Assembly (NCBI RefSeq): GCF_001647715.1
Contig: NZ_CP015600.1
Coordinates: 310,001 to 374,000, forward strand
Reading direction: 5' to 3'
Origin: Pseudomonas antarctica
GTDB lineage: Bacteria > Pseudomonadota > Gammaproteobacteria > Pseudomonadales > Pseudomonadaceae
Length of the DNA stretch: 64,000 nt
The number at the start of each line of letters is the position of its first letter. Position 1 is the first letter of the stretch. The notes beneath the pieces are model-generated. The model was not told where the DNA came from, ran no database searches, and saw nothing but the letters and a program-made list of their open reading frames with translations. This document shows, in pieces, positions 1-64,000 of the stretch. Made by a program: the position numbers and the translations under genes.

Positions 1-1
1 G

Positions 2-982
2 CGCATTTCCCGCGGCCGTACCATCCGCGAATTCGTGTTTGGCGTACTGCTGATTCCGCTGGGCTTTACCCTGGCGTGGATGTCGATCTTCGGCAACAGC
101 GCCATCGACCAGGTACTCAACCACGGGTTGACCGCCCTCGGCCAGTCGGCCATCGACGACCCGTCGATGAGCCTCTACTTGCTGCTGGAAACCTATCCGT
201 GGAGCAAGACCGTGATCGCCGTCACGGTGTTTATCAGCTTCGTGTTCTTCGTCACCTCGGCCGACTCCGGCACCGTGGTGCTGTCGACCCTGTCGTCCAA
301 AGGCGGCAACGCCGATGAAGACGGGCCGAAGTGGCTGCGTGTGTTCTGGGGCGCAATGACCGCGCTGGTCACCAGTGCCTTGCTGTTTGCCGGCAGTATC
401 GACTCGCTGAAATCCGCAGTGGTACTGACCTCGTTGCCGTTCTCGCTGATCCTGCTGTTGATGATGTGGGGGCTGCACAAGGCTTTCCATCTCGAATCGC
501 AGAAGCAGATTGCTCAGTTGCATTCGTTGGCACCCGTATCGGCCTCACGCAAGGGCCGAGGCGGCTGGCGCCAGCGTTTGAGCCAGGCCGTGCACTTCCC
601 TTCGCGGGATGAGGTGTACCGCTTCCTTGAATCAACGGTGCGCCCGGCGATCGAGGAAGTGACGGCGGTATTTGTCGAGAAAGGCTTGAACGTGGTCACT
701 CAGCCTGACCCGTCCAATGACAGTGTCAGCCTGGAAATCGGCCATGGCGAGGAGCACCCGTTCGTCTACCAGGTGCAGATGCGCGGCTACTTCACGCCGT
801 CGTTTGCCCGGGGTGGCATGGGGTCGAAAGAGATCAACAACCGTCGCTATTACCGGGCGGAAGTGCACCTGAGTGAGGGCAGCCAGGACTACGATCTGGT
901 GGGCTACACCAAGGAGCAGATCATCAACGACATCCTCGACCAGTACGAGCGACACCTGCAGTTTTTGCACCTGGTGCGCTAG
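2..982 (+). CDS. betT: BCCT-family betaine/choline transporter, C-terminal part (partial)
   Basis: The reading frame is open from base 2, so the 5' part of the gene lies left of the window; 326 residues are visible. It begins inside the conserved BCCT core (RGRTIREFVFGVLLIP, then a segment with TSADSGTVVLS) and has hydrophobic membrane segments over roughly the first 145 residues. A long hydrophilic cytoplasmic tail of about 170 residues follows. BCCT carriers import quaternary amines such as choline or glycine betaine using the sodium or proton gradient. A long C-terminal tail is typical of the BetT-type choline carriers and often senses osmolarity. The family is secure; the exact substrate is inferred. 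A hairpin and terminator follow. Confidence 0.85.
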   Translation, partial: RISRGRTIREFVFGVLLIPLGFTLAWMSIFGNSAIDQVLNHGLTALGQSAIDDPSMSLYLLLETYPWSKTVIAVTVFISFVFFVTSADSGTVVLSTLSSKGGNADEDGPKWLRVFWGAMTALVTSALLFAGSIDSLKSAVVLTSLPFSLILLLMMWGLHKAFHLESQKQIAQLHSLAPVSASRKGRGGWRQRLSQAVHFPSRDEVYRFLESTVRPAIEEVTAVFVEKGLNVVTQPDPSNDSVSLEIGHGEEHPFVYQVQMRGYFTPSFARGGMGSKEINNRRYYRAEVHLSEGSQDYDLVGYTKEQIINDILDQYERHLQFLHLVR

Positions 983-987
983 TCCCC

Positions 988-1073
988 TGTGGGGGCGGGC
1001 TTGTCCGCGATCGCATCAGCTCGGTGTTTGAGATACACCGAGTTGCCTGCCTCGCGGGCAAGCCCGCTCCCGC
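988..1073. repeat. REPIN (inverted pair of REP sequences)
   Basis: Two REP cores in inverted orientation (GGGGGCGGGCTTGTCCGCGA and its partner ending CGGGCAAGCCCGCTCC) flank a short variable spacer that itself folds. It lies just after the transporter stop codon. Confidence 0.85.
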
Positions 1074-1085
1074 AAAAAAGCCCGC

Positions 1086-1112
1086 AAAGCCCCGTCCCAC
1101 GGGGCTTTCTTA
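1086..1112 (+). terminator. Rho-independent terminator after the BCCT gene
   Basis: An 8-bp perfect stem AAAGCCCC/GGGGCTTT with a 7-base loop is followed by TCTTAAATTT. It lies downstream of the transporter and before the porin. Confidence 0.7.
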
Positions 1113-1228
1113 AATTTAATTTCATTGGTGAACACCGCGTTTTGACGCGGAACTGTCATCTGGCCACTGCGTAATTGTGTGAAGCGTTTGACGCTTTCAT
1201 TTCAGAACAGTGACGGAGACCGGTAACA

Positions 1229-2578
1229 ATGAAGACGTTAATAAGCCCTATGGTGGGTGCCGCCATGGCGAGCTTTATGCTGTCCGCCCATGCCGATTTT
1301 ATCGACGACAGCCACGCCGATGTGACCTTGCTCAACCGCTACCTCAACCAGCAGGGGCGTGATGTGGTGAACAGCAGCGCCAAGGCCCACAGCGTGCGCG
1401 ATTGGGGCCAGGGTTTCGAGTTCAACTTCAAGTCCGGCTACACCGAAGGCCCGGTAGGTTTTGGCCTGGACCTGCAAGCGTTCTACGGTTTGAAACTGGA
1501 TTCCGGTGGCGACCTGAATGACAAGGACCACCAGGGCCGCTACCCCGGCAGCATGTTCCCGCTGGATGACGGCAAGTCGGCCGACCAGTTCGGCGTGCTG
1601 AGCCCAACATTCAAAATGCGCTTCGCCAAAGATGAACTGCGCCTCGGCACGCTCTACGGCAACAACCCGGTATTGGCCAACACCGACGGCCGCCTTTACC
1701 AGCAGACCAACACCGGTGTGCAACTGGTCTCCAAGGACCTCAGCGACTTCACCTTCACCGGCGGCGATATCTTCAAGACCAAGATCCGCAACGAAACCGG
1801 CGACCAGGGGATGATTACCGCAGGTGGCACCAAAGAGAGCGATCGCTTCTTGTTCGGTGGTGCCGATTACACCGGTATACAGAACACCACCGTCAGCCTG
1901 TGGTACTCCAACCTTGAGGATTACTACCAGCAGTTCTTCCTCGGCGCCAAGCGTCATGACGCCTTGTCCGTGGGCGCGATCGACACCGACGTGCGCGTGT
2001 TCCGCAGCCTGGGTGTGGGGGCTAATGCCGATGGCGATAAAGACTTTGCCGGTGCTGGCCTCTACGGTGATGGCACCAGCAAAGGCCGCATCAACCAAAC
2101 CACCGCCAGCTTGCTTGAGAGTTACAGCCTGGACGGCCACACCGTCGGCCTCGGTATCCAGAAAAACAGCGGCGACAGCGACTTCCCTTACCTCGACGCC
2201 GGCCTGAACAGCGGTGACGCACGCCAAGGCCCGGGTTCAGGTGCCGACACCCCGGCGCTGACCAACATGCAGTTGAACAAATTCCAGCACGCCGGCGAAC
2301 GCACCTGGCTGGCTCAGTACAAATATGACTTCGGCAAGCTCGGCCTCACCGGCCTGACCTTCTCCGCCGCCTACGCCCATGGCGATGACATCCGCACGGC
2401 CCAGGGCGATACCAGCGAATGGGAACGCAACATTGCCGTGGCTTACCAAGTACCGACCGGCACCCTCAAAGGCCTGGGCGTGACCTGGAAAAACGCGCAT
2501 GCGAGTCCGGACATTACCGGTGCTACCGTGCAAGATGAAAACCGCTTCTATGTCAGCTATGTCGTTCCACTCTGGTAG
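1229..2578 (+). CDS. OprD-family outer membrane porin
   Basis: A 449-residue protein with a signal peptide (about residues 1-22, cleavage after SAHA) and the OprD N-terminal pattern DFIDDSHADVTLLNRYLNQQGRD. Many alternating polar/hydrophobic strands follow, and it ends in the outer-membrane signature with a terminal aromatic residue (YVVPLW). OprD-type porins form 18-strand channels that admit small organic solutes such as basic amino acids or aromatic acids. The ATG follows GGAGACCGG, a plausible ribosome binding site. The neighbouring transporter could suggest a shared amine substrate, but this is not shown by the sequence. Substrate unassigned. Confidence 0.9.
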   Translation: MKTLISPMVGAAMASFMLSAHADFIDDSHADVTLLNRYLNQQGRDVVNSSAKAHSVRDWGQGFEFNFKSGYTEGPVGFGLDLQAFYGLKLDSGGDLNDKDHQGRYPGSMFPLDDGKSADQFGVLSPTFKMRFAKDELRLGTLYGNNPVLANTDGRLYQQTNTGVQLVSKDLSDFTFTGGDIFKTKIRNETGDQGMITAGGTKESDRFLFGGADYTGIQNTTVSLWYSNLEDYYQQFFLGAKRHDALSVGAIDTDVRVFRSLGVGANADGDKDFAGAGLYGDGTSKGRINQTTASLLESYSLDGHTVGLGIQKNSGDSDFPYLDAGLNSGDARQGPGSGADTPALTNMQLNKFQHAGERTWLAQYKYDFGKLGLTGLTFSAAYAHGDDIRTAQGDTSEWERNIAVAYQVPTGTLKGLGVTWKNAHASPDITGATVQDENRFYVSYVVPLW

Positions 2579-2630
2579 GAAATTGCTGTAAAACGGAAGG
2601 GCAGACTTAAGCGATTCAGCTGCTTAAAAG

Positions 2631-2663
2631 GCCTGGGAATATCGTTATTCCCGGGCCTTATTT
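2631..2663 (+). terminator. Terminator-like hairpin between the porin and aldo/keto reductase
   Basis: GGCCTGGGAATA pairs, with one wobble, to TATTCCCGGGCC across a short loop, followed by TTATTTG. It is placed to end the porin transcript 25 bases before the next gene. Confidence 0.65.
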
Positions 2664-2687
2664 GTCCCAAGTTCAAGAGAGGATTCG

Positions 2688-3725
2688 ATGACTTACATTG
2701 CTGCCGAAAACCGCTATGAATCTATTCCGTATCGCCGCGTAGGCCGCAGTGGATTGGTGCTGCCTGCACTGTCCCTGGGGCTGTGGCACAACTTTGGCGA
2801 CAGCACCCCGATCGACACCCAGCGCGCCTTGCTGCGCACCGCGTTCGACCTGGGTATCAACCACTTCGACCTGGCCAACAACTACGGCCCGCCTTATGGC
2901 AGCGCCGAGATCAACTTCGGCCGTTTGCTGCGCGAAGACTTCAAGCATTACCGCGACGAACTGATCATCTCCAGCAAAGCTGGTTGGGACATGTGGCCCG
3001 GCCCCTACGGCCAGGGCGGCGGCTCGCGCAAATACGTGCTGGCGAGCCTGGATCAGAGCCTGCAGCGCCTGGGCGTTGACTACGTGGATATTTTTTACTC
3101 GCACCGTTTCGACGCCGACACCCCGCTGGAAGAAACCGCCAGCGCCCTGGCCACGGCCGTGCAACAAGGCAAGGCGTTGTACATCGGTATCTCGTCTTAT
3201 TCCGGCGTGAAAACCCGCGAAATCGCGGCGCTGCTCAAGGAGTGGAAAGTACCGTTGCTGATCCACCAGCCGGCGTACAACCTGCTCAACCGCTGGGTGG
3301 AAAAAGACCTGCTGGACACCACCGAAGAACTTGGCGCCGGAGTGATCGCGTTCACGCCGCTGGCCCAGGGTTTGCTGACCGACAAGTACCTCAACGGCGT
3401 ACCGGCGGATGCGCGGGTCAATCGCCCGGGTGGCGGCTCGTTGCAGGCCAAGCACTTGTCCGAAGCCAACATCGCCCACGTGCGCGCGTTGAATGAAATC
3501 GCCAAGCGCCGTGGCCAGAGCCTGGCGCAATTGGCATTGGCCTGGACCCTGCGTGACCCACGGGTGACCAGTGCGCTGATCGGTGCGAGCCGGCCAGAGC
3601 AAATCATCGAGAACGTCGGGGCGTTGAAGAACTTGAGCTTCAGTGCCGAAGAACTGGCGGAGATTGATCGGTTTGCGCTGGAAGGTGGGATTAACCTTTG
3701 GGAGAAGCCATCCACCGCTGAATAA
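2688..3725 (+). CDS. Aldo/keto reductase of the YghZ (L-glyceraldehyde 3-phosphate reductase) type
   Basis: A 345-residue TIM-barrel NADPH-dependent oxidoreductase. The catalytic tetrad is visible: Asp61 and Tyr66 in HFDLANNYGPPYGSAE, Lys97 in IISSKAGW and His139 in FYSHRFD. The insert GWDMWPGPYGQGGGSRKY is characteristic of the YghZ/MgrA group, and the length matches E. coli YghZ (346). The family reduces toxic aldehydes such as L-glyceraldehyde 3-phosphate and methylglyoxal. The start is preceded by GAGAGGA. Single gene with a terminator upstream. Family confident; physiological substrate inferred. Confidence 0.88.
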   Translation: MTYIAAENRYESIPYRRVGRSGLVLPALSLGLWHNFGDSTPIDTQRALLRTAFDLGINHFDLANNYGPPYGSAEINFGRLLREDFKHYRDELIISSKAGWDMWPGPYGQGGGSRKYVLASLDQSLQRLGVDYVDIFYSHRFDADTPLEETASALATAVQQGKALYIGISSYSGVKTREIAALLKEWKVPLLIHQPAYNLLNRWVEKDLLDTTEELGAGVIAFTPLAQGLLTDKYLNGVPADARVNRPGGGSLQAKHLSEANIAHVRALNEIAKRRGQSLAQLALAWTLRDPRVTSALIGASRPEQIIENVGALKNLSFSAEELAEIDRFALEGGINLWEKPSTAE

Positions 3726-3738
3726 ACTGGCATAACCC

Positions 3739-3779
3739 GGTCACTGTGGGAGCGGCAAAGCCTGGCTTCCACAGTGACC
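3739..3779. repeat. Degenerate REP-like hairpin with perfect 11-bp arms
   Basis: GGTCACTGTGG and CCACAGTGACC form a perfect 11-bp stem around a remnant of a REP core (GAGCGGCAAAGCC). It lies right after the aldo/keto reductase and may act as a transcript 3' end. Confidence 0.6.
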
Positions 3780-3815
3780 TGAATTGCCAAATTTATTCGC
3801 CACGCTGTATATCAA

Positions 3816-3907
3816 ATGTGGGAGCGGGCTTGCTCGCGAATGCGGCGTATCAGTCAGTACATAGGTGACTGGCCCACCGCTTTCGCGAGCAAGCCCGCTC
3901 CCACATT
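3816..3907. repeat. REPIN
   Basis: Cores GGGAGCGGGCTTGCTCGCGA and TTCGCGAGCAAGCCCGCTCC lie in inverted orientation around a spacer. This single REPIN precedes the tandem array and differs from it in spacer sequence. Confidence 0.85.
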
Positions 3908-3947
3908 TTTTGGTCTTCAGCGTGGCAAATTCACACGCTACGACTCA

Positions 3948-4735
3948 GTTCCTGTGGGAGCCGGGCTTGCCCGCGATGGCGGTGTGTCAGTCGATGAATG
4001 TATTGGCTGACCCGGCGCTATCGCAGGCAAGCCCGTTCCCACATTTTTGATCTTCTGTGTGGCGAAGTCAGCCGGTGTGCGCTGTTCCTGTGGGAGCCGG
4101 GCTTGCCCGCGATGGCGGTGTGTCAGTCGATGAGTGTATTGGCTGACCCGGCGCTATCGCAGGCAAGCCAGCTCCCACATTTTTGATCTTCTGTGTGGCG
4201 AAGTCAGCCGGCGTGCGCGGTTCCTGTGGGAGCCGGGCTTGCCCGCGATGGCGGTGTGTCAGTCGATGAGTGTATCGGCTGACCCGGCGCTATCGCAGGC
4301 AAGCCAGCTCCCACATTTTTGCTCTTCTGTGTGGCGAAATCATCCGGCGTGCGCGGTTCCTGTGGGAGCCGGGCTTGCCCGCGATGGCGGTGTGTCAGTC
4401 GATGAGTGTATCGGCTGACCCGGCGCTATCGCAGGCAAGCCAGCTCCCACATTTTTGATCTTCTGTGTGGCGAAGTCAGCCGGTGTGCGCTGTTCCTGTG
4501 GGAGCCGGGCTTGCCCGCGATGGCGGTGTGTCAGTCGATGAGTGTGTTGGCTGACCCGGCGCTATCGCAGGTAAACCAGCTCCCACATTTTTGATCTTCT
4601 GTGGGGCGAAATCATCCGGTGTGCGCGGTTCCTGTGGGAGCCGGGCTTGCCCGCGATGGCGGTGTGTCAGTCGATGAATGTGTTGGCTGACCCGACGCTA
4701 TCGCAGGCAAGCCAGCCCACACATTTTGATCTTCA
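3948..4735. repeat. Tandem array of six 136-bp units, each containing one REPIN
   Basis: The unit starts GTTCCTGTGGGAGCCGGG at 3948, 4084, 4220, 4356, 4492 and 4628, an exact 136-bp period; the sixth copy lacks its last ~30 bases. Each unit holds a REP core, the spacer GGTGTGTCAGTCGATGA, the inverted REP core (CGCAGGCAAGCCAGCTCCCA) and a linker CACATTTTTGATCTTCTGTG...GCGCGGTTCC. Copies differ by only a few bases. This fills the 3726-4758 interval, which has no credible gene. Confidence 0.95.
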
Positions 4736-4758
4736 GTGATGCTGATGGCGTGCTTGGC

Positions 4759-5595
4759 TTAGAACGGCACATCGCCCAGAATCGTCGCCCGATGCATCAC
4801 CCGCCGCTGCGGCCGGTAGTCATCCACCGCGTAATGCTGGGTCACGCGGTTATCCCAGAAGGCCACGTCATTCTCCTGCCAGCGCCACCGAATGGTGAAT
4901 TCCGGCCGTGTTGCGCGGGCGAACAGCAGTTTCAAAATCGCCTCGCTTTCCGCCGGTTCCAGCTCGTTGATCCGGGTGGTAAATCCATCACTGACAAACA
5001 GCGACTTACGCCCGCTCACCGGGTGTGTACGCACCACCGGGTGCGACAGCGGCGGGTTCTTCTTGCGGGTTTCTTCCCAGCGCGCCAAGTCTTCAGCCGT
5101 ATTGCCAAAGCGTTCCAGCGGGAAGGATTTAGTGAAATCGTGAGTCGCCGTCAGGCCATCGAGCAGGCGCTTGAGCGGTGCCGACAACGCCTCGTACGCC
5201 GCAATGCCACTGGCCCACAACGTGTCGCCGCCAAACGCCGGCAGCAGCTTGGCGCTGAGCACCGCACCGAGGGCAGGGGTGGGCAGGAAGGTCACGTCGG
5301 TATGCCACACGGCGTTATCACGCACATCGGTCACCGCGGTGTCGAGGATCAGCACTTCGGGCTGTTCCGGCACGTTGGGGTAGATCGGGTGAATATGCAG
5401 GTCACCAAAATTGGCCGCGAAGCGTGCCTGTTGCTGCGGCGTGATGGCTTGGTCGCGGAAGAACAGCACCGAGTGGGTAAGCAACGCCTGTTCGATGGCG
5501 TTGCGCTGTTCAATATTCAGCGGCTGGGTGATATCGACGCCACTGATCTGGGCGCCCAGGGCGGTGCTTAATGGGGTAACGGTCAGGCTGCTCAT
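4759..5595 (-). CDS. tauD: Taurine dioxygenase TauD
   Basis: A 278-residue Fe(II)/2-oxoglutarate dioxygenase that converts taurine to aminoacetaldehyde and sulfite, releasing sulfur for assimilation. The iron ligands are visible as His98 and Asp100 ([10 protein letters not shown]) and His254 ([10 protein letters not shown]); Arg265 is the likely 2-oxoglutarate anchor. These match E. coli TauD with an offset of one. The start chosen is [10 protein letters not shown], because the longer frame would run into tauC and the family begins here. It is last in the operon tauA-tauB-tauC-tauD, 11 bases after tauC. Expected to be induced by sulfate starvation. Confidence 0.95.
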
Positions 5596-5606
5596 GCTGT
5601 TCTCAC

Positions 5607-6443
5607 TCAGTGTGCCTGGCCATGCCAAGGCACCCATTTGCGTTGCAGGGCACGCAGGCCCATTTCCATGGCGAAGGCGATCAAGGCGATCACCAGAATC
5701 CCCAGCACCACCACGTCAGTGACCAGAAACTGTGCCGCCGACTGCACCATAAAGCCCAGGCCGCTGGTGGCGGCGATCAGCTCGGCGGCGACCAGCGTCG
5801 ACCAGCCCACACCCAGGCCGATGCGCACACCGGTGAGGATGTCGGGCAGGGCGCTCGGCAGGATCACATGGCGAATCAACTGGGCACGGGTCGCGCCCAA
5901 CGACTGCGCGGCACGCAGCTTGGCCGGGTCGACCGTGCGCACGCCGGTCGCGGTGGCGATGGCGATGGGCGCGAAGATCGCCAGGTAAATCAGCAGCACC
6001 TTGGACAGTTCGCCGATGCCGCACCAGATCACAATCAACGGCAAGTAGGCCAACGGCGGAATCGGCCGGTAGAACTCGATCAACGGGTCGAGAATGCCGC
6101 GGGCAATTCGGTTGGAGCCGATGGCAATGCCGACCGGCACGGCGGTCAGCACCGCAAAGCCCAGGCCCAGGCCGATACGGCTCAAGCTCGCGCCCAGGTG
6201 CTGCCACAATGTGGAGTCCATGTAGCCCGTGGTCGCCAGCAGCCAGCCTTTTTGCAGCACGGCAGACGGTGGTGGCAGGAACAAGGGTTCGATCAAACCG
6301 GTAGCGGTCACGGCCCACCAGATCGCCAGCAAGGTGACCAGCGTCAGCACGCTGATCCAACGCGTGCTCAGGCTGCGGCGTACCGGGATAACCGCGTGAG
6401 CCACGGGCTTCGCGGCCGTGGCGGGGAGTTCGTAGCTGCTCAT
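5607..6443 (-). CDS. tauC: Taurine ABC transporter permease TauC
   Basis: A 278-residue inner-membrane permease with an N-terminal membrane segment (around 28-50) and several more helices. The cytoplasmic EAA-type loop [20 protein letters not shown] contacts the ATPase. The SsuC/TauC family imports sulfonates. Its start overlaps the tauB stop by four bases (ATGA), indicating translational coupling. Taurine specificity comes from the linked tauD. Confidence 0.93.
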
Positions 6444-7219
6444 GCGGACACCTGCCGTTGGGAGAACACTTTGCCCAGCACGTGCTCACGGGTTTCGATA
6501 AAGCGCGGGTCGGACTTGATCGCCCGGGCCGATTCACCGGCGGCGTAGCGTTGGCCGAAGTCCAGGTGCAGGCGTTCGACGATCTGGCCCGGGTTGGGCG
6601 CCAACAGGATCAAATCGGTGGCGAGAAAGACCGCTTCTTCGATGTCGTGAGTAATCAGGAATACCGGTTTGGCCGTGCGCCGCCAGACTTGCAGCAGCAA
6701 CTCCTGCATCTGTTCGCGCGTGAAGGCATCCAGCGCGCCGAAGGGTTCATCCATCAGCAACACGCGAGGGTCGGCCGCCAGGGCGCGGGCCAGGCCCACA
6801 CGCTGCTTCTGGCCGCCGGAGAGTTGCCAGATGCGGCGGCTGTCGAAACCGGCGAGGTCGACCAGGGCGAGCATTTCCCGGGCGCGCACTTCACGTTGCG
6901 CCTTGGGTACGCCGGCCAGTTCGAGACCGAAGCCAACGTTGGCCAGCACGTCCTGCCACGGCAGCAGGGCGTCGTCCTGGAACACCACGCCACGTTCGGC
7001 ACTGGGGCCTTTGACTGGCACGCCATCGAGGGTGATGCGCCCGGCAGAAGGTTCGACGAAACCGGCAATCAGGTTCAATAGCGAGGTCTTGCCACTACCG
7101 GACGGCCCGAGAGCCACCAGCAATTGCTGAGGCCCAAGGTCGAGTGAGATGTCAGACAGTACCGGTTCTGTGGCGCCTGGGTACTGTGCGCTGATGCGCT
7201 CCAGTTGTAGCAAGGCCAT
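6440..7219 (-). CDS. tauB: Taurine ABC transporter ATP-binding protein TauB
   Basis: A 259-residue ABC ATPase with Walker A GPSGSGKT (residues 38-45), a Q-loop at [11 protein letters not shown], signature [15 protein letters not shown], Walker [13 protein letters not shown] and a switch histidine in [10 protein letters not shown]. It powers taurine import through TauC. It sits between tauA (17-base gap) and tauC (four-base overlap). Confidence 0.94.
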
Positions 7220-7236
7220 CGCAATGAACTCCCGAA

Positions 7237-8229
7237 TCAGTGAGTGATGAACTTGGCGCTGATGTAAGGCGCGTAGTCCGGCAGCACGGCGTCGACCTTG
7301 CCTTGTTCCTTGAGGAACGCGGCGGTATCGGTCACCGCTTTGGTGGTCGGTGCGCCCAGCAGCGTCACCTGGTCAGCGGCCAGCGGGTAAACGTTGCCTT
7401 GCAGCAGCAGCGGGATATCGCTGGCCTTGGCGCCGGAGAGCTTCACCAGTTTGTCGACGTTGCCTGTGTCGGCGAGCCAGGCTTGTGGGTCTTTGCGATA
7501 CGCGGCGTAGGCATCCAACGTGACTTTGGCGAAGGCGCTGACGATTTCCGGGTGTTTCTCGGCGAAGTCTTTACGCACGATCCACGCATCGAAGGTCGGC
7601 GCGCCGAACTTGGCCAATTCGCCGGAGGTGATCAGCACCTTGCCGTTTTCCTTGGCCACGCCCAGGGCGGGGTCCCAAACGTAGGTCGCGTCGATATCAC
7701 CGCGCTTCCAGGCGGCGATGATCGCCGGTGGCGCGAGGTTGAGGATCGTGACTTTCGACGGGTCGATGTTCCAGTGCTTCAGCGCGGCCAACAGGCTGTA
7801 GTGGCCGGTGGATACGAACGGCACGGCGATTTTTTTGCCGACCAGGTCCTGCGGGCTGTTGATCCCCGAACCATTGCGCGCCACCAGGGCTTCGGCGCCG
7901 CCGATCTGGGTGGCCACGAGGAAGGTTTCCACCGGTACTTTGCGGGTGACGGCAGCGGTCAGCGGGCTGGAACCGAGGTAGCCGATCTGCACGTCGCCGG
8001 AGGCGATGGCGGCGATGATGTCGGCGCCATTGTCGAATTTGCGCCAGTCGATCTTGGCATGGGTGGCTTTTTCATACGCGCCGTCGGCCTGGGCAACTTT
8101 GGCCGGGTCCACGGTGGTCTGGTAAGCGATGGTCACATCCGCCGCCTGTGCAAACAGGCTGGCACCGGCCAGGGACAACGCCGCCAGGAGGCGGAGAGGG
8201 AAATGCAGTTTCAAGGGGAAGCTCCTCAA
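7237..8229 (-). CDS. tauA: Taurine-binding periplasmic protein TauA
   Basis: A 330-residue substrate-binding protein of the NitT/TauT family. The signal peptide covers about residues 1-29 (basic start, hydrophobic [17 protein letters not shown]); the mature part begins DVTIAYQT, as in E. coli TauA. It delivers taurine to TauBC. First gene of tauABCD; the upstream AT-rich stretch 8265-8320 is the likely promoter region, where a CysB/Cbl-type control would be expected. No specific operator could be defined. Confidence 0.93.
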
Positions 8230-8353
8230 TCAGGCGGCCGAGGGTCGGCGAGTGAGGAGACTAAATGATCTAAGAATCCGAAAATAAATAACATTTTCGA
8301 ATTAGCTTATGAGGAGAAAGGTGAAAGACGCTCTTCAGTCAAAAGCGGGCAAA

Positions 8354-8441
8354 TGCGGGAGGGGGCTTGCTCCCGATGGCGGTAGGCCAGTCAATGATAG
8401 ATGACTGATAATCCGCTATCGGGAGCAAGCCCCCTCCCACA
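8354..8441. repeat. REPIN between tauA and gshA
   Basis: The inverted cores GGGAGGGGGCTTGCTCCCGA and its complement near 8418-8440 bracket a spacer with ATGATAGATGACTGAT. The core is a different sequence class (GGGGGCTTGCTCCC) from the other REPINs in the window. Confidence 0.85.
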
Positions 8442-8477
8442 TAAAGCCCATTCCCATGAGGGATTGAGCTCGGCTTT

Positions 8478-10076
8478 TTAGTTGCTGATCGCCAGGATGC
8501 TCGCCTGGTACGACCCGACAAACACATCAAAGTCGCCCACTTCGTTCTGCTCCAGTTCCGCCTGTTGCGCCAGCGACGTGCGCGCCAGTTCCTCAAAACG
8601 TGCCTGCTCTGCAGCCGGCAACGGCTCTTTACGGAAGTACGCGGCATGCACCTCGCTTTGGTGCAGGGAGAACTGCGCAAAACTCTCTTTGCGCTCGGCC
8701 ATCGCCGCCAGCACCTGGGCCGATGGCGTCAGAGAAGGGTCTTTGACCTTCGCCAACTGAGCGTCCAGTGCCTGGCTGTGTTCCTGGATACCGTGGCTTT
8801 CGTCAAGCAACGCGGCCAACGGCGCAATCTGCTCCAGCAGCTCCGTGGCCCATTCCTTCATGTCCACGGGCTGGCCCTGACGCTGCAACTGCAGGCCTGG
8901 GCGGCGACCTTCCTTGACCACACTGAGGAAGTTGGAGGTGGCATTGCCGCACTCGTTGTTGGCGAACAGCGGGCTGTCGTTCAACGCGCAGTACAGCAGG
9001 AACGCGTCGAGGAAGCGCGATTCCGGCAGGTCGATACCCATCGGCAGGAACGGGTTGATGTCCAGGCAACGCACTTCGATGTACTGAATGCCACGGGCCA
9101 TCAGCGCCTGGATCGGCCGTTCGCCAGTGTAGGTCACGCGCTTGGGGCGAATGTTGGAGTAGTACTCGTTTTCGATCTGCAGGATGTTGGTGTTGAGCTG
9201 AACCCACTCACCGTCCTTATGGGTGCCGACTTCGACGTAAGGTGCGTAGGGCGTTGCCACCGCTTCACGCAGGCTGTCGGTGTAGCTGCTCAGATCGTTG
9301 TAGCACGGCGTCAGGCCCGCCTGGGCGTTGCTCTGGTAACCCAGGTCGCTCATGCGCAGGCTGGTGGCGTAGGGCAGGTACAGCGTGTCGGCGTCCAACG
9401 CCTCCAGCTGGTGCGAGCGACCGCGCAGGAAGCCGGCGTCCAGTGCCGGTGAGGCACCAAACAGGTACATCAACAGCCAGCTGTAGCGACGGAAGTTACG
9501 GATCAGCGCGATATACGCGGTGGACTGGTAGTCGCGGTCGGTGCCGACGAAACCTTCAGTCTCCTTGAGCAACGGCCACAACTGTTCCGGCAGGGAAAAG
9601 TTGTAGTGAATGCCGGCGATGCACTGCATGGTCTTGCCGTAACGCAGGGCCAGGCCCTTGCGGTACACGTACTTGAGTTGTCCGATATTCGAGGTGCCGT
9701 AGTAGGCAATCGGAATATCTTCCTCGGCCGGCAACGGGCACGGCATCGAAGGGCTCCACAGGTACTCGTTGCCGAGTTTGCTGTAGGCAAAACGATGGAT
9801 CTTGTCCAGGCTGCTCAGGGTATCGGCCGGGTTGGGCAGGGCGGGAGTGATGAACTCCAGCAGCGATTCCGAGTAGTCGGTGGTGATCAATTCGTTGGTC
9901 AACGCAGCGCCCAGGGCTTCAGGGTGCGGCGTTTGTGCCAGGCGACCCTCATCCGTGACGCGCAGGCATTCGCGCTCGATGCCGTGCAAGCACTGCTCTA
10001 GCAGGGAGAGGTGTTCGCGCTTGCCGAGCAAGGCCAGGCGGCGGTTGAGAAGTTCGCTCAAGTTGGATTCCTTCAC
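8478..10076 (-). CDS. gshA: Glutamate-cysteine ligase GshA
   Basis: A 532-residue enzyme catalysing ATP-dependent joining of L-glutamate and L-cysteine, the first step of glutathione synthesis. It has the length and features of the gamma-proteobacterial family: N-terminal [25 protein letters not shown], the metal/ATP site region around [10 protein letters not shown], and conserved [19 protein letters not shown]. Cytoplasmic. The upstream neighbour is a separate thioesterase, so gshA appears monocistronic. The start [10 protein letters not shown] is the only good one near the family start. Confidence 0.96.
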
Positions 10077-10275
10077 GCGTCAGTCGCCCCAATATGGGGG
10101 TGGGCAGGACGGTCTACAAGGGTGAAGTTAAAACTGGCGTTATCGCCTGGTTTTGAGTCGATTTGACCCGCTTTGAAAAAGCCTACTTCACTCCATGAAT
10201 TGGGCTATAGCGCAGCAAGAAAATTCCGACGCTGTTGTCGCAGCGCCGAAATTAACTCAAATCGAGGGCGGGGAG

Positions 10276-10662
10276 CTAGAGGACAGCGAAGGTGCCTTGT
10301 GCTTTTGCGACCAGTTTGTCCTCCTGGTACACGTCCGCCTCGACCACCAACGTGCGTCGACCGGCGTGAATTACCCGGCTGGTGCACAGCACGTCGCCGT
10401 CAGACACGGCGCGGATGTAGTTGATTTTGCACTCGATGGTTGCACTCTGCTGGTCGAAACCATGGGAACTGGAGCAGGCCAGCCCCATGGTGATATCGAC
10501 CAAACTGAAAATCGCCCCGCCATGGAGCTTGCCCGCGCGGTTGCGCAGGTGCGGCTCCAGGGTCAGGGCCACCTCGGCAACGCCTTCTTCAAGGCGTTGC
10601 AGGCGGCAGCCGATCAGCTCGCTGAAGGCGCTCTGGGTCAAACCGGCTGGAATTTCCATCAA
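10276..10662 (-). CDS. PaaI-type hotdog-fold thioesterase
   Basis: A 128-residue single-domain protein with the family motif [24 protein letters not shown], where the HGG and the following Asp form the acyl-CoA thioesterase site. Proteins of this group hydrolyse aromatic or short-chain acyl-CoA. Its ATG overlaps the tex stop codon by four bases, so it is translationally coupled to tex. Substrate unknown. Confidence 0.85.
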
Positions 10663-12983
10663 CGTTTCTTCAACTGCTTGGCATTGGCGAACAGTGACGC
10701 CATGGCGTTGTTGCTCGGCGCGGCCGTGGCGGTTTCCTTGCGCGGCGCGTTGTTCTGCGACGGGCGCGGCGCCGAGCCTGGGCGTACACCACGGGCGCCG
10801 TCGATTTTCTCGCCGGGGGTGTCGCTCATGCGCATCGACAGGCCGACGCGTTTGCGCGGGATATCGACTTCCATGACCTTGACCTTCACCACGTCACCGG
10901 CTTTCACCGCTTCGCGAGGGTCCTTGATGAACTTCTCCGAAAGCGCAGAGATATGCACCAAACCGTCCTGATGAACGCCGATGTCCACAAAGGCACCGAA
11001 GTTGGTCACGTTGGTCACCACACCTTCGAGGATCATGCCCAGTTGCAAGTCCTTGAGGTCTTCGACGCCGTCCTGGAACTCGGCCGTCTTGAACCCGGGA
11101 CGCGGGTCGCGGCCTGGTTTTTCCAGCTCTTGCAGAATGTCGGTGATGGTCGGCACGCCGAAGGTTTCGTCGGTGTACTTCTTCGGGTCCAGGCGCTTGA
11201 GGAACGCGGCGTCGCCGATCAGCGAGCGGATGTCGCGGTCGGTCTCGGCGGCAATGCGCTGCACCAGCGGGTAGGCTTCCGGGTGAACTGCGGAGGCATC
11301 CAGCGGGTTATCGCCGTTCATCACGCGTAGGAAGCCAGCGGCCTGTTCAAAGGTTTTTTCACCCAGGCGTGCGACTTTTTTCAGTGCCGCACGGGTTTTG
11401 AACGCGCCATTCTCGTCGCGGTGGGTGACGATGTTCTGCGCCAGGGTGGTGTTGAGGCCGGAGATGCGCGCCAGCAGCGCCACGGAGGCAGTGTTCACGT
11501 CCACGCCCACGGCGTTTACGCAGTCTTCCACCACCGCATCCAGGCCGCGTGCCAGTTTCAGCTGCGACACGTCGTGCTGGTATTGGCCGACACCAATGGA
11601 TTTAGGGTCGATTTTCACCAACTCGGCCAGCGGGTCTTGCAGGCGGCGAGCAATGGAAACCGCGCCACGGATCGATACGTCGAGGTCCGGGAATTCCTTG
11701 GAGGCCAGCTCCGAGGCCGAGTACACCGAAGCGCCGGCCTCGGAGACCATGACTTTGGTCATCTTCATGGCTGGGTATTTTTTGATCAGTTCGGCGGCCA
11801 GCTTGTCGGTTTCACGGCTGGCGGTGCCGTTGCCGATGGCGATCAGGTCCACGGCGTGCTTGGCGCACAGCGCGGCCAGGATCGCCAGGGTCTGGTCCCA
11901 CTTGTTGTGCGGCACATGCGGGTACACGGTGGCGTGGTCCAGCAGCTTGCCCGTGGCGTCGACCACGGCAACCTTGCAACCGGTGCGCAGGCCCGGGTCG
12001 AGGCCCAGTGTGGCGCGCGGGCCGGCTGGCGCGGCCAGCAACAGGTCATGCAGGTTGTGGGCGAAGACGTTGATCGCCTCGTTTTCGGCGCCGTCGCGCA
12101 GCTCGCCGAGCAGGTCGGTTTCCAGGTGGGTGTAGAGCTTGACCTTCCAGGTCCAGCGCACGACTTCACCGAGCCACTTGTCCGCAGGACGGTTCTGATT
12201 CTGGATGCCGAATTGTTGACCGATCATGCCTTCGCACGGGTGCATGGTGCCCGGCAGCTCGTCGCCGACTTTCAGCGCGGAGCTGAGAATGCCTTCGTTG
12301 CGACCACGGAAAATGGCGAGTGCACGGTGGGACGGCATACTTTTCAGCGGTTCATCGTGTTCGAAGTAATCGCGGAACTTGGCGCCTTCTTCCTCTTTGC
12401 CGGCGATGACGCGGGCGCTGAGGATGGCTTCCTGCTTGAGGTAGGAGCGCAGTTTTTCCAGCAGGCTGGCGTTTTCGGCGAAACGCTCCATGAGGATATA
12501 TTTGGCGCCTTCGAGGGCAGCCTTGACGTCGGCGACACCTTTTTCGGCGTCGATAAAGCGTGCGGCTTCGGTTTCCGGGGTCAGCGACGGGTCGTTGAAC
12601 AGGCCGTCAGCCAGGTCGCCCAGGCCGGCTTCCAGGGCGATCTGGCCCTTGGTGCGGCGTTTCTGTTTGTACGGCAGGTAAAGGTCTTCGAGGCGAGTCT
12701 TGGTGTCGGCGAGCTTGATGTCGCGTTCCAATTGCGGCGTCAACTTGCCTTGCTCCTCGATGCTGGCGAGGATGCTGATGCGCCGTTCGTCGAGTTCTCG
12801 CAGGTAACGCAGGCGCTCTTCCAGGTGACGCAATTGGATGTCGTCGAGGCTGCCGGTCACTTCTTTACGGTAGCGGGCGATGAAAGGCACCGTGGAGCCT
12901 TCATCCAGTAGAGCGACGGCCGCTTCGACCTGTTGTGGGCGTACACCGAGTTCCTCGGCAATGCGGCTGTTGATGCTGTCCAT
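10659..12983 (-). CDS. tex: Tex-type RNA-binding transcription accessory protein
   Basis: A 774-residue protein with the full Tex architecture: a helical N-terminal domain, a YqgF/RuvC-like domain ([16 protein letters not shown], about 330-345), helix-hairpin-helix repeats ([20 protein letters not shown]) and a C-terminal S1 RNA-binding domain ([20 protein letters not shown] to SMRM, about 650-720). The tail is rich in Pro/Ala/Asn. Tex is a conserved nucleic-acid binding factor linked to transcription and toxin gene expression. It is divergent from ompR and followed by the coupled thioesterase. Confidence 0.95.
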
Positions 12984-13339
12984 AAAACCACCTGAAATTC
13001 TGAAAGCAGCTCGCAGGCCCGGAAAACAAGGCGTTGCGAGGCTGGTTGAGCGGCCCTACCGGCGCCGCTGCCTGGGTCGATAGGCTGCCTATTGACCCGC
13101 GAAATCGGGAAATTGCTGCCCGCCGCTGAAAAAACTGCTGAGGCAGTAAACAGTAAAGTCTGACAGTGCCCTGCACGAAGGCGCCGCATTATAACCAGCG
13201 TTCTGCCCTTGGGGGGTACTGCGCCAGTGGTTGTAGGACGCGGGTTCGCTGGCGGTGGAGGAAAAATCTGCTAACAATGCACACGGTGCGTATAACGGCA
13301 GCTACGCCATAATGCGCGCCGAGATAAGAGGAGCATCTA
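12984..13339. promoter_or_regulatory. Divergent intergenic region between tex and ompR
   Basis: 356 bases without a credible gene hold the promoters of tex (minus) and ompR-envZ (plus). A possible -10 for ompR is TATAAC near 13291-13296, and AGAGGAG at about 13327 is the ompR ribosome binding site. No operator could be recognised. Confidence 0.45.
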
Positions 13340-14080
13340 ATGAGCAGCACTGCACAAACTGCTGAAGGCGAAAAAATTCTCATCGTTGACGACGATCCGG
13401 GGCTGAGCAGCCTGCTGGAGCGCTTTTTCAACTCCAAGGGCTACCGTGCACGCGCGGTGCCGAATACCGAGCAGATGGACCGCCTGCTGGGGCGCGAAGT
13501 ATTCAATCTGGTCGTGCTCGACCTGATGTTGCCCGGCGAAGACGGCCTCACCGCCTGCAAACGCCTGCGCGGCGCGAACAACCAGATTCCAATCATCATG
13601 CTTACCGCCAAGGGCGATGAGCTGAGCCGCATCAAGGGCCTTGAACTGGGTGCTGATGACTACCTGGCCAAGCCGTTCAACCCTGATGAGTTGATGGCCC
13701 GGGTCAAAGCCGTACTCCGTCGCCAGGCAGCTCCGGTTCCGGGTGCGCCGGGCAGCGAAGACGAAAGCGTCACTTTTGGCGACTACGAACTGTCGCTGGC
13801 GACCCGTGAGCTCAAGCGTGGCGAAGAAGTGCACATGCTCACCACCGGCGAATTCGCTGTGCTCAAGGCCCTGGTGATGAATGCTCGCCAGCCGCTGACG
13901 CGCGACAAGCTGATGAACCTGGCCCGTGGCCGGGAATGGGACGCCCTGGAGCGCTCCATCGACGTGCAGATCTCCCGTCTGCGCCGAATGATCGAGCCGG
14001 ACCCGTCCAAGCCGCGGTACATCCAGACGGTGTGGGGCGTGGGTTATGTGTTTGTGCCGGATGGCACTGCAACCAAGTGA
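13340..14080 (+). CDS. ompR: Osmolarity response regulator OmpR
   Basis: A 246-residue response regulator: receiver domain about 12-125 with phosphoacceptor Asp61 (VVLDLMLPGEDG) and acidic pocket IVDDDP, then an OmpR/PhoB winged helix from about 145 (recognition region around RSIDVQISRLRRMIEPDPSKPRYIQTV). It is phosphorylated by the EnvZ kinase encoded 117 bases downstream and controls envelope genes. RBS AGAGGAG precedes the ATG. Confidence 0.95.
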   Translation: MSSTAQTAEGEKILIVDDDPGLSSLLERFFNSKGYRARAVPNTEQMDRLLGREVFNLVVLDLMLPGEDGLTACKRLRGANNQIPIIMLTAKGDELSRIKGLELGADDYLAKPFNPDELMARVKAVLRRQAAPVPGAPGSEDESVTFGDYELSLATRELKRGEEVHMLTTGEFAVLKALVMNARQPLTRDKLMNLARGREWDALERSIDVQISRLRRMIEPDPSKPRYIQTVWGVGYVFVPDGTATK

Positions 14081-14197
14081 CCGATGATTTGCAGGGGCGG
14101 GCATCCTGGCGATTGACTCCATGAGGGTCGACGGGATGCCCGGCGTCTGCAATTCTGCGAGCGCCGCTCGTTCTTGCAAGGTGTCTAGCTGTCTCCT

Positions 14198-15511
14198 ATG
14201 AAAACCCCGCTGTGGTTCCCGCAAAGTTTCTTTTCCCGCACCCTTTGGCTGGTGCTGATCGTCGTTCTGTTTTCCAAGGCGCTGACGCTGGTTTATCTGT
14301 TGATGAACGAAGACGTGCTGGTCGATCGACAATACAGCCACGGTGTTGCCCTGACACTGCGCGCCTATTGGGCTGCCGACCCCGAGAACCGCGAGAAGAT
14401 CGCCAAGGCTGCCACCCTGGTTCGCGTCGCCGGAGCAGGTGTGCCGGAAGGCGAGCAGCATTGGCCTTACAGTGAGATTTACCAACGCCAGATGCAGGCC
14501 GAACTGGGTGAAGACACCGAGGTGCGGCTGCGTATGCATGTGTCACCCGCGTTATGGGTGCGTGCGCCAAGCCTGGGGCAGGATTGGCTGAAAGTGCCGC
14601 TTTACCCGCATCCGCTGCGAGGGCAGAAGATCTGGAACGTGCTGGGCTGGTTCCTGGCGATCGGCTTGCTTTCAACGGCGTCCGCGTGGATTTTTGTGCG
14701 CCAGCTCAACCAACCCCTCAAACGCCTGGTATTTGCCGCCCGCCAACTGGGACAAGGGCGTAGCGTGCGCCTGCCGATCAGCGACACGCCCAGTGAGATG
14801 ACCGAGGTGTACGGCGCCTTCAACCAGATGGCGGAAGATGTCGAACAGGCCGGTCGCGAACGCGAGCTGATGCTGGCGGGAGTGTCCCATGACCTGCGCA
14901 CACCGCTGACGCGCTTGCGCCTGTCCCTGGAGTTGATGGGCAATCATTCCGACCTGACCGATGACATGGTGCGCGATATCGAGGACATGGACGCGATTCT
15001 TGACCAGTTCCTCGCGTTTATCCGTGATGGCCGTGATGAGGTGGTCGAAGAGGTCGACCTGACGGAACTGGTGCGTGAAGTGGTGGCGCCCTACAACCAG
15101 AACGGCGAGCAGGTGCGCATGCGCCTGGAGCCGATCCAGCCGTTTGCGTTGCGTCGCATATCCATGAAGCGTCTGCTGAACAACTTGATCGGCAACGCCT
15201 TGCATCACGCAGGTTCGGATGTCGAAGTGGCCGCGTATGTGTCCGGCGACAGCACCGCGCCTTATGTGGTGTTGAGTGTGATGGACCGAGGTACGGGTAT
15301 CGACCCCGCGGAACTGGAAGGTATTTTCAACCCGTTCACCCGTGGCGACCGTGCCCGGGGTGGTAAAGGTACGGGGTTGGGGTTGGCGATTGTGCGTCGG
15401 ATTGCTTCGATGCATGGCGGCAATGTTGAGTTGCGCAACCGGGAAGAGGGTGGCCTGGAGGCGCGGGTGCGGTTGCCGCTTGGCCTGATGCTGCCAAGAG
15501 ACGCGGTCTGA
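14198..15511 (+). CDS. envZ: Osmosensor histidine kinase EnvZ
   Basis: A 437-residue inner-membrane kinase with two membrane helices (about 13-35 and 147-167), a periplasmic domain between them, a HAMP linker, the H-box AGVSHDLRTPLTRLRLS with His231, and a GHKL ATPase domain (N-box LLNNLIGNALHHA, G1 DRGTGI, G2 GKGTGLGLAIV). It is the partner kinase/phosphatase of OmpR. The 117-base gap contains a small inverted repeat (GGCATCC...GGATGCC, around 14101-14141) that could modulate envZ expression. Confidence 0.95.
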   Translation: MKTPLWFPQSFFSRTLWLVLIVVLFSKALTLVYLLMNEDVLVDRQYSHGVALTLRAYWAADPENREKIAKAATLVRVAGAGVPEGEQHWPYSEIYQRQMQAELGEDTEVRLRMHVSPALWVRAPSLGQDWLKVPLYPHPLRGQKIWNVLGWFLAIGLLSTASAWIFVRQLNQPLKRLVFAARQLGQGRSVRLPISDTPSEMTEVYGAFNQMAEDVEQAGRERELMLAGVSHDLRTPLTRLRLSLELMGNHSDLTDDMVRDIEDMDAILDQFLAFIRDGRDEVVEEVDLTELVREVVAPYNQNGEQVRMRLEPIQPFALRRISMKRLLNNLIGNALHHAGSDVEVAAYVSGDSTAPYVVLSVMDRGTGIDPAELEGIFNPFTRGDRARGGKGTGLGLAIVRRIASMHGGNVELRNREEGGLEARVRLPLGLMLPRDAV

Positions 15512-15590
15512 CAAACAACTCAAATCAAATGTGGGCGCTGGCTAGCCAGCTCCCCATTTGTTTTTAAAGGGTACCAAAGCTTTTTGCGTA

Positions 15591-16496
15591 TCAGCCCTTG
15601 CCCTTGGTCCTGGTCATATTCGGCCCACCACTCTTCTCCAGATGCTGAATGATGATCCCCGCCACATCCTTCCCGGTGGTGGTCTCGATCCCTTCCAGGC
15701 CCGGCGATGAATTCACTTCCATCACCAATGGCCCGTGGTTGGAACGCAAGATATCCACACCCGCTACGCTCAACCCCATCACCTTGGCTGCCCGCAGCGC
15801 AGTCATACGTTCTTCCGGGGTGATCTTGATCAGGCTGGCACTGCCGCCACGGTGCAGGTTGGAACGGAATTCCCCTGGCTTGGCCTGGCGTTTCATCGCC
15901 GCAATCACCTTGTCGCCCACCACGAAGCAACGGATATCCGCACCGCCGGCTTCCTTGATGTATTCCTGCACCATGATGTTCTGTTTGAGGCCCATGAAGG
16001 CCTCGATCACCGACTCGGCTGCGGTTGCGGTTTCGCACAGCACCACGCCGATGCCCTGGGTGCCTTCGAGCACCTTGATCACCAGTGGCGCGCCGTTGAC
16101 CATTTCGATCAGGTCGGGGATGTCATCGGGGGAGTGGGCAAAACCGGTCACCGGCAGGCCGATCCCGCGACGCGACAGCAACTGCAGCGAGCGCAGCTTG
16201 TCCCGCGAGCGGGCGATGGCCACCGATTCATTGAGGGGCGAGACCCCCATCATTTCGAACTGGCGCAACACCGCGCAGCCATAGAACGTCACCGAGGCGC
16301 CGATCCGTGGGATCACCGCATCGAAGCCTTCCAGCGGCTTGCCCCGGTAGTGGATCTGCGGCTTGTGGCTGGCAATGTTCATATAGGCACGTAACGTGTC
16401 GATCACCACCATTTCATGGCCACGTTCGGTGCCGGCCTCGACCAGGCGGCGGGTGGAATACAGACGCGGGTTTCGCGACAGCACAGCAATCTTCAT
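15591..16496 (-). CDS. rimK: Ribosomal protein S6 glutamate ligase RimK
   Basis: A 301-residue ATP-grasp ligase that adds glutamate residues to the C-terminus of ribosomal protein S6. ATP-grasp signatures include [38 protein letters not shown] and the metal-binding end [14 protein letters not shown]. The start overlaps the rimB stop by four bases (ATGA). The three genes in order rimA-rimB-rimK match the operon characterised in plant-associated Pseudomonas, where RimK tunes the proteome for surface colonisation and RimA and c-di-GMP modulate RimK. Confidence 0.95.
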
Positions 16497-16975
16497 GCAG
16501 CACCTGGGGCAGAAATAGTAGAGACCGGGAACACCGGCTTGTCTTGAACGTACTTGACGCCGGGATTGACCACCAGATGGCCGTCAATCAACGCCTTGGA
16601 GCCCAGCAGCAGGCGGTAACGCATGGCCTTGCGGCAGGCGAGGGTGAACTCCACCCGCCACACCCGATCACCCATCGCCAGGGTGGTGCTGATCACATAG
16701 CGCACCTGCGCGTGGCCGTTGGAGCTCTTGATGGTTTTCATCGTCACCAGCGGCGCCTCGCAACGGCGGTGACGCAGTTGCACCACGCTGCCCAAGTGCG
16801 CGGTAAAGCGCACCCACTTCTCTCCGTCGCGCTCAAACGGCTCGATCTCGGTCGCGTGCAGGCTCGAGGTGCTGGCACCGGTGTCGATCTTCGCGCGCAG
16901 GCCAGCCACTCCCAAGTCGGGAAGCGCCACCCACTCACGCAGACCGACAACGGTCAAATGGTCAAATGTCTTCAA
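16493..16975 (-). CDS. rimB: RimB, retropepsin-like ATP-dependent zinc protease family
   Basis: A 160-residue protein with the aspartic-protease-like motif [14 protein letters not shown] (Asp31-Thr-Gly) followed by a beta-rich fold. This family (often labelled ATP-dependent zinc protease) travels with RimK, and in Pseudomonas the protein RimB is reported to counteract or process RimK-modified S6. It starts 13 bases after rimA and overlaps rimK by four bases. Confidence 0.88.
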
Positions 16976-16988
16976 TATGGGTAACCGG

Positions 16989-17783
16989 TCAGTTCGCCCA
17001 GGCCTTGGGTGAAACCTCGGCCAGGGCTTTGAATGCAGGCTTGGCGAACCAATAACCCTGCATCAGAAATATTCCGCAGTCGGACAGGAAGTCACGCTCG
17101 CCGGCACTTTCGATACCTTCGGCAATGACAGTAACGCCCAACTGCTCACAGATTGTGACAATCCCCTGGACGATTACCTGGCGGACACGATCCTGGTCGA
17201 CATCGCGAATCAGCGCCATGTCGAGTTTGATCAAGTCAGGTTGGAAATCAGCCAGCAGGTTCAGCCCCGAATAGCCCGCGCCGAAATCGTCGATGGCGGT
17301 CTTGAAGCCGAATTCGCGGTATTCACGCAGAATATTGGTCAAATGGCGATAGTTATCTACATGCTCGCTTTCCAGCGTTTCGAAAATCAGCTGATTCACT
17401 GGGAAATTATGCGCGCGGGCCGCCTCAAGGGTGCTGCGAATGCACAGCTCCGGCCGGTAAACGGCATTGGGCATGAAATTGATCGAAAGATTGGTTTGCA
17501 TCCCCAAGGCGGAGGCGCCGGCGATCGCCTGGGTGCGGCAGCGTTGGTCGAAGCGATAACGGTTGCTTGCGTTGACCTGACTCAGCACTGACAACGCCCC
17601 TTCGCCGCTGGTGCCTCGCACTAAGGCTTCGTGGGCGAAGATCGAATGATCCCGAAGGTCTACGATAGGCTGATAGGCGAACGAAAAATCAAAACCCAAG
17701 GGTTCGCTTTGCTGGCAGCCTACGCAACCTTGGTTGGGCGAGGTGAGTGAAGTGGGAAAGTCGGTCACGGCGTATCCTCGCAA
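16989..17783 (-). CDS. rimA: RimA, EAL-domain cyclic-di-GMP phosphodiesterase
   Basis: A 264-residue stand-alone EAL domain. Motifs visible are HEALVRG (Glu52-Ala-Leu), the metal and catalytic segment AIDDFGAGYSGLNLLADFQPDLIKLD, and VIAEGIES. These predict hydrolysis of c-di-GMP. A short N-terminal segment with CVGC (Cys20/Cys23) precedes the EAL domain. Position directly before rimB and rimK identifies it as RimA, which lowers c-di-GMP and so affects RimK activity. First gene of the operon; divergent from hslR. Confidence 0.88.
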   Translation of the reverse strand: MRGYAVTDFPTSLTSPNQGCVGCQQSEPLGFDFSFAYQPIVDLRDHSIFAHEALVRGTSGEGALSVLSQVNASNRYRFDQRCRTQAIAGASALGMQTNLSINFMPNAVYRPELCIRSTLEAARAHNFPVNQLIFETLESEHVDNYRHLTNILREYREFGFKTAIDDFGAGYSGLNLLADFQPDLIKLDMALIRDVDQDRVRQVIVQGIVTICEQLGVTVIAEGIESAGERDFLSDCGIFLMQGYWFAKPAFKALAEVSPKAWAN

Positions 17784-17885
17784 AAACAGGGTTGGTGCCT
17801 GGCGTATCTTAGGCGAGCGCTGGGGTTTATGCGTCGAAGGACTTCAACGGTAAAGTTGCGACATTTTTCAGAGCGAGGAATTCAA

Positions 17886-18293
17886 GTGGCTCAAAAGCAG
17901 GAAGAGGAAGAAAAGGTCCGTTTGGACAAGTGGCTGTGGGCCGCGCGTTTCTTTAAAACCCGTGCCTTGGCCAAGGCCGCCATTGAGAGTGGCAAGGTGC
18001 ACCATCGCGGTGAACGCTGCAAGCCTGGCAAGGAGCCGCGCGTCGGTGATGAACTGCAGATTCGTGTGGGCTTTGATGAAAAGACCGTCGTCGTGCAGGC
18101 GCTTTCCGTCGTGCGCCGTGGAGCACCCGAAGCGCAGGCGCTGTACACCGAAACCGAAGCCAGCATCGCCAAGCGCGAAAAAGCAGCGGCCATGCGCAAG
18201 GCGGGGGCTACCGGCATGACCACGGATGGCAAACCGAGCAAGAAGCAGCGTCGCGATTTGTTCAAATTTCGCGGCAGCGGCAATGATGATTGA
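17886..18293 (+). CDS. hslR: Ribosome-associated heat shock protein Hsp15
   Basis: A 135-residue S4-domain RNA-binding protein that rescues 50S subunits carrying a stalled peptidyl-tRNA. The S4 signature VRLDKWLWAARFFKTRALAKAAIESGKV lies near the N-terminus, followed by a basic tail ending KKQRRDLFKFRG. The start is GTG at 17886, because GAGCGAGGA lies just upstream and the resulting length matches E. coli Hsp15 (133); the ATG at 17829 would add an unmatched extension. The chaperone gene hslO is nearby (19335), as in many gamma-proteobacteria. Confidence 0.9.
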   Translation: MAQKQEEEEKVRLDKWLWAARFFKTRALAKAAIESGKVHHRGERCKPGKEPRVGDELQIRVGFDEKTVVVQALSVVRRGAPEAQALYTETEASIAKREKAAAMRKAGATGMTTDGKPSKKQRRDLFKFRGSGNDD

Positions 18294-18327
18294 TCGTGCA
18301 AATCTCCAGCAACATGGCGATCAAACG

Positions 18328-18413
18328 GGGGCGCTGGCTTGCCTGCGATAGCGTCAGGTCAGCCAGTCTCCCAGTCACTGCCTCGCCGCTATCGCCGGCA
18401 AGCCAGCTCCCAC
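18328..18413. repeat. REPIN
   Basis: Inverted cores GGCGCTGGCTTGCCTGCGATAG and CTATCGCCGGCAAGCCAGCTCC flank a spacer, between the convergent hslR and PAP2 genes. Confidence 0.85.
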
Positions 18414-18427
18414 CTGAATCGACTGCT

Positions 18428-19231
18428 TCAGGCGGCTGTGCGTATGACGCTCAATCGCCCGACTACTGGCAGCTTACCCAGCAACCCGAAGATCGGTGCC
18501 GTCAGCCGCAACAAAGCGTCCGATACCTTCGCTGCAAACGGCGTGTAATACCCCCAGCCCAGCGCCAACAACGCCAGTAGCACTCCGCCGATGTAATCGT
18601 CCTGTCCCCAATGCGCGCCCGCCACCAATCGCGGCATCATGAACAACAGCGCCAGGCCCCAGATCACCAGCACCTGGCCGATGCGCTTGGCAAACACCGT
18701 CATGAACAGGCCCCAGATCAACAACACCGAAGCATGATCGCCCGGGAAGCTCTGGCTGGAACGGTCCTTCAACTCCCAGGTTTTCTCCAGGCCGGGGAAA
18801 TAGTCACTCATATGAACCGCGCCAGCGATCACCATCGACGGGCTGCTGTGCTGCCAGCCCATCTGCGCCACCAGTTTGGAAAAGAGCATGCGGATAAACA
18901 GCAACAGCAGCAAAATACCGAAAAAGCCAAAAAATGCCTGGCGTACTTGAACGGCCTTGAACACCCAGTCACCGCGTATCAGCAGCATCAGCAAAATCAC
19001 CCCGACTACCGCGTCGAATGGCCGCAAACTGGCAACAGCCCACACATGCAACCACACTGAATTGCTTGCCAGCGGGTCGTTGAACAGATGAAACAGCCAT
19101 TCGTCGAATACCACACACAGCATCTGCCCCGTGGGCCACAGCCAAAAACACAGCAGCCCGATAGCGAGTAGATTGCAAAAGGCCCATCCCCCGAGGTTCC
19201 ACTTGGCTTGGAACAAACCCGGATTGTTCAT
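18428..19231 (-). CDS. PAP2-superfamily membrane phosphatase
   Basis: A 267-residue protein with about six hydrophobic helices and the phosphatase motif KDRSSQSFPGDHASVLL (catalytic PGDH) and a second histidine motif in VAGAHWGQDDYIGG. It is likely an inner-membrane lipid phosphatase (phosphatidic acid or undecaprenyl pyrophosphate type). Substrate not determined. Divergent from hslO. Confidence 0.85.
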   Translation of the reverse strand: MNNPGLFQAKWNLGGWAFCNLLAIGLLCFWLWPTGQMLCVVFDEWLFHLFNDPLASNSVWLHVWAVASLRPFDAVVGVILLMLLIRGDWVFKAVQVRQAFFGFFGILLLLLFIRMLFSKLVAQMGWQHSSPSMVIAGAVHMSDYFPGLEKTWELKDRSSQSFPGDHASVLLIWGLFMTVFAKRIGQVLVIWGLALLFMMPRLVAGAHWGQDDYIGGVLLALLALGWGYYTPFAAKVSDALLRLTAPIFGLLGKLPVVGRLSVIRTAA

Positions 19232-19334
19232 AAACTGTCCCTCACTGCTCTAGAAAACCGCACCAAAATGGTGCTAAAGCGTTTAATTCTATAAACCTTG
19301 TAATTAATTTGTCATCAATTCAGATACCAGACCT

Positions 19335-20237
19335 ATGACTGATCTACCGGATACCGACTTCACCCAACGCTTCATCTTCGACGAGAACGACGCCCGCGGC
19401 GAACTGGTCTCGCTGGAGCGCAGCTATGCCGAAGTCCTTGCCAAGCACCCCTATCCGGAGCCGGTCGCGCAACTGCTCGGAGAGTTGATGGCGGCGGCGT
19501 CGCTGCTGGTGGGCACCATGAAGTTCGACGGTTTGCTGATTCTGCAGGCCCGCTCCGAAGGCCCGGTGCCGATGCTGATGATCGAATGTTCCAGCGAGCG
19601 TGAAATCCGTGGCCTGGCCCGTTACGACGCCGACCTGATCGCGCCGGACGCCACCCTGTCCGACCTGATGGCCAACGGCGTGCTGGCGATCACCGTTGAC
19701 CCGACGGAAGGCCAGCGTTACCAGGGCATTGTCGACCTCGACGGCGAGACCCTGTCGGACTGCTTCACCAACTATTTTGTGATGTCCCAGCAAGTCGGCA
19801 CCAAGTTCTGGCTCAATGCCGACGGCAAGCGCGCCCGTGGCCTGTTGCTGCAGCAACTGCCTGCCGACCGCATCAAGGACGACGACGAGCGCACCGACAG
19901 CTGGCGCAAGCTGACCGCCCTGGCCGGTACCCTGACCGCTGAAGAGCTGCTGGGCCTGGACAACGAAACCATCCTGCACCGCCTTTACCACGAAGAGGCC
20001 GTGCGCCTGTTCGACGCACAGGGCCTGCGCTTCCGTTGCAGTTGCTCCCGTGAGCGCTCGGCCAATGCCTTGGTCAGCCTGGGCCTGGAAGATGCGCAGA
20101 ATCTGGTAGTGGAGCACGGCGGCAATATCGAGATCGACTGCCAGTTCTGCAACCAGCGCTACCTGTTCGATGCCGCCGATGTCGCCCAATTATTCGCTGG
20201 CGCAGGCATCGATACCCCTTCTGACACCCGCCACTAA
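19335..20237 (+). CDS. hslO: Redox-regulated chaperone Hsp33
   Basis: A 300-residue cytoplasmic holdase activated by oxidation. The C-terminal zinc centre is intact: CxC at Cys235/Cys237 (FRCSCSRER) and CxxC at Cys269/Cys272 (DCQFCNQRY). Conserved core [21 protein letters not shown] is present. No strong Shine-Dalgarno is seen before the ATG, but this start matches the family N-terminus. pckA follows 179 bases downstream. Confidence 0.95.
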
Positions 20238-20416
20238 AACGTTTAAGCACAGGTAAATCACCTGACAAACGCCGGATTAGCGCAGTTCTGACGGGAGGGC
20301 CCTACTTTTTTTGGGCTTTTCTGGCATAATCCGGCCCACTTTTTTCGCGGTAGTAGTGCGCAACTTTCTACTACAAAACGTTTGGAGCACTCGGCCATAG
20401 GCCGACGGGGAACCTC

Positions 20417-21958
20417 ATGACGCAAGCCAATAACGCCGTATACACCGATCTGAGTGTTGACGATCTGGTTAAAGAAGCCCTGCAGCGCGGTGAAGGCGTG
20501 CTTGCCGATACTGGCGCGCTGGTCGTAGAAACCGGTCACCGTACCGGCCGTTCTCCGGTCGACCGTTTCATCGTGGAAGAGCCTTCCACCCAGGACGCAA
20601 TCGCCTGGGGCCCGATCAACCGCAAGTTCCCGGCCGACAAGTTCGATGCCCTGTGGGCTCGCGTCGAGGCTTTCAACAACGCGCAAGAGCATTTCGTTTC
20701 CCACGTTCACGTAGGGGCTGCAGAAGACCACTACCTGGCCGTGAAAATGACCACCCAGACTGCCTGGCAGAACCTGTTCGGTCGTTGCCTGTTCATCAAC
20801 CCAGCCCAGTACAACCCGGCGGGTCGTGACGAGTGGCAAGTGCTTAACGTGGCCAACTTCGAGTGCGTGCCAGAGCGTGACGGCACCAACTCCGACGGTT
20901 GCGTCATCCTCAACTTCGCCCAGAAGAAAGTGCTGATCGCCGGCATGCGTTACGCCGGTGAAATGAAAAAAGCCATGTTCTCGGTGCAGAACTTCCTGCT
21001 GCCGGCCGCCGACGTGCTGCCAATGCACTGCGCCGCCAACATCGGCGAAGCAGGCGACGTGACCCTGTTCTTCGGTCTGTCGGGCACCGGTAAAACGACC
21101 CTGTCGGCCGACGAAAGCCGTTACCTGATCGGTGACGACGAACATGGCTGGGGCGAAGGCGTAGTGTTCAACATCGAAGGCGGTTGCTATGCCAAGTGCA
21201 TCGACCTCTCCGAGAAGAACGAGCCCGTCATCTGGAAAGCCATCAAGCACGGCGCCGTGCTGGAAAACGTGGTGATCGACGATGCCAAGCACGCTGACTA
21301 CACCGATGTCAGCCTGACCCAGAACAGCCGCGCCGCCTACCCGCTGGAACACGTTGCCAAGCGTTCCGAGAAGAACCTTGGCGGGGAGCCAAACGCAGTC
21401 ATCTTCCTGACCTGCGACCTGACTGGCGTACTGCCCCCAGTGTCGATCCTCAGCGAAGAACAAGCGGCTTACCACTTCCTGTCCGGCTACACCGCACTGG
21501 TGGGCTCGACTGAAATGGGTTCCGGCAGCGGCATCAAGTCGACCTTCTCCACCTGCTTCGGCGCGCCGTTCTTCCCACGCCCAGCTGGCGAATACGCTGA
21601 GCTGCTGATCAAGCGCATCCGCGGCTTCGGCTCCAAGGTCTACCTGGTCAACACCGGCTGGACCGGCGGTGGCTACGGCGTCGGCAAGCGCTTCAACATC
21701 CCGACCACTCGCGGCGTTATCGCAGCGATCCAGAGCGGCGCGTTGATCGGTGCTGAAACCGAACACCTCGACACCATCAACCTCGACGTGCCATTGACGG
21801 TGCCGGGCGTTGAGACTGGCCTGTTGAACCCACGCAACACCTGGGCCGACAAAGCGGCCTACGACGAAGCGGCGAAAGCCCTGGCGGGTCTGTTCACCGA
21901 GAACTTCAAGAAGTTTGACGTGAGCGATGCGATCAAGGCGGCTGGGCCTCAGATTTAG
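20417..21958 (+). CDS. pckA: Phosphoenolpyruvate carboxykinase (ATP), with a duplicated 3' end
   Basis: A 513-residue gluconeogenic enzyme converting oxaloacetate and ATP to PEP, CO2 and ADP. The kinase P-loop [18 protein letters not shown] (about 217-234) and the metal-binding [11 protein letters not shown] are intact, and [13 protein letters not shown] lies near the N-terminus. The final 252 bases before the last codons (21698-21949) are repeated without a mismatch at 25241-25492; the two copies then end differently (QI here, KL there). The downstream copy has the other flank of core genome, so this gene's 3' end may have been supplied by the insert. The gene is still full length. Confidence 0.96.
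21698..21949 (+). repeat. 252-bp perfect direct repeat, copy 1 (inside pckA)
   Basis: Identical base for base to 25241-25492, offset 3543. Similarity to copy 2 continues more loosely for ~30 bases to the left (GCTACGGCGT, CGCTTCAA) and ends within the last codons on the right. Confidence 0.97.
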
Positions 21959-21972
21959 AGATTTGTAGAAAT

Positions 21973-22003
21973 AAAAAGCCGCCTTCAGGGCGGCTTTTTA
22001 TTT
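21973..22003 (+). terminator. Rho-independent terminator of pckA
   Basis: AAAAAGCCGCC/GGCGGCTTTTT stem with a short TTCA loop and a T-run; it can work in both directions between pckA and the convergent insert operon. Confidence 0.85.
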
Positions 22004-22016
22004 GATCATGTAATAG

Positions 22017-22679
22017 TTAAAAGAGGGATGATTGTAGCGGATGAAAATTAATTTCATAAGCTTTTGAAACTTGCTCTAAAAAAATAGTTTGGCCACCGTA
22101 GCTTGGGTGTCTAAACTTATTGATTTCTATTTTGCTTGTTAACTTTGAGGCGGAAACTGAAGCATCATTTCCTATGGCAATTATTTTTCGTGGCTTAATA
22201 GTGCTGATAAGTTCGCAAAGGATCGCTTCACCGATCTTTCTTTCTGTGGAATTATGCGTTCTGTTGGTAAACACATTCCCTGCAATAAATGGATGTAGCG
22301 GGAAGACGTTCCATAAAAATATATTGTCTTCAATTTTTTCTAAAGCGCTCCAAATAACTGCAGCTGTTCTTTCTGAAACAGGGGCTCCATTTGTAACTCG
22401 TGGGATTTCAATTCCCCATCGATGAGCATGACGATCTATATTTACATCATCCGTCAGCGCTAAACCAGTGCGGCGCCCACCGCGATATCCCAAATCACGG
22501 CCAATCCAAATAGAGTCGATATCTGCTTTGGACGCGGCTTCGACAAGTTTTAATAGAGAATTTTTTCTAATTTTTGAAGCGTTCGCATTGTCAAATACGG
22601 GGCATGTATCACTATATGGATTAAAAGTATTTTCTATGTGCAGCGAGCTAAGCGCATTGACGAAATTTTTAGGAGTCAT
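22017..22679 (-). CDS. Uracil-DNA-glycosylase-superfamily protein (insert 1, gene 4)
   Basis: A 220-residue protein. Family motifs can be placed: WIGRDLGYRGGRRTGL (58-73, equivalent to the water-activating GxxPG loop, with RDLGY in place of the usual proline), ALTDD, FLWNVFPLHPF (121-131), a strand-turn IIAIGNDAS (166-174) and the C-terminal DNA-intercalation-type loop FRHPSYGG (189-196). These point to the UDG fold; the active-site variation makes the base specificity uncertain. It starts one base after the MazG-like gene stop (TGATATG), so the two are probably co-translated. AT-rich, unlike neighbours. Role in base repair, modified-base removal or sensing is inferred. Confidence 0.7.
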   Translation of the reverse strand: MTPKNFVNALSSLHIENTFNPYSDTCPVFDNANASKIRKNSLLKLVEAASKADIDSIWIGRDLGYRGGRRTGLALTDDVNIDRHAHRWGIEIPRVTNGAPVSERTAAVIWSALEKIEDNIFLWNVFPLHPFIAGNVFTNRTHNSTERKIGEAILCELISTIKPRKIIAIGNDASVSASKLTSKIEINKFRHPSYGGQTIFLEQVSKAYEINFHPLQSSLF

Positions 22680-22680
22680 A

Positions 22681-23799
22681 TCATTTTTCCAATGGCCGAA
22701 ACTCTAGAGTTCTATTGATTCGATTTCCCACAATTATGCCACATCTCTTCTCTTTAAGCTGCCGGAATACTTTGTACCCATCAAGAATAGCGCGTTCCCA
22801 AAGGGCCAGAGGGCACTCTTCAACTTCGTATCCAGAGACAAACTGCTTTACTGTTTTTAGTAAATCGAATGATAACTTATCTTGATGTTCAAAGAAATTT
22901 GAGTTTTTTGCCACTGAGAAAATCCAGGCGCTTAATCCTTCTTCAATAACAATAGCTCTACCGCTATCTTGTTCCTCATCTGTTTTTGGGTTGCTTTTTC
23001 TCTTGTGTTTGATCAGAGCCCTAAATGTGGGTGACCAATGAAGGATTGCTGCATGTGCCATATGGAAAACATCATGAAATCTATATCCGTCGGAATCCTT
23101 TATGTTGTCAGTTAGTGGGTCTCCTATGAAAACACCTTGCCATTGTAAGTATGATTTTCCATTCGGTCTTTCAGTAATTTTTATTTCAAACTGTTCTGGT
23201 AGTCTTTCTTCTTCGGAAAAGCTACCATCAAATGTATTTAGTTTTGATATATCTGGCTGAAGAAATCTGCTTGTTGATTTTTCAATATTGTGGTTTATTA
23301 CGTCTGCGAAACTTATGTTGGCGGCTTTGAGTGTAAAAAGATAATTTAAAAAGAATTTCTCTAGTTTTTCCTTAGTATCTTCGTTTGCCTGAAGAGAATT
23401 CAGAAGATCAGCCGCAGACTGCCCAAGATTTGTTAAGGCTATTGTGAATTCTTGATCTTCAGTGATTGGAATATGAGCTAATGGACTACTTAGTATGTCT
23501 GTGACCAATAATATACTATGCTGTTTTTTGCAAAATGGTGATTTCACTAAATCGTTTATGTTGTATTTTAGCCTATCAACTAATCTGGTAAAATACCAAA
23601 ATACGTCTCCAAGTTCCTCAGTTATGGATATTCTGTAATTATATGCCATGCCATCGCGGTTAAGTTTTTTAGCAGTGGTCACCACGCTTCCGACTTCACC
23701 ATACAATCCAAAAGTTATAGATTGAAGATCAGTTAAACGATCTGTGTCTCTTATGCTGTTTGAGTAATGGTCTAGTGTAACGTTAGTCGTGGTGATCAT
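22681..23799 (-). CDS. Two-domain MazG-like nucleotide pyrophosphohydrolase (insert 1, gene 3)
   Basis: A 372-residue protein. The N-terminal part carries the MazG-type metal site: FGLYGEVGSV with Glu35, and ITEELGDVFWYFTRL with Glu61, Glu62 and Asp65. Such domains hydrolyse non-canonical or regulatory NTPs to NMP and pyrophosphate. A second domain (about 205-350) has DGYRFHDVFHMAHAAILHWSP and RAIVIEEGLSAWIF, His/Glu-rich motifs that suggest a further metal site; I do not recognise it as a named family. AAGGA precedes the ATG. It follows the Nmad2-like gene by 16 bases. Confidence 0.72.
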   Translation of the reverse strand: MITTTNVTLDHYSNSIRDTDRLTDLQSITFGLYGEVGSVVTTAKKLNRDGMAYNYRISITEELGDVFWYFTRLVDRLKYNINDLVKSPFCKKQHSILLVTDILSSPLAHIPITEDQEFTIALTNLGQSAADLLNSLQANEDTKEKLEKFFLNYLFTLKAANISFADVINHNIEKSTSRFLQPDISKLNTFDGSFSEEERLPEQFEIKITERPNGKSYLQWQGVFIGDPLTDNIKDSDGYRFHDVFHMAHAAILHWSPTFRALIKHKRKSNPKTDEEQDSGRAIVIEEGLSAWIFSVAKNSNFFEHQDKLSFDLLKTVKQFVSGYEVEECPLALWERAILDGYKVFRQLKEKRCGIIVGNRINRTLEFRPLEK

Positions 23800-23815
23800 T
23801 TTCTATCCTTAGATT

Positions 23816-24397
23816 TTAGTTTTTCCAATCAGAGGGAGCGCCAAAACATCCTCGTTCTTGACACATTAACCACGCTTTTGCTTCTGACTTGAATTCGTCA
23901 GGGAAGTTGCACTTGTGGCCTGGTCCCTTTTTAATTAATTCCATTAATGTCGGGGGGATTGCTGGTGACTTTGACCCCCAATATGAGAAATTATTACTTA
24001 TCAGGACTCTATTGCTACTTGTATCTGTGGCGATGTTTTCTTCGCTTGTTGATCCATCATAATTGGTATGGTGTGAGTCCTCTTGGATCCAGCTTCCATT
24101 TTCGTCAGTGTGATAAATGTTGTCGCCATATGCTTTCTTTGTGCTTCCGACGTAATTTACTTTTTTCACTGCAAATCGAACGTCATTCCAGTAGTCATCA
24201 AAAGTTAATATTTCATTTACTTCCATGAAAAACACAATTTCGTTCGACCTGGGTGCCGCAGCTGTACCTACTATAATATCACCAAGTTCGGCGGCATTGC
24301 GGATGAGTGGTTTACAAGTTGCCAATGTACAAAATCCATGAAATGGATTCGGTGCAAACCCAAAGTCTCGAGCGACCACATAAGAAAATATTTTCAT
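23816..24397 (-). CDS. Nmad2-like protein (nucleotide-modification-associated domain) (insert 1, gene 2)
   Basis: A 193-residue protein whose start MKIFSYVVARDFGFAPNPF followed by GFCTLATCKPLIRNAAELGD and EIVFFMEVNEILTFDDYW matches my memory of the Nmad2 family, described from comparative genomics of base-modification gene clusters in phages and bacteria. Biochemical function is unknown. A conserved central stretch (YVGSTKKAYGDNIYH, SNNFSYWG) is also visible. It begins three bases after the upstream stop codon. Family call moderate; a search with the full sequence would settle it. Confidence 0.6.
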   Translation of the reverse strand: MKIFSYVVARDFGFAPNPFHGFCTLATCKPLIRNAAELGDIIVGTAAAPRSNEIVFFMEVNEILTFDDYWNDVRFAVKKVNYVGSTKKAYGDNIYHTDENGSWIQEDSHHTNYDGSTSEENIATDTSSNRVLISNNFSYWGSKSPAIPPTLMELIKKGPGHKCNFPDEFKSEAKAWLMCQERGCFGAPSDWKN

Positions 24398-24400
24398 TTT

Positions 24401-24853
24401 TTAACCACAGGTATGTTTTTTGATTTTTGTTTTAGGTGGGGTGCTATAGTCGGGATTTAGCCATATATCAGACTTTCCGGAAAAAATTTCTTTGCTCCTT
24501 GCATCGTATGGACTAATGCTATCGCCATAAGCCCCAACCGATACACAAAGATCTTGTGGTTCTGCGTCATCTATCCAAATACCAATAATTCTTTTACCAT
24601 AAGTGTTTGCTATTTCTACAGATTTACTAATGCAGGCATGATCTTTAGTTTCTTTAGAAAGGTATACCACTAACAAATCAATGTGTTGTATTGCTATAGA
24701 CAACCTGTCGTTAATAGAGCAGGAGGAAATATCGCTAATTGGCAAGTCAAGTTCAGTTGCACTTAAGTTTTCAGAGTTTAAATCGGATATTATCTGGTGA
24801 TGCTTGGAATGTTTTCGAGCAACATAAACTATTAAAGCGGCGTTATATTTCAT
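24401..24853 (-). CDS. Small TIR-like or nucleoside-deoxyribosyltransferase-like protein (insert 1, gene 1)
   Basis: A 150-residue protein and the first gene of the operon (AAGGGA before the ATG). It has alternating strands and helices in a Rossmann-like order. The central segment IDLLVVYLSKETKDHACISK, followed by SVEIANTYGKRIIGIWID, resembles TIR/DUF1863-type and deoxyribosyltransferase folds; Glu80 is the candidate catalytic glutamate, placed before a helix as in those families. Such folds cleave N-glycosidic bonds of NAD or nucleosides. A conserved-looking VGAYGDSISPYD follows. It could also be a non-catalytic nucleotide sensor. Fold call moderate, activity inferred. Confidence 0.5.
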   Translation of the reverse strand: MKYNAALIVYVARKHSKHHQIISDLNSENLSATELDLPISDISSCSINDRLSIAIQHIDLLVVYLSKETKDHACISKSVEIANTYGKRIIGIWIDDAEPQDLCVSVGAYGDSISPYDARSKEIFSGKSDIWLNPDYSTPPKTKIKKHTCG

Positions 24854-25501
<648 letters not shown>

Positions 25502-25515
25502 GGTTCGGTTGTTGT

Positions 25516-25547
25516 AAAAAAGCCGCCCCTCGTGGGCGGCTTTTTTG
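25516..25547 (+). terminator. Rho-independent terminator after the pckA fragment
   Basis: AAAAAAGCCGCCC/GGGCGGCTTTTTT stem; bidirectional, shared with the convergent DMT transporter gene. It resembles but differs from the terminator after the intact pckA, so the two ends were not copied as one block. Confidence 0.88.
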
Positions 25548-25557
25548 TGCGCAAGCG

Positions 25558-26421
25558 TTAGTCGGCGATGTGCAAAACCACCGCACCGACCAGCACTGTC
25601 GCTACGCCCAAGACTTGCACCGCTGACAACCGCTCCTTGAAAAACACAAACCCCAGCATCGCCGCGATCCCGCCCGACAGCGTGCTGATCACCGTCACCA
25701 CCGACACCGACCCGGCCATCGCCCCCCACGAAAATGCCGAGAACCCGCCCAGGTTCATCAAACTCGCACCGGTCAACGTGGCGCAGTTTTTCAGTGGCGG
25801 AATCTTCAGGCCGTCCTTGATCTTCAGCACCATCACCACCAGTACGCACAGGCCCACCAGGTAACCCAGCCACAACATGGTAACCGGCCCCAGCGCGGGC
25901 AGCGTGTAGCGGCCCTGCAGCCAGAAACTGGTGCCGTACAGCGTTGCTGCAAGCATGGCGTAGGCGATTGACAGGCGCGGGTTGTTGTGGGGCACGCCGT
26001 TGTCCTTGTGAAGGCTGGAGAGGATCACGCCGATGACGCACAGGCCGATGCAACCGAGCTGGATCAGGCTGATGTGTTCGCCGCTGGCCCAGGACAGTAG
26101 CGTAGTGACCACGCCGTAAGAGGTCACCAGTGGCGCGACGATGGCGGCTTTGCCCAGGGCGAAGGCCTTGGACAGCGCAAGGGCCCCGGAGACGGTGAGC
26201 AGTGCGGCCGTAATGCCCATGAGCCAGACGCTCAACGGGGCATTCAGGGATTTGAAAAGGAACGCCGGAAAGATGACCAGCAGCACGGTCATGATCAAAA
26301 AGCCGAGGGCCTGGCCGAAGTACACCGCGCGTTTAACGCCCACGGCGCGGGCATTGAGACCCACGAGAAAATCCGTGCCGCCCCAGAGCAGGGCGGCCAG
26401 CAGGCCCATTATTACGTCCAT
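25558..26421 (-). CDS. EamA/DMT-family membrane transporter
   Basis: A 287-residue protein of about ten hydrophobic helices arranged as two repeats (MGLLAALLWGGTDFLVG at the start, MLAATLYGTSFWLQ at the middle), as in drug/metabolite transporters. Substrate cannot be inferred. Convergent with the pckA fragment; marks the return to core genome. Confidence 0.85.
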   Translation of the reverse strand: MDVIMGLLAALLWGGTDFLVGLNARAVGVKRAVYFGQALGFLIMTVLLVIFPAFLFKSLNAPLSVWLMGITAALLTVSGALALSKAFALGKAAIVAPLVTSYGVVTTLLSWASGEHISLIQLGCIGLCVIGVILSSLHKDNGVPHNNPRLSIAYAMLAATLYGTSFWLQGRYTLPALGPVTMLWLGYLVGLCVLVVMVLKIKDGLKIPPLKNCATLTGASLMNLGGFSAFSWGAMAGSVSVVTVISTLSGGIAAMLGFVFFKERLSAVQVLGVATVLVGAVVLHIAD

Positions 26422-26454
26422 GTAAGGTCCTCGTTATTATGACCGCAGCTTCAA

Positions 26455-26543
26455 TGGGGGAGCCGGGCTTGCCCGCGATGCAGGCGACTCGGTGTGTCAG
26501 CCCTACCTAGGTGATGCTATCGCAGGCAAGCCAGCTCCCACAG
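26455..26543. repeat. REPIN
   Basis: Core GGGAGCCGGGCTTGCCCGCGA and inverted partner CGCAGGCAAGCCAGCTCCCA, upstream of the transporter gene and downstream of the DUF1493 pair. Confidence 0.85.
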
Positions 26544-26565
26544 TTGGTACTCGGTGTTCTTGGGT

Positions 26566-27195
26566 TCAGCTGAGGTTTTCCAGGGTTTGCGTGTCCCAGC
26601 TGTGAGTTTTGATGGCCAGGTAGAGCATGCCAATAGTCAGTGGCACCTTATCGCCACGCCCTTTGGCGCGGTGCTTCAAGAACACATCAAACACCGGCGG
26701 CTGGAAGTAACGATAAGCGTCGTAGTCGCCCAGGTCGACCGCAAAATCCTGCTCCAACGCCTCCATGAATTGCTTGGCCTCGGCGCGGTCGCAGCCAAGG
26801 TCGAAGTTGATTGAGGTGTCGAGGCGAAGGGTCTTGTGTTTCGGCAGGCCGATTTCTTCGTGCAGCAATTGCAGAAGCTGCTGCATCGCGGGGTCTTCGG
26901 GGAAGTTGGGGGCCAGGTTCATGGTGGGCGCACGCGGGAGTGGGTGAGGGAGAGGGTTGCGTTTTAGTCGGTATTTGTTGCGGGTGATGAAGAGTGCCAA
27001 GCCTATCAAGAATACGAAGATAGGGAGGAAGGGCATTCTGAGGATTACTGCCACGTAGGGTAATAAGAACGTCAATGCTAGGCCGGTTATGAGGCATGTG
27101 ACTGCAAGGCGTTTTCTCAGAATAGCGTCAGTGATCTGGTAATGCAGTACAAGGTAAAAACCGAAGAAACAGGCTATTTGCAGGACGATATTCAT
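26566..27195 (-). CDS. DUF1493-type protein with N-terminal membrane segments
   Basis: A 209-residue protein with three hydrophobic stretches in the first 70 residues. A soluble C-terminal domain follows (about 100-200; MQQLLQLLHEEIGLPKHKTLRLDTSINFDLGCD...), typical of DUF1493, an acyl-carrier-protein-like family of unknown role. Its start overlaps the upstream gene's stop by four bases. Confidence 0.7.
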   Translation of the reverse strand: MNIVLQIACFFGFYLVLHYQITDAILRKRLAVTCLITGLALTFLLPYVAVILRMPFLPIFVFLIGLALFITRNKYRLKRNPLPHPLPRAPTMNLAPNFPEDPAMQQLLQLLHEEIGLPKHKTLRLDTSINFDLGCDRAEAKQFMEALEQDFAVDLGDYDAYRYFQPPVFDVFLKHRAKGRGDKVPLTIGMLYLAIKTHSWDTQTLENLS

Positions 27196-27644
27196 GACGC
27201 TTGAAATCTCCTTGCTTCGAGTGCCTGTGTGTTCCAGCGTTTGGCTTTGACGGCTTGGTAGAGCATGTCAATAATGATGTTTTTGGTGATTAGACCCACT
27301 GTGACGCCGACAACGCGTGCTACAGGTTTCGAAAGCGGGTGAATGGGAGCGCTGAAGGCCCCAGCCAACAGTAAGGTGACGATGGACCCGCGCTCGTTGA
27401 GCAGATCAGCTTGTTGTCGGCTCAGGGGTTTGGAGACCGCGACTGTCATCTTGCAAGGCAAATCACGGGCGAACATCTTTTCGTAGAGATCCACCAGTCG
27501 ATAGCGCACTTCGTTTGCCGAAGTACCCGCTTCTAACAAACACAGGTTTGCCAAAGCGTGCTTGTGGGTGGGTAAAACGTTAAGGCGAATCACTATGAAG
27601 GTGACGCCGTAGTGGCCGATGTATTGAGTCCTTTCGAGGTTCAC
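27192..27644 (-). CDS. Uncharacterised protein coupled to the DUF1493 gene
   Basis: A 150-residue protein. No family recognised. It has a weakly hydrophobic C-terminal segment (IVTLLLAGAFSAPIHPLSKPVARVVGVTVGLITKN). Its final part (IDMLYQAVKAKRWNTQALEA) resembles the C-terminal end of the next gene (IGMLYLAIKTHSWDTQTLEN), suggesting a shared element. ATGA overlap with the downstream gene shows they form one unit. Confidence 0.65.
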   Translation of the reverse strand: MNLERTQYIGHYGVTFIVIRLNVLPTHKHALANLCLLEAGTSANEVRYRLVDLYEKMFARDLPCKMTVAVSKPLSRQQADLLNERGSIVTLLLAGAFSAPIHPLSKPVARVVGVTVGLITKNIIIDMLYQAVKAKRWNTQALEARRFQAS

Positions 27645-27825
27645 GGATATTTGCCGGGGCAGTTGAGAGGGCGCTAGTTTCGGTCATGCGAAGGGGGGTT
27701 ATGTAGAGGGCGGAGCAGGTGTTTTAAGCAGTTTAGGAAGAGGACTACGCTGTATTTAGCGGCTTCCCACAGGGCTGTCCGACATTTTCGGTTTGACAGT
27801 GATTTTTTGGTCAACACCCATTCAA

Positions 27826-27917
27826 TGTGGGAGTCGGGCTCGCCCGCGATTGCGGTGTGTCAGGTGCAGAAATATAGCCTGATATACCGCTATCGCAGGC
27901 AAGCCAGCTCCCACAGG
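27826..27917. repeat. REPIN
   Basis: Inverted REP cores (GTGGGAGTCGGGCTCGCCCGCGA and CGCAGGCAAGCCAGCTCCCA) lie just past the stop of the 106-residue gene. The rest of 27645-27825 shows no gene. Confidence 0.82.
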
Positions 27918-27918
27918 T

Positions 27919-28239
27919 TTAGCTCAGTGGTTGGCTTGGTTGTGGTGGGTTATCGGCTGCCGGTTGCAGTTGAACGTGTTGCGCCGCTTCCAGCAGATCA
28001 CAGCCATCCTGCACGAGCAGGTACAAGGCGTTAATGATATGGGAAATATCGTTGAGGTCAGCGTGTTCGTAGGTCAGGCAGGTGAAGGTTTCCAGTAAGT
28101 CGGAGGCAGCGCGGATGCGCTGGTGTGCGGCGGACTGGATGTCTTCGGCGGTGGCTTCGGTGTCGATGATGAGAGGGTGAGTGTCGGTGAAATTGGTGCG
28201 TAGCTGACGATAGCGATCCATCGTTTCAGGTATTTGCAT
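27919..28239 (-). CDS. Small uncharacterised protein behind a structured leader
   Basis: A 106-residue acidic, mostly helical protein (core AAHQRIRAASDLLETFTCLTYEH and IINALYLLVQDGCDLLEAAQ). It resembles in size and pattern the small Pseudomonas proteins of the DUF3077/DUF6124 kind, which are also often preceded by structured sequence, but I cannot assign it firmly. No function is known. Confidence 0.6.
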   Translation of the reverse strand: MQIPETMDRYRQLRTNFTDTHPLIIDTEATAEDIQSAAHQRIRAASDLLETFTCLTYEHADLNDISHIINALYLLVQDGCDLLEAAQHVQLQPAADNPPQPSQPLS

Positions 28240-28261
28240 TTGAAGGTACTCGGTTTGCTGT

Positions 28262-28480
28262 TAGGTAACCGACATCACCGTGGCCAAACGGTGGGTGGCG
28301 GACTGTGCGCGGGTTGGCCAGCCGGAAACAGCACTCCGACACGTCCGAAGACGTCCCACACACAGCCGCCATAGCAGTGCATTACGAGACGATAGACGTT
28401 CGCAAGGCAGGTAGTGGCACTTATGTGTGCTGTTTTCGAGTGACCAAACCCGATCGCTGAATTGGCAGCGATGGGCCAAA
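28262..28480 (-). promoter_or_regulatory. Structured 5' leader upstream of the 106-residue gene
   Basis: Read on the minus strand it contains ATCGCTGCCAATTCAGCGAT (perfect 7-bp stem), an enclosing stem GGCGGCTGTG...CACAGTCCGCC, and inside it GACGTCTTCGGACGT, an ACGUC stem capped by a UUCG tetraloop. A further hairpin (GGTGATGTCGGTTACC) lies about 25 bases before the ATG. Such nested stems in a leader suggest a cis-acting RNA. The short reading frames here are not credible as genes. Confidence 0.4.
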
Positions 28481-28539
28481 CCTTAGAAGTGAGCGTTATT
28501 TCGAGCAATAAACAGATGGTTTAACAGGTGGTGATTCGA

Positions 28540-29139
28540 TCAAGCACTGACTGGTTTACTGATACACCGCTCAAAAATCGCCTCCAGCCCCCGATAATCA
28601 CACGCCACCGCATCAATGTTCGCCGGTATCCACGCCGCGTGTTTCACCAGCCACCAGTTCACCGAGAACCCCGCATTCACAATGATCTGTTCGAACAAAA
28701 TCCGCTGTGCCCGGCCGTTGCCCTCACGAAAAGGGTGGATGACGTTGAGGTCGCCATAAGCCTCGGCAATCAACTGCACCAGTTCGGCCTGGTTCGCACC
28801 GACATACCAGTTGGCCTGTTCCATGGACTGGATGATTTTCGTCGCTTCCGGCGGAATGCGTTCCGGCGTGCAGAACAGGGTGTCGCCTTTCTGGATGTTG
28901 ACGCTGCGCAGCTCACCGGCCCAGTCGTAGATATCGCCGAACAGGGTGCGGTGTATGTGTTGCAGCCGGCTGAGATCGTAGGGCGGTGGGTAGAGCGGGA
29001 GGCTGCCTACAGCGATTTCAGATAATTCGCGCTCGGCTTGATGCAGGAGTGATTCGTCGCGCAAATCGAGGCGGTTGCGCAGGATGCTGCTATCGGGATA
29101 GCAGTATGGGTCCTGGCCCACCCCGTATTTGTCGAGCAT
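28540..29139 (-). CDS. fic: Fic-family adenylyltransferase toxin
   Basis: A 199-residue Fic protein with the full active-site motif HPFREGNGRAQ (His135 catalytic). It would transfer AMP (or another nucleotide monophosphate) to a protein target. No inhibitory S/TxxxE/GN helix is obvious in the protein; in this class the inhibitor is the small partner encoded just upstream. The stop of that partner and this ATG share one base (TGATG). Confidence 0.9.
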   Translation of the reverse strand: MLDKYGVGQDPYCYPDSSILRNRLDLRDESLLHQAERELSEIAVGSLPLYPPPYDLSRLQHIHRTLFGDIYDWAGELRSVNIQKGDTLFCTPERIPPEATKIIQSMEQANWYVGANQAELVQLIAEAYGDLNVIHPFREGNGRAQRILFEQIIVNAGFSVNWWLVKHAAWIPANIDAVACDYRGLEAIFERCISKPVSA

Positions 29140-29309
29140 CAGTGTGGGGTTTTGCGGTACTTGGCAAGAACGGCTTCGCGGGTCGGCAAGGGTTTGTCGA
29201 CGTCGGCCGGTTGGGTGTCGAACCCTTCCAGGCGCAGGCTGGCCAGATAATTGGAACGGCGGATCTTGTGGTAGTGATCCTGTTTTTGCTCAAACGTCGG
29301 TTCGCTCAT
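29139..29309 (-). CDS. yhfG: YhfG-type antitoxin partner of Fic
   Basis: A 56-residue protein beginning MSEPTFEQKQDHYHKIRRSN, as in the YhfG family found next to Fic genes. The start at 29309 has CAGGAG ten bases upstream; the longer frame to 29468 has no support. Upstream and overlapping position fits a toxin/antitoxin-like unit in which the small protein restrains Fic. Confidence 0.85.
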   Translation of the reverse strand: MSEPTFEQKQDHYHKIRRSNYLASLRLEGFDTQPADVDKPLPTREAVLAKYRKTPH

Positions 29310-29484
29310 TGCAGCGTACTCCTGGGTCGCAATGTTCAATTGTAGCGCAATGCTTGCGGGGGCAGGCGAGATAAAAACCACGTCACATTCCGCACAAAAA
29401 AAACGCCAACCCACCGAATTCAGCGTATGTTGCACCGCAAAATCTTGTCGGGCGATTCCGCCCACCACTTAAAGGGAGTTAAGC

Positions 29485-30660
29485 ATGGGTTTGCTTCGTA
29501 TCGCCTCGGCGATGTCATTGTGTGCGGTGGCTTTTTCGATCCAGGCCGAACAGTTGCCGATCGAGGTGCTGAGTGCGGTGGTCAAGGACCAGAAAATCGC
29601 CGACGCCGAAGTGCTGCTGCAACGCAACGGCGCACAAAACGTGGTGGGCCGCACCAACGCTCAAGGCCAGGTGACCCTCACCAGCGAAGCCGCCGATGAT
29701 GCCAGCAATCTGCTGATCATCAAAAAGCCCGGCTATTCCAACCTGGTGGTGAAGTGCCCTTGCAAAGGCATGACGTACGCCGTCAGCCCGGTGATGGAAA
29801 ACCTCGACGGCCTGCGCGTCGTGCTGACCTGGGGTAAAACCCCGGAAGACCTCGACTCCCACATGATTTTCCCGGGCAACAACATCTTCTTCGGCAACCA
29901 GAAAGGCACCGACGCCGAGCTGGACGTGGATGACACCGACAGCTATGGCCCGGAAACCATCACCCTGCAGAAAAAGCACTACGGCGAAAGCTACGTCTAC
30001 GCCGTGCATGACTTCACCAACAGCGGCAATCCAGGCTCGCGTCAGCTGTCCAACAGCGAGGCCAAGGTGTTTGTCTACATGGGTCAATCCTTGGTGCGCA
30101 CTTATTACGTGCCGAAGAACCGCAGCGGTAACCTGTGGACCGTGTTCCGCATGACCGGCAGTGGCGATTTCCAGGACATCAACAATTTCAGCGGTGTGAC
30201 GGTTGATGCCCCGAACGTGCTCAATGAAGTGAAGGGGTTGCTGGATGACGGCGTGGCGGTCACGGCGGTAGCTGTCAGCTCTTCCGCACAGACCGATGCG
30301 AAGCGTCTGAACGTGCAAGGTGAAGCGGCTTACCAGGCCGGTAACCTCGACCAGGCGATTGACCTGTTCCGTCAGGCCATCGATCTGGACAATGGTTTCG
30401 GGAAGGCCTACGGCAACCTCGGCCTGGCGTATCAGAAAGCCGGCAACACCGCCGAGTCGATCTGGGCCAACCGTAAGGCGATTGCCCTGGCGACCGGCGT
30501 GAATGCAGCGACCGTACGGGCAGGCGCCTACTACAACATCGCGCGGATCTACGAAGCAGCGGGGCAATTCTCGGATGCCTTGCGTCACTACCAGTTGGCG
30601 AAAGAGCAAAAGGCCAACCCGGTGTATGACACTGCGATTGAGCGCGTGCAGAACCGCTGA
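29485..30660 (+). CDS. Exported DUF2135-like/TPR protein
   Basis: A 391-residue protein with a signal peptide (about 1-20, SIQA cleavage). An N-terminal beta domain is followed by a region matching the YfaP-like DUF2135 pattern (VVLTWGKTPEDLDSHMIFPG, DVDDTDSYGPETITL, YVYAVHDFTN). The C-terminal part has TPR repeats (EAAYQAGNLDQAIDLFRQAI, KAYGNLGLAYQKAGNT). Proteins of this kind are exported and of unknown role. AAAGGGAG is the ribosome binding site. No obvious operon partner. Confidence 0.72.
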   Translation: MGLLRIASAMSLCAVAFSIQAEQLPIEVLSAVVKDQKIADAEVLLQRNGAQNVVGRTNAQGQVTLTSEAADDASNLLIIKKPGYSNLVVKCPCKGMTYAVSPVMENLDGLRVVLTWGKTPEDLDSHMIFPGNNIFFGNQKGTDAELDVDDTDSYGPETITLQKKHYGESYVYAVHDFTNSGNPGSRQLSNSEAKVFVYMGQSLVRTYYVPKNRSGNLWTVFRMTGSGDFQDINNFSGVTVDAPNVLNEVKGLLDDGVAVTAVAVSSSAQTDAKRLNVQGEAAYQAGNLDQAIDLFRQAIDLDNGFGKAYGNLGLAYQKAGNTAESIWANRKAIALATGVNAATVRAGAYYNIARIYEAAGQFSDALRHYQLAKEQKANPVYDTAIERVQNR

Positions 30661-30684
30661 TTCAGCCATAGCGCAGGTCTAAAA

Positions 30685-30776
30685 GTGTGGGAGCGGGCTT
30701 GCCCGCGATGGCGGTGGTTCAGTTGATACTTATGTCGACTGCCACACCGCCATCGCAGGCAAGCCCGCTCCCACAT
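30685..30776. repeat. REPIN
   Basis: Inverted cores GTGGGAGCGGGCTTGCCCGCGA and CGCAGGCAAGCCCGCTCCCAC enclose a spacer with a TTGATACTTATGTCGAC element; between the TPR gene and recQ. Confidence 0.87.
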
Positions 30777-30945
30777 TTGGTTTGTATTCTTCTCACAATA
30801 TCGAGTTAACACTCCCACTTCGGCCCTGGGCCATCTCTCAGTCTGTGTATCATCCTGTCTCTTTTTTCCTTGCGACCTTTCTCGATTCGCTGAACACGCT
30901 GGTCTATGGTTTGGGCTCGTTCAGCGGTCAACGGAGTGACAGCTT

Positions 30946-32883
30946 ATGCACGACACCCTCCAACAGGTCTTTGGTTATCCACAGTTTCGTTTGGGCCAGG
31001 AAGCAGCGGTCAGTGCGGTGCTGGCCGGTCGTTCAGCGGCGGCGATCTTCCCCACCGGCTCTGGCAAGTCCCTGTGTTATCAGCTGTCGGCGGTATTGTT
31101 GCCGCACCTGACGTTGGTGGTGTCGCCGCTGTTGGCGTTGATGCAGGACCAATTGGGCTTCTTGAAACGCCACGGCATTTCAGCTGGCAGTATCGATTCG
31201 GCCCAGAGCCGCGATGACGCCAATGACGTAATGGCCCGCGCACGTTCGGGCGAGCTGAAAATCCTGATGATTTCCGTGGAGCGTTTGAAGAACGAGCGTT
31301 TCCGTCATTTCCTGCAAAGCGTGCAGATCTCCTTGCTGGTGGTGGACGAGGCGCACTGTATTTCCGAATGGGGTCATAACTTTCGCCCGGACTATTTGAA
31401 GCTGCCGGACTACCAGCGCCAGTTCAATATCCCGCAGGCCCTGCTGCTGACAGCCACGGCCACGCCCAAGGTGATTGCCGACATGCAGGCGAAGTTCGCC
31501 ATTGCGCCGGACGATGTCATCACCACAGGCTTCTACCGGCCCAACCTCAACTTGCTGGTGGAGCCGGTTGCCGGTGTGGATAAGCGTCGGCGCCTGGTCG
31601 CCTGGATGAGCGAGCGAGCCAATCAACCGAGCATCGTTTACGTCACCCTGCAAAAAACCGCCGAGCAGATTGCCGAGCACCTGAACCGCAATGGCATCCA
31701 GGCCGAGGCCTATCACGCCGGCTTGGCCCACGATAAACGTGAGGGTATCCAGCAACGCTTTATGGGCGGGCGCTCCAATTGCATCGTTGCCACCATCGCG
31801 TTTGGCATGGGCATCGACAAGAGTGACATCCGCAACGTGGTGCATTTCGACCTGCCCAAGTCCATCGAGAACTACAGCCAGGAGATCGGCCGCGCAGGGC
31901 GTGATGGGCAGCCGTCCGACTGCCTGGTGTTGGCCAACCGCGACAGCCTCAATGTGCTGGAAAACTTTGTTTACGGCGACACGCCGGAGCAGTCGGGCAT
32001 TTGCCGTGTGCTGGAGGAGTTGCAGGCGGCGCGGGGCGATGGGCAATGGGAGTTCTTGCTGAGGTCGCTGTCGGACCACAGCAACATCCGCGAGCTGCCG
32101 CTCAAGACATTGCTGGTGCAGTTGGAGCTCAAGGGCGTGATCGCGCCGCGCTACGCGTTTTACGCCGAATACCGTTTCAAATACCTGATCGAGCCCGAGG
32201 CCTTGTTGGCGCGTTTTTCGGGTGAGCGGCAGCAGTTTGTCGCGGCGATTATCCAGGTGTGTAATCGCGCCAGGACCTGGGCGACTGTGGATTTCGACGC
32301 GCTGTATCAGCAGCACAATGCTGAGCGCAGCCGTGTAGTGAAGGCGCTGGATTACTTCCAGGAACAGGGCTTGATCGAGCTGGAAAGCAAGCAGATGACT
32401 GAGGTCTACAGCTTGCTGAATACCGACTTCGATCCGCAGGCATTGAGCGAAGAGTTATACACAGGCTTCAAGCAGCACGAAGTGACGGAGGTGGCGCGAA
32501 TTCACGCCATGCTCGACCTTTTTGCAACCGAGCATTGCCTCGGACAGCGTTTGGCCAAGTACTTTGGCGATGAAGATGCCCCCTTGCGGTGTGGGCATTG
32601 TTCGGTGTGCCACGGCCATGTAGCCCACTTGCCTGCACCGCCGAGTTTGCCGCGGCTTGTGGATAAAAACTTCATGGGGCTGTGCGGCGATTTTATCCAC
32701 AGGCATCATGAACACACCGGGCAACTGCCGGGTGCGGAGCGGCTGACACGGTTCCTGGGGGGTATCAGCGTGCCGTTGTTTACCAAGCTGAAGGCGCGGG
32801 GGATTCCCGGTTTTGCTGCGCTGGAAGACTACCCCTACGCCGAGGTGCGTGAGTGGGCTGAGTGTCATTTGAATGATCTGTAA
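30946..32883 (+). CDS. recQ: RecQ-family ATP-dependent DNA helicase
   Basis: A 645-residue superfamily 2 helicase with Walker A FPTGSGKSLCYQL, DEAH box VVDEAHCISEWGHNFRP, motif VI QEIGRAGRDGQ, and a C-terminal zinc motif with CLGQ...CGHCSVCHG. The helicase unwinds recombination and replication intermediates 3' to 5'. It is somewhat longer than E. coli RecQ (609) and ends without a clear HRDC domain, so it may be a paralogue of the standard RecQ. GGAG lies 12 bases upstream of the ATG. Confidence 0.9.
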   Translation: MHDTLQQVFGYPQFRLGQEAAVSAVLAGRSAAAIFPTGSGKSLCYQLSAVLLPHLTLVVSPLLALMQDQLGFLKRHGISAGSIDSAQSRDDANDVMARARSGELKILMISVERLKNERFRHFLQSVQISLLVVDEAHCISEWGHNFRPDYLKLPDYQRQFNIPQALLLTATATPKVIADMQAKFAIAPDDVITTGFYRPNLNLLVEPVAGVDKRRRLVAWMSERANQPSIVYVTLQKTAEQIAEHLNRNGIQAEAYHAGLAHDKREGIQQRFMGGRSNCIVATIAFGMGIDKSDIRNVVHFDLPKSIENYSQEIGRAGRDGQPSDCLVLANRDSLNVLENFVYGDTPEQSGICRVLEELQAARGDGQWEFLLRSLSDHSNIRELPLKTLLVQLELKGVIAPRYAFYAEYRFKYLIEPEALLARFSGERQQFVAAIIQVCNRARTWATVDFDALYQQHNAERSRVVKALDYFQEQGLIELESKQMTEVYSLLNTDFDPQALSEELYTGFKQHEVTEVARIHAMLDLFATEHCLGQRLAKYFGDEDAPLRCGHCSVCHGHVAHLPAPPSLPRLVDKNFMGLCGDFIHRHHEHTGQLPGAERLTRFLGGISVPLFTKLKARGIPGFAALEDYPYAEVREWAECHLNDL

Positions 32884-32906
32884 ATCCACTTTCGTGAGAC
32901 CTGCAC

Positions 32907-33338
32907 ATGCCTGACTCAATGCCCTTGCGCGCCGATTACCGTCACTTCCAGCCGATCATCACGCGTTGGCACGACAACGACGTGTATGGCCATGTGAATA
33001 ACGTCACCTACTACAGCTTCTTCGACACGGCGGTGAATACCTACTTGATCGAACACGGTGGGTTGGACATTCATGACGGTGAGGTGGTGGGCTTTGTGGT
33101 GAGTTCGGCATGCGATTATTTCGCGTCGATTGCCTTTCCGGACCGCATAGAGATTGGCCTGCGGGTGGGCAAGCTGGGTAACAGCTCGGTGCAGTATGAG
33201 TTGGCGGTGTTCAAGGCAGGCGAAGAGGAAGCCTGCGCGGCAGGGCGCTTTGTGCATGTGTTTGTGGATCGGGCGTCGAACCAGCCGGTGGCGATTCCGG
33301 GGATGTTGCGCGAGGCGTTGCAGCGGTTGGTGGCCTGA
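32907..33338 (+). CDS. 4-hydroxybenzoyl-CoA-type (YbgC/FadM-like) thioesterase
   Basis: A 143-residue hotdog protein with the catalytic pattern TRWHDNDVYGHVNNVTYYSFFDTAVN (Asp in HDNDVYGHVNN). It is 23 bases after recQ and probably cotranscribed. Expected acyl-CoA thioesterase; substrate unknown. Confidence 0.85.
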   Translation: MPDSMPLRADYRHFQPIITRWHDNDVYGHVNNVTYYSFFDTAVNTYLIEHGGLDIHDGEVVGFVVSSACDYFASIAFPDRIEIGLRVGKLGNSSVQYELAVFKAGEEEACAAGRFVHVFVDRASNQPVAIPGMLREALQRLVA

Positions 33339-33366
33339 CACCGCCATTGTGCTCAATGGAGATTAA

Positions 33367-33458
33367 ATGTGGGAGCGGGCTTGCCAGCGATGGCGGCGGG
33401 TCAGGTTGAGATGTGTCGCCTGACGCTGTGCTATCGCGGGCAAGCCCGCTCCCACATG
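33367..33458. repeat. REPIN
   Basis: Inverted cores GTGGGAGCGGGCTTGCCAGCGA and CGGGCAAGCCCGCTCCCACA lie between two convergent genes. Confidence 0.87.
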
Positions 33459-33486
33459 GGCCTGCAGTTGTCTTTAGACTGCGGGC

Positions 33487-33966
33487 TTACCGATCACGGT
33501 AATGATGTTTGTTCTTGCGATGCCCATAAGCATGGCCGCGGCCGCGATGGTCGTCACGGTCATAACGACGGTTGTCCCGCCCGCGATAACGACGGTCTTC
33601 GTCATCGCTCTTGTTGCCCATGTAGTTGCCCAGCGCGCCGCCCGCACCACCGCCGGCGGCTGCGCCGATCAGGCTGCCCGTGCTGCCGCCCATGCTGCGG
33701 CCCACCACGTTGCCACCGGCCGCGCCCAAGGCGCCACCGATAGCGGCTTCGCCACGGCTGCGTTTGTCGGCACCCACTGCACTGCCACCCGCGCCACCCA
33801 GGGCTGCGCCGATGGCCGAGCCGGTGTTACCACCCATCTGCTGGCCGACAACTGAACCTAAAACCCCGCCCAATGCGCCGCCCACACCGGCTTCGGTGGT
33901 GCCACCGGCCATGGCTGCGCCACTGACCAGGCCAAGGGACAACAAGAGAATCGAGGAGAACTTCAT
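33487..33966 (-). CDS. Glycine-zipper lipoprotein-like/exported protein with basic tail
   Basis: A 159-residue protein with a signal peptide (about 1-21, AAMA), then long runs of the glycine zipper (GGALGGVLGSVVGQQMGGNTGS and related), which usually insert in membranes or form oligomers. The C-terminal 45 residues are Arg/His/Asp-rich (RYRGRDNRRYDRDDHRGRGH). Similar Pseudomonas proteins are annotated as glycine zipper domain proteins without known function. Confidence 0.75.
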   Translation of the reverse strand: MKFSSILLLSLGLVSGAAMAGGTTEAGVGGALGGVLGSVVGQQMGGNTGSAIGAALGGAGGSAVGADKRSRGEAAIGGALGAAGGNVVGRSMGGSTGSLIGAAAGGGAGGALGNYMGNKSDDEDRRYRGRDNRRYDRDDHRGRGHAYGHRKNKHHYRDR

Positions 33967-34124
33967 AGAGAGACCTCAAGAGGATGACGGCGCGATCCTG
34001 AGGTTGTATCGAGACACTGACAATCGAAAACCGACCAGTGGTACAGGTTGTATACAATTTGCTAAGTTGCTGTTTTGTATGGGGAACTTAAGTGGTTTTC
34101 GCGAGTCTTTAACTACTTCGGAAC

Positions 34125-34154
34125 GGCCGCTTTTATGCAAAAGCGGCCTTTTTT
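34125..34154 (+). terminator. Strong plus-strand terminator with no gene before it
   Basis: GGCCGCTTTT/AAAAGCGGCC perfect 10-bp stem with ATGC loop, then TTTTTTG. The T-run is only on the plus strand, yet both adjacent protein genes are on the minus strand, so it probably ends a small plus-strand transcript starting within ~34020-34100. Confidence 0.75.
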
Positions 34155-34239
34155 GTGCCTCGCAAAAAGTATGTGTGACGGCTTGCTTGTTGTGGCAAGC
34201 CCGCTCGCTACAACCAGCCCGCACAGCACAACAAGCCCA

Positions 34240-36588
34240 TCAGGCCGAGCGCGCCATGATCAAACCGGTCGCACTCGCCGCTTCCAATCGAATCGCCACA
34301 AATTTCGACGTCGGTGTATGGCTGCCATCCCCGGTGCTTTCCAGTGGCACCAGCGGGTTCACTTCCGGGTAGTAGGCGGCAGCCTGGCCTGCCGGGATAT
34401 CGAATGCCAGCAAGGTGAACCCTTTCACGCGGCGCTCACGGCCGTCCTCCCAAAGCGACACGATGTCGGCCTTCTGCCCCGGCTTGAAGCCGAGGCGGAT
34501 GATGTCGGCCTCGTTGACGAACAACACGTCACGCTGGCCCTTGACCCCACGGTAGCGGTCGTCCAGGCCATAAATGGTGGTGTTGTACTGATCGTGGGAG
34601 CGCATCGATTGCATGATCAGGTCCGGCACCCGGCCCGTGGCGTGGGTGCGTTCGTGGATCAGGTCTTTGGGCAGCACGTTCGGGCGGAAGTTGGCGCGGC
34701 CCGAAGGTGTGTTCCAGCGGCGTGCGCCGGCGGAGTTGCCCAGGTAGAAGCCGCCCGGGTGTTTGATCTTCTCGTTAAAGTCTTTGAAGCCTGGGATGGT
34801 GTCGGCGATCAGGTCGCGGATGCGCCCGTAGTCGGCCACCAGCCAGTTCCAGTCCACCGGTTTGCTGCCCAGGGTCGCGGCGGCGATGCCCGCGAGGATG
34901 GCAGGCTCGGACTTCATCTGCTTCGACAGGGGTTGCAGTTGGCCGTTGGAGCCGTGAACCATGCTGAACGAGTCTTCCACGGTGACGGCTTGCGGGCCAT
35001 CGGCCTGGATATCAATGTCGGTACGGCCCAGGCACGGCAGGATCAGCGCGTCTTTGCCGTGCATCAGGTGGCTGCGGTTGAGCTTGGTGCTGATCTGCAC
35101 GGTCAGGTCGCAGCTGCGCAGCGCTTCGAAGGTGCGCGGGCTGTCCGGCGTGGCTTGGGCAAAATTGCCGCCCAGGCCGATAAACACCTTGGAGCGGCCT
35201 TCGAGCATGGCGTGGATCGCTTCCACCACGTTGTGGCCATTGTGGCGGGGCACCTGGAACTGGAAGCGACGCTCCAGCGAATCAAGGAATGCCACCGGTG
35301 GGCGTTCGTTGATGCCCATGGTGCGGTCGCCCTGCACGTTACTGTGGCCGCGCACCGGGCACAGGCCTGCGCCTGGGCGGCCGATGTTGCCGCGCAGCAG
35401 CATCAGGTTGGCGATTTCCTGGATGGTCGGCACCGAGTGGCGGTGCTGGGTGATGCCCATCGCCCAGCACATGATCACGTTCTTGCCTTTGGCGTACATG
35501 CGCGCCGCTTGCTCAAGCTCAACCAGGGTCAGGCCGGACTGCGCGACGATCTCATCCCACGAGGTGTCGTCGATCTGGCCGAGGTAATCCAGCACATTGG
35601 CCGTGTGTTCGTTGAGGAAGTCGTGGTCGAACACAGCTTCTTTGCCTTCGGCCTGGGCCTGGCGCTCCCACAGCAGCAGGAACTTGGCCATGCCGCGCAG
35701 GATGGCCATGTCGCCACCCAGGGCTGGGCGGAAGTAAGCGGTGTTGGTCGGCTTGTCGCCGTTGGTGAGCATTTCCAGCGGGTGTTGCGGGTGTTGGAAG
35801 CGTTCCAGCCCGCGCTCTTTGAGTGGGTTGATGCACACCACCTGGGCCCCACGTTTCACCGCTTCACGCAGCGGCTCGAGCATGCGCGGGTGGTTAGTCC
35901 CGGGGTTCTGGCCCCAGACGAAAATCGCATCGGCATGTTCGAAGTCATCAAAGGTCACGGTGCCTTTGCCGACGCCCACGCTTTGCGCCAGGGCCACGCC
36001 GCTGGCCTCGTGACACATGTTCGAACAATCCGGGAAGTTGTTGGTGCCGTAGGCGCGCACAAACAGCTGATACAGGTACGCCGCTTCGTTGCTGGCGCGG
36101 CCCGAGGTGTAGAACTCGGCCATGTCCGGGCTGGGCAAGGCGTTGAGGTGTTTGCCGACCAGGTCGAATGCCGCTTCCCAACTGATCGGCGTATAGCGAT
36201 CGGTCTCGGCGTCATAGCGCATCGGTTCGGTCAGGCGGCCCTGGTACTCCAGCCAATAGTCGCTCTGCTCCAGCAGCGCAGTGACGCTGTGCTTGGCGAA
36301 GAAGGCAGCATCCACACGGCGTTTGGTGGCCTCCCAGTTGACCGCCTTGGCGCCGTTTTCGCAGAATTTGACTACCCCGCTTTCTGGCGAGTCGCCCCAC
36401 GCGCAGCCCGGGCAGTCAAAGCCGCCGTTCTGGTTGGTCTTGAGCATCATGCGCAGGTTTTTCAGCGCGTTGTCGCTGGTCAGCCAGGCCTGCGCCACGC
36501 TGATCAGTGCGCCCCAGCCGCCGGCCGGGCCTTTGTAGGGCTTGTAGCGTGGCTTCGGAGTTTCGTCGGCTTGGTGGTGCAGGCTCAT
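34240..36588 (-). CDS. FdhF/YdeP-family molybdopterin oxidoreductase (formate-dehydrogenase-like)
   Basis: A 782-residue protein starting MSLHHQADETPKPRYKPYKG, overlapping the fdhD stop (ATGA); the longer frame would overlap fdhD. It has the molybdopterin domains with family features: CPGCAWGD near the N-terminus (Cys59, Cys62), SEAAYLY-type segment SGRASNEAAYLYQLFVRAYG, DCSNMCHEASG (candidate molybdenum-ligand Cys), WGQNPGTNHPRML, and a C-terminal domain with GQKADIVSLWEDGRERRV. A full 4Fe-4S site as in classical formate dehydrogenase alpha is not obvious. Substrate unknown; it is probably matured by FdhD encoded immediately upstream. Confidence 0.88.
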   Translation of the reverse strand: MSLHHQADETPKPRYKPYKGPAGGWGALISVAQAWLTSDNALKNLRMMLKTNQNGGFDCPGCAWGDSPESGVVKFCENGAKAVNWEATKRRVDAAFFAKHSVTALLEQSDYWLEYQGRLTEPMRYDAETDRYTPISWEAAFDLVGKHLNALPSPDMAEFYTSGRASNEAAYLYQLFVRAYGTNNFPDCSNMCHEASGVALAQSVGVGKGTVTFDDFEHADAIFVWGQNPGTNHPRMLEPLREAVKRGAQVVCINPLKERGLERFQHPQHPLEMLTNGDKPTNTAYFRPALGGDMAILRGMAKFLLLWERQAQAEGKEAVFDHDFLNEHTANVLDYLGQIDDTSWDEIVAQSGLTLVELEQAARMYAKGKNVIMCWAMGITQHRHSVPTIQEIANLMLLRGNIGRPGAGLCPVRGHSNVQGDRTMGINERPPVAFLDSLERRFQFQVPRHNGHNVVEAIHAMLEGRSKVFIGLGGNFAQATPDSPRTFEALRSCDLTVQISTKLNRSHLMHGKDALILPCLGRTDIDIQADGPQAVTVEDSFSMVHGSNGQLQPLSKQMKSEPAILAGIAAATLGSKPVDWNWLVADYGRIRDLIADTIPGFKDFNEKIKHPGGFYLGNSAGARRWNTPSGRANFRPNVLPKDLIHERTHATGRVPDLIMQSMRSHDQYNTTIYGLDDRYRGVKGQRDVLFVNEADIIRLGFKPGQKADIVSLWEDGRERRVKGFTLLAFDIPAGQAAAYYPEVNPLVPLESTGDGSHTPTSKFVAIRLEAASATGLIMARSA

Positions 36589-37424
36589 GGCTGGTTCTCC
36601 ATCGCAGGGCTGTAGACCCGCGGCGCACTTTTCTGTGGCAGGTGGATGAGATTGAGGTTGTGGCGGCGGGCCCATTGCACGGCCAGGCCGGTAGGCGACG
36701 ACAGGCTGACCAGGGTCTGGATGCCTGCGCGCAAAACTTTCTGGATCAGTTCGAGGCTGCAGCGGCTGGTAACGATTGCCAGGCTGCCGTCGGTCGGAAT
36801 CTTTTGGCGGATCAGTGCGCCGATCAACTTGTCGAGGGCGTTATGCCGGCCGATGTCTTCACGGCCCATCAGCAACTCGCCCTGGTTGTTCATAAATACC
36901 GCCGCATGCACCGCGCCGCTGTACTGGCCCAAGGGCTGGAACGCGCTGATGCGCTGGCGCAGGCCGTCGAGCCATTCGGCGGGCGGCAACGGTGCGCCGG
37001 GCAGCACCTGAAGGTCTGGCAACGCTTGTTCCACCGCCTCCACACCGCACAAACCACAGCCACTGGTGCCTGCCAACTGGCGGCGTTGCTGCTTGAGGTT
37101 CCAGAAGGCACGGCTGGAGATCTGAACCTGGGCGTATTGGGCAGAACCCGAACCGCTGAGTTTCAGGTCATAAATGTCGCTAACGTCGGCAATAATGCCA
37201 CTACCGATACTGAAACCGACGATGAAGTCTTCCAGATCCGTCGGCGTCACCAGCATCACGGCTTGGCTGATGTCGTTATAGGCAATCGCTAACGCCACTT
37301 CTTCGGCCAAGGCCGTGCTGGCGACTTCAGTGTGTTCCAGGTTGCAAAACTGGTAGCTCTGACTGGCGGCGGGCGCGGGCGTTTCAGGGGCGGGCGCCGC
37401 GCAGACTGGGCGCTTGGCTTCCAT
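36585..37424 (-). CDS. fdhD: Formate dehydrogenase accessory sulfurtransferase FdhD
   Basis: A 279-residue protein that sulfurates the molybdenum cofactor for formate dehydrogenases. The catalytic cysteine pair is in TSGCGLCGVEA (Cys123, Cys126), and REDIGRHNALDKLIGALI and ATSRCSLELIQKV-type segments (VTSRCSLELIQKVLRAG) fit the family. It precedes and overlaps the molybdoenzyme gene, so it is coexpressed with its client. Confidence 0.93.
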   Translation of the reverse strand: MEAKRPVCAAPAPETPAPAASQSYQFCNLEHTEVASTALAEEVALAIAYNDISQAVMLVTPTDLEDFIVGFSIGSGIIADVSDIYDLKLSGSGSAQYAQVQISSRAFWNLKQQRRQLAGTSGCGLCGVEAVEQALPDLQVLPGAPLPPAEWLDGLRQRISAFQPLGQYSGAVHAAVFMNNQGELLMGREDIGRHNALDKLIGALIRQKIPTDGSLAIVTSRCSLELIQKVLRAGIQTLVSLSSPTGLAVQWARRHNLNLIHLPQKSAPRVYSPAMENQP

Positions 37425-37521
37425 GGGGCAGTACCACCGGGGGATTGATCAGTGTTTAGACTAGGCGCGACAAAGGGTCGCGTCTAATTGCCAGTACTGA
37501 TCTACCGATAGATGGCGTCGA

Positions 37522-38409
37522 TCAAGGTTCGATTTGCGATTTTTGAAACAGCGCGAAACAGGCTTCGGCCAGTGCGGAGCGGGGTGCGCTACGGCGCATG
37601 ATCAGCCCCAGTCGCGCCAGGGTGTGAGCATCTTCAATCGGTTGTAGACGCAGGTGTTCGGTCAGGGCGTCGAGGCCACCGTCCAGCGGCATCACGGCGC
37701 AACACAGGCCGCCGTGCACGGCTTGTAACAATTGATGCACCGCATCGGTTTGTAACAAAGGCTGCGGGTTGAGCCCACGGCTGTGGAAGTTGTGGTCGAT
37801 TGACTGACGAAAGTGCATGCCGCTGGTGAGCATGCCCAACGGCAATTCAATCAGTGCTTCCCAACTCAACGGCTTGTCGCCGAAGCTGAAAAACCGTTGG
37901 TCGTAGAGCAGGCCCATGCGGGTTTCGCCCAGTGCCAGCGAGTCGAAGCGCTCGTTGTCGAGGCGCTCCAGATACGACACACCGAGGTCCAAGCGATTGC
38001 TCGCCAGCTGTTCGAGGATTTGTTCGGAGCTTAATGCCGAGAGCTCAAAGCGCAGGTTCGGGTGTTCTTTGTGCAGTTGTTGCATCAACGCCAGGGGATC
38101 GAAGCTCGACAGCGGCACCACACCCAGGCGCAACGTACCCACGAGGTTGCCGCGACAGGCCGCCGCTTCCGCCTGCAAGCCGTCATAGGCCGCCAGTACG
38201 GTGCGTGCCCATGCCAGGACGCGCTCGCCCGGCGCGGTGAAGCCTTCGAAGCGCTGGCCACGGTTGACCAGTTGCAAGTCCAGTTCTTCTTCGAGGTTGC
38301 GCAGGCGCATCGACAGAGTCGGCTGGGTGATATGGCAACGCGCGGCCGCCTGGCCAAAGTGCCGGGTCTCGTCGAGGGCGATGAGGAATTTCAACTGTTT
38401 GATGTCCAT
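37522..38409 (-). CDS. LysR-family transcriptional regulator
   Basis: A 295-residue regulator starting MDIKQLKFLIALDETRHFGQ, with CGGAG just before the ATG; the longer frame is not supported. The N-terminal winged helix-turn-helix (AAARCHITQPTLSMRLRNLEEELDLQLV) and a C-terminal effector domain are visible. It lies beside fdhD and the molybdoenzyme, on the same strand, so may control them. Effector not recognisable. Confidence 0.86.
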   Translation of the reverse strand: MDIKQLKFLIALDETRHFGQAAARCHITQPTLSMRLRNLEEELDLQLVNRGQRFEGFTAPGERVLAWARTVLAAYDGLQAEAAACRGNLVGTLRLGVVPLSSFDPLALMQQLHKEHPNLRFELSALSSEQILEQLASNRLDLGVSYLERLDNERFDSLALGETRMGLLYDQRFFSFGDKPLSWEALIELPLGMLTSGMHFRQSIDHNFHSRGLNPQPLLQTDAVHQLLQAVHGGLCCAVMPLDGGLDALTEHLRLQPIEDAHTLARLGLIMRRSAPRSALAEACFALFQKSQIEP

Positions 38410-38537
38410 CTTCGCTCCGGGCTTATACCAATGGCGTGGGATTCTAGCGCGTTTGGGTCTTTGGTCGGCTGGAACCCAAGTCTGCGGGATTGGTCTAGTC
38501 TTTGGCATCTGGAAATCAAACCCAAGGAGAGCACACC

Positions 38538-38978
38538 ATGAGTCTTTTTAGTTTCGTGAAAGAAGCAGGCGAAAAGCTGATCGATCTGTTGACGCCGGGT
38601 AACGCTAACGCCAGCGATGAGTTGAAAAAACATATCGAAGCAGTAGGGCTGGGTAACCCTAACGTTCACGCCACCGTGGACGGTGACAAGGTGACGATCA
38701 CGGGTGAAGTCGCCAGCCAGGAAGAGAAAGAAAAAATCCTTCTGGCGGCGGGCAATATTGCCGGTGTAGCCACTGTAGATGACCAGATTACCGTCTCCGG
38801 CCCTGTCGTCGCCGCCGCCCGTTTTGTGGTGGTGAAAAAGGGCGACACCCTGAGTGCGATTTCCCTGGCGGTGTATGGCAACGCCAACCAGTACAACAAA
38901 ATCTTCGAGGCCAACAAGCCGCTGCTCAAAGATGTGAACAAAATTTACCCAGGGCAGACGCTGCGTATTCCTGAGTAA
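38538..38978 (+). CDS. kbp: Potassium-binding BON/LysM protein Kbp (YgaU)
   Basis: A 146-residue soluble protein with an N-terminal BON domain (about 25-90) and a C-terminal LysM domain (VVKKGDTLSAISLAVYGNANQYNKIFEANKPLLKDVNKIYPGQTLRIPE compressed to the typical pattern). The E. coli homologue binds K+ in the cytoplasm. AAGGAGA eight bases upstream fixes the start at MSLFSFVKEAG. Confidence 0.92.
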   Translation: MSLFSFVKEAGEKLIDLLTPGNANASDELKKHIEAVGLGNPNVHATVDGDKVTITGEVASQEEKEKILLAAGNIAGVATVDDQITVSGPVVAAARFVVVKKGDTLSAISLAVYGNANQYNKIFEANKPLLKDVNKIYPGQTLRIPE

Positions 38979-39000
38979 AGCCTCACTCCGAGTAACGGCA

Positions 39001-39068
39001 ATCGCGGGCAAGCCCGCTCCCACAGGAGAGTGCATTCCAAATGTGGGAGCGGGCTTGCCCGCGATGCG
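39001..39068. repeat. REP pair, tail-to-tail
   Basis: GCGGGCAAGCCCGCTCCCAC and GTGGGAGCGGGCTTGCCCGC are separated by only ~20 bases (AGGAGAGTGCATTCCAAAT), in the opposite relative orientation from the other REPINs in this window. Confidence 0.85.
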
Positions 39069-39070
39069 AT

Positions 39071-39733
39071 CTAAAGGCCGACGATCAAGTCCCGGTAATC
39101 GTCTACCGCCGCAAACTCCGCAGTATCCTTCGGCCCTTTCTGACTGTCCGGCTCTTTCACCGCCAGCAGATGCCCCACGCCAAAATCCCGGGCACTGCGC
39201 AGGATCGGCAAGGTGTCATCGATAAACAGGCTGCGGGCCGGGTCAAAGTGGATATCGGCTTGCAGGGCATCCCAGAACTGCAGGTTTTCCTTGGGGAAAC
39301 CGTAGTCGTGAGAGCTGATCAACCGCTCGAAATACGGCGCCAGCTCAATGCGTTCCAGTTTCAATGACAGCGAGTCACGATGCGCATTGGTGATCAGGAT
39401 GACGCGTTTGCCGGCCCGTTTGACCGCTGCCAGAAACGTATCCGCATCCGCGCGCAGGGCGATCAGGTGGGCGGTTTCGAGCTTGAGCTCGCGCACCGGG
39501 ATCTTCAGCTCCGTGCTCCAGAAATCCAGGCAATACCATTGCAACTGTCCGGCGTTACGCTCGAACAGTGGCTGCAACTCCATCTCGGCCATGGCCCGGG
39601 TCACGCCGTGCAGCTCGGCATAGCGCTGGGGCAGGTGCTCCATCCAGAAGTGGTTGTCGTAATGCAGGTCAAGCAAGGTGCCGTCCATGTCCAGCAGGAC
39701 GGTGTCGATGGCGTGCCAGGGCAAAGAGGGCAT
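39071..39733 (-). CDS. yrfG: GMP/IMP 5'-nucleotidase YrfG (HAD superfamily)
   Basis: A 220-residue HAD phosphatase with motif I LLDMDGTLLD (Asp15), motif II VILITNAH and motif III in FIDDTLPIL. The family dephosphorylates purine nucleotides. Divergent neighbour nudE is the same pairing as in E. coli. Confidence 0.88.
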   Translation of the reverse strand: MPSLPWHAIDTVLLDMDGTLLDLHYDNHFWMEHLPQRYAELHGVTRAMAEMELQPLFERNAGQLQWYCLDFWSTELKIPVRELKLETAHLIALRADADTFLAAVKRAGKRVILITNAHRDSLSLKLERIELAPYFERLISSHDYGFPKENLQFWDALQADIHFDPARSLFIDDTLPILRSARDFGVGHLLAVKEPDSQKGPKDTAEFAAVDDYRDLIVGL

Positions 39734-39820
39734 GGGGCGTTCTCATGTAAGTAAAGATATCCGACACAGACAATCGGAAAAGCCACGGTATAGTAACCCG
39801 ATCATGCCAAGGAGCCGCTT

Positions 39821-40387
39821 ATGCGCCAGAAACCCACCGTACTCGCCCGCGAAATAGTCGCCAGTAGCCGTTTGTTCCGCGTGGAGGAAGTGCAACTGCG
39901 CTTTTCCAATGGCGTTGAACGAACCTACGAGCGCCTGGTAGGCCGCGGTGCCGGCTACGGCGCGGTGATGATCGTGGCGATGATCGACGAGGACCATGCG
40001 TTACTGGTGGAAGAATACTGCGGTGGCACCGACGAATATGAGTTGTCGTTACCCAAAGGGTTGATCGAACCCGGCGAAGACGTGCTGGCGGCAGCCGACC
40101 GTGAACTCAAGGAAGAAGCCGGCTATGGCGCGCGACAGTTGGAGCACATTACCGAGCTGTCGTTGTCGCCTGGCTATATGAGCCAGAAAATCCAGGTGGT
40201 GCTGGCCACTGAACTGTACGAAGAGCGCCTGGAAGGCGATGAGCCTGAGCCGATGCGTGTGGACAGGGTCAACCTGCGCGAGTTGTCGCAACTGGCGCAA
40301 AACGAGCAGTTCAGCGAAGGCCGCGCCCTGGCCGCACTGTATCTGGTACGAGACCTGTTGACCCAGCGTGGAGCGTTTACCGCATGA
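39821..40387 (+). CDS. nudE: ADP compounds hydrolase NudE
   Basis: A 188-residue Nudix hydrolase with the complete Nudix box GLIEPGEDVLAAADRELKEE AG-type (GLIEPGED...RELKEEAG). It hydrolyses ADP-ribose, NADH and Ap3A. AAGGAG lies eight bases before the ATG. Its stop overlaps the cysQ start by four bases (ATGA), so it is coupled with cysQ. Confidence 0.93.
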   Translation: MRQKPTVLAREIVASSRLFRVEEVQLRFSNGVERTYERLVGRGAGYGAVMIVAMIDEDHALLVEEYCGGTDEYELSLPKGLIEPGEDVLAAADRELKEEAGYGARQLEHITELSLSPGYMSQKIQVVLATELYEERLEGDEPEPMRVDRVNLRELSQLAQNEQFSEGRALAALYLVRDLLTQRGAFTA

Positions 40388-41220
40388 GCGAACTGTTTTT
40401 AGGCCACCCGTATATTGCCCCTGTGATTGAGCTGGCTCGCCAGGCGGGTGAAGTGATTCTGCCGTTTTGGCGCGCCGATGTGGCCGTTACCGCCAAGTCG
40501 GATGATTCGCCGGTGACGGCGGCGGACCTGGCGGCTCACCACCTGATCCTGGCGGGCCTTACCGCGCTCGACCCGAGCATTCCGGTGCTGTCCGAAGAAG
40601 ATGCTGATATCGATCAGAGCGTGCGTGCCGGCTGGCAGCGCTGGTGGTTGGTGGACCCGTTGGATGGCACCAAGGAATTTATTTCCGGCAGCGAAGAGTT
40701 CACCGTCAATATTGCGTTGATCGAGCAAGGCCGAGTGGTATTCGGTGTGGTGTCGATGCCGACCAGTGGCCGTTGCTACTTCGGTGGTGCCGGGCTGGGG
40801 GCGTGGCGCTCCGATGTGAATGACGCGCCCAGGCAGATTCAGGTGCGTGAGGCACCGGCGGCGGGCGAGTCCTTTACCGTGGTCGCCAGCCGGCGCCATT
40901 CCAGCCCTGAACAGGAACGCCTGCTCGACGGTTTGAGTGAAGGGCTTGGGGCATTGAAACTGGCGAATATCGGCAGCTCGCTGAAGTTCTGTCTGCTGGC
41001 CGAGGGCAGCGCCGATTGCTACCCGCGCCTGGCGCCAACATCGCAATGGGACACCGCTGCGGCCCAGGGCGTACTGGAAGGCGCAGGGGGCGAGGTGCTG
41101 GAATTGAGCGGCGAGCCGTTCAGCTATCCGGCACGGGCCTCGTTGTTGAACCCGTTCTTTTTGGCGTTGCCGGCGAAGGCTGCGTGGCGCGAGCGATTGC
41201 TGACCCTGGCGCGTTCTTAA
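40384..41220 (+). CDS. cysQ: 3'(2'),5'-bisphosphate nucleotidase CysQ
   Basis: A 278-residue inositol-monophosphatase-fold enzyme that degrades PAP from sulfate assimilation. Metal-binding motif WLVDPLDGTKEF, SEEDADID and WDTAAAQGVLEGAGG are typical. Cotranslated with nudE. Its presence fits the sulfur-scavenging tau operon elsewhere in the window. Confidence 0.94.
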   Translation: MSELFLGHPYIAPVIELARQAGEVILPFWRADVAVTAKSDDSPVTAADLAAHHLILAGLTALDPSIPVLSEEDADIDQSVRAGWQRWWLVDPLDGTKEFISGSEEFTVNIALIEQGRVVFGVVSMPTSGRCYFGGAGLGAWRSDVNDAPRQIQVREAPAAGESFTVVASRRHSSPEQERLLDGLSEGLGALKLANIGSSLKFCLLAEGSADCYPRLAPTSQWDTAAAQGVLEGAGGEVLELSGEPFSYPARASLLNPFFLALPAKAAWRERLLTLARS

Positions 41221-41238
41221 GGCCTCAAAAAATCAAAA

Positions 41239-41328
41239 TGTGGGAGCTGGCTTGCCTGCGATAACGGTCTGACAGTCACCGCTTCAGTGACTGATCTACC
41301 GCTATCGCAGGCAAGCCAGCTCCCACAG
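41239..41328. repeat. REPIN
   Basis: Inverted cores GTGGGAGCTGGCTTGCCTGCGA and CGCAGGCAAGCCAGCTCCCAC flank a spacer, between convergent cysQ and the thioesterase gene. Confidence 0.87.
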
Positions 41329-41347
41329 TTGTTTTGTGTTGTGGCTT

Positions 41348-41803
41348 CTAGCGGTGCAGGACGTATTGGCCGGTGAAGGACACGGCCTGTTCTGCACTGC
41401 CTTCGTTGACGATCCACGTCTCCAGCGTCAACCGCGCCCGGCCATAGCGCTTGTACGTCGCCAAAAACCGCTTCCACACCGTTTCTTCCGGTGCCGGGCA
41501 CACCACCGTTGCATCCCGCGTGACCGGCAGCGGGTAACTGATCTGCCCTTCCTGAATCACGATATGCCCGTCTTCAATGCCTTCTTCGCGCAGTTTCAAG
41601 TGCAGCCAGCCCCAACCCGCCAGCACGGCGCCGCAATAGAGGCTGCCGCCGAACATCGTGCTCTTGTGGTTGATATTGGCCTGCAAGGGCAGGTGCAGCT
41701 GCAGTTGGTCGTGTTGCCAATCGAGCACCTTGAGGCCCATCTCCCGGGTGAGGGGGATGTCGTGATGAAGGATGGATTCCAGGTAACGGCTGTCGCGGCT
41801 CAT
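41348..41803 (-). CDS. YiiD-C-type putative thioesterase
   Basis: A 151-residue hotdog protein (INHKSTMFGGSLYCGAVLAGWGWL is the helix with the putative active site; family of the YiiD C-terminal domain). It is 26 bases downstream of dctD and could be cotranscribed. Substrate unknown. Confidence 0.75.
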   Translation of the reverse strand: MSRDSRYLESILHHDIPLTREMGLKVLDWQHDQLQLHLPLQANINHKSTMFGGSLYCGAVLAGWGWLHLKLREEGIEDGHIVIQEGQISYPLPVTRDATVVCPAPEETVWKRFLATYKRYGRARLTLETWIVNEGSAEQAVSFTGQYVLHR

Positions 41804-41829
41804 GATGGCCTCTTGGCGAGTGGGCAGGT

Positions 41830-43215
41830 TTATTCGTCGTCAGCGTTGTGGCTGGCGCTGTCGGCGAAGTTCAGGCCGTGTTTGCGCAGTTTGTCGTGCA
41901 GGGTCTTGCGCGGCACGCCGAGGGCTTCGGCGAGGCTGCGGACCGAACTGTGGGGGCGGGTCAGTTCGGCGGCGATCAGGCTTTTTTCGAACTGTTCGAC
42001 CTGTTCGCTCAAGCCGCCGGGTGTGGACGTCAGGACGCCGGTGGCGGGATTGTCCGCCGTGGCATCGAGTGCCAACTCCAGCCCCAAGGCGAAGCGCTCC
42101 GCCGCATTTTGCAGTTCGCGCACATTGCCCGGCCAGCTATGACGCAACAGCAGCGCCCGTTGGCCCGGTTGCAGCTCGTGCAGCGGCAGGCCGTGGCGGC
42201 TGCTGGCTTCGTCGGCAAAGTGCTGGAACAACATCAGTGCATCTTCACCGCGCTCGCGCAGCGGCGGAATGCGCAGCGGCGCGACGTTGAGGCGGTAATA
42301 CAAGTCGGCCCGGAAGCGGCCCTGGTCGGCGGCCTGGCGCAGGTCTTCCTTGGTGGCCGCGATAATGCGGATATCCAGCGGGATCAGCTGATTGCCACCC
42401 AGGCGCTCAACCACGCGCTCCTGCAACAGGCGCAGCAGTTTGACCTGTACATCCAGGCTCATGCTTTCGATTTCATCGAGGAACAGTGTGCCGCCGTTGG
42501 CGAATTCGAACTTGCCGATACGGCGTTTCTGCGCGCCCGTAAAAGCGCCGGGCTCATGGCCGAACAGCTCGCTTTCGACCACTGACTCGGCCAGGGCCCC
42601 GGCGTTGATCGCCACAAACGGTCCGCTACGCCGGCTCGACAGGTCGTGCAGCGCGCGGGCCACTACTTCTTTGCCGGCCCCGGTTTCGCCGAGGATAAGC
42701 ACGTCGGCACGGGTCGCTGCGAGGGCGCCGATCTGCTCGCGCAGACGCAGCATCTGCGGTGAGTGCCCGACCAGGCGCGTACTCAGTTGCTGGCGATCAC
42801 TGAGGGCCAGGCGCAGGCTGCGGTTGTCCAGCACCAGACGGCGCAGGGCCAGGGCGCGGCGGACGCTGTCGAGCAGGGCGTCGCTGGCGAACGGTTTTTC
42901 GAGAAAGTCATACGCGCCGGCGCGCATGGCTTGCACCGCCAACGGCACATCACCGTGGCCGGTAATCAACAATACCGGCAGTTCAGGGTCCTGGCCATGC
43001 AGTTCGGCGAGCAGCTCCAGGCCGTCCATGCCGGGCATGCGGATATCGCTGACCACCACGCCCGGCCAGTCGCGGGACAGGCGCGCGGTGAGGCCGGTGG
43101 CTTCGCCCAGGGTCAGGACCTTCAGACCGGCCAGGTCCAGGGTCTGGCACAGGGCCTGACGCAGGTGGGGATCGTCGTCGATCAGCACCACCTGAATCTG
43201 GTTATCGATACTCAT
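41830..43215 (-). CDS. dctD: C4-dicarboxylate response regulator DctD (sigma-54 activator)
   Basis: A 461-residue NtrC-type activator: receiver domain with phosphoacceptor Asp in VVVSDIRMPGMDG (about residue 56), AAA+ domain with Walker A GETGAGKE, the sigma-54 contact loop GAFTGA, and a C-terminal Fis-type helix-turn-helix (VRSLAEALGVPRKTLHDKL). It activates dicarboxylate transporter genes. ATGA overlap with dctB shows they are one operon. The target dct genes are not in the window. Confidence 0.92.
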   Translation of the reverse strand: MSIDNQIQVVLIDDDPHLRQALCQTLDLAGLKVLTLGEATGLTARLSRDWPGVVVSDIRMPGMDGLELLAELHGQDPELPVLLITGHGDVPLAVQAMRAGAYDFLEKPFASDALLDSVRRALALRRLVLDNRSLRLALSDRQQLSTRLVGHSPQMLRLREQIGALAATRADVLILGETGAGKEVVARALHDLSSRRSGPFVAINAGALAESVVESELFGHEPGAFTGAQKRRIGKFEFANGGTLFLDEIESMSLDVQVKLLRLLQERVVERLGGNQLIPLDIRIIAATKEDLRQAADQGRFRADLYYRLNVAPLRIPPLRERGEDALMLFQHFADEASSRHGLPLHELQPGQRALLLRHSWPGNVRELQNAAERFALGLELALDATADNPATGVLTSTPGGLSEQVEQFEKSLIAAELTRPHSSVRSLAEALGVPRKTLHDKLRKHGLNFADSASHNADDE

Positions 43216-45029
43216 ACACTGCGGTCCTCGGACGGTTGCAGACTGACGCCCGGCGAGCCGGCACGCAATTTCAAGGTTAACAGTGCGCCGCCTTCCTTGT
43301 GGTTGGCGAACAGCAGTTCACCGCCAAAGGCACGCATCAAGGTGTCACAGATCGCCAGGCCCAACCCCAGGCCCTGGGTGCGGGTCTTGGTGGTGTAGAA
43401 CGGTTCACTGGCCCGGCCCAGGGCTTCCATGCAAAAGCCCGGGCCATTGTCGCGAATGTACAGGTTGACGCCCTGTTCGGTGGTTTGGGCACTCAACCAG
43501 AGTTTGCGCGGCGGGCCTTTTTCGGTCAGGGCGTCAAGGGCGTTGGCCAGCAGGTTGCCGAGTACCTGACGCAGACGCGTTTCCCCGGCTTGCACCCATA
43601 GGGTGGCTTCCGGCAAGTCACGGATCAGCTCGACCTCCATCGACCGCCGCCGCTTGGCCAGTAACGCCAGCGCGTCATCCAGTGCCGGTTGCAAGGCCAC
43701 GCTTTCCGGGGCGTGGCGGTCGCGTCGGGCGAATGCGCGCAGGTGGGCGATGATCGAGGCCATGCGCCCCGTCAGTTCGCTGATCAGTTTGAGGTTGCCC
43801 CGTGCGTCGTTGGTGCGTTCATGGTCGAGCAGGATCTCGGCGTTTTCCGCGTAGCTGCGAATCGCCGCGAGGGGCTGATTGAGTTCGTGGCTGATACTCG
43901 CCGACATGGTCCCCAGCGCCGACAGTTTACCGGCCTGCACCAGGTCATCCTGGGCGCGAACCAGTTCCTGCTGGGCGTGCTCACGCTCGAGCACTTCCTG
44001 TTTGAGGCGCCGGTTCAGGCCTTCCAGGTCGCTGGTGCGCTCCACCACACGGGCTTCCAACTCGCGTCGGGCCTTGGCTTCGAACGCGATGCGCTCCAGG
44101 TAATGCCGACGGCGCTGCATCATCAAGCCCAGCAACAGCATTAGCACCAGTAACGCGGCGCCTCCGACGGCCACCACGGTACGCACCGGGCGATTGATCA
44201 ATGAGCGCGGCGCGAGAATTTCCACGGTCCATCCGGTTTCGGCGATGGCCGTGGATTGGCGCAGCCACGCTGTGGGACTCAGCGCCAGCGGCTGCGGGTC
44301 GCGCGTCGGGTAGGGCTGGATCGCGATGATCGCCTGGCGTTCCTCGGCGGTCAGCGGACGGGTGGCGCGGAATCGCCATTGCGGGCGCGAAGTGAGGATC
44401 ACCACGCCGTTGTGGTCGGTCACCAGCAGTTGTTCTGGCGTGTTGCCCCACAGGCTTTCGGTGTGGTCCAGGTCAACCTTGACCACCAGCACGCCGATGA
44501 TTTTATCGCCATCGTGAACGGCGGCAGCGAAGAAGTAGCCGCGCTTGGCCGAGGTGGTGCCCAGGCCGAAAAACCGCCCCAGGTGCCCGGCCATGGCTTC
44601 GCTGAAATAGGGACGAAACGAGAAGTTGCGGCCGACAAAGCTGTCCTGTTTATCCCAGTTGGAGGCGGCGAGGGTTTTGCCGGTGGTGTCCATCAGGTAC
44701 ATCACTTCCACACCGGCCTGGGCGGCGACGTCCTTGAGCAGCCGGTTGGCGTTGGTCAGGTTGGTGCTGACGTGGGGCGCATCCAGCACGGTACGCAGGG
44801 CGGGCAGGTCGCCGAGGATTTGCGGCAGCACCTCATAGCGGTGCAGGGTGCCGAGCAGGTTGGCGACGTATAGATCGAGGGTCTGGCGGTTTTGCCCGGC
44901 CAGTTCACTGCGGTAATAACGCTCGGCCAGATGTTCCAGCGGCCACAGCAGCGGCGCCAGGCACAACGCCAACAACGCGAGGCTGCGCCAGCGGGGTCTT
45001 CGCGGAAGGGGTGGTGTCATGGGAGTCAT
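43212..45029 (-). CDS. dctB: C4-dicarboxylate sensor histidine kinase DctB
   Basis: A 605-residue membrane kinase with two transmembrane helices (about 14-30 and 283-305) enclosing a large periplasmic PDC-type sensor domain, a coiled-coil linker, H-box ASISHELNQPLAAIRSYAEN, and ATPase motifs (NLLANALDAL, DNGPGF, GLGLGLAI). Senses succinate/malate/fumarate and phosphorylates DctD. Confidence 0.92.
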   Translation of the reverse strand: MTPMTPPLPRRPRWRSLALLALCLAPLLWPLEHLAERYYRSELAGQNRQTLDLYVANLLGTLHRYEVLPQILGDLPALRTVLDAPHVSTNLTNANRLLKDVAAQAGVEVMYLMDTTGKTLAASNWDKQDSFVGRNFSFRPYFSEAMAGHLGRFFGLGTTSAKRGYFFAAAVHDGDKIIGVLVVKVDLDHTESLWGNTPEQLLVTDHNGVVILTSRPQWRFRATRPLTAEERQAIIAIQPYPTRDPQPLALSPTAWLRQSTAIAETGWTVEILAPRSLINRPVRTVVAVGGAALLVLMLLLGLMMQRRRHYLERIAFEAKARRELEARVVERTSDLEGLNRRLKQEVLEREHAQQELVRAQDDLVQAGKLSALGTMSASISHELNQPLAAIRSYAENAEILLDHERTNDARGNLKLISELTGRMASIIAHLRAFARRDRHAPESVALQPALDDALALLAKRRRSMEVELIRDLPEATLWVQAGETRLRQVLGNLLANALDALTEKGPPRKLWLSAQTTEQGVNLYIRDNGPGFCMEALGRASEPFYTTKTRTQGLGLGLAICDTLMRAFGGELLFANHKEGGALLTLKLRAGSPGVSLQPSEDRSV

Positions 45030-45085
45030 GCGCCTGTGGGTACAGGCGCATTATGCCTAGGGCTGTCGTGCAAGACACTCGCCGG

Positions 45086-45631
45086 TCAAGGAAACACGTC
45101 GGCCTCTGCCAGGAACTTGCCGTTTTGATCCTTGGCGGACAAGGTCGGAGCCCCGTCCAGCAGCCAGTCGATATTGAGCTGCGGGTCGTCCCAGCGAATA
45201 CAACGCTCTGCAGAGGGCGTGTAGTAATCCGTGGTTTTGTAGAGGAACTCGGCGTGGTCGCTGAGCACTACAAAACCGTGGGCAAACCCGGGTGGAATCC
45301 ACAACTGCCGGTCGTTTTCGGCGGACAAGCGTACGCTGGTCCATTTACCGAAATCAGGCGAACTGCGGCGGATATCCACCGCCACATCCAGGACCTCACC
45401 GGCAGTCACACGTACCAGTTTCCCCTGCGTATTTTCGATCTGATAGTGCAAGCCGCGCAGCACGCCCTTTTGCGAACGGGAGTGGTTGTCCTGCACAAAC
45501 TCCAACTGCAGGCCTGTGGCTTGAGCAAAAGCCTTGGCGTTGAAGCTCTCATAAAAAAAGCCGCGCTCATCGCCAAACACCTTCGGTTCGAGGATCAACA
45601 CATCGGGCAGCTCAGTCGCGATTACATTCAT
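45086..45631 (-). CDS. rfbC: dTDP-4-dehydrorhamnose 3,5-epimerase RfbC (RmlC)
   Basis: A 181-residue cupin-fold epimerase, third step of dTDP-L-rhamnose synthesis. Motifs FVQDNHSRSQKGVLRGLHYQ (catalytic His in RGLHYQ) and WIPPGFAHGF are intact. It follows rfbB by 43 bases. The other two pathway genes (rfbA, rfbD) are not here, so only half of the usual rml operon is present. Confidence 0.95.
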   Translation of the reverse strand: MNVIATELPDVLILEPKVFGDERGFFYESFNAKAFAQATGLQLEFVQDNHSRSQKGVLRGLHYQIENTQGKLVRVTAGEVLDVAVDIRRSSPDFGKWTSVRLSAENDRQLWIPPGFAHGFVVLSDHAEFLYKTTDYYTPSAERCIRWDDPQLNIDWLLDGAPTLSAKDQNGKFLAEADVFP

Positions 45632-45674
45632 TGGGTTTGCCTCGCCGAGGTGAACAGGTCGTGTGATCAGATCC

Positions 45675-46757
45675 TTATGCGATCAGATCTTTTTCGTCGG
45701 TATTGCCGAGTCGCTCACCTTGATAACTACCGTCCTGGACCCTGCGGCACCAGTCGAGGTTATCGAGATACCACTGCACGGTCTTGCGCAGGCCGGTTTC
45801 AAAGGTTTCTTCAGGGACCCAGCCCAAGTCGGCTTCGATCTTGCTCGCATCGATCGCGTAGCGCTGGTCGTGGCCAGGACGGTCCTTGACGAAGGTGATC
45901 AGGTCGGTGAATTTTTCTACGCCGGCGGGGCGGTGTGGCGCCAGTTCTTCCAGCAGGCCACAGATGCCGCGTACCACGTCGATGTTCTTCTGCTCGTTGT
46001 GACCGCCGATGTTGTAGGTTTCGCCGACTTCACCCTCGGTCACGACTTTGAGCAGTGCACGCGCGTGATCTTCGACGAACAGCCAGTCGCGCACCTGCAA
46101 ACCGTCGCCATAGACCGGCAGTGGCTTGCCTGCGAGGGCATTGAGGATGACCAGCGGGATCAACTTCTCGGGGAAGTGGAACGGCCCGTAGTTGTTCGAG
46201 CAGTTGGTCAGCAGCACCGGCAGGCCATAGGTGCGCTGCCAGGCGCGGACCAGGTGGTCGGAGGCCGCTTTGCTGGCCGAATACGGCGAGCTTGGCGCGT
46301 AAGGAGTGGTTTCGGTGAACAGGTCGTCCACACCGTGGAGGTCGCCATACACTTCGTCGGTGGAAATGTGGTGAAAGCGGAACGCGCTCTTGGCCGGTTC
46401 GGCCAGCGTTTGCCAATAGGCGCGCGTGGCTTCCAGCAGGCTGTAGGTGCCGACGATGTTGGTCTGGATAAAGTCCGACGGGCCGTCAATGGAACGGTCG
46501 ACGTGCGACTCGGCTGCCAGGTGCATGATCGCCTGGGGCTCAAAGCGTGCCAGCACGGCGCTGACGGTGGCCTGGTCGATGATATCGGCTTGCACGAACT
46601 CATAGCGGCTGTTGGACGCGATGCTGGTCAGCGACTCCAGGTTGCCGGCATAGGTGAGTTTGTCCAGGTTGAGCACTTCGTGCTCGGTGTGTTGAATCAG
46701 GTGGCGAATCAGTGCAGAACCGATAAACCCGGCACCGCCGGTGATGAGAATGCGCAT
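45675..46757 (-). CDS. rfbB: dTDP-glucose 4,6-dehydratase RfbB (RmlB)
   Basis: A 360-residue extended SDR enzyme. The start [19 protein letters not shown] gives the NAD-binding GGAGFIG at the N-terminus; AAGGAAAAGG lies upstream. The active-site [10 protein letters not shown] (YxxxK) and [11 protein letters not shown] are present. Makes dTDP-4-keto-6-deoxyglucose for rhamnose or other deoxysugars of the cell surface. Confidence 0.96.
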
Positions 46758-46905
46758 GTCAGAGAGCCTTTTCCTTAGACGGTCATTAAGCGAGAGCATA
46801 GCTTGAGTTGTGAGGCCGGGCGGTGCAAGCGTGGTGTGTGCTGGGGGTTGCCATACTGACCGGGTTAATGGCGATATAGACGCTCAAAAAAACCGAGGTC
46901 GTCAC

Positions 46906-49815
46906 ATGTTGCTCGCCACGTTGATCCATCGCGCCAATTTGCCCTGCCCGCAAGTGGGTCCTGATCAAGCAGCACAGTTGCTCGAGCACCATTACGGCCT
47001 GACCGGCACGTTGCACGCACTGGGCAGCCAGCAAGACCTCAACTACAGGGTCGACAGTGATCGCGGCCGATTTGTGCTCAAGATCTGCCGGGGCGATTAC
47101 GCTGCGGTTGAGTTGCAGGCACAGCACGCGGCGCTCAATGAGCTGCAGGCCAATGCGTACGTGCAGGTGCCCAACGTTATCAAGGCGCTCACCGGTGATG
47201 AGTTGCTCACCCTGGCGATAGCGGGGCAAACCCTGCACGTGCGGCTGTTGGATTACATCGACGGCCAACCCTTGACCCATCTGCCTCATCTGGGGCGCGA
47301 GGTGATCGCAGGCTTCGGCGCCCTGTGCGGGCGGATGAGCCTGGCGCTGGCCCCGTTCACACATCCGGGCCTTGATCGCACCCTGCAATGGGACCCACGC
47401 CACGCACGGGGGCTGATCGCCCACCTGCTGGCCACACTGGAAAACCTGCCCCACCGCATGACGTTGGAACAGGTGGCCGTGGAGGTAGAACACCGCATGC
47501 TGCCCTTGGTGGATCATTTGCCATGGCAAGCGGTGCACATGGACATCACCGATGACAATGTCGTCTGGCAGCGCGATGCCCAGCGGCAGTGGCAGGTCCA
47601 GGGGGTCATTGATTTCGGCGATCTGGTGCACACCTGGCGCATAGCCGACCTGTCCGTGACCTGCGCGGCCCTGCTGCACCATGCCGAAGGCGATCCTTTT
47701 GCCATCCTGCCGGCGATCCAGGCTTATCACGCGGTGACGCCGTTGCAGCGTGAGGAATTGCAGGCGTTGTGGCCGTTGATTGTCGCCCGCGCGGCGGTGC
47801 TGGTGCTCAGCAGCGAACAACAGCAGCGTCTGGACCCGGGCAACACGTACTTATTGAAAAACGCCGAACACGAGTGGGAAATCTTCCATGTGGCGACGTC
47901 GGTGCCGTTTGAGTTGATGGAAGCCGCCATTCTGCGTTGCGTCGGTGAGGCGTTGACGCCGTTGGCCAGTCAGGACTTCGCACCGTTATTGCCGGGCCTC
48001 GTGGGGCGTGAGTTCGCGCTGATCGACCTGGGCGTGCTCAGCCCGCATTTCGAGGCCGGCAATTGGGAATTGCCCGGCGTCGACCGACGGCTGTTGGATG
48101 AAGCGGCGGCGGTGCACGGGTTGGCCGCCAGTCGGTACGGGCAATATCGGCTGTCACGTACCCGTGCCGACAGTGCCGTCGAACCGGACACTTTCCCCCT
48201 TCACGTAGAGCTGCACCTTCCCCATGGTTGCGTGTTGGAAGCGCCCTTTGGTGGGACGTTGCGCCAGGGCGATGACGGTGTGCTGTGTTTGCATAGCGCT
48301 CCGTTGAGCTTGCGCTTAGGGGGTGTGGAGACGGCCTTGAAACCGGGTTCGGCAGTGGTAAAAGGGCAAATCCTCGGCGAGGTCCACGCGCCGCTCACCG
48401 TGCAGTTATGCCGCGCCGACCTTGAGCCGCCGTTGTTCTGCACGCCGTCCCGAGCCCTGGCTTGGCAGGCAATCTGCCCGTCGCCGGCCACGCTGCTGGG
48501 GCTGGCCTGTGATGCTGAACCCGAGTTGGACGCCGAGGCCTTGCTGGCTCGACGTGACGCCAGTTTCGCCCGCTCGCAGAAGCACTATTACGTTGACCCG
48601 CCGCGCATCGAACGTGGCTGGCGCAACCATCTGATCGACATGCAGGGCCGCTCTTACCTGGACATGCTCAACAACGTCGCGGTGTTGGGCCATGGCCACC
48701 CGCGCATGGCGGCGGAGGCGGCGCGGCAATGGTCATTGCTCAACACCAACTCGCGTTTCCACTATGCGGCGATTGCCGAGTTTTCCGAACGGTTGCTGGC
48801 GTTGGCGCCGGAGGGCATGGACCGGGTGTTTCTGGTCAACAGCGGCACCGAGGCCAATGACCTGGCGATACGCCTGGCCTGGGCCTACAGCGGCGGGCGC
48901 GACATGCTCAGCGTGCTGGAGGCCTACCACGGTTGGTCGGTGGCGGCGGACGCGGTGTCCACGTCGATTGCCGATAACCCTCAGGCACTCAGTAGCCGTC
49001 CTGACTGGGTGCACCCGGTGACCGCGCCCAATACCTATCGAGGCGAGTTCCGTGGGCAGGACAGTGCGCCGGATTACGTAAGAAGTGTGGAACACAACTT
49101 GGCGAAAATCGCCGCGAGCAAACGCCAATTGGCAGGCTTTATCTGCGAGCCGGTGTATGGCAACGCCGGTGGCATCTCGTTGCCGCCGGGCTATCTGCAG
49201 CAGGTGTACGCGTTGGTGCGTGCCCAAGGCGGCGTGTGCATCGCCGATGAAGTGCAGGTGGGCTACGGCCGCATGGGGCATTTCTTCTGGGGCTTTGAAG
49301 AGCAAGGCGTGGTGCCGGATATCATCACCATGGCCAAGGGCATGGGGAACGGCCAGCCGCTGGGCGCGGTGATTACCCGGCGGGACATCGCCGAGGCGCT
49401 GGAGGCAGAAGGGTATTTCTTCTCATCGTCGGGCGGCAGCCCGGTCAGTTGCCGGATCGGCATGGCCGTGTTGGACGTGATGGAGGAGGAAAAACTGTGG
49501 GAAAACGCCCAAGTGGTAGGCGGGCATTTCAAGGCGCGCCTGCAAGCCTTGATTGATCGTCATCCTTTGGTGGGGGCCGTTCACGGCTCCGGCTTTTACC
49601 TGGGCCTGGAGTTGGTGCGTGATCGGCACACCCTGGAACCCGCCACAGAAGAAACCGCGTTGTTGTGTGAGCGTCTGCGCGTGTTGGGTATTTTCATGCA
49701 GCCGACGGGCGATTATCTCAACATTCTGAAGATCAAGCCGCCGATGGTGACTTCTAAACGCAGCGTGGACTTCTTTGTCGACATGCTGTCGAAGGCGCTG
49801 GACGAGCAATTGTAA
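46906..49815 (+). CDS. Three-part fusion: aminoglycoside-phosphotransferase-like kinase, M23-like domain and class III aminotransferase
   Basis: A 969-residue protein (start after GAGG at ~46890). Residues about 30-330 form an APH-like kinase (VDSDRGRFVLKICRGDY, catalytic loop HMDITDDNVVW, VIDFGD). About 470-545 is a lysostaphin/M23-like beta domain (HLPHGCVLEAPFGGTLRQGD, LKPGSAVVKGQILGEVHAP). From about 570 on is a class III PLP aminotransferase (FLVNSGTEANDLAIRLA, FICEPVYGNAGG, CIADEVQVGYGRMG, PLP lysine in ITMAKGMGNGQPLG). The kinase-plus-aminotransferase pairing resembles ethanolamine-phosphate phospho-lyase-type proteins and known Pseudomonas fusions. It precedes aguA by 121 bases, suggesting a role in polyamine or amine catabolism; substrate unproven. 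Confidence 0.82.
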   Translation: MLLATLIHRANLPCPQVGPDQAAQLLEHHYGLTGTLHALGSQQDLNYRVDSDRGRFVLKICRGDYAAVELQAQHAALNELQANAYVQVPNVIKALTGDELLTLAIAGQTLHVRLLDYIDGQPLTHLPHLGREVIAGFGALCGRMSLALAPFTHPGLDRTLQWDPRHARGLIAHLLATLENLPHRMTLEQVAVEVEHRMLPLVDHLPWQAVHMDITDDNVVWQRDAQRQWQVQGVIDFGDLVHTWRIADLSVTCAALLHHAEGDPFAILPAIQAYHAVTPLQREELQALWPLIVARAAVLVLSSEQQQRLDPGNTYLLKNAEHEWEIFHVATSVPFELMEAAILRCVGEALTPLASQDFAPLLPGLVGREFALIDLGVLSPHFEAGNWELPGVDRRLLDEAAAVHGLAASRYGQYRLSRTRADSAVEPDTFPLHVELHLPHGCVLEAPFGGTLRQGDDGVLCLHSAPLSLRLGGVETALKPGSAVVKGQILGEVHAPLTVQLCRADLEPPLFCTPSRALAWQAICPSPATLLGLACDAEPELDAEALLARRDASFARSQKHYYVDPPRIERGWRNHLIDMQGRSYLDMLNNVAVLGHGHPRMAAEAARQWSLLNTNSRFHYAAIAEFSERLLALAPEGMDRVFLVNSGTEANDLAIRLAWAYSGGRDMLSVLEAYHGWSVAADAVSTSIADNPQALSSRPDWVHPVTAPNTYRGEFRGQDSAPDYVRSVEHNLAKIAASKRQLAGFICEPVYGNAGGISLPPGYLQQVYALVRAQGGVCIADEVQVGYGRMGHFFWGFEEQGVVPDIITMAKGMGNGQPLGAVITRRDIAEALEAEGYFFSSSGGSPVSCRIGMAVLDVMEEEKLWENAQVVGGHFKARLQALIDRHPLVGAVHGSGFYLGLELVRDRHTLEPATEETALLCERLRVLGIFMQPTGDYLNILKIKPPMVTSKRSVDFFVDMLSKALDEQL

Positions 49816-49936
49816 TTAATCGATTGTTATCGGCTAATTATTGTAATGTTTGTCGTCTATGATTTTTTGTTGCTTCTAAAGCCGATTTTTATCCGTTATA
49901 AAGTCGGCCTTCACCCCATTCGGAGTCCTGATCGCC

Positions 49937-51043
49937 ATGACCACCCTGCACAGCACACCTCGCGCCGATGGCTTCTACATGCCCGCCGAATGGGCGCCGC
50001 AAACCCAAGCCTGGATGATTTGGCCGCAGCGTCCGGACAACTGGCGCCTGGGTGGCAAGCCGGCGCAGGCAGCTCATGTGGCGGTGGCCAAGGCTATCGC
50101 GCGCTTTGAGCCGGTGACGGTCGCCGTTTCTGCCGACCAGTATGAAAACGCTCGCGCGCGTTTGGATGTGCCCAATATCCGCGTGGTGGAAATGTCCAAC
50201 GACGATGCGTGGGTACGCGACACCGGCCCTACGTTCGTCATCAACCACAGCGGCGAAGTGCGCGGTGTGAACTGGGATTTCAATGCCTGGGGCGGCTTCG
50301 ACGGCGGCCTGTATGCGCCGTGGAATCGCGATGCGCAGGTGGGCGGCAAGATCCTCGAGATCGAGCGCGCGCCGCGTTACCGCACCGAAGGTTTCGTGCT
50401 GGAAGGTGGTTCGATCCATGTCGACGGTGAAGGCACGCTGATCACCACCGAAGAATGCCTGCTGAACCGCAATCGCAACCCACACCTGGATCGTGCGGCG
50501 ATCGAAGCGGTGCTCAGCGACAACCTGGCTGTGGATAAGATCATCTGGTTGCCGGACGGCCTGTTCAACGACGAAACCGACGGCCATGTGGATAACTTCT
50601 GCTGCTACGTGCGCCCGGGCGAAGTGCTGCTGGCCTGGACCGATGACCCGCAAGACCCGAACTACGCGCGCTGCCACGCAGCGATGGACGTGCTGCAAAG
50701 CAGCACCGACGCCCAGGGCCGCGCGTTCACAGTGCATAAAATGCCGATTCCGGGGCCGCTGTATGCCACCGAGGAAGAATGCGCGGGTGTGGACCCGGTG
50801 GACGGCAGCCAGGAACGAAATCCGACCGTGCGGTTGGCAGGTTCCTACGTGAACTTCCTGATCGTCAACGGCGGCATCATCGCGCCGAGCTTCGACGACC
50901 CGCTGGACAGCCAGGCCAAGGACATTCTGCAAAACCTGTTCCCGCAGCACGAAGTGGTGATGGTGCCGGGCCGCGAACTGTTACTGGGCGGCGGAAATAT
51001 TCATTGCCTGACCCAACAACAGCCAGCGCCGCACAAAAACTGA
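49937..51043 (+). CDS. aguA: Agmatine deiminase AguA
   Basis: A 368-residue guanidino-group hydrolase that converts agmatine to N-carbamoylputrescine. Family signatures: [68 protein letters not shown] (catalytic His) and the C-terminal [15 protein letters not shown] with the nucleophilic Cys. Cytoplasmic. In Pseudomonas it usually acts with aguB, which is not visible here. Terminator follows at 51108. Confidence 0.96.
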
Positions 51044-51107
51044 GTGCAGTTGTAACAGTGTCTGAGTGATAACACGGCGCTACCTGTTTAAAGCGCTCAC
51101 AGCAAGC

Positions 51108-51137
51108 CCGCGGCCCCGTTAGGTCGCGGGCTTTTTT
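51108..51137 (+). terminator. Rho-independent terminator after aguA
   Basis: GCCCGCGGCC pairs imperfectly with GGTCGCGGGC over a short loop, then TTTTTTTG. Typical terminator. Confidence 0.82.
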
Positions 51138-51277
51138 GTTTCCGAATGCCTATAAACACGGGACATTGGCATAGCTCTTGTATCGGTGTTGCCACAGTGA
51201 ACCAAGGTGATGACTGCACAGTTCTGTCATAAACCTTGAGTAAGTTAGCCGCTCACGCAGTAGGAGAGAGCGCTGAA

Positions 51278-51490
51278 ATGAATGCCGATATGAACCTGAT
51301 CTACACGCGCCCGTTCCACCCCACGCGGGTCGACGGTAAGGCGATCCATGCGTTGGCGCTCTGGTTGAAGGCAAACGGCTCGCGACAGGTGAGGCAACCT
51401 GACTTGCGCAGCGTGATGAGTGAACGTTACCCGGTGGGGTTGTTCAGTGAGGATGAAGTGCGCGCGTTATGCGAGCTGATGCAAAACTGA
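51278..51490 (+). CDS. Small uncharacterised protein (70 residues)
   Basis: Starts MNADMNLIYTRPFHPTRVDG behind TAGGAGAG (about ten bases). Contains alternating helix segments (AIHALALWLKANGSRQV, DLRSVMSERYPVGLFSEDEVRALCELM), with a possible winged-helix pattern. No family recognised. Its codon use and ribosome binding site make it a real gene; isolated between terminator and REPIN. Confidence 0.65.
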   Translation: MNADMNLIYTRPFHPTRVDGKAIHALALWLKANGSRQVRQPDLRSVMSERYPVGLFSEDEVRALCELMQN

Positions 51491-51507
51491 AGAAAACAGA
51501 GATCAAT

Positions 51508-51597
51508 TGTGGGAGCTGGCTTGCCTGCGATTGCAGTCTTTCAGTGCATTATTTTCCAGCAGAGAACCCGCTTTCGCAGGCAAGCCAGCTCCCACAA
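51508..51597. repeat. REPIN
   Basis: Inverted cores GTGGGAGCTGGCTTGCCTGCGA and CGCAGGCAAGCCAGCTCCCACA lie between convergent genes. Confidence 0.87.
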
Positions 51598-51611
51598 TGA
51601 CCGCATGAACC

Positions 51612-53711
51612 TTAGAAGTTATAGGTGCCTGTTACTACCAGGCTACGCGGCTCGCCCGGTTGAATCTGCGCCGCACTGGTGGCCGAGGCGTAGTAGTTTT
51701 TGTCGGCAATGTTGTTCAGCGCCGCCCGCACATCCCATTCCTTCTGACGGAACCCGGCCAACGCGTCCCACCGGCCATAGCCGGGTAGCACCACGGTGTT
51801 GAGGTTGTCGGCATAACGGTCGCCTACCAGGGTCAGACCGGTTTCTGCGTACCAGCCCATTTCCGGTTTCCAAGTGATAAACAGGCTGGCATTGCGCTTG
51901 GCCACATCGCTGATGCGCTTGCCTTCAAAGCCGTTGTTGTCTTTCTCGACCTTGGCGTCCTGCAAGCCCACGCCACCGCGCACATACCAATTGCCGACGA
52001 CCTTGCCGGTGGCCGTCAACTCCACGCCGCGTGAACGTTGCTCGCCGGAGAGCAGGGTGATAGTGCGGTCCAGCGGGTCGCTGGTACGGCGGTTGTAGAG
52101 CTCCAGTTCGTACAGGGCCAGAGTGGTGCTCAGGCGGTCGTCGAGCCAGTCGCTTTTTACGCCGATTTCCTTTTGCTTGGTCAGCTCGGGGCTCAGGTCG
52201 TTGACGCTGCCTGCGGCATTCGGGGTGATGCCGATCAAGCCGCCACCCGCCGGCGAGAAGGTCTTGCTCCACGAGGCGTAGAACGAGTGATGTTCCAGTG
52301 GCGTCCACACCAGACCGATTCGCGGGCTGGTGCTGTGGCTCTCGACGTCTTGCCGGATGTTGAGCAGCTTATTGGTAGTGTCCACTTCGAAGTAGTCGTA
52401 ACGCAGGCCGGCCAGCACTTGCCATTGATCGTTGAGGCGCAGTTGATCCTGCACGTAGAGCGCGCGACTTTCGACTTCGGTGTGGTTGTTACTTGAAAGA
52501 CTCATCCGCCCGGTGTGGCTGAGGTGGCGGTCGGGCTGGTTGAGGTCCAGGCTGGGTACGGCCTGGCCGCCGCGGTTGACGGCAGTGGCGCTGTACAACT
52601 TCGGGTCGCGGCGCTGGCTGCCCAGTTCAAGGCCGGTGAGCAGGCGATGTTCCAGGCCGAAGGTGTCGAAACCGCCTTCCAGCTCAAGGTTATTGAAAAC
52701 GTTGCGGGTGGTCAGGTCCTGCTGCCAGCGCTGGCGCGTGACTTTGTTGGTCTTGGCGTCATAGCCGGTCTGGTAGGTGTTGTCGAAATCGCTGTCGAGC
52801 TTGAACACGCCGAGGGTATGGCGCAGTTGCCAGTTGCTGTTGAGTTCGTAGGCCAGCTTGGAGCGCAGGGACTGGGATTTGTCGTCGATGTAGTCGCGGC
52901 TGTCAAAGTAAGTGGTGCTGCGGCTCACCTGCGCCGGGCGACCGCCAACCCCTGGAATGCCGCGATCCGGCGTACGGTTGTAGCGGCTGTATTCGTATTG
53001 CACCAACCAATTCAAGTCAGGCGTCAGTTGCCAGCTCATGGACGGCGCAAACAGCTGGCGGTTGCCACTCACGCCGTCGCGGAAGCTGTTGTTGTCCTGG
53101 TTGCCCATGTTCAGGCGCAGGCTGATGTCGTCGCTAGGGTCGGTGCTGAGGTCGGCGTACAGGCTGCGCAAATCATGGCTGCCGCCTTGAGCTTCGATGC
53201 TGGACTTCTGCCCGGCTTGGGGCAGTTTGCTCACGCGGTTGACGATCCCGCCCTGGCCGCCTCGCCCATAAAGCACGGCTGCCGGGCCTTTGAGCACTTC
53301 GATGCGCTCGATGTTATGCAGGTCGCGCACGTACTGGCTGTCGTCGCGTATGCCGTCCAGGTAGAAGTCATTGCTCGCGTCGAAACCGCGGATACGCAGG
53401 CTGTCGAACCGTGTGTCGGCACCGCTGCTCACGTTGGGAATGCCGCTCAATGCCTGGCCCAGGTCGTTGGTGCCGTAGGCGCGCAGGCTTTCGGTTTTGA
53501 CCGAATCGATTGCCTGGGGCACGTAGCGCACCGAGGTGGCGGTGCGGGTAGCGGTGTTGGTTTCCTTGACGCGTGGGTCGTCTTCGTCAGCTTCGGCGCT
53601 GACCGAAGTTTCGGGCAAGACGGTGGCAGCACAGGCAAAACCGGCAGACAGCAGGACAGAGAGCCCAAGGGTGATGGGCGTCAGGCGAGAGGCAGGCATG
53701 GAGAAATGCAT
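51612..53711 (-). CDS. TonB-dependent siderophore receptor
   Basis: A 699-residue outer-membrane receptor. A signal peptide (about 1-29, FACA) precedes a TonB-box/plug region (VKTESLRAYGTNDLGQALSGIP, IRGFDASNDFYLDGIRDDS, IERIEVLKGPAAVLYGRGGQGGIVN) and a 22-strand barrel ending in TGTYNF. The pattern is that of the catecholate/hydroxamate receptor group (Fiu/FhuE-like); ligand unknown. Starts considered are 53711 and 53699; neither has a strong Shine-Dalgarno, and 53711 is chosen. A Fur-like box lies 27 bases upstream. Confidence 0.9.
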   Translation of the reverse strand: MHFSMPASRLTPITLGLSVLLSAGFACAATVLPETSVSAEADEDDPRVKETNTATRTATSVRYVPQAIDSVKTESLRAYGTNDLGQALSGIPNVSSGADTRFDSLRIRGFDASNDFYLDGIRDDSQYVRDLHNIERIEVLKGPAAVLYGRGGQGGIVNRVSKLPQAGQKSSIEAQGGSHDLRSLYADLSTDPSDDISLRLNMGNQDNNSFRDGVSGNRQLFAPSMSWQLTPDLNWLVQYEYSRYNRTPDRGIPGVGGRPAQVSRSTTYFDSRDYIDDKSQSLRSKLAYELNSNWQLRHTLGVFKLDSDFDNTYQTGYDAKTNKVTRQRWQQDLTTRNVFNNLELEGGFDTFGLEHRLLTGLELGSQRRDPKLYSATAVNRGGQAVPSLDLNQPDRHLSHTGRMSLSSNNHTEVESRALYVQDQLRLNDQWQVLAGLRYDYFEVDTTNKLLNIRQDVESHSTSPRIGLVWTPLEHHSFYASWSKTFSPAGGGLIGITPNAAGSVNDLSPELTKQKEIGVKSDWLDDRLSTTLALYELELYNRRTSDPLDRTITLLSGEQRSRGVELTATGKVVGNWYVRGGVGLQDAKVEKDNNGFEGKRISDVAKRNASLFITWKPEMGWYAETGLTLVGDRYADNLNTVVLPGYGRWDALAGFRQKEWDVRAALNNIADKNYYASATSAAQIQPGEPRSLVVTGTYNF

Positions 53712-53737
53712 CCAAAAAGGGCGGGAGAAAAATGTGC

Positions 53738-53756
53738 GCAAATGGTAATGCTTTGC
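53738..53756 (-). promoter_or_regulatory. Candidate Fur box upstream of the TonB receptor
   Basis: GCAAATGGTAATGCTTTGC resembles the 19-bp Fur consensus with GCAAATGATAATCATTTGC-type ends and sits between the putative promoter and start. It also lies inside a larger inverted repeat GCGCAAATG...CATTTGCGC (9-bp arms, 53736-53764). Iron repression of the receptor would be expected. Confidence 0.5.
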
Positions 53757-53985
53757 ATTTGCGCGCGTTATGTATTCCCAAAGATTCAGGCTGCTAAAAG
53801 TGTTACATGATATGTTTTGTTGACGAATTGGATGGTTTTTCGGGCTTGGGTGAAGGCTCTGGAATGCGCCGCTTAGACTTTTTTCGCCTAAATACAGACG
53901 ATTCACGAAATTGACACATAGTTCAACGCGCGCATACGATTGCGCCCAACGCCTGTGGCTAACCGCCATAACTCATCCAATAAAA

Positions 53986-54030
53986 AAAGGCCCGCGGCAG
54001 TTCAGTCGTCCGCGGGCCTTCTTTTTTCTG
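53986..54030 (+). terminator. Strong hairpin with T-run in the leader of the second OprD gene
   Basis: GGCCCGCGG and CCGCGGGCC form a perfect stem around CAGTTCAGTCGT, followed by TTCTTTTTTC. It ends about 80 bases before the porin start codon, with no plus-strand gene before it. It may end a small transcript or attenuate the porin. Confidence 0.7.
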
Positions 54031-54108
54031 GAGAAAGTCGACACCAGAAAAGCAACACGGAGCCTGGTGTCTCAGCGCGTACTCAACCAGTAATAAGGAA
54101 TATAAGAA

Positions 54109-55395
54109 ATGTTGAAGCAACGGATGGGTCTGATCGCTCTGGGGATTTTGAGCGCATCTCAGGCAATGGCTAACGACCAGGAGCAATCCAAGGGTTTTGT
54201 AGACGACAGCCACCTGAACATCGCAGTACGCAATGCTTACATCAGCCGTGACTACAAAAACGGCAAGCAAGACAAAGCCGAATGGGGCCAGGGCTTCATC
54301 GGCAAGTTCGAGTCCGGCTTCACCCAAGGCACTGTCGGTGTGGGTGTGGACGTGATCGGCCAATACGCGCTGCGCCTGGACGGTGGCAAAGGCCGCAGCG
54401 GCGCGGGCGGTATCGACTTCTTCAAGCAAGGTGACAGCGGCGAAGCCGCCAACGACCTGGCCAAGGGCGGCGCAGCCGTCAAGGCGCGCATCTCCAACAC
54501 CGTGATCAAATACGGTCAGCAGATGCCAGCTGTTCCGGTCCTGGAATACGACAACTCGCGCTTGCTGTCGGAAACCTTCGAGGGCACCTCGATCGTGTCC
54601 AAAGAAATTGCCGGTCTGCAACTGGACGCGGGTCACTTCACCAAGGAAGCTCGCAAGAGCGCCGAAGGCGGCGACAGCGGCCGCCTGAAAAGCATCGACT
54701 ACATCGGTGGTAGCTACAAATTCACCGAAAGCCTGTCCGCCGCGCTGTATGCGTCCGACATGCAAGACGTGCTGAAGAAGCAATACGTCAACGTTAACTA
54801 CGTGCTGGCCCTGCCAGAGAAGCAATCGTTGACCTTTGACTTCAACGGCTACAAAACCAAGCTGGACCGCAGCTTCGCCCTGGAAAACCAAGGTGACGCG
54901 GACGCTCGCGACAACAAAATCTGGAGCCTGGGTGCTACCTGGGCTGTTGGCCCGCACAGCTTCACCGTCGCTCACCAGCGCAGCACCGGCGACACCGGCT
55001 ACCTGTACGGCGGCTACCGCAACGCTGGCGGCATTGGCGACGGCGGCAACACCATCCTGCTGGCCAACTCCTACTGGTCCGACTTCAACGGTAAGGACGA
55101 GCGCTCCTGGCAAGCAGGTTACGGCCTGGACTTCAGTGCCTTCGGCGTACCTGGCCTGACCTACAACATCGCTTACGTGCGCGGCACCAACATTGACGAC
55201 GGTTCCAACCGCGGCAGTGGCACCGAGCGTGAAATCTTCAACCAGTTCAAATACGTCGTTCAGAGCGGCCCGGCCAAAGACCTGAGCCTGCGCGCTCGTG
55301 CGTCCTGGTTGCGCGTCTCCAGCAACGCCAGCAACTACAACGTAGGCGGTAACGAAATCCGTCTGTTCGCCGACTACCCGATCAACGTTTTCTAA
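54109..55395 (+). CDS. OprD-family outer membrane porin (second)
   Basis: A 428-residue porin with signal peptide MLKQRMGLIALGILSASQAMA and the OprD N-terminal signature GFVDDSHLNIAVRNAYISRDYKNG. The barrel ends in LFADYPINVF with a C-terminal Phe. TAATAAGGAATATAAG precedes the ATG. It belongs to the same family as 1229-2578 but is distinct in sequence. Substrate unassigned. Its leader contains a terminator-like hairpin. Confidence 0.92.
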   Translation: MLKQRMGLIALGILSASQAMANDQEQSKGFVDDSHLNIAVRNAYISRDYKNGKQDKAEWGQGFIGKFESGFTQGTVGVGVDVIGQYALRLDGGKGRSGAGGIDFFKQGDSGEAANDLAKGGAAVKARISNTVIKYGQQMPAVPVLEYDNSRLLSETFEGTSIVSKEIAGLQLDAGHFTKEARKSAEGGDSGRLKSIDYIGGSYKFTESLSAALYASDMQDVLKKQYVNVNYVLALPEKQSLTFDFNGYKTKLDRSFALENQGDADARDNKIWSLGATWAVGPHSFTVAHQRSTGDTGYLYGGYRNAGGIGDGGNTILLANSYWSDFNGKDERSWQAGYGLDFSAFGVPGLTYNIAYVRGTNIDDGSNRGSGTEREIFNQFKYVVQSGPAKDLSLRARASWLRVSSNASNYNVGGNEIRLFADYPINVF

Positions 55396-55427
55396 TTGAT
55401 CGCACGTCGCGCCTGATGCCAGGCGAT

Positions 55428-55457
55428 AAAAAACCCCGACTGGTTCGGGGTTTTTTT
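55428..55457 (+). terminator. Rho-independent terminator after the second OprD porin
   Basis: AAAAAACCCCGA/TCGGGGTTTTTTT stem and T-run; ends the porin gene. Confidence 0.88.
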
Positions 55458-55527
55458 ATGCGCGCCTGCAGGCCTCTAACGTGTGACATCGCAGTATTAA
55501 TGAATTACTCCGTGCCACCTCTATCTC

Positions 55528-55740
55528 CTTCAGTCGCACGCCCAAATTAGCCCCACTCGCCAGCCCATCATCCCGATGGCCGACGGGCAAATCCGCGAAA
55601 AATTCGGGGTGACCGTCGTGGGGTTGAAGCGCACCAATCAAGACTTCCAGCATGCCACCCCTAGCACCCTGATCCGGCCTGGTGATCTGCTAATCGTGTC
55701 CGGGCCGACCCATCTGATCCAGAAATTTGCGGGAGGCTAG
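55528..55740 (+). pseudogene. Remnant of a TrkA-C-domain transporter C-terminus
   Basis: A frame with MADGQIREKFGVTVVGLKRT and IRPGDLLIVSGPTHLIQKFAGG, the C-terminal ion-binding TrkA-C domain of K+ or Na+/H+ transport proteins, ending in a stop at 55740. Nothing upstream encodes the rest, because the preceding sequence is terminator plus 60 unrelated bases. It is a decayed 3' end. Confidence 0.75.
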
Positions 55741-56063
55741 ACATAGCCAGTGAGCAACAATTGGCCGATTCTGCTGAAAAAGTCGGATTCTCAGTGGGCC
55801 TGGGTTCAGGCTGTTGGCGCTGATTGAATACTGCCCCCCAACACTCTCAATTTCGTACAGCCACTGGACGCAACGCAGGGCCTGCTCGGCGAGCTGGCTC
55901 TTATTAGTAGCGCGCAATTCGAAGAATTTGCGCCGGGCCTGGGCCAGGCAGCCAAGCTCGGTCGCGCCGAGTTCGAAGCTGGCCTTGTAACCGCTAAAAT
56001 CGTTGCAGACCAACTTACCTTTCCAGCCTTGCGGGAAGTTATGAGAATGAAATCGGGCTCATA
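55690..56063 (-). pseudogene. Fragment of IS66-type transposase
   Basis: The minus-strand frame reads NFPQGWKGKLVCNDFSGYK and ASFELGATELGCLAQARRKF, typical of the IS66 TnpC catalytic region, then loses identity (QYSISANSLNPGPLRIRLF). No start, ends or partner genes (tnpA/tnpB) are visible. A scar of a past insertion, overlapping the end of the TrkA-C remnant. Confidence 0.8.
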
Positions 56064-56202
56064 CCACTATTTCCACGGTATACGCTGTGTACAAGATCTG
56101 CAGCCGTCAGGCTCCAGAGGGAGAGGGGTCAATAGCGGATAGGGGACGCGGGAGGGATGTGTCGAAGCGCTGCAGAAGATTACAGGCGCCCAGAAACAAC
56201 AA

Positions 56203-56229
56203 AGCCCTCACATTGCTGTGAGGGCTTCG
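56203..56229 (-). terminator. Terminator-like hairpin beside the tRNA fragment
   Basis: AAGCCCTCACA/TGTGAGGGCTT perfect stem with a TTGC loop; on the minus strand a TTTGTTGTTT run follows. It is the natural place for the terminator of the tRNA gene whose 3' end is next to it. Confidence 0.7.
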
Positions 56230-56236
56230 TCTTATA

Positions 56237-56260
56237 TGGTGCCGGCACCAAGAGTCGAAT
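56237..56260 (-). other. tRNA 3'-end fragment, candidate attachment site of the island
   Basis: On the minus strand it reads ATTCGACTCTTGGTGCCGGC plus ACCA: a T-arm/acceptor half and CCA end that fits tRNA-Thr as I recall it. The rest of the tRNA is absent. Such a fragment next to its own terminator is what is left on the distal side after a tyrosine recombinase integrates in a tRNA 3' end. The intact gene should be at the other end of the element, right of 64,000. It also marks the start of AT-rich sequence. Confidence 0.6.
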
Positions 56261-56546
56261 CGATTTGTAAATAATTGAGTATCATTAGAAAAATATTTTT
56301 ATGTGAGTGCTTCTATCTCTAAAACTATCCCAATAAGTCAGCTTGCTGAAAATCAATAAAATGATCAGCAAGAAAAACTTAAGCGTTAGGTAAGTGGTGG
56401 CTACTTGGTGTTTTCGTGTGTCGAGTGAAATAACTGCTTTAGTTTATGTGCTAATTCGTTCCGCCATGCTGGGATTGGATTAGCTGTAGATTAGCAATAA
56501 AAATTATCATCGCGATAACTAAAAAGCTGAGAATTATTTTGAAAAT
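56261..56546. other. AT-rich spacer between the att-like fragment and the three-gene operon
   Basis: About 290 bases of AT-rich DNA with no gene recognised, downstream of the operon's last gene. Confidence 0.5.
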
Positions 56547-56572
56547 GCTGTAACGCCAAATGGCGTTACAGC
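56547..56572 (-). terminator. Terminator of the MazG-GHKL-PRTase operon
   Basis: GCTGTAACGCC/GGCGTTACAGC forms a perfect 11-bp stem with a four-base loop, followed on the minus strand by ATTTTC. It begins eleven bases past the last stop codon. Confidence 0.75.
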
Positions 56573-56582
56573 GAACATGATT

Positions 56583-58784
56583 TCAATTTGAATGTTTTAT
56601 ATGTGCCATAACTAGAAAGCCGAGCAGTGGAGAAGCTACATCTTTCATAATGGAAATGGCGGTTGATATTAAAACCTTTGTGTCAGGCTCGCTAAGTTTT
56701 AAACTCCCGACAGCTAACGCTGCCGCAAATTCCAATGACGCGTCACCGAATTTGTGCGAATGCCGCTGAAAAACCTTGAGCAAAAACTCTTTCATTAGTT
56801 TGCTCAGATCGGGGCTTGCCGAGTAATCCAATTCATGAGGATGAGCAGCCCTTAAAAAACATGCCTGCAAAATATTGTCGTTAAAGCGCAAGAAGCACTC
56901 GGGTGAGAGCACAACAGATTCGTACCCAGAAGCTTTCAATTGGATAGCATGATCTTTATGCTCGCGCGCTTTCTGCAGTACCGATGTCATCGTAAGATAT
57001 ACTGCGCTTTGACTTACTTTGTCGTACGCTTCAGCAATTTCGCTTCCCGCTTCGAAGAACAAGAAACCATGAGAGAGATCCAGTTTTTCTCCATCTGGCT
57101 TTGGCAAAAAACTGTGGTAGTTGTTTTCTATAAGAACAGAAACCATATCCAGAGAGTTTCGAGCTATATCTATATCAAGGCCAGAGATACTTGGATCCGC
57201 CTGCTCAGCCTCGGCAGACAGTTTGCCGAGACGTCGCCATGCTGTTTCAACACCATCGTATCCGATAGGGAGCAACAGCCAATTTGAAAATCCATATTTG
57301 CGAGACGTTGGATTTCGAGTGAGAAAATCCGTTAGCTTCCCCCAAGATGCCTCAGTTTGTGGAAGCCCAACCGCTGCAATAAAATGTCTTGGGATGGTAG
57401 CATCTACAAAATTCCGAAGATCCCTACTAACGTCTCTTAGCCCCCCTCCATCACCTACGACAGCCGAAACTACCAAAACTCCTGTTACTGTCGCGTCTGT
57501 TAAAGAAGAAAGTTCATCCTGAGATACCAAATGAATTTGTATGCTTGAGTCTAATCTGGATTTCACCTTCTGCAGTGCTAACTCAGCAAGTAGGCGAGAA
57601 CTTTCCCCTCCACAGTAGACTATACAGTTTATAGCCATACTGACAGACCAATTAATCTCGATATCGAGCCAATGGCTAAATTCGGCATCGGTCAAAAGTC
57701 GAGATGCATCTAGCTCTATCAGTCTAGATTTACCAGCAGTCATTGAGTTTAATGGTAGTACGCCATCAAGGCCGAATTTTTTTAAAATTTCACCAAGATG
57801 ATCGGGATTATGCTTTAGGGCAACCGTAACGGATTTTGGTGGCTTTGCCTTGGACGTAAAATTCTCTCCAATCAACTCAATGAGAGTACCCAGTTCGTCT
57901 GAAACTAAATTGCTATAACTGCGGCTCATCTTGCTTAAAGGTATTAGAACACCACCTTCACGCCCCTGATCACTTATATCTATTAATGTGAGGATTTTTT
58001 CAGGCTTAAAATTTTGTTTGACAAGTTTTCTTGCCATCGAGCCGGAAGTTGAAGCTGAAATCACACAGAAATATTCTACGTCGGGCTCGCTTATTAACGC
58101 TAGATTTTCATAAGAGTGAAAGCTTTGAATTTCTGCGCTGCCGCCCACTAATTGCAATGCGGTTTTGACTACAGAATAAATACCCATTGTATCAATGAGA
58201 ATCAGTCTGGAGGAAATCAGTTTGTCAAAGTATTTCGCAGCTAATGCGTATCCCAATACATACAGCTGGGCCTCATTACTTGCAAGTTCACGGGACTGGA
58301 TGAATAGCTTGTTAATATTTCCGGAGGGATGCTTGAAGGAGTGGCCGGAGGGTGCAAGATGGACTACGTTATTCTCTTCAATTAAAGAAAGCAGTCCAGG
58401 AAGAAAAAGTTTTCTACCGTCTATTTTGAATTCGATGGTCGGACCAGGATATAAGCTATGCTCAACGAAATTTGTACCGTCCCATGCAAAGAAATTATAA
58501 ACTTTTACAAAGTCTGTGCCGTACCGTTGTCCGCGTTTTATTAGTATTTCTCGTTGATTTTGCTCCGGGGAAAGGGCGTTTTTCGCCACTCGTAATTGCG
58601 CAGAATTACCTACAAAATATACACAGTCAGGCAATACCTCTAAACGCTTTAACGACTCCTCGATATCCTTGTAAAAGCTATCAACCTCCAATATGCAAGA
58701 GTTGTAGCAAATTACCAATACGCTTAGGCGAATAGAGTTGGTAGAGCACTCTTCATCGCAAATCCAAGAATGGTACCTCTTCAT
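56583..58784 (-). CDS. Dual phosphoribosyltransferase-like protein (insert 2, gene 3)
   Basis: A 733-residue soluble protein beginning MKRYHSWICDEECSTNSIRL, whose ATG overlaps the GHKL stop (ATGA). Two domains resemble type I phosphoribosyltransferases. About 140-290 has an orotate-PRTase-like entry (HLAPSGHSFKHPSGNINKLF) and a loop YFCVISASTSGSMARKLV. About 383-475 has CIVYCGGESSRLLAELALQ and the PRPP-loop-like VLVVSAVVGDGGGLRDVSRD. In both, the usual acidic pair before the loop is replaced (SA), so catalysis is doubtful and ligand sensing more likely. The remaining ~260 residues are helical and unassigned. I know of no named family with this layout. Confidence 0.7.
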   Translation of the reverse strand: MKRYHSWICDEECSTNSIRLSVLVICYNSCILEVDSFYKDIEESLKRLEVLPDCVYFVGNSAQLRVAKNALSPEQNQREILIKRGQRYGTDFVKVYNFFAWDGTNFVEHSLYPGPTIEFKIDGRKLFLPGLLSLIEENNVVHLAPSGHSFKHPSGNINKLFIQSRELASNEAQLYVLGYALAAKYFDKLISSRLILIDTMGIYSVVKTALQLVGGSAEIQSFHSYENLALISEPDVEYFCVISASTSGSMARKLVKQNFKPEKILTLIDISDQGREGGVLIPLSKMSRSYSNLVSDELGTLIELIGENFTSKAKPPKSVTVALKHNPDHLGEILKKFGLDGVLPLNSMTAGKSRLIELDASRLLTDAEFSHWLDIEINWSVSMAINCIVYCGGESSRLLAELALQKVKSRLDSSIQIHLVSQDELSSLTDATVTGVLVVSAVVGDGGGLRDVSRDLRNFVDATIPRHFIAAVGLPQTEASWGKLTDFLTRNPTSRKYGFSNWLLLPIGYDGVETAWRRLGKLSAEAEQADPSISGLDIDIARNSLDMVSVLIENNYHSFLPKPDGEKLDLSHGFLFFEAGSEIAEAYDKVSQSAVYLTMTSVLQKAREHKDHAIQLKASGYESVVLSPECFLRFNDNILQACFLRAAHPHELDYSASPDLSKLMKEFLLKVFQRHSHKFGDASLEFAAALAVGSLKLSEPDTKVLISTAISIMKDVASPLLGFLVMAHIKHSN

Positions 58785-59929
58785 GATGCGTCCCTGATCG
58801 GCACAATAAAAGAAACCACCGCGCCGTGAACAGGTGCTAGTGGCTCGTGATTCCAATCTTTGAAGTCAAAAAGATCATCTTTTACGTCGAATGGCTCAAA
58901 CTGATTAAAGATTGACATGCGGCCTGACCTAATGCGCATTAAACCGCCAATTTTTTTTAAAGCTGTAATAACCGAAGGTAATCCTTCCCCGGCAAAATGT
59001 CCGGGTTTGGAAGTGATATTATGCGTCAGGCATTTTATAAGTTGCGCGCGCTCTTCTTCCAGACTCATCTCAGTTACCAATTTCCCTGTATATCTACCAA
59101 CTAATCCAGGTCCCGAGTCAAAAAAGCTTATTTCAATTGCATTTAGCTTTCCCTCCACCCCCACAGTGTCAGAGATTTCACGTTTCCAATATTCGTTTAG
59201 ATGATAATTTCCTTTGAAGTCTTCCGAAAACAGTTCCTCATTAAGGCTGCTCAAACTAAATATCAGCCCCTCCACGTGCGCTGGATAAAGTTTGCCCGTG
59301 TGATCTGATCGCGCATGTTCTTGCGTGTTTGAAATTAATTCGCTGGCAAATAACCCAAGAGCGCGAGTGAATTCTATATCAATTTTTGATGCTTGTTTTT
59401 TAGCGATAACAGCAAGCATTTTTTTCATTTGTAAATACATATCGCGCGGTTCTTTTACTGCCTTTTCAGTTCTAGCAAAAAATAGCGGGCGAAGAAATTC
59501 TACTTTCGAAGCAGCAACACAAATTAAATCAATGGTTCGCCCCGTAATTAAACTATTATACTGCTCGGCGTCAGTTGCATTCATTTTGTCAACAGCCGCA
59601 GTTAAAACTTCTCGTCGGTCTATAATTTTATCGCCAACCCTTACGCCTTTTGCAAGTCGCACCGCAGCAATGCCAGGCGCATAGCTCATTAGGTCGTTGA
59701 TAGAGTTCTCTACATTAGATTGTTCGTGGAGAACTAAAAGGCCTTGGCTGTTTCTTCTAGCCAAAGTTACTAGCATTTGTAATCTTGAGGCGTCATGCAT
59801 GGCGCCGTGTCGTGCTTTTGTCTCTGATGCTGATAGCTTAAACTCTGACTGAGGCTCATTAAATATTTGCCACAATGCAGCCTCTATGGATTTAATGCTT
59901 CTTATGTTGTTCAAGTATATGGATTTCAC
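58781..59929 (-). CDS. GHKL-type (histidine-kinase-like) ATPase (insert 2, gene 2)
   Basis: A 382-residue protein. The start is GTG at 59929, directly preceded by AAGGAGG at optimal spacing; the longer frame to 60010 overlaps the upstream gene and has no such site. ATPase motifs: N-box ELISNTQEHARSD (197-209), G1 FFDSGPGLVG (269-278), G2 GHFAGEGLPSVI (310-321). It has no H-box or membrane segment, so it is not an ordinary sensor kinase; the N-terminal ~190 residues are unassigned. It overlaps the next gene by four bases. It may act as an ATP-dependent switch for the neighbouring proteins. Confidence 0.78.
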   Translation of the reverse strand: MKSIYLNNIRSIKSIEAALWQIFNEPQSEFKLSASETKARHGAMHDASRLQMLVTLARRNSQGLLVLHEQSNVENSINDLMSYAPGIAAVRLAKGVRVGDKIIDRREVLTAAVDKMNATDAEQYNSLITGRTIDLICVAASKVEFLRPLFFARTEKAVKEPRDMYLQMKKMLAVIAKKQASKIDIEFTRALGLFASELISNTQEHARSDHTGKLYPAHVEGLIFSLSSLNEELFSEDFKGNYHLNEYWKREISDTVGVEGKLNAIEISFFDSGPGLVGRYTGKLVTEMSLEEERAQLIKCLTHNITSKPGHFAGEGLPSVITALKKIGGLMRIRSGRMSIFNQFEPFDVKDDLFDFKDWNHEPLAPVHGAVVSFIVPIRDAS

Positions 59930-59955
59930 AGTTCCTCCTTGACAATCTGCATTGG

Positions 59956-60384
59956 TTACTTTTTGGAGTGGTTTTCCAATAACGCTTTTATTTTTGGTTC
60001 GGGCTTCCAATAGTTTGGACCCTTCAAAAATTTTCCATTCTCGTCATAAATTGGCTGTCCATCTGCGCCCAGTTTGCTTTCATTGCTATCCATAATGATG
60101 TCTAGCACTTCCTCGAGAGGGATTCCGTACTTAGTTGCCTCAGAACGGCAATAGACAATGACATCTCCCAATAAATCTGCGATTGCAACTTTAATCTCAA
60201 TATCGGCTTCGTTGTTATGTATCTGCTCAACAATAATATCTAGTTCCTCCACTTCTTCTGCAAGAGTTTTTTTGAACTTCAAAAGCCGGGATGCAGTGTC
60301 TTCGAGTAAAACTGGCTGCTCATTGATAGGCAATTTGTACATAGTGTTCATTGCTTTGATTCGGTCTTTGAAATCTCTATTCAT
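59956..60384 (-). CDS. MazG-like nucleotide pyrophosphohydrolase (insert 2, gene 1)
   Basis: A 142-residue all-helical protein of the MazG/phosphoribosyl-ATP pyrophosphohydrolase-like group. Metal-site residues lie in LAEEVEELDIIV (Glu43, Glu44, Glu46, Glu47) and IADLLGDVIVYCRSEATKYG (Asp70, Asp74); the characteristic tail SNESKLGADGQPIYDENGKF and KGPNYWKPEP is present. It would hydrolyse an NTP to NMP and pyrophosphate. First gene of the operon; GAGAGA is a weak ribosome binding site, and 26 bases separate it from the GHKL gene. Confidence 0.82.
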   Translation of the reverse strand: MNRDFKDRIKAMNTMYKLPINEQPVLLEDTASRLLKFKKTLAEEVEELDIIVEQIHNNEADIEIKVAIADLLGDVIVYCRSEATKYGIPLEEVLDIIMDSNESKLGADGQPIYDENGKFLKGPNYWKPEPKIKALLENHSKK

Positions 60385-61017
60385 ATATTTCTCTCAACGT
60401 CTGATTTGACTGTGGAATATTTTTTGAAATTGGTGTTTTCGATTTACCTCATTAGTTTACTCCTTTTTATTTGAATTCGACAGGTCTAGGGGTGGATTTT
60501 TAAAAAGTGGATTTTAATATATACGAACAAATATGATATAAGCTTAAGTGGCTGGGTTTGGAGTGAGTTACTAATGATCTAATGATTAAAATCACTAGCA
60601 AAGATCTAGTATATTTAATTGAAGTTTTTAATTGGGGTTTCAATTAGTTTTAACATTACGTGCAGAGCCATTCTTTATTTTTGAGGCGTACTAAAAATCT
60701 ATGCAAAGGCCTGATGTGCATCAGTACTCCCCGGTATCCCGGTTCTAAAGGTAATCTGGAGGTAACACTCAATAACATTTCGTGTAGCTTTCGTTTTGGG
60801 TCCGGGCTGTGAGAAAGTGATTTATGGCCAGTTTGGTAGTCTGAACTACAACAAAAAGCGGGTTTCTACGAAAATTTTAGGTCTGCTGACTAACCAGGCG
60901 CTGGCGGATGTTATGTAGCAACGCAGACTTCACATCGGTGCATGTGTTTTCACACAATTGGGTAGTCTGTGGGCCTGTCACTGTCGTTACAAACTCCCTA
61001 CCGGGATTGATCGTCCG
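60385..61017. other. AT-rich intergenic region in the island
   Basis: About 630 bases with no credible gene. It must contain the promoter of the three-gene operon (AT-rich 60,400-60,660) and ends with more balanced composition near the integrase-accessory gene. No clear repeat is seen. Confidence 0.5.
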
Positions 61018-61314
61018 TTATGCATGTTGACCTTCATTCGGCATGTTGAACTGCCAAGGTTTCCCTAAGCGAAGAGTAAGCAGAAGAATGGTTAGCAGAT
61101 AGTAATAGCGCGTCGATTTCGCATGCTGGTTTATGTGATGATTTAGAAACCATACGAGATATTTTCTTTTCCATGTCCATGGATTATCTCGGTTCCAGCG
61201 TTCATAAATGGCTGCTTGAATAGTCTTGGCTTGGCGGATGTGACGTTCGCGTGTGGCATGTGCGCCGGTCAGTACTCCAGCCAGGAACAGCTCCATATCG
61301 AACGACGTGCTCAT
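61018..61314 (-). CDS. Small protein coupled to the integrase gene
   Basis: A 98-residue basic protein (LFLAGVLTGAHATRERHIRQ, AIYERWNRDNPWTWKRKYLVWFLNHHI) of a type I recall seeing beside similar integrase-like genes in Pseudomonas. No named domain. Its start overlaps the integrase stop by four bases; it may help recombination or control directionality. Confidence 0.65.
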   Translation of the reverse strand: MSTSFDMELFLAGVLTGAHATRERHIRQAKTIQAAIYERWNRDNPWTWKRKYLVWFLNHHINQHAKSTRYYYLLTILLLTLRLGKPWQFNMPNEGQHA

Positions 61315-62297
61315 ACTCGACCACCGATGTAGGCCGATACCACGTCAGTACGACCGTGCCCCAGCTCATAGCTGATTTGCACTCGGGCCTGCTGATCAAG
61401 GTGCCGGTCGAGCTGGTGGCAACTGCCTCCGTTGATGGGTGCGAGATGATTAGTGATTTGCTCATAGCGTTCGCACGCATAGGCCGCCCGCAATTCGTGG
61501 AAGCCTTTGAGGTTGTGCGTATGGAGGATGTCCCGTGCAGGGCGGACGATCTGCCGTTGAAAATCGAGGTAGCTTTCGTTCAGCGCAAGCAGGTTGCGGC
61601 TACCGTCAGGCGAGACTTGTTGGGCGAATGCCAGTACGTCGCGGATGTGATCATCTACTGTAATCCAACGAGATGCCGACGCGCCGGAGCGGCCCCCTTT
61701 GGTGCCGTCCTGGATGTTGATCTTGCTGTAGTGTTCGACCTCACGTTTTAGACGCGGCAGGTCGGCCAAAATGGCCTCGCGCAGGCGCATGCCGGTGGCT
61801 CGCGTCAACTGAGCGATGGCCGCGGCGCGTGGCATTTGGTGTGCGCAGAGCACGTCGACGATCCGCGTCACCTGTTCGCGGTCTTGGCCTTGTGGCAGCG
61901 AGCGACGAACACTGGTGCGCCGCATTTCCAACGCCTTGCTCGGACTCGTCACTTTCACATACTGATCACCGCGAAGCGCGGCCATGGTTCGGTTGACGCT
62001 GGACAATCGGTTTTGCGCGGTGGCGATGCCAATAGCGCCTTGTTCAACTTGGTGACGCAGATGCTCCGCGTAATCCAGCAAGGTCTGCCGATCAATCTGC
62101 CGCGCATCGTTAAGCCCCGGCCCATCTTCCGACCGACACCAGCGCACGAACGCCTGCCAGCGATCGCTGTGCGCTTTGACCGTGCCGTAATGGCCGCCGC
62201 CAAAAAGATCTTTGAGCGCTTGCGGCCCGGCATAGCTCAGTTGCCGGCCATAGCCAAAATTGCGTCCATCTCGCCTGCTTATCAGTGCCATGATCAA
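61311..62297 (-). CDS. Tyrosine recombinase (integrase-domain protein)
   Basis: A 328-residue protein. The catalytic set is visible: Arg in TRATGMRLREAI, HELRAAY (HxxR), and ELGHGRTDVVSAYIG with the second His and nucleophilic Tyr near the C-terminus. It carries an N-terminal SAM-like core-binding domain (WQAFVRWCRSED). Starts MIM/MAL at 62297 or 62291. The element's integrase or one from a nested element. Confidence 0.85.
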   Translation of the reverse strand: MIMALISRRDGRNFGYGRQLSYAGPQALKDLFGGGHYGTVKAHSDRWQAFVRWCRSEDGPGLNDARQIDRQTLLDYAEHLRHQVEQGAIGIATAQNRLSSVNRTMAALRGDQYVKVTSPSKALEMRRTSVRRSLPQGQDREQVTRIVDVLCAHQMPRAAAIAQLTRATGMRLREAILADLPRLKREVEHYSKINIQDGTKGGRSGASASRWITVDDHIRDVLAFAQQVSPDGSRNLLALNESYLDFQRQIVRPARDILHTHNLKGFHELRAAYACERYEQITNHLAPINGGSCHQLDRHLDQQARVQISYELGHGRTDVVSAYIGGRV

Positions 62298-62720
62298 TCT
62301 CCTCTCGAAGCCAAAACCTTTGAAACCTTCCCCACGTCATCCCGCCAAGAATGTTGAGTGTTATCAGGGATCAAGGCCCCTGCGACCTGTGAGGGTTGTC
62401 CACTAACGCGGGACTGGCGGCTCTTTACGACCGGGAGCTTGGGTATCTCATGATCTGGCCTCCTGAGCACTTCCGAGGAAGTGGGCGGGTGGAGGCTGCG
62501 CTGGCTGACGAGACCAATGCCACGAGATCCTGAGTCGAGTGAAGGCAGTGATGCGATGACCGAGGCGTGCCTGACTGTCAGTCAGGTGCAGTCCATTCCG
62601 TGGTCTGCGGCACCATCATCTGCGTCGCTGTTGTTGGTGACTTCGGTGTTTGTCACGCCGATTGTCACGAGTGGAGTTGCCGCAAAGCCACGTGCGATAT
62701 GGGCTGCAGCAGAGGTAGGA

Positions 62721-62755
62721 GCGCCCGTCTCTTTCCGGGAGAAAGAGACGGGCGC
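62721..62755. repeat. Perfect 15-bp inverted repeat (hairpin)
   Basis: GCGCCCGTCTCTTTC and GAAAGAGACGGGCGC, perfectly complementary, with a five-base loop CGGGA. There is no T-run after it on either strand, so it is not an ordinary terminator. Could be a protein-binding site or transcript hairpin. Confidence 0.85.
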
Positions 62756-63114
62756 AGGTTGGCGCAATGAAATGGCCAAGCGGATAGGTTGCTGCAGGGC
62801 AGCTAGGAAGGGGATGAGTTGCCGCAATGGGCACATTGGTAAAAGTAGGCATCCATCACATTGCTGTGACCGTGCGAGCCGCCGGACGCTAATCGCACTT
62901 GGGGTGAACCACCACGGTGTGGCGTAGCCTCAAAGGTTCGGGCTACCTGGGTTGCTGTCAACGACAGCTCATTGCCCGATCTTTTCTACGCCTGTGGATA
63001 ATTTGGGTCAAGGCTCGAATTTTTGGGAGTTTTGCGGCTGTGGATGAAATTATCCACCGGTGGAAATCTGTGGTTTTCCTCAGACAGTTGTGTGGGCTTT
63101 AGATTTTTAAGTGA

Positions 63115-63159
63115 GGTCCATCCAAGCAGGGCGGCTTTGCAGCCCTGTTTGGATGGACC
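63115..63159 (-). terminator. Long hairpin past the end of the second integrase
   Basis: GGTCCATCCAAGCAGGGC pairs with GCCCTGTTTGGATGGACC (18 bp, one G-U), loop GGCTTTGCA. It lies 42 bases after the minus-strand integrase stop. The following T-run is weak, so termination is likely but unproven. Confidence 0.65.
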
Positions 63160-63200
63160 CGCGTGGACAAGCGGATCACTGAGATATGAAGGCCGAGCGC

Positions 63201-64000
63201 TTACTCGGTTGCGCCACGTTTTGCTTTTAGGCGAGTAACGTTCGCTCCGGTCTGGTTCGCAAATTCGTGTGGAGTGACATGCTCCTGCCGGTTGGTCTCT
63301 AGGTACCGGCTCCACCAGTTCATGATCAGCCTGCGCTCCTCGATGAACTCTGCTTTGTGGATGTAAGCGGCGCGTACGTTGTTGCGCTCCTTGTGGCTCA
63401 TCTGCCGCTCAATGGCTGTCTCCGACCACAATCCTGACTCGATCAGTGCGCTGCAGGCCATCGAACGGAACCCATGCCCGCAGATATCGGTTTTGGTGTC
63501 GTATCCCATCGTTCGAAGCGCGTTGTTCACGGTATTTTCGGACATGGGCTTCCAGGGCTTGGCATCGCCTGCGAAGACCAATGCGAAGTTACCTGTGAGC
63601 GTATGGATTTGTTCGAGTAGAGCCACGGCTTGCGGCGATAAGGGTACAAGGTGGATGTCCCCGGCCATCTTCGTACCCCTTGTGGAAAAGGGTACTCCCT
63701 CCAGCGCTGGCCGAGTGTCTGGGATTTCCCAGGTGCCGCGCTTGAGGTCGAATTCGCTCCAGCGTGCGAAACGCAGCTCGCTGGAGCGTACAAACACATG
63801 CAGCGACAGCATCACCGTCAGACGGGTAAGTGCCCGGCCTTTATAGGTGTCGATCCGCTCCTGCAGTTCCGGCAGTCGCGATAAGGGTAGAGCGGGGCGA
63901 TGTACCACCCGCGGGGCTTTGATCGAGCCTTCGAGGTCGTAAGCAGGGTTTGTGGTGATAAGCCGGAGGCGTTTTGCCTCGCGCATGATGCTCTGCAGGT
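63201..64000 (-). CDS. P4-type tyrosine integrase (partial, 5' end beyond window)
   Basis: At least 266 residues are visible and the frame is open to base 64,000, so the N-terminal DUF4102-type domain lies outside. The catalytic core has Arg in HVFVRSSELRFARW, HGFRSMACSALIESG (HxxR-type), MSHKERNNVRAAYIHK with the nucleophilic Tyr. P4-type integrases insert islands into tRNA 3' ends and lie next to the tRNA, reading away from it; this orientation predicts the tRNA just right of the window. Confidence 0.88.
   Translation of the reverse strand, partial: LQSIMREAKRLRLITTNPAYDLEGSIKAPRVVHRPALPLSRLPELQERIDTYKGRALTRLTVMLSLHVFVRSSELRFARWSEFDLKRGTWEIPDTRPALEGVPFSTRGTKMAGDIHLVPLSPQAVALLEQIHTLTGNFALVFAGDAKPWKPMSENTVNNALRTMGYDTKTDICGHGFRSMACSALIESGLWSETAIERQMSHKERNNVRAAYIHKAEFIEERRLIMNWWSRYLETNRQEHVTPHEFANQTGANVTRLKAKRGATE

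Follow-up and report, generated by a model that had tools for sequence, protein, structure and literature searches.

A possible MazG-bearing variant of the phage defence candidate PDC-M65 on a tRNA-Thr island of Pseudomonas antarctica

A three-gene operon in the window, the whole 64,000-nucleotide stretch of Pseudomonas antarctica DNA analysed here, is cargo of a mobile island integrated at a tRNA-Thr gene. We propose, with a probability of roughly 45%, that the operon is a MazG-bearing variant of the PADLOC candidate PDC-M65, in which a GHKL ATPase and a 733-residue protein with two predicted phosphoribosyltransferase (PRTase) folds would form a ligand-reading pair accompanied by an add-on MazG-like enzyme.

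Both ends of the island could be placed by computation, in agreement with the earlier note, which had set the operon inside an integrase-bearing island. On the right, a tyrosine integrase gene (440 aa; 63201..64523, minus strand), whose ORF runs past the window end at 64000 and is seen in full in L051, adjoins tRNA-Thr (64697-64772, beyond the window); its product matches PF00589 (E 3.6e-15) and NF007246 (E 5.8e-31). On the left, a 15-bp direct repeat of the tRNA-Thr 3′ end (56236..56250) is a candidate attachment site, with its partner at 64696-64710, outside the window. A second recombinase, of the Integrase_1 type (328 aa; 61311..62297, minus strand), matches PF12835 (E 8.1e-7). The island flanks are joined in three of the four relatives inspected (L052, L053 and L055). 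The idea that relatives carry different cargo at this hot spot, in their OprD-to-tRNA interval, was rejected because the flanks are joined there, and therefore other DNA lies to the left of the island.

The three genes form a compact minus-strand operon, whose coordinates proved exact on rechecking. The MazG-like ORF (59956..60384, 142 aa) lies upstream of the genes for the PDC-M65A-like GHKL ATPase (58781..59929, 382 aa) and the PDC-M65B-like dual PRTase-fold protein (56583..58784, 733 aa). As had been described, 26 bases separate the MazG stop from the GHKL GTG at 59929, and the GHKL stop overlaps the start of the 733-residue ORF in an ATGA. This GTG, which follows AAGGAGG (59934-59940), is the likely GHKL start; the homologues listed are mostly about 380-390 aa, and a 409-aa version of the ORF merely extends to an upstream TTG. 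The locus is AT-rich, with a G+C content of about 40-43% versus about 60% around it. The perfect hairpin reported 3′ of the operon (56547..56572, minus strand, 11-bp stem) has a folding energy of -20.7 kcal/mol (z -6.7), matched by 0 of 200 shuffles; it is missing from the terminator-scan list, and its U tail is weak.

The PADLOC profile PDC-M65A matches the GHKL protein with E 6.5e-29 (profile positions 11-394 of 398), and PDC-M65B matches the 733-residue protein with E 8.7e-52 (best stretch 397-749 of 763). In PDC-M65, as here, the two genes are adjacent and overlapping. The window clade differs in having an extra MazG gene in front; no third PDC-M65 model was seen in PADLOC, the neighbouring accessions being PDC-M64C and PDC-M66A. 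The earlier note named no known defence system with this set; an exact match exists for half of the question only, since the GHKL/PRTase pair is PDC-M65. PDC-M65 is itself only a candidate label, a database name for a phage defence candidate of predicted function, and the name is absent from the text of the papers searched. Nor did that search, which took in main texts outside subscription journals, show a paper naming the three-gene set. MazG, HATPase and PRTase are mentioned in passages of the DefensePredictor paper (PMC13092281), where a similar set may be present. Two of the three genes are already listed as a defence candidate; the third gene and the make-up of the sensor are new.

The adjacency of the three genes is conserved across genera, as the reading in the earlier note required. 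Of 18 genome loci, 13 have MazG, and in each of these its gene immediately precedes the GHKL gene. Its presence is clustered on a 26-row tree, requiring 2 changes versus a shuffled mean of 8.9 (0 of 500 shuffles as low), and its identities correlate with those of its partners (r 0.91 and 0.90; 0 of 2000 permutations). The pair lacks MazG in 12 of the 26 tree rows; we accordingly rejected the view that MazG belongs to every member of the family and regard it as an add-on module, because the pair also occurs on its own. Identity to the window protein is about 23-27% in seven distant PDC-M65 rows (blastp, L061 left out). A phylum search gave weak PDC-M65B matches in 15 genomes of one family (E 1e-6 to 8e-4), three of which were inspected: L086 is PyrE by Pfam, L087 is PyrE by a look at the sequence, and L084 is a distant GHKL and dual-PRTase pair.

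In the GHKL protein, the N, G1 and G2 boxes recognized earlier are invariant across 40 sequences (E197..N201, D271-x-G273-x-G275 and G314/G316). No H-box was seen, since no histidine that precedes the N box is invariant, or almost so, across these sequences. A fold search supports the GHKL fold with modest scores, and a profile search of solved structures returned no usable relative. The protein thus has the box residues and fold of the GHKL ATPase superfamily without the H-box of a histidine kinase. Neither the GHKL nor the large window protein matches any Pfam family at E <= 1, DUF4263, the Shedu nuclease domain, included.

Structure prediction for the 733-residue protein (AF2, mean pLDDT 90.0, pTM 0.61) yields two copies of the PRTase fold, as proposed from the sequence. 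Domain 1 (57885..58415, minus strand, residues ~124-300) carries an orotate-PRTase-type hood, APSGHSFKHPSG..FIQ, and domain 2 (57261..57803, minus strand, residues ~328-508) the loop VVSAVVGDGGGL. Catalytic type I phosphoribosyltransferases have a PRPP loop with an acidic pair. This pair is lost in both window domains, as the earlier note had observed, and replaced by Ser-Ala (VISASTSG, S243-A244, in domain 1); judged by these residues, both folds look non-catalytic. The domain-1 Ser-Ala recurs in all 29 PDC-M65 rows holding that loop, and the domain-2 position reads DD in L084, DP in L058, AG in L031 and L032, and SA in the window. Among the regions compared, a C-terminal helical core (56700..57017, minus strand, residues 590-695) is the most conserved, averaging 66% identity to the window across 15 near rows and 38% across 9 far ones; the PRTase domains reach 42-46% and 19-24%, respectively.

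The PRTase assignment rests on the model together with the match of the PDC-M65B profile to true PyrE (5e-6), the hood region being the sequence-level link. At the profile level, the large protein showed no significant similarity to PyrE, Upp, Hpt or a PyrR-like protein of the same genome (hhalign E 0.11 for PyrE). The window protein has no Pfam match, PF00156 matches none of 49 homologues, and a sequence search of solved structures with its profile found no usable relative. The likeness to PyrE, an orotate phosphoribosyltransferase, lies in the predicted fold and the hood motif, whereas the acidic pair is gone and two PRTase domains are present, extended on both sides. We found 143 homologues; viral contigs held no relatives by pattern scan and phage records none at E 1e-4, and the Enterobacter copy had no DNA match in E. 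coli genomes.

The 142-aa protein is a predicted MazG-like, all-alpha (d)NTP pyrophosphohydrolase, with a match to Pfam MazG (PF03819, E 1.5e-4, clearing the cut-off) and to PDB 3nl9 (E 4.8e-7), an Exiguobacterium NTP pyrophosphohydrolase of the MazG/dimeric dUTPase superfamily (PMC2954211). Residues E44/E47, D70/D74 and N101 are invariant in an alignment of 27 sequences. The metal-binding Glu/Asp set of the family is present, with E44/E47 placed by motif alone; D70/D74 align with the metal-site Asp95/Asp99 of 3nl9 and N101 with its sugar-reading Asn126, in an alignment that spans the C-terminal half only. The MazG metal and sugar residues are thus intact.

These features suggest how the cassette could work. 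The large protein would bind a nucleotide-type ligand in an orotate-PRTase-like pocket without turnover. A PRTase pocket that serves as a receptor, there for PRPP and (p)ppGpp, has a precedent in PurR of Firmicutes (PMC8789054); PurR differs in being a repressor that binds DNA, whereas the present protein carries two PRTase folds in tandem and has a GHKL partner. The GHKL protein would be an ATP-binding switch of the SpoIIAB/histidine-kinase type through which the ligand state controls whether the pair assembles or is released, and the conserved C-terminal helical part of the pair is the best candidate for its output. MazG is predicted to hydrolyse a (d)NTP and would most likely set or destroy the ligand read by the pair, or drain dNTPs to reinforce the response. 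We infer that the set senses nucleotides and that it defends the cell from phages or competing elements. A more specific version, in which the GHKL ATPase of a phage-immunity switch reads ligand occupancy of a catalytically dead, orotate-PRTase-type double pseudo-PRTase while a dNTP pyrophosphohydrolase of phage type that travels with the pair produces or removes the ligand, is tentative. Two published systems offer functional parallels. Clover (CloA dGTPase and CloB; PMC12265719) reads and attacks the nucleotide pool in phage defence, through an HD-domain dGTPase and a nucleotidyltransferase of families unrelated to ours. VcSduA, a Shedu protein with an N-terminal GHKL ATPase proposed as a switch (PMC12137116), is a single protein with a nuclease domain, with no PRTase or MazG found in the text seen.

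The earlier note made MazG the effector and the large protein the metabolite sensor; in such a scheme the GHKL protein would pass the signal on, and released MazG would drain the NTP or dNTP pool. The invariant active site of MazG, its travelling with the pair and the proven use of dNTP draining in defence, as described for CloA (PMC12265719), all fit. However, the 12 rows without MazG mean that it is not the sole effector of the wider family, and MazG occurs without the pair in L056 and L059 and has relatives in phage genomes (108 of 50,697 records, and 29 viral loci in a further search), which makes it unlikely to be lethal on its own. We therefore do not uphold this role and consider it rather unlikely. 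The phage relatives, and a mean pairwise MazG identity of 72% that fits substrate constraint, would also suit a direct weapon or housecleaning enzyme that cleaves a particular modified or non-canonical dNTP made or needed by invading phages, sharing only an operon with a separate switch; the correlated identities and the invariable position upstream of the GHKL gene make this improbable.

Defence neighbourhoods, which the earlier note had proposed to look for, were seen at other loci: 13 of 19 loci with some neighbour examined have defence genes near the pair (raw count). Type I R-M genes directly precede it in L058 and lie within 1 kb in L016, with one unassigned ORF between; L035 and, judged by a look at the sequence only, L091 have a type I restriction gene upstream. 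The pair might then guard type I R-M or another host defence and act when it is blocked, but no R-M gene occurs among the ORFs inspected in the window's island, and other copies lie near Gabija, Qat, AbiE, AbiH or AbiJ genes instead, so we hold this very unlikely. Islands frequently carry maintenance genes, and the defence role here is predicted; the cassette could instead regulate stress responses or nucleotide salvage, for example as a stabiliser resembling a toxin-antitoxin system. The recurring defence neighbourhoods and the PADLOC listing of the pair as a phage defence candidate leave that reading little probability.

Our preferred reading, a ligand-reading PDC-M65 pair with an add-on MazG, gives PDC-M65 a domain assignment not found in the papers searched and identifies MazG as the third gene to include when members of this clade are cloned. 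In the more specific, tentative version, the graded loss of the domain-2 acidic pair (DD, DP, AG, SA) would be a record of a nucleotide-making enzyme becoming an immune receptor. If the preferred reading is true, PRTase-fold receptors would join the sensors of bacterial immunity, and nucleotide pools would be linked, testably, to a GHKL-gated response.

The three minus-strand genes, encoding a MazG-like enzyme (59956-60384), a GHKL ATPase (58781-59929) and a 733-residue large protein (56583-58784), have the open reading frames, gaps and ATGA overlap that the earlier note gave them. The most likely start of the GHKL gene is GTG at 59929, because AAGGAGG precedes it and the resulting product of 382 residues matches the range of most listed homologues. 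The hairpin 3' of the operon, perfect as described before, has an 11-bp stem, with a stability far above that of shuffled sequences; its U tail is weak, and it is a putative terminator.

PADLOC-DB assigns the GHKL protein (E = 6.5e-29) to PDC-M65A and the large protein, with its dual PRTase fold, to PDC-M65B (E = 8.7e-52). Because the adjacent accessions are already PDC-M64C and PDC-M66A, accession order indicates a two-gene candidate; the sole PADLOC match of MazG is a weak one to PDC-S15 (E = 0.022). The label 'PDC-M65' was absent from the text of the literature searched. The PDC-M65B profile also weakly matches ordinary PyrE (loci L086 and L087), and thus weak matches in genome surveys can be false. 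A distant GHKL and dual-PRTase pair (L084, 61-3302) keeps Asp-Asp in the PRPP loop of its second PRTase and is possibly an ancestral, catalytic form; its GHKL protein was recognized by neither Pfam nor PADLOC.

The GHKL gene adjoins the large-protein gene in 17 of 18 genome-contig loci, the exception (L027) starting at a contig end. MazG lies directly upstream on the same strand in 13 of the 18, which bears out the expected co-occurrence of the three genes, although several near-copies (L014, L015 and L026; L017 and L029) mean that these are not 13 independent cases. At four loci (L016, L022, L024 and L025) the upstream DNA is present and MazG is absent. A 26-row tree that leaves out L027, and in which some distant rows sit on long branches, takes 2 changes to explain MazG presence, versus 8.9 after shuffling of the labels, and none of 500 shuffles was as low. 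One clade (support 100/100) has MazG in 14 of its 19 rows; the 7 distant PDC-M65 rows all lack it. Among the 14 rows with all three genes (large protein partial in three), pairwise identities correlate at r = 0.908 for MazG and the large protein, 0.897 for MazG and GHKL and 0.970 for GHKL and the large protein, figures that still contain shared ancestry and that none of 2000 permutations reaches. MazG is far more conserved than both partners (mean pairwise identity 71.6%, versus 49.2% for GHKL and 48.4% for the large protein). The large-protein frame is interrupted in L028, L029, L035 and L092, as is the GHKL frame in L029, reflecting either decayed genes or sequence errors.

MazG relatives also occur with no pair nearby, at L056 (10017-10454; 70% identity), beside an ORF that by eye resembles a DNA methylase, and on a conjugative Cupriavidus plasmid (L059, 8040-8435; 66%), near N-6 DNA methylase and helicase genes. 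Others lie in 29 viral contigs (L093-L121; 40-63% identity) and 108 phage records (below 60%).

A protein search, scoring the 7,996 candidates with most words in common, gave at least 143 homologues of the large protein (E ≤ 0.001). Counting the window's own genome, PDC-M65B was matched in 7 of 248 genomes of the same family and in 21 of 398 of a phylum sample, 15 of the latter being weak matches from one family (three inspected); the window's subfamily profile matched 3 of 369 genomes of the class and 6 of the 398. MazG at E ≤ 1e-20 occurs in 3 of 298 family genomes: this one, L057 (same record as L014) with the full operon, and L056, whose extracted stretch lacks the pair. Since so few genomes per survey hold the large protein or MazG, the three-gene set is sparse and mobile.

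The operon was said to lie in an integrase-bearing island, and the integrase at the window's end indeed has 440 residues in the genome (63201-64523), its ORF adjoining tRNA-Thr(TGT) at 64697-64772. Positions 56236-56250 repeat the 15-bp end of this tRNA gene, by itself weak attachment evidence because the sequence is largely its own reverse complement. Stronger support for the island ends comes from an empty site in three (L052, L053 and L055) of four relatives taken from seven same-genus loci, in which a left flank of 66-71 bases (80-86% identical) is joined to a tRNA-side flank of 154-164 bases (96% identical); L054 contains neither flank in the stretch compared. The repeat and joined flanks therefore give an island of ~8.5 kb whose cargo side is AT-rich and which contains two recombinase genes, a 98-residue ORF and the operon. 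A radC RNA motif (RF01754, 77 bits) lies within it at 62849-62982 on the minus strand, and an IS66 transposase remnant (55690-56013, E = 8.8e-10) just beyond the left repeat. Elsewhere in the window, a second AT-rich (~37-38% G+C) four-gene minus-strand block (22017-24853) encodes a 150-residue protein with a ThsB-like TIR match (24401-24853, E = 4.3e-12) and a 372-residue protein with a weak match (E = 0.014) to a type I specificity model.

Proximity to other defence genes was borne out as well: 29 neighbours of the pair and one of a lone MazG, picked by eye, were scanned against PADLOC, ten (nine of them already in that scan) against Pfam, and two annotated plasmid regions containing the pair were read. 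Clear defence genes lie near the pair in 13 of 19 loci with any neighbour examined, an eye-chosen count without a control that includes the near-copies L014 and L026: CapP-like (L013), an AbiJ N-terminal domain (L014), type I R-M (L016), Tmn (L017), a GajA N-terminal piece (L020), LmuA-like (L021), AbiH (L026), AbiEi (L028), LmuB (L031), GajA and GajB (L034), HsdR (L035), HsdM and HsdS (L058), and QatC and QatD (L061). Examined neighbours included no clear defence gene in L018, L019, L022 (a methyltransferase-HNH gene), L024 (conjugation genes), L032 and L060.

A figure legend of PMC13092281 places MazG among predicted defence domains still to be validated and also names HATPase, a possible overlap with the present set. 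Passages of PMC7824862 and PMC5512222 on phage conflicts take up MazG and PRTase domains and do not describe the MazG-GHKL-PRTase set.

Mobility signs, linkage, folds and residue patterns were established by computation; the mechanism we propose draws on analogy. The dead PRTase pocket of the large protein would be a receptor, as in PurR, whose PRTase domain is described in PMC8789054 as lacking activity and binding PRPP or (p)ppGpp. The GHKL protein may act as a switch, as hypothesized for VcSduA in a passage of PMC12137116, and nucleotide attack may be the defence principle, as reported for Clover in PMC12265719. Because the pair stands without MazG in 12 of the 26 tree rows, the output would reside in the pair, and MazG, the effector in the earlier note, would be a module setting the ligand or adding dNTP loss. 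This full scheme of receptor, GHKL switch and MazG module is tentative, at slightly less than even odds, and rival readings partly overlap it, so that the odds need not add up to one. That the set serves in defence is probable, at about 0.8.
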